The notes under the pieces were generated by a model. The model ran no database searches. It was given only the letters and a program-made list of their open reading frames with translations, and was not told where the DNA came from. From a virus, in the IMG/VR virus record IMGVR_UViG_3300031722_000160, positions 1 through 24,812 of that record: a DNA stretch of 24,812 nt; one strand, written 5' to 3'. Position 1 is the stretch's first letter. Each line of letters starts with the position of its first letter. The translations under genes and the position numbers were made by a program. Shown here piece after piece: positions 1-24,812 of the stretch.

Positions 1-1256
1 GCCACCTTCTGACCGGTGGTCTGATAATAATAATCCGAGTAATAAGTTGTTGATGCGCCGCCGACTGCCACTGGTAGTTCACAAAACGGTAAATTTGCAT
101 CATAACCCATTGCCGTTGTATATCCATCAGTATTTCCGTTGACATATCCTAACTGCTCGTAAGGTGCCGCGAACACATTACTTGCGTAGTTATCTGCATT
201 TTTGCAAACCCACGCTTGCTTCTCGTTAATATTAAGACCATCTACAAACTGCCAAACATCACCGTATAGCGATTCTATGCCATGATAAACGAATGATTTT
301 TTACCATCTGAGTTTGATGTAGGGCTGCCAACGCTTGTGGTTATGGCAGAACTAAACCCTGTTTTCATGCCCGTATTATACAGTCTGTCATTTACGGATA
401 AACTTGCCACCACACCATCAAAAGTTATTACGGCATTTCCTGCGCCGCCTGAATCGTTTGCTCCTATTGCCGTTATTGTTCGTCCGTAAAATCTCTGATT
501 TCCGCCTTGCGTTGAGCCAACTGATATTACTTGTCCTACTGCATATAACGCGGCTGTTGCATTTGCCACTATGGCTGTGTTCGTGTTTGTAGTAGCTACT
601 GTTATCAGGTGCGTATCCGTATATTGGCCATTTGTATATCCCGCAACTATACTCTGGCTGTTTATCGTTGCAAACTCTATCAAAAACAATGTCTGCAATA
701 AATCCATAACATGGATGTCCATTATCTGATAACCTTTTATCGCGCCAATATTATTAGCTTTTGCCATATCCCTGAACTGTACTATATTTTTATTTATTAA
801 AGGATATGCGTTAGCTTTTGATTCAAGCTTTGTACCGTCCGTGGTAGTGGCTACATATTTACCCACATCAACATAATCAAGTTCTAAGCCTGTCGCTTGG
901 TTTTTAAAGCATTCTGGCAGATATGCTCCTGTAAATGGCTTTCTGCTTATCTGTCTTGATTTGTAGCCACTTGCATCAACCTTTTCAATATACATCTTAG
1001 GAATTCTTACAAACACATTGCCGTAGCTGTCAGCAACCTCCGTAAAGTCTTTAAACAACGGCGTTAAATCAAATTCGTTGTAGGCTTTTACTGCATCAAC
1101 TCCTGCGTTTGCTACTGCGCCCCTTGCGTCCTGCATTCTTGTTAATGTTGGGCTTGAGCCTTTGTTCCAAAAACAGCCATAAACCTTGTACTGTTCCTGA
1201 ATAATGTTTTCCAATGTTTCGTGATTCGCTGCAGAAGTATCAAATTTTATACTCAT
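1..1256 (-). CDS. C-type-lectin-fold (FGE/DGR-type) virion protein, C-terminus cut by the window edge
   Basis: The gene starts at ATG 1256 behind AAGGGGG and stays open to base 1, giving 418 residues; the C-terminus lies outside the window. The stretch FVRIPKMYIEK near residue 80 and the later GDVWQFVDGLNI resemble the C-type-lectin/formylglycine-generating-enzyme fold of phage receptor-binding and diversity-generating-retroelement target proteins. A Thr/Ala/Gly-rich beta segment at about residues 185-275 looks like a domain inserted within that fold. The visible end is Tyr-rich (STTYYSDYYYQTTGQ), and in this fold the variable surface usually follows. It is the last gene of the head module, so a fibre or adhesin role is likely. 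Fold and role are inferred from motifs. No reverse transcriptase or template repeat is visible here. Confidence 0.7.
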   Translation of the reverse strand, partial: MSIKFDTSAANHETLENIIQEQYKVYGCFWNKGSSPTLTRMQDARGAVANAGVDAVKAYNEFDLTPLFKDFTEVADSYGNVFVRIPKMYIEKVDASGYKSRQISRKPFTGAYLPECFKNQATGLELDYVDVGKYVATTTDGTKLESKANAYPLINKNIVQFRDMAKANNIGAIKGYQIMDIHVMDLLQTLFLIEFATINSQSIVAGYTNGQYTDTHLITVATTNTNTAIVANATAALYAVGQVISVGSTQGGNQRFYGRTITAIGANDSGGAGNAVITFDGVVASLSVNDRLYNTGMKTGFSSAITTSVGSPTSNSDGKKSFVYHGIESLYGDVWQFVDGLNINEKQAWVCKNADNYASNVFAAPYEQLGYVNGNTDGYTTAMGYDANLPFCELPVAVGGASTTYYSDYYYQTTGQKV

Positions 1257-1268
1257 AAATATACCCCC

Positions 1269-1535
1269 TTAGCTTATAGCATCTAAAAATTCGACTTTTA
1301 AAACTGATGTTCCGTCACTTAAAACATATAATAAACCTGTGCGTGGGAATGTCTTTTCTCCGGATGCAAGTTCAGGACTGTTTACTGTTGCTGGTCCTGC
1401 CCCACTAAAATATAATTTGTCTGGTCCAACATTATGAATTACTGCACATCCGCAATTCAAGTTCAATGTAGCTGCTACTGTTACAGTTTGTGTCATATCA
1501 CTAACCGATTCGTATGGTGATTCATTTATGTTCAT
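1269..1535 (-). CDS. Small predicted virion protein of unknown function
   Basis: This 88-residue protein starts at ATG 1535 after a good AAGGAGGAAATACA site, and its stop overlaps the binding site of the lectin-like gene downstream. It has no membrane segment or signal peptide. The sequence is rich in Thr, Val, Gly and Pro with short alternating hydrophobic strands (TQTVTVAATLNL, LLYVLSD), which suggests a small all-beta domain. It lies between a predicted head protein and the lectin-like protein in the structural module, so a decoration, fibre-base or chaperone-like part is plausible. I do not recognise the family. Confidence 0.65.
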   Translation of the reverse strand: MNINESPYESVSDMTQTVTVAATLNLNCGCAVIHNVGPDKLYFSGAGPATVNSPELASGEKTFPRTGLLYVLSDGTSVLKVEFLDAIS

Positions 1536-1567
1536 TGTATTTCCTCCTTGTATTCTAATTTATTCTT

Positions 1568-1595
1568 AAAAAAAAGGAGAGCATTTAAGCCCTCC
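1568..1595 (-). terminator. Intrinsic terminator after the 1601-2059 gene
   Basis: Read on the minus strand, GGAGGGC pairs with GCTCTCC (seven pairs, one G-U) around a TTAAAT loop, followed at once by eight T. It begins six bases past the stop codon of the 1601-2059 gene. It would end or attenuate head-gene transcripts before the last two genes of the window. Confidence 0.85.
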
Positions 1596-1600
1596 CTATT

Positions 1601-2059
1601 TTATAACCACTCAATAACTGCGGTTAATGAGGCTCCTGCTAGTGAAGTTGCCGCCCCGGATGCTACCTTCAATGCGATTGAATCTCCTGCTGCTAAAATT
1701 GCTGCTGCAGTTGTCAACGCTGTGATTGTCTGGTTCGTGTTTATTGCAGCGGTCAAGTCTACGGTTGTAGCCATTGCTGCTGTTCCTGAACCGGGAGCTG
1801 TACCACTTGGCACTTTTTCAAGTGTGAGCGTTCCAGCCTGTCCCGCTACTGTTGTATGTCTTTCATAGGCCCTCACGATTTTACAAGGATATGGAGCTGT
1901 GAAAAATATCTTTGCTACATCAGCGGCAACAAATGTCGGAAACGCAACAATGCTTCTGGAACCCGGTATGAACTTTTCATCACCTAGGCCACCATCACCA
2001 TTAATGTCTAAGTTAATTCCATATTTATAGTTTGAACCCTTTTGAACATTTTTAGGCAT
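1601..2059 (-). CDS. Predicted beta-rich head or decoration protein
   Basis: This 152-residue protein has ATG 2059 behind AAGGAGGATTATAA. The first 40 residues include an acidic, Asn/Gly-rich segment. The rest is a Thr/Ala-rich beta domain with PYPCKIVRAYERHTTV followed by TLTLEKVPSGTAPGSGTA and a C-terminal ILAAGDSIALKV block. This pattern recurs in small virion proteins encoded just after the major capsid protein in gut siphophages. It sits between a weak hairpin and a strong terminator, so it may be expressed differently from its neighbours. A decoration or head-fibre role is inferred from position and composition, not from a recognised domain. Confidence 0.6.
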   Translation of the reverse strand: MPKNVQKGSNYKYGINLDINGDGGLGDEKFIPGSRSIVAFPTFVAADVAKIFFTAPYPCKIVRAYERHTTVAGQAGTLTLEKVPSGTAPGSGTAAMATTVDLTAAINTNQTITALTTAAAILAAGDSIALKVASGAATSLAGASLTAVIEWL

Positions 2060-2084
2060 TTATAATCCTCCTTTGTATGAAATA

Positions 2085-2102
2085 AGGGGCATTTAAGCCC
2101 CT
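2085..2102 (-). terminator. Hairpin after the capsid gene, weak terminator or processing site
   Basis: AGGGGC and GCCCCT form a perfect six-pair stem around a TTAAAT loop on the minus strand, five bases past the capsid stop codon. The bases that follow (TATTTC) are not a proper T tract, so termination would be partial. It could instead protect the 3' end of the abundant capsid mRNA. Loop and flanks match the terminator at 1576-1595. Confidence 0.55.
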
Positions 2103-2106
2103 ATTG

Positions 2107-3066
2107 TTATGCAGTTGTTCCGTTTGAGAATATGATTGGTCTTGCATCCCCAAACCCTACGGAGAAATCTGTATATGGAACATATCTAGCTATCAAAGGA
2201 TTGTCTAAGTTTGTTTCCAGAACTGTAGGCCTTTCCACATACACTATTTTGGCAATTTCTGGGAGAAGGTTATTGTCTGCTATGGCCCATTGTGAAGCTG
2301 CGAATCCATCGTTTCCACCTCCGACAACTACATACTTCAATCCTGCTACCGGGTTAGCTCCATTCTCGCTTGATTCAGGGAGAAGTTTTGCATCTGCTCC
2401 ACATATTTCTTTTGCTTTTGGCTCTAATTCTGGGGAGACCAGAAGTATTCCATTGTTGTTGAAATCACACATGAAAGGCAAGCCATCTGGTGTGAGGAAC
2501 CTGTTTGCTGCGGTCTGAGCTGCGGTCAATGCTGCAACACTCAATCTGCTTGTAACAAGGTTTGAGAATGTGCCGGAATCTGCATCTACGATTGAAACTC
2601 CGTTTGCATCACCTTTGGATGCTACTGGATGGTCTGTAGCGGCCCATGATTTTCCGTCTCCACCTATGTAGTTTGCATTGTAAGCTCTACCAAATAATCT
2701 GAGACAAGCAAGGTAAACAGTCATTGAAGTTGAGAGTGCGGCTCTTTTACCGATTTTCTTTGCCTCGCCTGACTTGTCTACGTTTTTATAACGAATCTGC
2801 AGGTCTATGGCAGCTCCCTTTTCCTGTGGAGTTAAGATAGTAACGAATCCTCTTTTGTTGTTAAGCTGTGCAAGGTTCGCTCCATCATAATTCGGCAATT
2901 CTCCATAACCGCCCATTCCTGCCATTCTGTAGTCGATTGACTTGGAATCTTCCTCGGACATTACCTGCTTAAATATATTTACGAATGTTTCGTAGTTATA
3001 ATCAAATGATTTCTGGATTAATGGAAAAAGGTCATTCTTCCATGCACTATTGATATTGCTGGGCAT
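2107..3066 (-). CDS. Major capsid protein, HK97 fold, Mu gpT-like type
   Basis: This 319-residue protein has ATG 3066 after TTAGGAGTGATATT. Its length and segments resemble the Mu-like/HK97 capsid group: an N-terminal helical arm (SAWKNDLFPLIQKSFDYNYE), then GELPNYDGANLAQL and KRGFVTILTPQEKGAAIDL. A central ATDHPVASKGDANG stretch and a C-terminal strand region ending DFSVGFGDARPIIFSNG follow. It would form the icosahedral shell on the scaffold encoded upstream. Gene order (terminase, portal, scaffold, decoration, this gene) supports the call. The absence of an N-terminal prohead protease or delta domain suggests assembly uses the separate scaffold. Subfamily assignment is from memory of sequence patterns. 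Confidence 0.85.
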   Translation of the reverse strand: MPSNINSAWKNDLFPLIQKSFDYNYETFVNIFKQVMSEEDSKSIDYRMAGMGGYGELPNYDGANLAQLNNKRGFVTILTPQEKGAAIDLQIRYKNVDKSGEAKKIGKRAALSTSMTVYLACLRLFGRAYNANYIGGDGKSWAATDHPVASKGDANGVSIVDADSGTFSNLVTSRLSVAALTAAQTAANRFLTPDGLPFMCDFNNNGILLVSPELEPKAKEICGADAKLLPESSENGANPVAGLKYVVVGGGNDGFAASQWAIADNNLLPEIAKIVYVERPTVLETNLDNPLIARYVPYTDFSVGFGDARPIIFSNGTTA

Positions 3067-3092
3067 AATATCACTCCTAAATTTTTATTTTA

Positions 3093-3764
3093 TTAAGCTC
3101 TTTTGTTTCCTAACTGGTGCAATGCTGCTGTAAACTGAATCATGTTTCTATCAGTTTCAGAACAAGATGATACCATGAAAGGAATTGCTGCTGTTGCACT
3201 CAGGATAAGTTTCGATATTCCTGAATCAAGGTTACCCTTCTGGAATCCGATTGGAGGGAATACTGCGAATATATCTCCGGCAGTACATCCACCAGCAATT
3301 GTTGCTGTAGTTGTGAGAGTGCCTGTTGCTGCTGTTGAACCTGTGATAGGGTAAACAGTTCCTATTGCATCTGTGATAACAGAAGATGCTCCCTTTTTGA
3401 TAAGTTTCATCTTACCGCCTGCAAAATCCGCATCCACTCCGGCTGCTATTGTGCTTGCTACAAAAGTTGTGGTACTACCTGCTGTAGCGGTTATCTGTGG
3501 TGCCGGGCATTCAAATATTGCCGTTGGAGCATCACATACCTTTATTCTTGTTCCGTTTGCTCTTGGGTTAAGTGCATCCGCTGAGCCTGCGTGAGGTTCT
3601 GCAGCTACTCCTAGGATTGCTCCGGTTTCACCTGCGGCTGCTAAAACAACTAGGCCTGCTGTTAATTTTACTACCTGTCCTACTGCTACTGCTGTTGCAG
3701 CGGCTATGTCGTATTCTTTAATGGAATCAATCTGAGCTCCATTAGCGTTATAAACTGTATTCAT
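3093..3764 (-). CDS. Predicted head decoration or capsid-stabilising protein
   Basis: This 223-residue protein has ATG 3764 after GGGAGGTATAGTCA. It is very rich in Ala, Thr, Gly and Ile and lacks membrane helices. The N-terminal half has a short beta-barrel pattern (KEYDIAAATAVAVGQVVKL, then GETGAILGVAAEPH), as in gpD-like or gp24-like decoration proteins that coat HK97 shells. It is encoded between scaffold and major capsid protein, the usual decoration slot. The C-terminal 45 residues (LDSGISKLILSATAAIPFMV) form a different, more helical part that may contact another head protein. The assignment is by position and composition. Confidence 0.65.
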   Translation of the reverse strand: MNTVYNANGAQIDSIKEYDIAAATAVAVGQVVKLTAGLVVLAAAGETGAILGVAAEPHAGSADALNPRANGTRIKVCDAPTAIFECPAPQITATAGSTTTFVASTIAAGVDADFAGGKMKLIKKGASSVITDAIGTVYPITGSTAATGTLTTTATIAGGCTAGDIFAVFPPIGFQKGNLDSGISKLILSATAAIPFMVSSCSETDRNMIQFTAALHQLGNKRA

Positions 3765-3784
3765 TGACTATACCTCCCTGTTTT

Positions 3785-4510
3785 TTACTTTCTGAGTGTT
3801 GATGCAAATTCTTCATAAGTCATTTTTTCTTTTGCGTTTCTACACGATTTGTTCCAATCATCCACTATGGTTCGCTGGTCTGCAGTAAGACCGTATGTAT
3901 CATTCCTGCCCTTTTGCTTGCCTGAGCTTGTACTTCGCTCTAGGTTCGATTGGATTTTTGCAGCGGCTTTCTTCTCCGCTCCGTGGACATACTTATTGAA
4001 CTTTTCATATACCTGTGAGACTGTAAGTTTTGGATTTGAGCTTTCCATAAACTCCTTGAAGTCCTCATCAGCTAGAACAGTTCTAAGGTCCACATCAGGA
4101 TAATCATTCTCAAACTCACTAATTTGCTCAGCGGTTTCCGCATCGGCCTGAGCCCTTTCTTCTGCGGCACGAATTTTTTCCTCTTTTTCCCCTTTGAGTG
4201 TCTGCAGTTCTTTTTCCATATCCTTCATTTTCTTTACTAAAGCGGGTGAAGTTCCCTCGATTTCCTCCTGCTCTTGGAGGGTCTGCAGCTCTAACTCTCT
4301 TTGGCTTTCTTCTCTGGCTACCTTGATAGCCTCTCTGACCTCTTTGGCATTACCTTCATAACCTAACGCATTAAGTTCTGTTATAGTGCCTCTTAAATCA
4401 TCGTAGTCAGCGTATTTGCTGCGTTCTCTGGATAACCGCTCCTCAACAATTCTATTTACCTCGGTCTGCTCCGCATCTTCAAATACAACTTTCCCTGTCT
4501 CGTCAATCAT
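3785..4510 (-). CDS. Capsid scaffolding protein
   Basis: This 241-residue acidic protein has ATG 4510 overlapping the TGA of a short upstream frame (ATGA). A coiled coil of Glu/Lys/Gln heptads covers about residues 70-135. An acidic segment (ISEFENDYPDVDLRTVL) follows, then a basic C-terminal helix ending MTYEEFASTLRK. A charged central coiled coil plus a short helical tail that binds the capsid protein is the standard plan of phage scaffolds (GP20/DUF4355-like), and the gene lies between portal and capsid. It would direct procapsid assembly and then leave or be cleaved. Confidence is high for the role, moderate for the family. Confidence 0.8.
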   Translation of the reverse strand: MIDETGKVVFEDAEQTEVNRIVEERLSRERSKYADYDDLRGTITELNALGYEGNAKEVREAIKVAREESQRELELQTLQEQEEIEGTSPALVKKMKDMEKELQTLKGEKEEKIRAAEERAQADAETAEQISEFENDYPDVDLRTVLADEDFKEFMESSNPKLTVSQVYEKFNKYVHGAEKKAAAKIQSNLERSTSSGKQKGRNDTYGLTADQRTIVDDWNKSCRNAKEKMTYEEFASTLRK

Positions 4511-4608
4511 TCTACATTTCTCCCATCTTTATAGTCTTTGTAAGACTGATTTTTTTCCTCGTCTAGTTCCGAGTTGCCACCCTTTTATTCAGGATTTATA
4601 CAATACAT
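4507..4608 (-). pseudogene. Possible small ORF interrupted by an in-frame TAA
   Basis: Reading down from ATG 4608 gives MYCINPE, a TAA at 4587-4585, then 24 more open codons (beginning KGGNSELDEEKNQSYKDYK) whose TGA overlaps the scaffold ATG. The ATGA overlap and charged composition look like a once-intact coupled gene of 33 residues. The GGAGG upstream lies only three bases from the ATG. This could equally be chance reading of a 120-base spacer. Confidence 0.25.
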
Positions 4609-4631
4609 GGCCCTCCATTTAGGACCTGAGA

Positions 4632-4907
4632 CTACTTTATTACTTTCCAGTCTTTTGCAAGAATATCTGTCTGGCTTGCAAGCCAAGGTACTACTGTTCC
4701 TGTTACTGTTTTCATGGCTAAATATTCTCCATAAGGAACCTGCTCGCCAAATTCTGTCTTGGAAATATCAGTTGTGGCTGGATGATTAGATGCTGGGACA
4801 TGATATACAAACATTCCATTACCGTTCCATCCTTCTCTAGCTATTTTAAAACCCATTTCTGCAGCATATACAGCATATCCGAATGATAAGTTTACTAAAT
4901 TTTCCAT
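4632..4907 (-). CDS. Tad2-like (DUF2829) anti-Thoeris protein
   Basis: This 91-residue protein starts at ATG 4907 (MENLVNLSFG). A longer in-frame ATG at 5009 is rejected because it would overlap another gene and add an unrelated basic stretch. The family signature is clear: KIAREGWNGNGMFVYHVPAS at residues 21-40, then MKTVTG and PWLASQTDILAKDW at 74-87. Members of DUF2829 studied as Thoeris anti-defence 2 bind the cyclic ADP-ribose signal made by the bacterial defence and so block effector activation; related members bind other signalling nucleotides. This one sits in the head module between portal and scaffold genes, downstream of a Lys-rich mini-gene, where it would be expressed with virion proteins. 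The ligand of this copy cannot be told from sequence. Confidence 0.85.
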   Translation of the reverse strand: MENLVNLSFGYAVYAAEMGFKIAREGWNGNGMFVYHVPASNHPATTDISKTEFGEQVPYGEYLAMKTVTGTVVPWLASQTDILAKDWKVIK

Positions 4908-4908
4908 T

Positions 4909-5067
4909 TTAACATCCTTTCTTTGAACAATTCGCTGTTGGTTTTTTCTTTGTTGCAGGTTTCTTCTTAGTTGTCTGATTATTGACTGTAGGCGTTGGCG
5001 TTCCTGCATTCTTGGACCTTGCCGCCATCATAGCCATTAACATATTAGGTACACTTTTCTTCGCCAT
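4909..5067 (-). CDS. Lys-rich 52-residue protein downstream of the portal
   Basis: ATG 5067 lies one base past the portal stop codon, with GGAGGAAATCAG upstream inside the portal gene. The TAA at 4909 is one base from the Tad2-like ATG. The protein has a hydrophobic Met/Ala-rich N-terminal half (PNMLMAMMAARSK) and a basic tail made of KKK and Pro/Thr repeats (TTKKKPATKKKPT) ending CSKKGC. The tail resembles histone-like or RNA-binding tails. The function is unknown. Tight packing on both sides and a plausible binding site argue it is translated. Confidence 0.6.
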   Translation of the reverse strand: MAKKSVPNMLMAMMAARSKNAGTPTPTVNNQTTKKKPATKKKPTANCSKKGC

Positions 5068-5068
5068 T

Positions 5069-7327
5069 TTACTGATTTCCTCCTAGTGCTTTGACTTGTT
5101 CGGCTAAAGCCTCTGGATTTAAGTTTAATTCTATCATAATCTCTTGCTGTTGCTGTGGGGTAGCATGAATAAATAATGCTAGTTCATCAGGAGACAACTT
5201 TCCATCTGCCTCTATCTGCTGAATCTGTTCCGGTGTTAATCCTCCGGGGGCGGTTTCCGGGATTCCCTGTGGGTCCTGTGGGGCTTGTTCTGGTTCAGTC
5301 GATACATTCCCTTCCTGTGGTCCTACTGGCACCTGAGTGCCTGCTGGTGCCTCCTGTGGGGCTACCTGTTCAATAGGTTCTAGCTGGCCTCCCATTGCCA
5401 TTAATTCCTTGTTCTGTTTTACCTTAGCATCGTTGCTCAGGCCGCCTTGACTTTTAATTCCCATCTGGTCCATAACCTGAATCTGTGCATCCTGTGGCAA
5501 GTCTTGGAATGAGATTTGGAATCTAGGCATATCCTTGAATAAATAAGGCATACTCATCTGAGATTTAAAGAAGTTTTCTAGTCCATCCTTAATTTCCTTC
5601 TTATTAGGAAGGTCCAGAAGGTCAACCTGCGATTTTATCAAACTTACATTCTGGCTTGTGATAGGGTATTTAATTAATTCGCTCAATGCTTGCAGCGTGA
5701 ATGACTTACTCTTGCTAACTCCCTCGCCTACCGCTATTTCAATATCTACTGTTGGGAAGTAATACACATTCTCGTCAAGAATCTTCTGTATTTCTTCATC
5801 AGTCTTGCCCTGTTCTACTCCCTTTGTAGCTAGTGCCTTGGCTTTTGCCTTGTCTGCTACCTTGTGATTGTCTGAATTGAATACTGTGGAATCATTAAAA
5901 GTACCATCATCCTGAGTTTCCTGCTGGCCACGAATCATTATTACCCTGTCGGTGTTGTAAAATTCAAGTGCGGTCCAGTCGATAAGCTCATAAAGTTTCT
6001 CAAAACCTGTCAATCTGTCGGCCTTTTTAATGTTTTTTCTCATATCCGCTCTTTCGTTCATCATGGCTATACCGGATGCTGTAGTTACCTTGGTAGGTTC
6101 CAGTCCATTATTAGTTAAACTATTGCCTGTTGTTTCCTCGATTTTCTTGTGGATGAACTCAATCATCTGCAAAGCATTGAAATTTGTACCTAGGTTTCCT
6201 AGCCTCCTTATTCCCTCAATCCTATTGTCCTTCATCTTAATCATGGCATTAGGACCTGTTGAAATAGTCTCACCTTCTGCAAGTGCGTTTGGCTCATAAA
6301 CTATAATGTCTGCAGGCTGCATCATATCAATTAGGAGGGCTGACATAAATTCTCTGTCGGCTGCATCTACTAAATCTATGATTGTCTCTATTTCGCCTTT
6401 ATCCCAAAAGCTCTGGTCTACTGGAATTTTGCAGTATTTGATAAAAGGATAACGCTGGTTTCCGCTGTTTCTAGTATTAATCCAATACTTAGGGATGTAT
6501 TTAACTTCCTTAAAGTCTACCTGTATGCTGCAGGCTATGTCTCCTTCATCGTCTTTGTACCAATATTCGATTATCTGTACTGTATCATCTAGCATGGTCA
6601 AGTTGTTTTCTGACCTGTCGAATATTTCAGTATCTTTGATAAATCCATTACTGCCGCATTCATCAATGATGGCTCCATAAATTCTTCTTGCTTTCCTTCT
6701 ATGCTGCCTGTAGGAATAAATGATAAATTCGCAATCGTCAATATCATAAGCTGAGTGGTCCGGGAATATGTATGCTGGTGCCGGATTACCTATAACTATA
6801 TCTCCTACATAGCCGAACCCTTTGATTGTGCCATCAAACGCTACTTTCCAAAATGCGTTGCCTAGCTTGTTCAGGTTCCTTTCGTTCTCAGGAATCATCT
6901 GCTTGATTTTGTTGTTGTAGCAAATATACTCCATTACAGCTTGTCTTTCTTTGGCCTTGGCACTATCTTTATCATCGTCTCTGCCTCTAAATTCTGCCTG
7001 TGGGAGCGTTGCATCTATCTGGCTCTCTACCTGAATGAAGGGGTCCGGCAATACTGGCGGCACAAAGTTCCAGTTATTAGCTGCGATTAATTCCTCAATC
7101 TGCTTTTTAGTATAGTGTTCGTTATTGTAATACTCGTCTAGCCTTTTCCACTTAGTAACGGTCCCGGCCTTGTTGTTCTTTGAGGCATAAAAATCTTCTG
7201 AGCAACGATGTTCTCGGTCCTCTTGTGTGGCCATAGAATAAATATTGTCTGCTGGTGCGTTTACCGCTTTTTTTACTGCCTTGGTTACTGCCTTTACTGT
7301 ATCTTTAACTTTTCCCATCAAGCCCAT
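5069..7327 (-). CDS. Portal protein
   Basis: This 752-residue protein has ATG 7327, overlapping the end of the zinc-ribbon gene upstream. The size and order directly after the large terminase fit the long P22-type portal class. It has a basic, Lys-rich N-terminus, a core with NERNLNKLGNAFWKVAFDG and GDIVIGNPAPAYIFPDHSA, and a helical segment FIHKKIEETTGNSLTNNGLE. About 70 residues rich in Pro and Gln follow (about 660-730), then a short helical end (TPQQQQEIMIELNLNPEAL). The portal forms the dodecameric ring at one vertex, binds terminase during packaging and nucleates procapsid assembly. The low-complexity C-terminal region is likely flexible or a barrel/crown replacement. The function is confident from context; the subfamily is less so. 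Confidence 0.85.
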   Translation of the reverse strand: MGLMGKVKDTVKAVTKAVKKAVNAPADNIYSMATQEDREHRCSEDFYASKNNKAGTVTKWKRLDEYYNNEHYTKKQIEELIAANNWNFVPPVLPDPFIQVESQIDATLPQAEFRGRDDDKDSAKAKERQAVMEYICYNNKIKQMIPENERNLNKLGNAFWKVAFDGTIKGFGYVGDIVIGNPAPAYIFPDHSAYDIDDCEFIIYSYRQHRRKARRIYGAIIDECGSNGFIKDTEIFDRSENNLTMLDDTVQIIEYWYKDDEGDIACSIQVDFKEVKYIPKYWINTRNSGNQRYPFIKYCKIPVDQSFWDKGEIETIIDLVDAADREFMSALLIDMMQPADIIVYEPNALAEGETISTGPNAMIKMKDNRIEGIRRLGNLGTNFNALQMIEFIHKKIEETTGNSLTNNGLEPTKVTTASGIAMMNERADMRKNIKKADRLTGFEKLYELIDWTALEFYNTDRVIMIRGQQETQDDGTFNDSTVFNSDNHKVADKAKAKALATKGVEQGKTDEEIQKILDENVYYFPTVDIEIAVGEGVSKSKSFTLQALSELIKYPITSQNVSLIKSQVDLLDLPNKKEIKDGLENFFKSQMSMPYLFKDMPRFQISFQDLPQDAQIQVMDQMGIKSQGGLSNDAKVKQNKELMAMGGQLEPIEQVAPQEAPAGTQVPVGPQEGNVSTEPEQAPQDPQGIPETAPGGLTPEQIQQIEADGKLSPDELALFIHATPQQQQEIMIELNLNPEALAEQVKALGGNQ

Positions 7328-7488
7328 CCTTTCCCAGCGAATCCTATTGTTTTGAATTGATAGTGTGGTGATTTAAAAACCCTTATAACTTCCTTGCCGC
7401 ATTTAGGACATACTGGATATTCATCATTCATATTACATTCGTGGTCAAATTCCCCATGCTCCGGGCATTTGAAACATTTTACTACCAC
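7318..7488 (-). CDS. FmdB-like zinc-ribbon mini-protein
   Basis: This 56-residue protein starts at GTG 7488, seven bases after GGAGG. Residues C5-x2-C8 and C27-x2-C30 form a zinc ribbon (CFKCPEHGEFDHEC, then CPKCGKEVIRVF), followed by SPHYQFKTIGF. The motif order and the FK-x-GF tail match FmdB-type putative regulators that phages of Firmicutes often carry between terminase and portal. The start overlaps the end of the 7482-7664 gene and the stop lies inside the portal start region, so the three are probably translationally coupled. The biochemical role of phage members is not known. Confidence 0.75.
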   Translation of the reverse strand: MVVKCFKCPEHGEFDHECNMNDEYPVCPKCGKEVIRVFKSPHYQFKTIGFAGKGWA

Positions 7489-7664
7489 CGCTCCACCTCC
7501 AATTTATCAATAAGTCTAGGTTTTAGTGTTTTGTTATCTATGTCAATTAATTTGAGTTTAATATTCATCAGTTCATCCCGGATAGCTTTGTTTTCTTCCC
7601 GGACCTCTCTAATTTCATCTAGTAGCACCTGCTGCATATCCAATATTTCTTTATTGCTTACCAT
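7482..7664 (-). CDS. Short coiled-coil protein between large terminase and portal
   Basis: This 60-residue protein has ATG 7664 inside the last codons of the large terminase (its TGGTAA lies within the ATGGTAA overlap). Residues 5-45 form an amphipathic coiled coil (DEIREVREENKAIRDEL, then IKLKLIDID). The tail LKPRLIDKLEVERW is basic and ends overlapping the zinc-ribbon start. Small coiled-coil genes are common in this slot, but I do not know a function. Overlaps on both sides support real translation. Confidence 0.65.
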   Translation of the reverse strand: MVSNKEILDMQQVLLDEIREVREENKAIRDELMNIKLKLIDIDNKTLKPRLIDKLEVERW

Positions 7665-9418
7665 CGGTTTACAGTTTCCTTTCTTCCTAGCCCTAATTTT
7701 TCAATCAGTTTTAGTTTTTTAGGTTTTGCCTCCGTTAATAGTGTAAAGTTTTGCTGGCTACGGATTTCATTTGCTATCATATCTGACAAAAGAGCATCAT
7801 CATGTTTTCCGCTTGCTGCATCAGGCCTACCATTATCATCATATACGAATGTAGTACATTCTTCCAACATGACTATATCAGTAAATAGGTCAATGTTGTT
7901 CTCTATCAGGTCTATTGCCTTGTCGATTATGAGGGGGCGCGTATTCCCATCAGTTTTCCATCCGTATTTTTTCTGATATTCCTTGGAAAAATTATCATAT
8001 TGTTGTCTCTGATACTGTCTAGGATATTGTAACCGCTGCAATTCTTCTATGGGGGCTGTGTTGAAGTTCATTTCTATTCCTATAAGTGCATCGTTGTAAT
8101 ACCTGCCTAAGCAATAGACTTGGTGTGTGTACGGTTTACTGTTGCTTATCTGCCATCTTAATGTAGCTGCTCTTTTCCCGGTAATGTTATTGATTACTGT
8201 AGCAGTATAAAAGTCCTTGCCCTCTCCCTTTGTATCACCGCCTATTACATAGTGGTAGCCCGGCTGAACATCCTCATACATTGTGATTACTCCGGCCTTG
8301 TCTGGTGTCCATGTAATTTTTTCATCAATAATTTTGCCTTTAGTGTCTCCATTATCCCATTGAAAACTGAATCTACCTTTTGCTGGGGGCTCTGTACTAT
8401 AAAGTTTTTTCAATTCTTCCAGTCTCATTTCAACTTTCTGAACCGGGAATACTGGCCGGCCTGTAGATAGGAATGCCTCTTTAGGATATGAAGGGTTCTC
8501 CTGTTTCATTAAATCTACACTACCGTTACAGTCATTTCTTAATTTCCATCTGTACCATTTTATCTGTGCTGCAGATAGATTGAATAGGTCCACTATGCTA
8601 GTTTCGTATTCGCTGAGATTAGACATTATTTCTCTTTCTTCTTCTTTAGTTTCGCATGGTATCTGGTAATCAATATAATCGTGCCATGCAAAAAACATTG
8701 GTACCCAGTCATTCTCTCCGGCAACCGCTGAATCCCACAACTCTTTAAAAGCATTGTAGCCATTAGCTGTGCTCTCAATAATAACCATAGTTCCCGGTAT
8801 AGAAGGTACCGCCTGCTGAATACCTGCAAGCTGTGTTTTTGGGTTCCCTTGATAAAATGCAAACTCTGATAAATGAACATAGTAAAAAGTATCGGACCTT
8901 CCTATACTGTCTGAACCTGCTGTCTGGATTTTAATCTTACTGTTAAGGCCCTTCTTGTTGCCTTTATAAAATGAAGGTATGTCAAATATAAGCTCCTTTG
9001 CATTACTAGCCTTTTGTAGGGGCTTGATTTCCTCCGGTAAATTACCATACATATATTTTGCCTTGTCAAAGATAGCGGAGGTAGAATCGTCTCTGTGTGC
9101 TACTACCAAAGAGTTTCTGTTTTCCTGTGTAGCTGTCTTTTTTAATATCTTGGCCTGCGTGTAGGTAGATACTCCTTCCTGTCTCGCCTTTAATACTATT
9201 ATTCTTGCTGGCTTACCTTGGAATGTTAGTTCCTCTATCTTAGCATCTATCTGTTGCTGTATTGCGTTGGGTTCAAAACATACTGCCTCACCGTTTTTGT
9301 TGACTATTTTTATGTATTCCTTGAAAAATAATAAGTCATTCTCTAAGGCTGCGGCTCTGCGTTTTCGGGTTTCTATTTCTTTCAGGAGGGCTAGTTCTTT
9401 AATTAAATCTTCTCTCAT
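7658..9418 (-). CDS. terL: Terminase large subunit, ATPase plus nuclease
   Basis: This 586-residue protein has ATG 9418 after GAAGGAGAGAT. The packaging ATPase shows Walker A KARQEGVST (residues 77-85), a Walker B strand FYYVHLSEFAF ending at Glu185, and a coupling motif IIESTANG (213-220). The RNase H-like nuclease shows Asp395 in GGDTKGEGKD, Glu449 in IGIEMNFNT and the Asp pair in KHDDALLSDM (540-546). NPSYPKEAFLSTGRPVF, a frequent terminase linker, lies near 308. It translocates DNA into the procapsid and cuts concatemers at the portal vertex. All catalytic residues are present and the length is normal. The start overlaps the TGA of an 18-codon mini-cistron. Confidence 0.95.
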   Translation of the reverse strand: MREDLIKELALLKEIETRKRRAAALENDLLFFKEYIKIVNKNGEAVCFEPNAIQQQIDAKIEELTFQGKPARIIVLKARQEGVSTYTQAKILKKTATQENRNSLVVAHRDDSTSAIFDKAKYMYGNLPEEIKPLQKASNAKELIFDIPSFYKGNKKGLNSKIKIQTAGSDSIGRSDTFYYVHLSEFAFYQGNPKTQLAGIQQAVPSIPGTMVIIESTANGYNAFKELWDSAVAGENDWVPMFFAWHDYIDYQIPCETKEEEREIMSNLSEYETSIVDLFNLSAAQIKWYRWKLRNDCNGSVDLMKQENPSYPKEAFLSTGRPVFPVQKVEMRLEELKKLYSTEPPAKGRFSFQWDNGDTKGKIIDEKITWTPDKAGVITMYEDVQPGYHYVIGGDTKGEGKDFYTATVINNITGKRAATLRWQISNSKPYTHQVYCLGRYYNDALIGIEMNFNTAPIEELQRLQYPRQYQRQQYDNFSKEYQKKYGWKTDGNTRPLIIDKAIDLIENNIDLFTDIVMLEECTTFVYDDNGRPDAASGKHDDALLSDMIANEIRSQQNFTLLTEAKPKKLKLIEKLGLGRKETVNRW

Positions 9419-9471
9419 ATCTCTCCTTCATGTACATAGACAAAGTAACTTTCACAGTTCTTCTTAGTCAT
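9415..9471 (-). CDS. 18-codon coupling mini-cistron before terL
   Basis: ATG 9471 shares its A with the TAA of the upstream gene (TAATG), and the TGA overlaps the terL ATG (ATGA). The peptide would be MTKKNCESYFVYVHEGEI. It contains the terL ribosome binding site, so it may carry ribosomes across a 52-base spacer and couple terL translation to the gene before it. A peptide function is not implied, and chance cannot be excluded. Confidence 0.35.
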   Translation of the reverse strand: MTKKNCESYFVYVHEGEI

Positions 9472-9740
9472 TACATCACCTTCTTTGCATTGTAGGTTTT
9501 CCATCTAGAATCATCCTTAGTCCATGAATACTTCTTGAGTTCATTTTCAAATATTCCCCAGAATCTATCATCGTCTTTAAAACTCATTAGTTTATCCGAC
9601 TTCTTCCAAATGGTATAGCAGATACTTTTCTCGGTATGTCCTTCTTTCTCATATTCCTTCATTCGTGCCTTAACCTTATCCGTATAAACTACACCTATGT
9701 AATCAAAAGCCTGTAAATAACTTGTTATCTTTGTTGACAT
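9471..9740 (-). CDS. Conserved small phage protein next to terL, unknown function
   Basis: This 89-residue helical protein has ATG 9740 behind AAAAGGAGGTTGGCTTAGAT. It is rich in Lys, Asp, Trp and Tyr. The segment GHTEKSICYTIWKKSDKLMSF followed by FKDDDRFWGIFENELKKYSW resembles small proteins found beside terminase genes in Firmicutes phages. No metal-binding or catalytic motif stands out. The order winged-helix protein, this protein, terL and the TAATG junction downstream suggest a packaging accessory or regulator. Confidence 0.65.
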   Translation of the reverse strand: MSTKITSYLQAFDYIGVVYTDKVKARMKEYEKEGHTEKSICYTIWKKSDKLMSFKDDDRFWGIFENELKKYSWTKDDSRWKTYNAKKVM

Positions 9741-9758
9741 ATCTAAGCCAACCTCCTT

Positions 9759-10277
9759 TTAATCTTCGTCTACAAGCAACATATAGCGTTCTATTACCCA
9801 TGCTTGTAGTACTTTGTCCAACTGTTCTTTGCATATTAGGTATAAATCAAGGTTTATCCTGTTATTAGAGAAGTAATATAAAGGATTGAAATAGTATTCA
9901 GTAGTTCCTTTATTGTTGTGTTTAATGATAATACCTAATTTATTCATCTTAGTAAGAAATCTTCTGCCTTGCCTTAATCCCAATTCTAGATATCCACTTA
10001 TCTGTTCATCTGTATATGCTTTTATTCTCCCACCATTGCCCCTGTAAGCTATCATATTAGTATCTGCATATACTTTCTTCGTAAGCCTTGTAATCTTCCC
10101 TAATTCACTGTCTGTTAGTTCCTTTGGGTACTCAACATCTTGAAATGATTTAGTGTAGTCCTTCTTATTCCAGAACAAATATCCTTCATCATCTTCAAAC
10201 ACACTCTTGTATTTAGATATCTGTTCACTTAACAATTCTCCATTTGGATTAGTAAGCCTTGTTGTTTTAATGTTCAT
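9759..10277 (-). CDS. Winged-helix DNA-binding protein (Rep-like)
   Basis: This 172-residue protein has ATG 10277 after AGAGGAGATGTATC. Residues about 55-130 read as a winged helix-turn-helix: LTDSELGKITRLTKKVY, then IKAYTDEQISGYLELGLRQGRRFLTKMNKLGII, then a wing ending TEYYFNPLYYFSN. The hydrophobic tail RINLDLYLICKEQLDKVL follows. The arrangement resembles MarR-like wing domains in phage and plasmid replication or regulatory proteins. Its upstream region holds a ten-base inverted repeat (10301-10339) that could be its operator. Its position between the two terminase genes is unusual for a replication gene and may point to packaging or late regulation. Confidence 0.6.
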   Translation of the reverse strand: MNIKTTRLTNPNGELLSEQISKYKSVFEDDEGYLFWNKKDYTKSFQDVEYPKELTDSELGKITRLTKKVYADTNMIAYRGNGGRIKAYTDEQISGYLELGLRQGRRFLTKMNKLGIIIKHNNKGTTEYYFNPLYYFSNNRINLDLYLICKEQLDKVLQAWVIERYMLLVDED

Positions 10278-10489
10278 GATACATCTCCTCTACGATGCAC
10301 TTTTTTTGGTGCTAAATAGCTACTTTGATACCAAAAAAACGCCATTTCAAAATAGCACTTAGACTTGTTATATCAATGCTTTGCTCGTTTTGACCATGCA
10401 GATTTACCTTAGTGGTTATTACTAAATGTGCATGAAATTTATATATTATTTTTTTGTAATAGAGAAAACACTATTTATAATCTCATAAA
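10278..10489. promoter_or_regulatory. AT-rich intergenic control region
   Basis: This 212-base gap upstream of the winged-helix gene has no plausible ORF. It contains the large inverted repeat at 10301-10339, a nested GTGCTA/TAGCAC pair (10309-10314 and 10353-10358), and a short ATTTAT/ATAAAT inverted repeat near 10473-10490. No promoter close to consensus was found on the minus strand, although TTGATA near 10370 is a possible -35. Confidence 0.45.
10301..10339. repeat. Ten-base perfect inverted repeat, operator or bidirectional hairpin
   Basis: TTTTTTTGGT at 10301-10310 is the exact reverse complement of ACCAAAAAAA at 10330-10339, with a 19-base spacer. It lies 24 bases before the winged-helix start codon. 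Low GC content in the stem makes it a poor terminator, so an operator or origin-type site is more likely. Confidence 0.6.
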
Positions 10490-10654
10490 TTACAGATTAT
10501 CACCATCCCACATTGAAACAGGTGCTTGTTCTGCCATGCAACCTTTAAGATTATCTGCTTCATAATAAAGCGGACAATCAGAACAATCTTCTTTATGTAA
10601 CTTACATTCTTCTCTGATTAGATGATATATAGTTATCGCTTCTTCTCTTGTCAT
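10490..10654 (-). CDS. Cys-rich mini-protein downstream of terS
   Basis: This 54-residue protein has ATG 10654 after AAAGGAGACTAATCC. An N-terminal helix (REEAITIYHLIREE) leads into C17-x6-C24-x2-C27-x11-C39, a likely metal-binding set. The tail is APVSMWDGDN. It is the only convincing gene between the small terminase and the winged-helix gene. It recalls the other Cys-rich mini-proteins in this window but with different spacing. The function is unknown. Confidence 0.65.
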   Translation of the reverse strand: MTREEAITIYHLIREECKLHKEDCSDCPLYYEADNLKGCMAEQAPVSMWDGDNL

Positions 10655-11050
10655 GGATTAGTCTCCTTTGTGTGAAAATGTGTTCGGTAGCTGGTAGAGG
10701 TATTTTTTTCGCTCCGCTCCCCGGCTTTGGTACCCGGTCTATGGGGGTGGGGGGGCCTGAACCTGAGCAATGGCACCGCCTCCCGGGTTCTGCTGCTGCT
10801 CCCTCCTGCCTTGGTTCTTCTGTTGTGTATGTATATATTATTATGTGTCATGCTGCATACAATGAAACAAAGGGCCCGGCCTGCTGCCGCTGTTCTAATT
10901 GAGAATAGCCGCATTAATAGGGAGATATAGCACGATGCACGATAATAGAAACGCTGCAAAGTCCGGGAACCGGTGGTATCACTCGCTTTGCAGTATGCGT
11001 TCCTATACAATGCGTTAAATGTTCATTTATCGTCATGTTTTAACGCTGGA
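10655..11050. other. GC-rich noncoding block after terS, candidate packaging site or RNA
   Basis: This 396-base stretch has no believable gene: the longest frames on either strand are Arg/Ser/Pro-rich, without ribosome binding sites or phage-like composition. It is visibly richer in G and C than the rest of the window. It carries a G5-T-G7 run (10743-10755), several CCGG, CCCGGG and GGGCCC palindromes, CTG repeats and the long hairpin at 10950-11001. Its place in the terminase region makes a cos or pac site a natural candidate. A structured RNA or a recently acquired segment are alternatives. Confidence 0.5.
10950..11001. repeat. Long imperfect hairpin in the GC-rich block
   Basis: CTGCAAAG (10954-10961) pairs perfectly with CTTTGCAG (10986-10993). 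After a four-base bulge, AACG (10950-10953) pairs with CGTT (10998-11001), for twelve pairs in total. The interior holds a nested CCGG-GAA-CCGG hairpin. There is no T tract, so this is not an ordinary terminator. Confidence 0.65.
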
Positions 11051-11542
11051 TTATTCCCCTTTGGCTGCTGCCTCTCGCATCTTCCGGACCTGCTCGGCTA
11101 GTTCCTCATCTGTCATATCAGTAATGTCTGCGTTTATGTTGGTGTTGATGCTCTCTACCTCCTGTTTATCTCTCCATCCGAAGTTATTCATCAGACTGAA
11201 TTTTGCTCCGTTGCTGCCCTGTGAATCGTATAGCCTTTTCTCTGCGTATCGTTGGCATCTGGTCTTGGCCTGCGTAATCGCGTCTTGAAATTCTGACTTG
11301 CCTTCATATGTAATTAGCCCTTGCCTTGTATTGAATCCCAACGCTAACGCTAAGCCTGTGACTGTAGCAGGTTCCGCACCGATATAAACCGGCTGCCCCA
11401 GCTTGTCCATTACTACCTCATCATCTTTGTTCTTCAATAATACGCCTTGACAGTCTTTGAAATACTTCTCAATCAATCCGGTTATTTGGTCAACGCTGCT
11501 ATACATTGGCGGTCTACCTACCTTTGGTTCTTTATAACTCAT
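11051..11542 (-). CDS. terS: Terminase small subunit
   Basis: The start is ATG 11542, eight bases after AAGGAG; the in-frame GTG at 11551 is only one base from that site. The 163-residue product has an N-terminal DNA-binding segment (KVGRPPMYSSVDQITGLIEKYF), then PATVTGLALALGFNTRQGLITYEG, typical of small terminases that recognise packaging sites. A basic helical oligomerisation part (AITQAKTRCQRYAEKRL) and the conserved AKFSLMNNFGWRDK follow. The acidic-then-basic tail (TDMTDEELAEQVRKMREAAA) would contact the large subunit. A promoter lies immediately upstream, so this gene likely heads the packaging and head operon. Confidence 0.85.
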   Translation of the reverse strand: MSYKEPKVGRPPMYSSVDQITGLIEKYFKDCQGVLLKNKDDEVVMDKLGQPVYIGAEPATVTGLALALGFNTRQGLITYEGKSEFQDAITQAKTRCQRYAEKRLYDSQGSNGAKFSLMNNFGWRDKQEVESINTNINADITDMTDEELAEQVRKMREAAAKGE

Positions 11543-11585
11543 TGGCTCCACTCCTTCCGTTAATGTGTGATTTCTTATCCCTTCT

Positions 11586-11615
11586 ATTATAGCAAAATAA
11601 AATCTTCCTTATCAA
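11586..11615 (-). promoter_or_regulatory. Sigma-A-type promoter of the terminase/head operon
   Basis: On the minus strand TTGATA (11615-11610) and TATAAT (11591-11586) are 18 bases apart, about 43 bases before the terS ATG. The -10 is perfect consensus. It points away from the plus-strand operon, making this a divergent control region of about 390 bases (11543-11938). Confidence 0.8.
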
Positions 11616-11752
11616 CTCCCCGGGCAAGCACTATTTTTTTATAATATCACGATGCTGCAAGCACATACCACATAAAAACCATGCGAACAAATAAGCAATA
11701 TCAGCGGATGCAAGGCTCTTGAAAATTCTTTTAATTAATTTGTAAATAATGC

Positions 11753-11781
11753 TTGACATCGTTACAACGGTGTTATACAAT
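11753..11781 (+). promoter_or_regulatory. Near-consensus sigma-A promoter of the plus-strand operon
   Basis: TTGACA at 11753-11758 and TACAAT at 11776-11781 with the ideal 17-base spacer form one of the strongest promoters in the window. GTTAC (11761-11765) and GTAAC (11786-11790) form an inverted repeat straddling the -10. That is a plausible operator for a repressor such as the ribbon-helix-helix candidate at the end of this operon. Confidence 0.9.
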
Positions 11782-11787
11782 AAGCGT

Positions 11788-11938
11788 AACAAATAGAAAC
11801 AGCATCAAAGCCGGTTTTGATTAAGACTTCCGGCAACCTGCTTGAAGGGGTTCAGTTCTTCAATGAGTTCTAATCAGTTATACCTTAAAGCTGATTTCCA
11901 ATACTCAAATCAAATCAAATTAAACGGAGGCGGTAACA
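11788..11938 (+). promoter_or_regulatory. Structured 5' leader of the plus-strand operon
   Basis: About 150 untranslated bases separate promoter and first gene. They hold three hairpins in a row: GCCGG/CCGGC (11810-11834), TTGAAG/CTTCAA (11842-11863) and AATCAG/CTGATT (11872-11896). The third has the loop TTATACCTTAAAG, shared with two hairpins further down the operon. No T tract follows any of them, so the leader is more likely a protein- or ligand-binding RNA than an attenuator. It matches no riboswitch I recognise. Confidence 0.65.
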
Positions 11939-12220
11939 ATGAAGAATACTCAGTTAATAGCAATAGCCCTTGAAGAACAGCAGATTGATTTTGAATATGA
12001 TGGAACAAATCTCAAAACTTATGCAGCATGGAAAGCATCAGGCTATCAAGTTAAAAAAGGCGAAAAAGCATTGTTGCAGGTTGGCCTCTGGACACCATGT
12101 AATTTTAAACAGGAATCAAAGGAAGGCGAAACAGTAACAGAGATTAAAGGTAAAAAAATGTATCTTAAAAAATCAAGTTTATTCAGCAGCAGCCAAGTGG
12201 AAGAAACAAAGACAGCATAA
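11939..12220 (+). CDS. ArdC-like ssDNA-binding-domain protein
   Basis: This 93-residue protein has ATG 11939 after GGAGGCGGTAACA. The pattern LKTYAAWKASGYQVKKGEKA followed by a short beta stretch and MYLKKSSLFSSSQVEE resembles the N-terminal ssDNA-binding domain of ArdC antirestriction proteins (PF08401-like), where a TW-G-x-VKKGEK core ends in a strand with F-x-x-SQ. Here the domain stands alone with no metallopeptidase part. ArdC proteins protect incoming plasmid DNA from restriction. Standalone copies in phages may do the same or bind ssDNA during replication. It is the first gene of the operon behind the strongest promoter. The assignment is by motif only. Confidence 0.6.
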   Translation: MKNTQLIAIALEEQQIDFEYDGTNLKTYAAWKASGYQVKKGEKALLQVGLWTPCNFKQESKEGETVTEIKGKKMYLKKSSLFSSSQVEETKTA

Positions 12221-12234
12221 TATAAAAGGTTCTA

Positions 12235-12257
12235 GAGGGTTCAACCTTAAAGCCCTC
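12235..12257 (+). promoter_or_regulatory. CCTTAAAG-loop hairpin before the second operon gene
   Basis: GAGGG (12235-12239) pairs with CCCTC (12253-12257) around the 13-base loop TTCAACCTTAAAG. The loop differs from the leader hairpin loop at only two of 13 bases, while the stem is unrelated. No T tract follows. It starts 14 bases past the stop codon of the first gene. Confidence 0.7.
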
Positions 12258-12298
12258 CCAAAGCTAAAAGCTAAATAATAAAAAGGATGGTGTCTAAA

Positions 12299-13228
12299 AT
12301 GACAATGATTAAAATCAACGAAGAATCAGCAAAGAGAGCTAAAGAGAATATGAGCCATAGCGATTATGAGACAGGCCGAGCAACAAGGGAATATAATGAG
12401 CACATAGAAGAAATAAAGGAAGTTGCAGAGAAAGCCAAAAGCAAATGCAACAAAGAGGAATCCAAAGAAAGAATAGATAGATTAGTTGAGAGATACACCG
12501 TTAATTATGCAAACTGGATAAATAAGTATAACGCCAACGGTGCCGGTCATGTGTCGGTAATGGTAGCCGGCCCAAGTAATTATAATATGAGAGCACACGA
12601 AAAGTATTTAAGCAGAGAAGGCAAGCTCTGGGAAGAATACAACGAGTTAAAAGGAATTGAAAATAAAATATGGGCAGTAGTAGCAGGAGACAAAATTATT
12701 AAATCAGATGATGTGGATGCAATCGAACAGCTACAGGTTAAAGTTGAAAAATTAGAAGAAAGCCAAGAATTAATGAAAGCAGCTAACAAGATTGTGAAAA
12801 GTAAAAAGATGCTTGATTCTGAAAAAGTTGTTGAACTTGTAAAACTCGGATTAACTGAAACATCAGCGTTAAAATTGTTAAGCCCTGACTTTTGCGGCCG
12901 CTACGGTTTTGCATCATGCTCATTGACTAATAACAACGCAACTATAAGAGCAGCAAAACAGAGGATTGCACACCTACAGAAGATAGCAGAGCAGGCAGCA
13001 ACAACACCAGCCGAGGACCTAACAACAGAAATAAACGGAATCCAGATTATAGATAATTTAGAGGCTCAGAGATTACAAATTATATTCCCCGGCAAACCTG
13101 ATGCAGATACTAGAACAGAGTTAAAGAAAAACGGTTTTAGATGGGCCCCAAGTAATGGAGCATGGCAGAGCTACAGGAGCCCACAGGCACAGAAAAAAGC
13201 GGAAGATATAATCAGCAAAATAAAATAA
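12299..13228 (+). CDS. Conserved mobile-element protein with C-terminal GFRWAPSNGAWQ motif
   Basis: I chose ATG 12299 (309 residues, MTMIKINEES) because the in-frame ATG 12287 falls inside the AAGGATG ribosome binding site; ATG 12305 is also possible. The N-terminal half is charged and helical (ESAKRAKENMSHSDYETGRA, then a long coiled coil and HVSVMVAGPSNYNMR). A central SLTNNNATIRAAKQRI precedes a compact C-terminal alpha/beta domain, RLQIIFPGKPDADTRTEL then NGFRWAPSNGAWQ. This layout recurs in hypothetical proteins of Firmicutes integrative elements and phages, often beside ArdC-like genes. Its biochemical role is unknown to me. A hairpin with the conserved loop lies 41 bases upstream. Confidence 0.75.
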   Translation: MTMIKINEESAKRAKENMSHSDYETGRATREYNEHIEEIKEVAEKAKSKCNKEESKERIDRLVERYTVNYANWINKYNANGAGHVSVMVAGPSNYNMRAHEKYLSREGKLWEEYNELKGIENKIWAVVAGDKIIKSDDVDAIEQLQVKVEKLEESQELMKAANKIVKSKKMLDSEKVVELVKLGLTETSALKLLSPDFCGRYGFASCSLTNNNATIRAAKQRIAHLQKIAEQAATTPAEDLTTEINGIQIIDNLEAQRLQIIFPGKPDADTRTELKKNGFRWAPSNGAWQSYRSPQAQKKAEDIISKIK

Positions 13229-13240
13229 TTTATAGGTTAT

Positions 13241-13263
13241 GGCGGTAATCCTTAAAAACCGCC
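13241..13263 (+). promoter_or_regulatory. CCTTAAA-loop hairpin before the third operon gene
   Basis: GGCGGT (13241-13246) pairs with ACCGCC (13258-13263) around AATCCTTAAAA. The CCTTAAA core recurs although the stem shares nothing with the other two hairpins. Flanking words also recur: AGGTT just before the stem, as at 12227-12231, and CCAAA just after it, as at 12257-12261. Confidence 0.7.
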
Positions 13264-13323
13264 TACCAAACAAATTAAATTTAAGGAGTGATTAAGAAAT
13301 AGAATGTTAGGGGAGGAATAAAC

Positions 13324-13647
13324 ATGGAAATGGTTTTATTGTCAAACTATCCAATCGAGGAATACAACAGGATTAAAGCTGCAGCCGATGCAGCCAAAAT
13401 CAAATATAAGATAGTGCAATCAGCGGAGGATATTAACGGTAATCCGTTAGCCGGGTTATGGTCAATATATGCGGAGCCGGGTTCTATTGATAAGTTCATG
13501 GCAGCATGGGATAATTCCAAGAGGCCACAGGATTTCCCTGAATGTAATTGCAATAAGTGTTTCCTAAAATGCGTACACAATGGAGCGTACAGAAGATTAC
13601 CTCAGAGCATTGGCGGCCTAGGATTATGCAAGAATCTAAAAAAATAG
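13324..13647 (+). CDS. Small protein with a C-terminal Cys cluster
   Basis: This 107-residue protein has ATG 13324 after GGGGAGGAATAAAC. Residues 1-70 look like a small alpha/beta domain (MVLLSNYPIEEYNRIKAAAD, then KYKIVQSAEDINGNPLAGLW and IYAEPGSIDKFMAAW). The C-terminal part has C-x-C-x2-C-x3-C (CNCNKCFLKC) plus a late Cys, a likely zinc or iron-sulfur site. I do not recognise the family. A five-codon frame (ATG 13304) sits just upstream and may be a leader peptide or chance. Confidence 0.65.
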   Translation: MEMVLLSNYPIEEYNRIKAAADAAKIKYKIVQSAEDINGNPLAGLWSIYAEPGSIDKFMAAWDNSKRPQDFPECNCNKCFLKCVHNGAYRRLPQSIGGLGLCKNLKK

Positions 13648-13658
13648 GAGGAATAAAG

Positions 13659-13820
13659 ATGGAAGGTATTAGAATAATCGGATTATGCTTATTAAAAATG
13701 GGCTGGTTATGGGGCCCGCCTATGGTGATTTTAACAATATACTGTATCAACGAGGAATTGCATTATAGAAAAGAGCGTAAAAGGTCCCGTAACAGGTCCG
13801 AAGATAATTATTTAAAATAA
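13659..13820 (+). CDS. Single-pass membrane mini-protein
   Basis: The start at ATG 13659 (53 residues) is fixed by AGGAGGAATAAAG; upstream in-frame codons overlap the previous gene. Residues 4-26 (IRIIGLCLLKMGWLWGPPMV and following) form one membrane helix. The tail (HYRKERKRSRNRSEDNY) is strongly basic, so it should face the cytoplasm by the positive-inside rule. The role is unknown. Small membrane proteins in phage cargo operons include superinfection-exclusion proteins, but nothing here shows that. Confidence 0.65.
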   Translation: MEGIRIIGLCLLKMGWLWGPPMVILTIYCINEELHYRKERKRSRNRSEDNYLK

Positions 13821-13837
13821 GAATAGGAGGAATAGCA

Positions 13838-13987
13838 ATGGATAAAAAACAACTAGCTTTTGCAGTCAGAGAAACTCAGGAGGAATTAGACCGACTGGAT
13901 GCAGCACTAAAGAAACTAGGATATTCAAACCGGGCTGAATGGTACCGGGATATGAAAAGAAAAGCATATAAAGAGGCCAAGGCATAA
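13838..13987 (+). CDS. Ribbon-helix-helix regulator candidate
   Basis: This 49-residue protein has ATG 13838 after AGGAGGAATAGCA. It fits strand-helix-helix: strand QLAFAVR (residues 5-11), helix A TQEELDRLDAALKKLG (13-28), turn YSN, helix B RAEWYRDMKRKAYKE (32-46). The LKKLGYSNRAEW turn resembles Arc/MetJ-type repressors, which bind DNA as dimers through the strand. It is last in the operon, and its stop codon sits in the loop of the terminator. Autoregulation through the inverted repeat across the -10 at 11776 is a reasonable guess. The fold is inferred from pattern alone. Confidence 0.55.
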   Translation: MDKKQLAFAVRETQEELDRLDAALKKLGYSNRAEWYRDMKRKAYKEAKA

Positions 13988-14005
13988 AGCCAAGGCCCTT
14001 TTTTT
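13975..14005 (+). terminator. Intrinsic terminator of the plus-strand operon
   Basis: GGCC-AA-GGC pairs with GCC-AA-GGCC around ATAAA, with a small A-A internal loop, followed by seven T from 13999. The stop codon of the last gene lies in the loop. It faces the convergent end of the minus-strand accessory module. Confidence 0.85.
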
Positions 14006-14008
14006 ATT

Positions 14009-14197
14009 TTAACTCCTTCCCGGATGATGAAGAATTATAACTACTTTGCTGTGAGTATTTTTAATCAATTTGCAGTATTGCCTGCAGTCAACTAATTGCA
14101 GCCTAATATTCTTATCTCCTATGAAATTAAGGCAGGTCATATCGTGCCTATCGTGGCTGTGGCGGCTCTTGTACTTGTGGCAATCTTCATTACACAT
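14009..14197 (-). CDS. Cys/His-rich mini-protein, last gene of the accessory module
   Basis: This 62-residue protein has ATG 14197 behind AAGGAGGATGTAAGG, overlapping the end of the 14190-14435 gene by eight bases. The N-terminal 22 residues hold Cys2, Cys6, His7, His13, His15, His18 and Cys22, and Cys38 and Cys42 follow, so metal binding is likely. The rest is a short beta-rich part (SKVVIILHH). It ends four bases from the plus-strand terminator. The function and family are unknown. Confidence 0.55.
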   Translation of the reverse strand: MCNEDCHKYKSRHSHDRHDMTCLNFIGDKNIRLQLVDCRQYCKLIKNTHSKVVIILHHPGRS

Positions 14198-14435
14198 CCT
14201 TACATCCTCCTTTATCTTTATCTAGTACTTTAATTATACCTTTTATAATATCAGGGTGTCCTATGAAGGAATGATTGAAGAAAAAAACTTTTTTAAGTGG
14301 TATAGTTCTGGTCCTGAATCCGTATCTTTTATTGAATTTCTTCTGTATTCGCTTGGATTTAGCCTTACGCTTAGGCTCCGTTATCTGTTTAACCATTGAG
14401 CTGCTTTCAATTAATGAAAATCCGTTCCAATTCAT
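14190..14435 (-). CDS. Basic small protein, unknown function
   Basis: This 81-residue protein has ATG 14435 one base past the TAA of the upstream Cys-rich gene, whose last codons provide GGAGG. A strongly basic middle (PKRKAKSKRIQKKFNKRYG) is followed by KKVFFFNHSFIGHPDIIKGI, an alpha/beta-like end. The basic patch suggests nucleic-acid binding. I do not recognise the family. Close packing between two Cys-rich mini-genes argues for one transcript. Confidence 0.6.
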   Translation of the reverse strand: MNWNGFSLIESSSMVKQITEPKRKAKSKRIQKKFNKRYGFRTRTIPLKKVFFFNHSFIGHPDIIKGIIKVLDKDKGGCKDV

Positions 14436-14436
14436 G

Positions 14437-14610
14437 TTAACATCCTCCGCACATTTTTATTTTCAGGGCCTCATAGTTTATTCTGTTTACAGTCTGGTCC
14501 TCGTTTACTGCATTGCAATCTTCTAAAGTCCTGCAGTTCTCCCAATATAATAAAACACATTCGTTATAACTTGGTGTCTCCATATAATAATTGCATTGTT
14601 GACATTTCAT
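14437..14610 (-). CDS. Seven-cysteine mini-protein
   Basis: This 57-residue protein has ATG 14610 behind AAGGAGGCCGGGAA. Cysteines stand at positions 3, 6, 18, 26, 32, 54 and 57 (MKCQQCNYYME at the start, MCGGC at the end), consistent with a double zinc site. The mid part ENCRTLEDCNAVNEDQTVNR is acidic. The stop is one base from the next ATG. The family and role are unknown. It is one of about ten small Cys-rich proteins in this phage. Confidence 0.65.
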   Translation of the reverse strand: MKCQQCNYYMETPSYNECVLLYWENCRTLEDCNAVNEDQTVNRINYEALKIKMCGGC

Positions 14611-14648
14611 TTCCCGGCCTCCTTAATCATCACATTTTTGTATTGTGA

Positions 14649-14807
14649 TTAACTCTGATTGTCTAAATCCCCAACATAATCAACTATATCGCCACATATT
14701 TTGTCAAAACCACAATCACTACAAGCCTTATATTTACACGCTTCATCATCTAACATAAAATCGCTTATTGTTTTTATTATCAGTTCTTTTGCTACTTCAT
14801 TGGTCAT
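14649..14807 (-). CDS. C-x4-C-x2-C-x5-C mini-protein, paralogue of 17800-18003
   Basis: The start at ATG 14807 (52 residues) is set by AGGAGGGATAAA; an in-frame ATG at 14834 lies in the conserved leader. A helix (NEVAKELIIKTISDFMLDD) precedes C24-x4-C29-x2-C32-x5-C38 (CKYKACSDCGFDKIC) and an acidic end. Spacing and wording match the protein at 17800-18003 (CDKYVCSECGFEKIC), and both genes have the same upstream leader element. A metal-binding adaptor or small regulator is likely, but the actual role is unknown. Confidence 0.7.
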   Translation of the reverse strand: MTNEVAKELIIKTISDFMLDDEACKYKACSDCGFDKICGDIVDYVGDLDNQS

Positions 14808-14827
14808 TTTATCCCTCCTAATGTTCA

Positions 14828-14850
14828 TCGCCATATATTCATGTTGTTCT
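14828..14850 (-). repeat. Leader element copy 1
   Basis: The minus strand reads AGAACAACATGAATATATGG then CGA, starting at the stop codon of the 14850-15239 gene and ending nine bases before AGGAGG. It matches copies at 17146, 18023 and 24563. Confidence 0.75.
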
Positions 14851-15239
14851 TAAAGGTACAACTCTATAAACTCGTCTATCATCTTGCCTACTGTAACGCA
14901 GCTTATAGGTTTTCTCCATTGTATATTCTTGCTTGTACTGAGGTAATACTCCCTCACGATGCAATCCCTACAAGGTATAGCATACTGAACATCAACATCA
15001 TGCTCAGCAACTATCCCTATAGATATTTTCCCGGCATTTTTAAAGTCCTTTACCATCCGCTCAATGGCCCATCTTTGGCCATCCGGCATACCCTTTGAAT
15101 TATGTTTAAGCTCAATGATTATGTAGCCTTTATTCTTGTACTCTATCAATCCATCAATATCTGTGGGGGCTCCTTTGTCTCCATATCTCAGGCCCTCAAA
15201 ATCAATTAATTGTTTCATCCTGTCTGGATATAAAATCAT
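14850..15239 (-). CDS. PD-(D/E)XK-fold nuclease candidate
   Basis: This 129-residue protein has ATG 15239 after AGGAGGCCGCC. Residues 26-46 (TDIDGLIEYKNKGYIIIELK) supply the two-strand PD-(D/E)XK core: Asp in DIDG and the Glu-x-Lys of IELK. A helix with Gln/Arg (GQRWAIERMVKDF) lies where this fold usually places its third motif. Small proteins of this type in phages include VRR-NUC and Holliday-junction-resolvase relatives. It lies ten bases downstream of the ERCC4-type nuclease, so the pair probably acts in recombination or in resolving branched DNA before packaging. The exact substrate is unknown. Confidence 0.65.
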   Translation of the reverse strand: MILYPDRMKQLIDFEGLRYGDKGAPTDIDGLIEYKNKGYIIIELKHNSKGMPDGQRWAIERMVKDFKNAGKISIGIVAEHDVDVQYAIPCRDCIVREYYLSTSKNIQWRKPISCVTVGKMIDEFIELYL

Positions 15240-15248
15240 GGCGGCCTC

Positions 15249-15884
15249 CTATTCTTCTATAAATCCTTTATGGACCAGAATATTTCTTACTCCGTATCTC
15301 AGGGTGTTGTATATCTCACTCCCTATAATCTCCTTGGACATAGGCCTTATCATGGTATGAAACTCCCTCTCTAGGGCTTTCAAGCGTTTATAGAGTGTGG
15401 CCGGGTTATATTCTGACCGGAAGTTCCCGGCTCTTATGTTCTCATCGTAGTTTTTGTCCTCCATGAAGATATAAAACTCTATATCGTGGCGGTTCAGGTT
15501 CGCAAATTCAAATTTCATCCTGTTATAGTCTGTTTTCAGGACCTTCTCTAGGTACTTTTCACCGAATATTTCGATAATTTCTGCATTTATATCATTTATG
15601 TTGGTCTTGTTGTCTTTAAGGTTCATGGCCAACTCATCTATACAGAATTTCCTCTCAATAACAAGTTCATCCGTAAAGAAAATGTCCCTTGTCTGTCCAT
15701 CAAAACATCCTGCAGGTAGATAGCAACTATAGTCTCCGTATTCTAGTTTTGTTACTTTGTAGTTTACCTTATTGGAATTGAACCATCCTATCACATGGCT
15801 GTTAGCCTGCTCTCTGGAATCAATAACAATTATCATTCTATTTAAAATATCAATTATTTCCTTGTTTGTGAATTTATACCGCAA
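15249..15884 (-). CDS. ERCC4-type (XPF-like) structure-specific nuclease
   Basis: I chose TTG 15884 (211 residues), which follows GGAGG by eight bases. An ATG further upstream would overlap the homing endonuclease by 86 bases and add no conserved sequence. IIVIDSREQ, LEYGDYSCYLP and LVIERKFCIDELAMNL give the ERCC4 active site (Asp, GD, ERK-x3-D). The C-terminal helical part (YNPATLYKRLKALEREF) is typical of phage ERCC4 proteins. XPF-family nucleases cut flaps, forks or branched DNA. In phages they take part in recombination or repair beside ssb and replication genes. The active-site residues are all present. Confidence 0.85.
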   Translation of the reverse strand: MRYKFTNKEIIDILNRMIIVIDSREQANSHVIGWFNSNKVNYKVTKLEYGDYSCYLPAGCFDGQTRDIFFTDELVIERKFCIDELAMNLKDNKTNINDINAEIIEIFGEKYLEKVLKTDYNRMKFEFANLNRHDIEFYIFMEDKNYDENIRAGNFRSEYNPATLYKRLKALEREFHTMIRPMSKEIIGSEIYNTLRYGVRNILVHKGFIEE

Positions 15885-16422
15885 TATTATACCTCCAAAT
15901 ATACCCTTTACAATGGCTGGCTCTCCCATGTATATTTTCCCCAATACCTTTGAACCCATTTTTTTTAGCCTGTCTTACATAGTCGAACTGCAGGATATAT
16001 CCATTTGTTTTGTTTGTTCCCATTACTGGAATCCTTTGTTTTTCCACATGATGATTTATTGTATTTTGATATGTTATTGGATTTTTCATATTTCCACTTC
16101 TGTCTGTCCATCTAAGGTTTAAAGCATTATTATTAATAGGGTTGGTATCTATATGGTCTATCTCACTCCCCTCAAAATATCCATCCGTAAAAGTTTTGCC
16201 AACAAGTCTGTGTACTGATTTTTTTATTGCGATTCCATCTTTAGATAAACTAACATAAAGATATTTTGCTTTTCCATCAAAAACAAGTGCTAATACTTTG
16301 CCTTTGTTTGTTCTTTTTACACCATTTTTCATTATAGATATTCGGTCCAAACTTCTAACTTTACCAGCATTGCTGACTTGGTAATATCCTTCATATCCTT
16401 CAATATCTCTCCATGATTCCAC
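15874..16422 (-). CDS. NUMOD4-HNH homing endonuclease
   Basis: The start is GTG 16422, ten bases past AAGGAG; TTG 16431 is too close to that site. The 182-residue protein opens with NUMOD4 (SWRDIEGYEGYYQVSNAGKV, then SLDR). The HNH core follows as VHRLVGKTF, SEIDHIDTNPINNN and NLRWTDRSGNM. A C-terminal DNA-binding module (DYVRQAKKNGFKGIGENIHG, then KGYIWRYN) completes it. Free-standing enzymes of this type cut phage genomes lacking the gene and spread by repair. It ends overlapping the TTG of the ERCC4 gene, so it sits between functional genes with no sign of an intron. Its cleavage site is presumably in the neighbourhood. Confidence 0.88.
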   Translation of the reverse strand: MESWRDIEGYEGYYQVSNAGKVRSLDRISIMKNGVKRTNKGKVLALVFDGKAKYLYVSLSKDGIAIKKSVHRLVGKTFTDGYFEGSEIDHIDTNPINNNALNLRWTDRSGNMKNPITYQNTINHHVEKQRIPVMGTNKTNGYILQFDYVRQAKKNGFKGIGENIHGRASHCKGYIWRYNIAV

Positions 16423-16439
16423 TAATTTCAAGCTCCTTT

Positions 16440-16646
16440 CTATTCTTTGATTGGCACTACATTAATAAATTGCAATCCTTCTTTCCTCAGATAAACTTTG
16501 CTTTTATCCTCTGGCTTATCTATTGCAAATATCTGAGTAGTATCTTTGCTATAAAGCCAATCTATAAGTTTTTTAGTTGATTGGTCCGTTGTTCCAGTTA
16601 GAGTTATGCAGGCTCCGATTCCATATCCCATAGTTATTCTGTTCAT
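16440..16646 (-). CDS. Small protein of unknown function
   Basis: This 68-residue protein has ATG 16646 after GGAGGTTAAATT. It has a compact alpha/beta look: a Gly-rich N-terminal strand (ITMGYGIGACITLTG), a helix (STKKLIDWLYSKD), then a strand-turn region (TTQIFAIDKPEDKSKVYL). No catalytic or metal motif is evident and I do not recognise the family. It lies between the XF1762-like gene and the homing endonuclease, whose binding site overlaps its stop codon. Confidence 0.6.
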   Translation of the reverse strand: MNRITMGYGIGACITLTGTTDQSTKKLIDWLYSKDTTQIFAIDKPEDKSKVYLRKEGLQFINVVPIKE

Positions 16647-16681
16647 AATTTAACCTCCATCAGTATATATTTGAATTGCGA

Positions 16682-17125
16682 CTAACTTAGTTGCTTTGAC
16701 CACCTTTGTTTATCGCACGTTGGTGCTGTTGTTGTTCGTGGTCTACTTGGACAACTCCAATTATGTCCCTTTGTGACAGCTTCGAGCGTCCACCCTGTAG
16801 CCTTTAAACTTGTGCCTGATTCTTCATCAAGTATGTAGGTTATTATTTTCTTATAGCCTAATTCCCTTGCTACTCTCGCCGCTCTTGAATATAAGAAACT
16901 ACAAGCATTTTCAAGCCCATCTGTGCAAAGCCTTACAACCTCAAGCGTTTCACCATCGTCTAACACCCTTGAAACAGGTCTGCCGACTTGCACAACACCT
17001 CTCAACGCTCCTTCATCATCAACTACACCCACCCTGAACTTATCTCTATAAACAGGCTTATGGTGTCTGTGTAAATTCTGAACAAATTCATTCGCCTGCT
17101 TTAAATCTAACGGAATTGCTTTCAC
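16682..17125 (-). CDS. XF1762-family GNAT-like protein, possible DNA modification enzyme
   Basis: This 147-residue protein starts at GTG 17125 behind AAAAGGAGTGATTAG. It matches the XF1762 phage family: EFVQNLHRHHKPVYRDKF near residue 14, VGRPVSRVLDDGETLEVVRL in the middle, then LCTDGLENACSFLY, ARELGYKKIITYILDEESGT and a C-terminal RPRTTTAPTCDKQRW. The beta-alpha layout is that of GNAT acyltransferases, and it has been compared with Mom-like enzymes that modify adenines to block restriction. That role is not proved for this family. The gene carries one of the four shared leader elements, suggesting co-regulation with the C5 methyltransferase. Confidence 0.75.
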   Translation of the reverse strand: MKAIPLDLKQANEFVQNLHRHHKPVYRDKFRVGVVDDEGALRGVVQVGRPVSRVLDDGETLEVVRLCTDGLENACSFLYSRAARVARELGYKKIITYILDEESGTSLKATGWTLEAVTKGHNWSCPSRPRTTTAPTCDKQRWSKQLS

Positions 17126-17145
17126 CTAATCACTCCTTTTAATCG

Positions 17146-17169
17146 TGCGCAATATATTCATGTTGTTTA
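17146..17169 (-). repeat. Leader element copy 2
   Basis: The minus strand reads TAAACAACATGAATATATTG then CGCAC, continuing GATTAAAAGGAG into the binding site of the XF1762-like gene. It begins about 35 bases past the stop codon of the upstream gene. Confidence 0.75.
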
Positions 17170-17205
17170 TAGCTTTGCTTAAAATGTTTTTGAATTGTTC
17201 GCAAC

Positions 17206-17526
17206 TTAGTATTCTTCGGCATTTGGATATTTTATAAATTCATCTTTTATGTCCTCTGACAAATCTGTAAAAATATCTTCAAATGGCTGTCCCCATTTAG
17301 TATTGTTTTCATCCTGTTGGGATTCATCCATTAACTGATTGACTATATGTTCGACAAACTCTAAACGCTTGCCACGTCTGACTTTTGCACATCCCTCACC
17401 ATCATAACCAAAGTTATTAGGACTATTTTCAAACAATTTCACTAAGTCGCTTATCTTTATTTCCATCTTTAATTTATCGTTTGTTATTTCAAATTTCATC
17501 AACTGACCTTCAAATTTTTTACCCAT
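17206..17526 (-). CDS. Small phage protein, unknown function
   Basis: This 106-residue protein has ATG 17526 after AAAAAGGAGATAAATA. The N-terminal half is beta-rich (MKFEITNDKLKMEIKISDL) and leads into LVKLFENSPNNFGYDGEG, CAKVRRGKRLEFVEHIVNQL and an acidic tail (EDIFTDLSEDIKDEF). The NSPNN and KVRRGKR words recur in small early proteins of Firmicutes phages, as far as I can recall. It has no metal site or membrane segment. The role is unknown. Confidence 0.65.
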   Translation of the reverse strand: MGKKFEGQLMKFEITNDKLKMEIKISDLVKLFENSPNNFGYDGEGCAKVRRGKRLEFVEHIVNQLMDESQQDENNTKWGQPFEDIFTDLSEDIKDEFIKYPNAEEY

Positions 17527-17557
17527 TATTTATCTCCTTTTTATTTTTGTATTGCTA

Positions 17558-17803
17558 CTAATCAAAATAATCTTCAAAGTTTAAATACTTATATTTTAAG
17601 TCTGTCAATTCTTCCATATCCATCGTTGTAAATTTTCCATATTCGTTTTCAGCCCACTTATCAATCCATTCTTCATCGTCCATGTTGTTTGGTCTGTCCA
17701 CATAATCGGTTTGGTCTACTTTAACTATGGTTTGCAATTCCTCGCCATTTTTAACAACCGTAACAAGGTAAACTCTATAGTGTAAAAACTGTCTATTAAT
17801 CAT
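17558..17803 (-). CDS. Acidic small protein, unknown function
   Basis: This 81-residue protein has ATG 17803, which shares four bases with the end of the 17800-18003 gene, behind AAAGGAGAAATT. An N-terminal beta part (FLHYRVYLVTVVKNGEEL) is followed by an acidic, Trp-containing helix (DDEEWIDKWAENEYGKF) and TDLKYKYLNFEDYFD. The net charge is very negative, as in many phage inhibitors that mimic DNA. I have no family match and present that only as a thought. Confidence 0.6.
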   Translation of the reverse strand: MINRQFLHYRVYLVTVVKNGEELQTIVKVDQTDYVDRPNNMDDEEWIDKWAENEYGKFTTMDMEELTDLKYKYLNFEDYFD

Positions 17804-18003
17804 AATTTCTCCTTTCTCGAAGTATCTTCTTCCTCGTCACCAGGCATTTGAATAACTATTTGCCAAACCTCTCTGCATATTTTCTCAAACCCACATTCTG
17901 AACAAACATACTTGTCACAATCAGTATCAATCATAAAATCAGTTACCATTGCACCTACTACTGATTCAAGATTCTTTCTCCATTCTTTCTGTTCTTCGGT
18001 CAT
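17800..18003 (-). CDS. C-x4-C-x2-C-x5-C mini-protein, paralogue of 14649-14807
   Basis: This 67-residue protein has ATG 18003 after TTGGAGGAATAAAAA. A helix (EWRKNLESVVGAMVTDFMID) leads to C29-x4-C34-x2-C37-x5-C43 (CDKYVCSECGFEKIC), then REVWQIVIQM and a charged tail. Helix wording (DFMID versus DFMLD) and Cys spacing match the 14649-14807 protein, so they are duplicates within one genome. The shared leader element lies just upstream. The function is unknown; metal binding is likely. Confidence 0.7.
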   Translation of the reverse strand: MTEEQKEWRKNLESVVGAMVTDFMIDTDCDKYVCSECGFEKICREVWQIVIQMPGDEEEDTSRKEKL

Positions 18004-18022
18004 TTTTTATTCCTCCAATTGC

Positions 18023-18045
18023 TCGCCATATATTCAAAGTGTTCT
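18023..18045 (-). repeat. Leader element copy 3, most divergent
   Basis: The minus strand reads AGAACACTTTGAATATATGG then CGAGC, beginning immediately past the TAG of the 18046-18327 gene and followed by AATTGGAGG. It differs from the others mainly at CTTTG versus ACATG. Confidence 0.65.
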
Positions 18046-18327
18046 CTATTCGTTTGTATATCCACAGTCTTTGCAGGTATCATAGTCTACCCATATTCCC
18101 CTCCGACCATCAGCATCCGCAAATTCATATAGTTTCTGGTGCTTGGGCTCCTTGTGGCTGCCACACTCAGGACAGGTATATTCAAACTCTTTGATAGGAA
18201 TATCAGCTTTTATTATATCCATAATCCTTTTGCGTTCCTCCTTTTCTTCCTCGTTCATACTCACATGACATAATATTTTCAGGTCAATCTCTAACAACCT
18301 TTTGTATCTCTGCTCTGCATCCATCAT
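18046..18327 (-). CDS. Zinc-ribbon protein
   Basis: This 93-residue protein has ATG 18327 (or the adjacent ATG 18324) after AGGGAGGATATGAA. The N-terminal half is helical and charged (YKRLLEIDLKILCHV, NEEEKEERKRIMDIIKADIP). The C-terminal half is a zinc ribbon with C-x2-C at CPECG and C-x2-C at CKDCG, separated by 34 residues including FADADGRRGIWVDYDT. Ribbons of this type bind nucleic acids or proteins. I do not know the family. It follows the 18340-18522 gene closely. Confidence 0.7.
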   Translation of the reverse strand: MMDAEQRYKRLLEIDLKILCHVSMNEEEKEERKRIMDIIKADIPIKEFEYTCPECGSHKEPKHQKLYEFADADGRRGIWVDYDTCKDCGYTNE

Positions 18328-18339
18328 TTCATATCCTCC

Positions 18340-18522
18340 CTAATCTATTGCTATTACTAGCGAATATTCGTTTTTAGGTATTATCTGTAATGCTTTGACT
18401 TCTCTTAGTTCTTCCGGTATATCATTACTTCGGAAGGTTCCATAATCCGCACCACTCCAATAGCTTACGATATTAATTTTAGTCAAGTTCCCTGTGATTC
18501 TTGCCACTTCACTAACATTCAT
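18340..18522 (-). CDS. Small protein, unknown function
   Basis: The start at ATG 18522 (60 residues) is chosen because GAGGGAGGATATGAA precedes it and its ATG overlaps the TGA of the upstream gene (ATGA). The sequence MNVSEVARITGNLTKINIVS followed by YWSGADYGTFRSNDIPEEL and a C-terminal strand YSLVIAID suggests a small alpha/beta fold. No motif is recognised. Confidence 0.6.
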   Translation of the reverse strand: MNVSEVARITGNLTKINIVSYWSGADYGTFRSNDIPEELREVKALQIIPKNEYSLVIAID

Positions 18523-18695
18523 TTCATATCCTCCCTCGGATTTTGCCATCTAAAAGCAAATTTGCATCTTTCCTTGATTCTGCAGGTCTTACAATGCAGG
18601 CTGCAATCCATGTGTGTGCTTACATCATGTTTCGCTAACTGAATTGTGGCTGTTATAATGCCTATTACAAAAATATATGATAAGAATAATTTCAT
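18519..18695 (-). CDS. Membrane-anchored Cys-cluster mini-protein
   Basis: This 58-residue protein has ATG 18695 behind the AGGGGGG that follows the previous stop codon. Residues 3-21 (LFLSYIFVIGIITATIQLA) form one membrane helix or uncleaved signal anchor. C31-x3-C35-x2-C38-x5-C44 (CSLHCKTCRIKERC) follows, the same C-x2-C-x5-C core as the two paralogous soluble mini-proteins. The TGA overlaps the next ATG. It was too short to stand out as a long ORF, but the binding site and coupling support it. The function is unknown. Confidence 0.65.
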   Translation of the reverse strand: MKLFLSYIFVIGIITATIQLAKHDVSTHMDCSLHCKTCRIKERCKFAFRWQNPREDMK

Positions 18696-18705
18696 TTTGG
18701 CCCCC

Positions 18706-18927
18706 CTATGTTAAATTACATCGGACATTATCAACATACAAGAATGATTCATTATACCCAGCGTTGGTTTTTAATACGAAAAAATACTTGTTCATGTAGA
18801 CAACTACTCCATTAATAAAAATATGTTTGTTCAGGCCTTGTCTGCCCTCGTTATTTATTATATGTAACTTTAAATTATGTCCTATTTTAACTTGGTCGGC
18901 CCTTGATATTCTTTTTAACGCTTTCAC
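18706..18927 (-). CDS. Small beta-barrel-like phage protein
   Basis: I chose GTG 18927 (73 residues, MKALKRISRADQVKIG) because AGGGGG precedes it by six bases. A TTG at 18978 would add a Cys-rich stretch but has no good binding site. The protein is beta-rich: GHNLKLHIINNEGRQ, GVVVYMNKYFFVLKT, then NAGYNESFLYVDNVR. The last two segments resemble a common small phage family in which a strand reading VLF or VLK is followed by GYRESF, but the role of that family is not known to me. Confidence 0.6.
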   Translation of the reverse strand: MKALKRISRADQVKIGHNLKLHIINNEGRQGLNKHIFINGVVVYMNKYFFVLKTNAGYNESFLYVDNVRCNLT

Positions 18928-18980
18928 AATCTGCCCCCTAGTAGTTAAGTATTGGCTGCAGTATGGTCTGCAGCACAACC

Positions 18981-19073
18981 TTACTGATTTATCGTTTCCC
19001 CATTTAATAAAGACTTCATGGCCTTGATTCTTTTCCTGAGCTCTATCCAGTCAAGTGATTCGTCAAGGTCCAT
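18981..19073 (-). CDS. 30-residue ORF downstream of ssb
   Basis: ATG 19073 lies eight bases past the ssb stop codon, and the frame reads MDLDESLDWIELRKRIKAMK followed by SLLNGETINQ, an amphipathic helix with charges typical of real coding sequence. The ribosome binding site is poor (only an A-rich run), so translation would rely on coupling to ssb. The function is unknown. Confidence 0.4.
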   Translation of the reverse strand: MDLDESLDWIELRKRIKAMKSLLNGETINQ

Positions 19074-19081
19074 GTTTTTTT

Positions 19082-19507
19082 CTACCAAGGGATTTCTCCA
19101 TCATCTATTTCATTGCTGCCTACAGGCGTAAATCCTTCTGAATGGGTTTTCTTCCCGGTGTCGGTGCCTTTATTGTTTGGCTGTTCATGCGTTGAATCGG
19201 ATTTTCCACCTATAAACTCAACATTATTGACCAATACTTCTGTAAAAGACTTTTTCGCACCATCTTTTTCATATAAATTTATTCTAATAACTCCCTCAAC
19301 CAATACTTTTGTGCCTTTAATCAGATATGGAGCTAGTTTTTCAGCTCTTTCACCAAACAAGGAACAATTAATCCAATCCGTTCCATCTTCTCTTTTAAAA
19401 CCTCTAGCAACTCCCACGCTAAATTTCAACAATGCTTTGCCTGAGTTTGGTATAAAGGATAAATCAGAATCTTTTCCTAGGTTTCCTGTGAATAAAAATT
19501 TATTTAT
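19082..19507 (-). CDS. ssb: Single-stranded DNA-binding protein with a non-canonical start codon
   Basis: The OB-fold is clear: (M)NKFLFTGNLGKDSDLSFIPN, ALLKFSVGVARGFKREDG, WINCSLFGERAEKLAPYLIK, then GTKVLVEGVIRINLYEKDG and VLVNNVEFIGG. A Gly/Ser/Asn-rich linker and an acidic tip ending EIDDGEIPW, the partner-binding tail, follow. From the conserved strand back to an in-frame TAA at 19528 there is no ATG, GTG or TTG. The best start is ATA 19507 (141 residues), eight bases after GAGGG, in the place where ssb proteins begin MNK; ATT 19510 is the alternative. The first TTG (19435) would delete beta-strand 1. SSB coats replication intermediates. The 5' end abuts a homing endonuclease gene, which may have displaced the original start. 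Confidence 0.8.
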   Translation of the reverse strand: MNKFLFTGNLGKDSDLSFIPNSGKALLKFSVGVARGFKREDGTDWINCSLFGERAEKLAPYLIKGTKVLVEGVIRINLYEKDGAKKSFTEVLVNNVEFIGGKSDSTHEQPNNKGTDTGKKTHSEGFTPVGSNEIDDGEIPW

Positions 19508-19528
19508 AATAAACGCCCTCTTTCTTTA

Positions 19529-20053
19529 TTAAATATTTTTATAGGTTTTATTGGTAATGATATTTGATATATTATTTATGTTCATTCCGAATTTGATTGA
19601 AAGTGCTTTATTTCCAAATTCTTTATCGAATGGTTTGTAGACTTTTCTAATATACCTTGCTTGCTCGTTCGTAATTTTGGAAAGTCCATTGCGTTCTCCT
19701 ACAGTTCCAATACCTAATTTGCAAGCATGAGCTATATTCTCTTTTGCAGTTACCCACTCTAAATTACTAACATGATTATCGGCCTTAACTCCGTTGATGT
19801 GGTTGACCATCGGTTTGTTTTCCGGGTTTGGTATAAATGCCTTTGCAACAAGCCTATGGACCATATATCTTCTTCTTTTTTCGTTATTTTTATATAAAAA
19901 TATATTCGAATAACTTTTCCCATAAGGTTTTAAGATAATTTTATTTTTATATCTTGGGTTTAGAGTTTTTATACCACCTAAATTACTGACTTGATAAATA
20001 CCTTCATACCCTTCTATGTCCTTCCATTTTTCTCTCGGTACAACTTTATTCAT
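19529..20053 (-). CDS. NUMOD4-HNH homing endonuclease inserted before ssb
   Basis: This 174-residue protein has ATG 20053 inside the last codons of the upstream gene. NUMOD4 (EKWKDIEGYEGIYQVSNLGG), HNH_3 (MVHRLVAKAFIPN, MVNHINGVKADN, SNLEWVTAKENI) and a C-terminal HTH (SKITNEQARYIRKVY, NKALSIKFGMNINNISNII) are all present. Its first residues MNKVV are what an ssb gene would begin with, and its stop codon is in frame with ssb and followed by a second TAA. This suggests insertion at the ssb start codon. It should promote its own spread by cutting empty ssb alleles. Confidence 0.88.
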   Translation of the reverse strand: MNKVVPREKWKDIEGYEGIYQVSNLGGIKTLNPRYKNKIILKPYGKSYSNIFLYKNNEKRRRYMVHRLVAKAFIPNPENKPMVNHINGVKADNHVSNLEWVTAKENIAHACKLGIGTVGERNGLSKITNEQARYIRKVYKPFDKEFGNKALSIKFGMNINNISNIITNKTYKNI

Positions 20054-20282
20054 TCCTGAGACCTCCTAGCACCATATTTGTGTATGAGAGCGTGGTGTTT
20101 ATTAAATCCTTGTTCTCCATTTCTATAGCCTGAACAATTTCCTCTGTATCTACTCCCATAAGTTTTTTAGACTTCTTGATTCCGGTAAATGCGAACCTCT
20201 CTCTTCCTGATTTAAAAACCGTTTTTACTTTCTTGCCTGCAGCATCTTCCTCAATCAATATTATTTTAATCTTCTTTTCCAT
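20046..20282 (-). CDS. Small basic protein upstream of ssb, unknown function
   Basis: This 78-residue protein has ATG 20282, one base past the stop of the coiled-coil gene, whose last codons supply GGAGG. It is Lys-rich and beta-like at first (KKIKIILIEEDAAGKKVKTV, FKSGRERFAFTGIKKSKKL), then helical (DTEEIVQAIEMENKDLINTT). The end overlaps the homing endonuclease ATG by eight bases. The family is unknown. Its usual neighbour is presumably ssb, from which the endonuclease now separates it. Confidence 0.6.
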   Translation of the reverse strand: MEKKIKIILIEEDAAGKKVKTVFKSGRERFAFTGIKKSKKLMGVDTEEIVQAIEMENKDLINTTLSYTNMVLGGLRNE

Positions 20283-20283
20283 T

Positions 20284-20763
20284 TTATAATCCTCCCATTA
20301 ATGTGATAGCTTTTAGTAATAGTGCGTTTAACTCTTTGGCTTTCCTGTTAATCTCTAATTGAGCGTAATACTCAAATTCAAAATTTACGCATGGTTCAGG
20401 TGTTTTTACTGTTAAACCCTTAGTTCTGAGCTCATTCTCTAATGCTATTATATGTTCTGTTGCTCCGTTGTATGCTTTTTCGGTTATAGCAAGCTCGGCC
20501 TCTAGTTTGCGGATATACTCTTGCTGACCACTCATCATTGTTGCATCAGGTCTTGAATTTAGAGAATTGAGTTCTTCTTGCAGCTTTGCTATATACTGTT
20601 GCTGCTCATTCACGATATTTACATCAGGAATAGTGTCTAGTTTATCGAGGGCTATCCTGAGTTTTTCTTCCAGCTCATTGTTTATCTGGTACTGCCTTTC
20701 AATGATTCCCTGTTTTTCATCGTTTAATCTTGTGAGTTTGTAAACCTCTGAATATGGGTTCAT
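20284..20763 (-). CDS. Coiled-coil protein with an internal repeat
   Basis: This 159-residue protein has ATG 20763. Residues 10-120 are mostly coiled coil. Two related units stand out: PDVNIVNEQQQYIAKLQEEL (about 46-65) and PDATMMSGQQEYIRKLEAEL (about 72-91), which look like a duplication of about 26 residues. The C-terminal part (EFEYYAQLEINRKAKELNAL) is also helical. It lies directly downstream of the replisome organizer and may be a replication accessory or scaffold. I do not recognise the family. Confidence 0.65.
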   Translation of the reverse strand: MNPYSEVYKLTRLNDEKQGIIERQYQINNELEEKLRIALDKLDTIPDVNIVNEQQQYIAKLQEELNSLNSRPDATMMSGQQEYIRKLEAELAITEKAYNGATEHIIALENELRTKGLTVKTPEPCVNFEFEYYAQLEINRKAKELNALLLKAITLMGGL

Positions 20764-20767
20764 ACTA

Positions 20768-21538
20768 TCACCATCCTAGTAATTTTTTTTCTAATTCGTT
20801 GTAGTCTGTGTCTCTCCCGGTATCAGCACACGATGCGTTGAAGTTGTCCTGCTTTTTACCGTAGAATTTCTGGTTTGACTGTTTATCATCTTTTAGTGCA
20901 AAAACACCTCGCCAACTATTCATTATACTTTGCTCTAAAATCTTAATTTGAGTTTCTTTGTCCGTTGATAGAGTTTGAAGTTTATTCTCTAGTATCTTAA
21001 AGGCCCTATCTGTCATTGGACTTTTTATTTTCTTCCGCATATCCTTGAAATCATTAAGGGCTATAGTTAAAGAATCTACCTCTATATATCTATCTATCTC
21101 TTTCTCTATATCTATCTCTTTCTCTATCTCTGTGTTACCAATTGTTACAGGAACGTTACATTGTAACACTTTCTTCTTTTCTCGATGCTTGCGAACCCTT
21201 ACAGCAACTTGGGTTTCCTTGCCTATTGATTGCATGGTTTGAGGGAGCATAAATTCGTTTTCGCATACTTCTTCAATTAATCCACACTTAGCAAGATAAT
21301 TTAAAGTAACATCCACATTATCAGTATCCTCGTCAAGTTCTAATGCTAATTCTTCGGCAAATGTTTTCTCTAACCCATCAAAATATAATTTTCCCTCCTC
21401 CTTTAAACTCAGCAATTGCATTTTAAGATAAATAATTGTATATGTATCACCTCCTGCAATTTTTCTCAACTTCTTAACTTCTTTATCTCTAAAAAAATCA
21501 TCCTTTAATTTTAGCCAATAATACTTTTTTTCTGCCAT
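20768..21538 (-). CDS. Phage replisome organizer
   Basis: The start at ATG 21538 (256 residues, MAEKKYYWLKLKDDFFRDKE) follows GGGAGGCTTAAAATA; an ATG at 21577 overlaps the HTH gene. The N-terminal 110 residues match the replisome-organizer winged-helix domain (YTIIYLKMQLLSLKEEGKLY, TLNYLAKCGLIEE). A low-complexity Glu/Ile/Asp linker encoded by short tandem repeats follows. The C-terminal part (FKILENKLQTLSTDKETQIK, then QSIMNSWRGVFAL) resembles the DnaD-like domain that recruits helicase loader. Such proteins bind iterons, often inside their own gene, to open the phage origin. No separate helicase loader gene is seen nearby. Confidence 0.8.
   Translation of the reverse strand: MAEKKYYWLKLKDDFFRDKEVKKLRKIAGGDTYTIIYLKMQLLSLKEEGKLYFDGLEKTFAEELALELDEDTDNVDVTLNYLAKCGLIEEVCENEFMLPQTMQSIGKETQVAVRVRKHREKKKVLQCNVPVTIGNTEIEKEIDIEKEIDRYIEVDSLTIALNDFKDMRKKIKSPMTDRAFKILENKLQTLSTDKETQIKILEQSIMNSWRGVFALKDDKQSNQKFYGKKQDNFNASCADTGRDTDYNELEKKLLGW
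21081..21132. repeat. Short tandem repeats inside the replisome organizer gene
   Basis: About 50 bases are built from TCTATA, TCTATC and TCTTTC units, including two copies of a 14-base word beginning ATCTCTTTCTC. They encode the EIEKEIDIEKEIDRYIE linker. They could be an origin with iterons, as in related phages, or a slippage-prone linker. Confidence 0.6.
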
Positions 21539-21542
21539 TATT

Positions 21543-21716
21543 TTAAGCCTCCCTGCCAACCTTGAATATTCCATCAAGTTTTTTCTGATTTTCTTCCGTT
21601 GGCTTGCTGGTTCCTCGCTCCCACAACTGAATAGTAGTTAAACTCACTCCTACCATAACGGCTAATTGAGATTGTGTTAAGCCTAACTCTAGCCTTTTAT
21701 CTTTAAAATCATCCAT
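21543..21716 (-). CDS. XRE-family helix-turn-helix regulator
   Basis: The start at ATG 21716 (57 residues) is fixed by AAGGAGGTGGAAACA. The whole protein is one HTH_3 domain: MDDFKDKRLELGLTQSQLAV, then MVGVSLTTIQLWERGTSKPT and a final helix. The LTQSQLAVMVGVSLTTIQLWE core is complete. At this size it resembles Cro-type or excisionase-like regulators and would bind DNA as a dimer. An extended -10 promoter lies just upstream and the replisome organizer just downstream, so it may control the replication module. Confidence 0.85.
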   Translation of the reverse strand: MDDFKDKRLELGLTQSQLAVMVGVSLTTIQLWERGTSKPTEENQKKLDGIFKVGREA

Positions 21717-21746
21717 TGTTTCCACCTCCTTGTTCTTCTTGTTGTT

Positions 21747-21755
21747 ATTATACCA
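21747..21755 (-). promoter_or_regulatory. Extended -10 promoter before the HTH and replication genes
   Basis: TGGTATAAT on the minus strand is a perfect extended -10 about 31 bases before the HTH start codon. No good -35 exists (TTCCCT at 18 bases), as expected for extended -10 promoters. Confidence 0.7.
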
Positions 21756-21769
21756 CATCGATATTGCAG

Positions 21770-21792
21770 AAGGGAACCTATTTAGTCCCCTT
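21770..21792 (-). repeat. Hairpin at the end of the zinc-ribbon gene
   Basis: AAGGGGAC and GTTCCCTT pair over eight bases (one G-U) around TAAATAG, which contains the stop codon. No T tract follows. It may be a weak terminator, or an RNA or operator element just ahead of the -10 at 21752. Confidence 0.5.
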
Positions 21793-22072
21793 TCTTGAAT
21801 TTATTGATACATCCCTCGCCTATTTTGATTTCACTCTTGAAGTCATAGAACCACTCATACTTTAGGATTGGTTCTCCGCAGCAGGTACAACCTTTAATAT
21901 CCACTTCACCATCCATCTTCATATCGAGTGAGGCCTCTTTGCATTTCCTACATACTGCCATACCTTTAATATCATAATATTTTTCATGCTCCATGATAAA
22001 CTCCCCACATAGAATACAATTCTCTACTATTCTTACTTTCTGCTGCTCCGTTGTATCGTCAAAGTATTCCAT
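21782..22072 (-). CDS. Double zinc-site protein, unknown function
   Basis: This 96-residue protein has ATG 22072 overlapping the TAA of the DUF1351 gene (TAATG). It has two similar halves: CILCGEFIMEHEKYYDIKGM with CRKCKE, and CTCCGEPILKYEWFYDFKSE with a final Cys. Each has C-x2-C (or C-x-C-C) followed by a Glu and a Tyr-Tyr/Phe-Tyr-Asp word, so the protein looks like an internal duplication of a zinc knuckle. The role is unknown. Coupling to DUF1351 suggests a shared task in early DNA metabolism. Confidence 0.7.
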   Translation of the reverse strand: MEYFDDTTEQQKVRIVENCILCGEFIMEHEKYYDIKGMAVCRKCKEASLDMKMDGEVDIKGCTCCGEPILKYEWFYDFKSEIKIGEGCINKFKKGD

Positions 22073-22971
22073 TAAACCTCTCCTTTTTCAATCACATCGT
22101 ATTTTATGTTGTTGGCTCTCAGGTAGTCTCCCATGGCCTTAGTCTGAAATCTATTGCCATACATTTTAAAGGTTATGAAGTATATAGGCTCAGATTCAAC
22201 GAGGACCGTTTCTGCCAGATTTTCCGGTGCAGTAGAGCTAGTTGTTACCTGGGGTACTTCTGCTCTTATCTGAGGCTCCTGAGCTTTAACAGGAGGGTTC
22301 TCTGCAAGTCTAATCTTCTCACCCATGTTATTTATCCTTGTGATTATCTGAGGAACCGGGTAATTCATATCCAGAAGGTCCTCAAATTCTCCGTATTCTA
22401 TTTTAGCTATATTCCCCTTATTGGCATTGTCTATCGTGGAGCGGATAACCTGTATCTCTGCATCCTCTCTGTCCTGCTCTGCCTTGAAGAATACTCCCCG
22501 CTGCTCTACATCCTCCCGGACCGCCTTTTCTGTAGCTGTCAGGTTCATGTATTTGTCGATAACCGCAAATTTAGCTCTGAATTTAGGCCTGAGTTCAAGG
22601 TCTGTGGCCACATCATCAATTATCTTCTCTGCAGCAAACTTTTTTTCGGCTTTCTTCATGTTGTCGAATACTGATATTCCCTCCTTGATTGGCTTTTCGG
22701 CCTGCTCTACAAGTTTTATGAGCTCCTTGCATTGGTCCTCAAATGCAGCTATAGGCTTTGACATTTCATTTTTCTTTTCTTTTCTGTAGTTGTCAATCTT
22801 GATTCTAATTCCTGCAAGTTCCTTCTGGTCCAACTTGCATAAGCTGAGGGTGTCCTCCGTTACTATTATTCCTTGATACTTTTTCATTGTGGTGGATAGG
22901 GCCGCCTTAACCTCGTCAAAGTTTATCTGTATTACTGGTAGTATTTCCTGCTTAATTTCTATATCAACCAT
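22072..22971 (-). CDS. DUF1351-family phage protein
   Basis: This 299-residue protein has ATG 22971 inside the end of the upstream gene (eight-base overlap). The family pattern is recognisable: INFDEVKAALSTTMKKYQGI, then IRIKIDNYRKEKKNEMSKPI and EDQCKELIKLVEQAEKPIKE. A long charged helix follows, then a Pro/Thr-rich linker, and a short C-terminal domain (IYFITFKMYGNRFQTKAMGD). DUF1351 genes usually sit beside recombination or ssb genes in Firmicutes phages and are thought to help recombination or replication, but the mechanism is not established. The C-terminal domain looks like a small separate fold. Confidence 0.75.
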   Translation of the reverse strand: MVDIEIKQEILPVIQINFDEVKAALSTTMKKYQGIIVTEDTLSLCKLDQKELAGIRIKIDNYRKEKKNEMSKPIAAFEDQCKELIKLVEQAEKPIKEGISVFDNMKKAEKKFAAEKIIDDVATDLELRPKFRAKFAVIDKYMNLTATEKAVREDVEQRGVFFKAEQDREDAEIQVIRSTIDNANKGNIAKIEYGEFEDLLDMNYPVPQIITRINNMGEKIRLAENPPVKAQEPQIRAEVPQVTTSSTAPENLAETVLVESEPIYFITFKMYGNRFQTKAMGDYLRANNIKYDVIEKGEV

Positions 22972-23179
22972 TTTTCTTCGCCATCCTTTTATTTTTATAG
23001 TATTCTTTCAGGGCATCCTGCAGGAGCTTTGGTATATCGTTGTCTCCGCAGATAAACATGAATTCTCCGTTTTCATCTATAAGCTGCAGGTCGAAAAAAT
23101 TAGCCGGGCCTGCTGCTCTGTTTGGATATGGGCCTTTAATATTTATTTCTTTTAGCTTGCATCCTAGTTCGCCTTTCAT
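22964..23179 (-). CDS. Small early protein, unknown function
   Basis: This 71-residue protein has ATG 23179 after GAAAGGAGATAAATT. KGPYPNRAAGPANFFDLQLI followed by DENGEFMFICGDNDIPKLLQ suggests a small beta domain, with a basic helical end (DALKEYYKNKRMAKKNG). The stop overlaps DUF1351, so the two are likely coupled. No family is recognised. Confidence 0.6.
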   Translation of the reverse strand: MKGELGCKLKEINIKGPYPNRAAGPANFFDLQLIDENGEFMFICGDNDIPKLLQDALKEYYKNKRMAKKNG

Positions 23180-23182
23180 AAT

Positions 23183-23284
23183 TTATCTCCTTTCGGTATA
23201 TAGTGTCCAAAATGTAAATGAAGTTATTGCTATTCCAATTATTAAGCCAACAAAAAAGATTGTTACTGCCGCACCGCTACTCAA
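23183..23284 (-). CDS. 33-residue membrane peptide
   Basis: TTG 23284 follows AGGAGGTTAAATA with ideal spacing. The peptide opens SSGAAVTIFFVGLIIGIAIT and ends FTFWTLYTERR: one membrane helix with a basic C-terminus. The stop is three bases from the next ATG. The precise binding site and intergenic fit support translation. The role is unknown. It is not placed with lysis genes, so it is unlikely to be a holin. Confidence 0.55.
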   Translation of the reverse strand: MSSGAAVTIFFVGLIIGIAITSFTFWTLYTERR

Positions 23285-23295
23285 TATTTAACCTC

Positions 23296-23376
23296 CTATA
23301 GAAAGAAACCTGATAAAAATAAACTTAGGAAACATGCTGCAAATCCTATAACTATACCTTCTAAAAATCTTTTCAT
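23296..23376 (-). CDS. 26-residue membrane peptide
   Basis: ATG 23376 overlaps the methyltransferase TGA (ATGA), with AAGGAGGTGCGGAA upstream inside that gene. The peptide opens MKRFLEGIVIGFAACFLSLF and ends LSGFFL: a basic N-terminus and one membrane helix. Its TAG forms part of the binding site of the next membrane peptide, so methyltransferase and both peptides read as one coupled set. The function is unknown. Confidence 0.55.
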   Translation of the reverse strand: MKRFLEGIVIGFAACFLSLFLSGFFL

Positions 23377-24536
23377 TTCCGCACCTCCTTGTTCATTGCC
23401 ACATTTAGTAAACTGTCAAATATGTGATAAAGCACGTCTGAAACTATGCTGTTTCCTGCCTGTTTGTATAGTTGGCTATTTGAGTTTACCTGTGCCGCCT
23501 TTTCAAAATCTGTGTCCTTAAATCCCATCAACCTCCAACACTCTTTCGGTGTCAGTTTTCTGATTCTGTGGCTGCCATTATCTAAATGCTCTTTAATGCC
23601 TCCTGTTTGAGCAGTATCTACACAAAAAGCATAATTACCATCAGTTTTTTTACCATTTCTATCCAAAAACTTTAATGGTGTTCTTTCAACCGTAAGTATC
23701 TTCTCATTGCCTGTCCTTGCTAAAATCGTAGGCGATACTCCTTCATCACTGTATACCCTTCTTTGTCTTTCGTTATCATTTATATCTTCCTTGTCAAAAC
23801 TTCCTAATTGAACACATACCATATCCCATTGATGCCTATCTATTGAGCCGTGTCCACCACACCTTATTGAATTAGATATTTCTTTGTCTTTTATTTGGCT
23901 TATCAGTTTTTCCGTTTTCTCTTGGGATATATAATACTTTTCATCTACTTCATCCTCAAGTAAGTCTTTCAACCTCAAGCCGTTGTCGAATCCTTCTGGG
24001 AATGTGAATTTGCCGTTGTCCACATCCTTTCTTATGCTTATTATGAATACCCTTTCACGATTCTGCGGTATGCCGTAGTCTTTAGCGTTAAGCACCTTCC
24101 AATAGTTGTTGTAGCCTATGCTCTCTATATCCTCAAGCATCGAATTGAAATTCTCTTTAAACTTCTTTCCTACAAGGTTTTTCACATTCTCTATGATGCT
24201 ATATTTCGGCATGGTTTCCTTTAGAATCCTAAAGCCTTCGTAGTATAATCCGCTCCTTGTTGCTCCCTCCTGTATGCCTCTCTGCTTTCCTGCGACCGAT
24301 ATATCCTGACAAGGGAATCCCCACACCATCAAATCAGCATACGGAAGGTTTCTGCCCCATACTTTTGTTACATCACCTAAGTTCTTGCTTTCGTCTACAC
24401 CATGCACGGCACTATAGCTTTTCGCTGCATACTTGTCTATCTCGCAGAAGTCCATAACCTCATAATCAATGCCTAATTCCCTCAATGCTATCTCTGGACT
24501 ACCTATGCCACTAAACAAAGTTCTTAATTTTATCAA
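23373..24536 (-). CDS. DNA (cytosine-5) methyltransferase
   Basis: This 387-residue protein starts at TTG 24536 after AAAAGGAGGAATTGGAAA. All key C5-methyltransferase motifs are present: motif I LFSGIGSPEIAL (7-18), motif IV GFPCQDISVAG with catalytic Cys76, motif VI ENV (116-118), motif VIII QNRERVFII (158-166), a target-recognition stretch of about 170 residues, and motifs IX-X (RKLTPKECWRLMGF, QAGNSIV). It adds methyl groups to cytosine in a specific site, most likely to protect phage DNA from restriction. No restriction endonuclease gene is adjacent, so it is an orphan enzyme. Its leader element is shared with three other genes. The recognition site cannot be told from sequence. Confidence 0.95.
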   Translation of the reverse strand: MIKLRTLFSGIGSPEIALRELGIDYEVMDFCEIDKYAAKSYSAVHGVDESKNLGDVTKVWGRNLPYADLMVWGFPCQDISVAGKQRGIQEGATRSGLYYEGFRILKETMPKYSIIENVKNLVGKKFKENFNSMLEDIESIGYNNYWKVLNAKDYGIPQNRERVFIISIRKDVDNGKFTFPEGFDNGLRLKDLLEDEVDEKYYISQEKTEKLISQIKDKEISNSIRCGGHGSIDRHQWDMVCVQLGSFDKEDINDNERQRRVYSDEGVSPTILARTGNEKILTVERTPLKFLDRNGKKTDGNYAFCVDTAQTGGIKEHLDNGSHRIRKLTPKECWRLMGFKDTDFEKAAQVNSNSQLYKQAGNSIVSDVLYHIFDSLLNVAMNKEVRK

Positions 24537-24562
24537 TTTCCAATTCCTCCTTTTAATGTCGC

Positions 24563-24585
24563 TCGCAATATATTCATGTTGTGCT
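24563..24585 (-). repeat. Leader element copy 4
   Basis: The minus strand reads AGCACAACATGAATATATTG then CGAGCGACATTAAAAGGAGG, the longest version of the element. It runs directly into the methyltransferase ribosome binding site and starts at the stop codon of the upstream frame. Confidence 0.75.
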
Positions 24586-24812
24586 ACATACCAAGGTCCG
24601 GTACTTTATTTTTACCTACTTCCGGGAGCGGAGCTTTCTTTACCTTTTCAAGTTTCTTCTGCAGTTCTGCCATTATGTCCAGGAATAAGTCATTTGTTAT
24701 GTCCTCGATTTCCTTTAGCTTGCATCCATATTCTTCTCTCTCCGCATTCTTCTGTTCCTTTCATCCATCCAATCTCTCTTGCTCAAAACATTTGTACCTT
24801 GTAATATATGAC
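24584..24812 (-). pseudogene. Frameshifted small ORF at the right edge
   Basis: From 24760 down to the TAG at 24586-24584 a frame of 58 codons reads KEQKNAEREEYGCKLKEIED, then ITNDLFLDIMAELQKKLEKV and KKAPLPEVGKNKVPDLGM, plausible coiled-coil coding sequence. It lacks an upstream start because a TGA precedes it at 24763. A second frame, open from the edge and possibly starting at TTG 24786, reads LSKRDWMDER and enters the first through a -1 shift at the GAAAGG near 24757. The gene is probably broken by a one-base deletion or a sequencing error; programmed frameshifting is a weaker option. The function is unknown. Confidence 0.5.

Follow-up and report, generated by a model that had tools for sequence, protein, structure and literature searches.

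A small structured RNA outside Rfam recurs between the genes of a phage operon, in a position held by ribozymes in homologous operons

What is a hairpin that precedes each of three successive genes of a viral operon with a different stem every time and the same loop? The question was raised by a virus record from IMG/VR, 24,812 bases long, which was analysed over its whole length and is referred to here as the window. Its genes lie mostly on the minus strand and encode, among others, terminase, an SU10-like portal, replication proteins, SSB, a DNA methylase and a Mom-like protein. The gene for the small terminase subunit, TerS (11051–11551, minus strand; Pfam GP3_package at 5.7e-17 and PHROGs), is divergent from a rightward operon, an arrangement common to the window, Faecalibacterium phage FP_Toutatis (L024) and a further contig, G114. 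A consensus scan matched TTGACA - 17 - TACAAT at 11 of 12 positions (11753–11781, plus strand), which is suggestive of a sigma-70-like promoter that would drive the likely early operon adjoining TerS. The first gene, ORF1 (11939–12220, plus strand), encodes an ArdC N-terminal-domain protein of the anti-restriction family (Pfam ArdcN at 2.9e-7, exceeding the cut-off). ORF2 (12299–13228, the frame opening at 12287; plus strand) belongs to phrog_19458 'primase' / phrog_6744 (PHROGs, 2.2e-72) and has a weak similarity to DUF3560 that is under the Pfam cut-off. ORF3 (13324–13647, plus strand) had no convincing family match, with nothing in Pfam or PHROGs at E ≤ 0.05, and is followed by two small genes, ORF4 and ORF5 (13659–13987, plus strand), that are not accompanied by the hairpin. 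Elsewhere in the window, a Mom-like DNA-modification protein (16682–17122, minus strand; Pfam score short of the cut-off) and a C5 cytosine methylase (23376–24536, minus strand) look like an anti-restriction set together with the ArdC-like ORF1. A Mom-like protein is also present in G114.

Inspection of the sequence confirmed all three hairpins with the stems and loops that the sequence-only reading had described. The element around the first hairpin (11862–11903, plus strand) is located in the leader, about 35 nt upstream of the ORF1 ATG. Its stem AATCAG/CTGATT (11872–11877/11891–11896) encloses the loop TTATACCTTAAAG, and the RNA has the 5' flank GAGUUCU, the loop UUAUACCUUAAAG and the 3' flank UCCAA. 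The second (12224–12263, plus strand) starts a few nucleotides past the ORF1 stop codon, with the stem GAGGG/CCCTC (12235–12239/12253–12257) around TTCAACCTTAAAG, the flanks AGGUUCU and CCAA, and the RNA loop UUCAACCUUAAAG. The third (13231–13271, plus strand) likewise starts a few nucleotides past the stop codon of ORF2; it has the stem GGCGGT/ACCGCC (13241–13246/13258–13263) around AATCCTTAAAA, the flanks AGGUUAU and UACCAA, and the RNA loop AAUCCUUAAAA. In copies 1 and 2 the stem can be extended by an inner U-G and U-A pair (AATCAGTT/AGCTGATT and GAGGGTT/AGCCCTC). Folding of the single sequences was mildly better than that of shuffled ones (z -1.0 to -3.0; -2.96 for copy 3), in line with expectation for hairpins this short. 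The word CCTTAAA occurs five times on the plus strand of the window, three of them in these hairpins. A spacing of 19–29 bases to the next Shine-Dalgarno-like site had also been proposed. Hairpin 3 does lie 19 nt before an AAGGAG; however, the GGGGAGG of ORF3 itself is found beside the ATG of that gene, about 46 nt past the hairpin. This AAGGAG and a five-codon ATG..TAA frame (13283–13320, plus strand), possibly for a short leader peptide, overlap the real Shine-Dalgarno sequence of ORF3. On the minus strand, two hairpins downstream of structural genes (2085–2102 and 1574–1597) have a common loop TTAAAT and partly similar stems, and one of them is followed by a T tract.

The repeated loop might reflect chance similarity or a simple local duplication of one hairpin in this phage. 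Pairs of hairpins sharing a loop word of 8–9 bases do arise randomly in 24.8 kb and are unremarkable there (0.77 nine-mer pairs expected). However, hairpins sharing a 7-mer loop word in all three successive gaps occurred in 0 of 40,000 simulated three-gap sets, common 6-mers occurring in 8 and common 5-mers in 48 of the same sets. When the three copies were aligned (A7), 17 of 17 scorable cells were paired and all six stem columns were variable with compensation, each of the six pairs having changed on both sides; this combination was reached by none of 500 shuffles. The invariant columns all lie outside the stem: the 5' flank contributes GUU and U, the loop CCUUAAA and the 3' flank CCAA. Compensated stems and six additional copies in four other contigs also speak against chance or duplication, which we consider very improbable.

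These additional copies were found by scanning IMG/VR with sequence patterns and by covariance models. The first patterns (TTCTA... and AGGTTNT...CCAA) gave, among the matches listed, mostly chance similarities and one strong copy in IMGVR_UViG_2832442593_000001, in which a whole-record search revealed a second. A refined pattern, AGGTTCTN{5,8}TTNNNCCTTAAAG, was scanned to completion with no stem requirement and matched 25 stretches. Their stem scores were bimodal, true copies having values of at least 16.5 and the rest of 9 or less. A covariance model built from the three window hairpins (R2) scored the window copies, in order, at 44.2, 41.1 and 44.1 bits. In whole records it gave 42.0 bits in G114 (IMGVR_UViG_2894613022_000006), 38.4 and 32.0 bits for two copies in G097, 35.8 bits in G104 (IMGVR_UViG_3300031992_000126), and 35.0 and 25.4 bits for two copies in G111 (IMGVR_UViG_2832410175_000003). 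With model R3 the window copies reached 40.0, 49.3 and 41.0 bits and all nine copies 40–53 bits, the next best match scoring 14–17 bits. The new copies have the same loop, the same flanks and compensated stems. In the alignment of all nine (A8), the five inner pairs are intact in 9/9 copies and each has changed on both sides at least once, counts that are supportive and not fully independent, as the outside copies were selected partly by the presence of a stem and G097 and G111 are related to each other. The outermost, sixth pair is not kept in every copy. A selected RNA structure, as the sequence-only reading had claimed, is therefore indicated first by three copies and then by six more, and a search that could have ended its case by finding no further copies upstream of genes had the opposite outcome.

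Several weaker matches (L318, L326, L328, L350) were dropped owing to a weak stem, a coding or wrong-strand site, or a low R2 score, and those in L036 and L037 lie inside the ORF2 homologue. With filters off, R2 detected nothing in the whole window beyond the three copies, and none at ORF4/ORF5. Neither R2 over about 1.9 Mb nor R3 over about 1.1 Mb of related loci yielded a convincing new copy. R2 detected no element in 83 Desulfosporosinus-class genomes. In 391 Clostridia-group genomes there was again no copy, the single pattern match having no stem, and none was found in phage or plasmid records. The class is rare, comprising nine copies in five elements. Its consensus of about 40 nt is AGGUUCU, a stem of 5 to 6 bp of free sequence, UUNNNCCUUAAAG, the second stem strand, 0 to 2 nt, and CCA.

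To compare the element with known RNAs, we searched the window against 4227 Rfam families at the gathering score and the operon (11750–13400) at E values up to 10. No match was obtained in either search, so that no Rfam model, including those of twister, twister-sister, pistol and hammerhead, claims the hairpins. The element contains none of the catalytic cores of known ribozymes. Intrinsic terminators, with a GC-rich stem and a U tract, were also rejected, since none of the hairpins falls on a terminator-like site; the earlier remark that none has a T tract holds. A literature search for the loop sequence found nothing relevant. The element is thus a small structured RNA class outside Rfam, neither a named family nor an ordinary terminator. 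A hidden conserved peptide was rejected, as the reading frame is interrupted in copies 1 and 3, and the stems vary at all codon positions. A possible pseudoknot between AGG in the 5' flank and CCU in the loop is invariant in most of the nine copies and broken in two. Copy 2 can pair perfectly (AAGGUU/AACCUU), whereas copy 1 and G111a pair weakly or not at all; the pseudoknot showed no covariation and was not retained.

Homologues of ORF2 were sought in phages, plasmids, genomes and viral contigs, and their loci were searched with Rfam. There were 44 gathering-level matches to ribozyme or RAGATH families, 44/44 in the orientation of the ORF2 homologue. The RNAs in the intergenic gaps of these operons are twister-sister, type-P5 twister, pistol and RAGATH-5. 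By these 44 matches, the element is of the RAGATH kind, a structured RNA in the gaps of genes that elsewhere neighbour twister, hammerhead or related ribozymes. FP_Toutatis has the same layout as the window, with TerS followed by an ArdC-like gene and a 'primase', and carries RAGATH-5 before most genes (six matches exceed the cut-off and a seventh scores 48.6 bits). In L159 and L162, almost every gene is preceded by a twister-sister ribozyme, with five in each locus, and in L052, L113 and L125 type-P5 twisters and a pistol accompany ORF2 relatives of 54–61% identity, the pistol adjoining the ORF2 gene family in L125. The twister-sister and RAGATH-5 matches came from L159, L162, L179, L137, L139, L141, L144, L152, L155 and L157. 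A model of RAGATH-5 and three related RNAs from which the window copies were left out (R1) detected 52 RAGATH-5-type copies in the loci of ORF2 homologues, 52/52 on the homologue strand. Published work traces the discovery of pistol and the other classes to just such a link with particular phage genes (PMC4604425, PMC6154101).

Among these RNAs, RAGATH-5 (RF02685) resembles the element in setting: it is a repeated hairpin of similar size, on the coding strand only, between the genes of the corresponding operon, in which TerS is followed by ArdC-like and 'primase' genes. Its conserved parts, a loop ACC..AAA with GG upstream and CCCCA downstream, bear a superficial likeness to the element. However, the stem of RAGATH-5 is GC-rich and fairly fixed, and its loop is ACCG(N)AAA, in contrast to CCUUAAAG in the element. 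The Rfam model, with a cut-off of 50 bits, matched nothing in 11750–13400 up to an E value of 10 and gave a chance match of 9.2 bits elsewhere in the window. R1, used to ask whether RAGATH-5 is the parent family, gave best window matches of about 7 bits, all of them away from the hairpins. The block order GG - stem - CC..AAA - stem' - CCA is the same in alignments A6 and A8 and degenerate enough for convergence; copy 1 has GAG in place of the GG. RAGATH-5 was rejected as the parent family and retained as an analogue of the element by position and size. Twister-sister (RF02681) and type-P5 twister (RF02684) also occur as tandem copies before several genes of ArdC-like/ORF2-like operons, at a similar place between a stop codon and the following start, but are larger multi-helix folds with known cores and did not match the window; no twister-P5 was found in the contigs with the new copies. 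Pistol (RF02679), phage-associated and found beside the same gene family (L125; PMC4604425), differs in its fold and conserved bases and had no match either.

Other candidate structured RNAs came to light in these comparisons. RAGATH-5-like RNAs missed by Rfam (NGGC-CCUGG-stem-GCCN(A/G)AA-stem'-ACCCCA) occur at L159:649-688, L162:2694-2733 and L179:7234-7275; their 5' flank and loop look pseudoknotted, with a compensated change of AGGC/GCCU to CGGC/GCCG. L030 (~5900-5985) and L052 (~5910-5980) have a common element before the ORF2 homologue (CAAGGCTTTTAGCCTTGGCTC - stem - GA.G.CTAAAAAC) with no Rfam match. Directly 3' of the ORF2 homologue, similar two-hairpin elements with unrelated stem sequences, again with no Rfam match, are found in L052 (~6925-6995), L113 (~6915-6985) and L030 (~6915-6985). 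Hairpins before the ribosome-binding site in L044 (~5735-5780) and L138 (~885-930) have a loop CATAC that can pair with upstream GTATG or GTGTG, a G-U change. Hairpins adjoining the ribosome-binding site at L127:68 and 372, L035:704 and L119:6906 differ in their stems, and their loop CGGG can pair with upstream CCCG. Finally, L112:3373-3427 (plus strand) is hammerhead-like, with an intact CUGAUGAG...CGAAAC core and only 23 bits to Rfam HH9.

Taken together with the ribozymes in homologous operons, the location of the element leads us to lean, with almost even confidence, towards an intercistronic and leader processing element, most likely self-cleaving or a nuclease site. The sequence-only reading had offered processing sites as one of two functions, and this one fits best, on account of the ribozymes in the same slot of homologous operons, cleavage being reached indirectly rather than by direct observation. 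Five pairs and invariant loop bases are, however, also expected of a protein-binding operator. Guanidine-II type and phage coat-protein operator hairpins combine a conserved loop with a stem of free sequence; their loops, compared via the Rfam search only, differ from that of the element. A host factor or phage protein, or a ligand, bound to the CCUUAAAG loop and flanks could thus control translation of the next cistron, a doubtful but serious alternative. A fixed loop on a free stem is typical of such operators, and in 7/9 copies a distance of 23–52 nt separates the end of the element from an ATG that has a Shine-Dalgarno sequence. In contrast, the G104 element follows a stop codon and is separated from the next gene by a terminator-like hairpin and a new promoter, and no Shine-Dalgarno sequence with ATG occurs within 300 nt of G111b. 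Among the few neighbours assignable by family search, no gene was seen to be common to the five unrelated elements, and the factor would need to be a host protein. Masking of the downstream Shine-Dalgarno sequence by the loop fits copies 2 and 3 and fails for copy 1 and G114, the Shine-Dalgarno sequences of ORF1 and G114 being without AAGG. The other function proposed initially, an operon-encoded RNA-binding regulator of each cistron, is therefore unlikely, since no common gene was seen around the copies examined and two of the nine, G104 and G111b, are not directly followed by a gene. Position and gene context speak for an element acting on its own RNA or via a common host factor.

Copies located both just after stop codons and before start codons would also suit a non-catalytic hairpin that stabilises mRNA by blocking exonucleases such as RNase J at 5' or 3' transcript ends. 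The second hairpin that follows the RAGATH-5 copies in FP_Toutatis points in the same direction. For simple protection, however, seven invariant loop bases and conserved flanks would be superfluous, and we regard this role as rather improbable.

A role in DNA was suggested by a comparison of G097 (L433:7012-7117, 9076-9120) with G111 (L463), which are related but mosaic elements. Their homology covers the upstream region and the CCTTAAAG element; at both copies it stops within a few nucleotides of the element's 3' end, and the genes beyond differ. Since the similarity ends there at both positions, the element is located at module borders, an observation from one genome pair that would fit either a recombination site or ordinary mosaicism. 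Such a site or hot spot for gene-cassette exchange, with the hairpin formed on single-stranded DNA, is quite improbable: mosaic phage genomes commonly break between genes, every copy lies on the coding strand, no core sites of the integrase type were recognised, and a DNA repeat alone has no need of compensated stems. By eye, flanks AGGUUCU and CCA were not consistently complementary, as the paired R' and R'' core boxes of an integron attC-like site would be. G114 is a tailed phage with terminase and portal genes, and its element directly follows the first gene of the operon after TerS.

The processing reading may be put as follows. We infer that the operon is transcribed as one early mRNA, which element copies in its leader and intercistronic gaps would mature. 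The element would most likely be a catalytic, self-cleaving RNA itself, or a processing site recognised by a nuclease, and would fill the slot taken by twister-sister, type-P5 twister, pistol and RAGATH-5 in homologous operons; cleavage and an effect on expression are likewise predicted. In its strongest form, which we hold to be unlikely though worth stating, the element would be a self-cleaving ribozyme of a new and very small class, about 40 nt long with a single stem and with its loop and flanks conserved, and would cut the early operons of phages between their cistrons.

An RNA class new to Rfam thus occupies a ribozyme slot at three successive genes of one phage and in four other elements. 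The small ribozyme classes twister-sister, pistol and hatchet were found by searching near such genes, and the element is a good and compact candidate for a further class of ribozymes or of RNAs that act in processing. It suggests that phages swap non-homologous RNAs at equal intergenic positions. If this is true, the separation or protection of cistrons would be a function testable by replacement of one such RNA by another.
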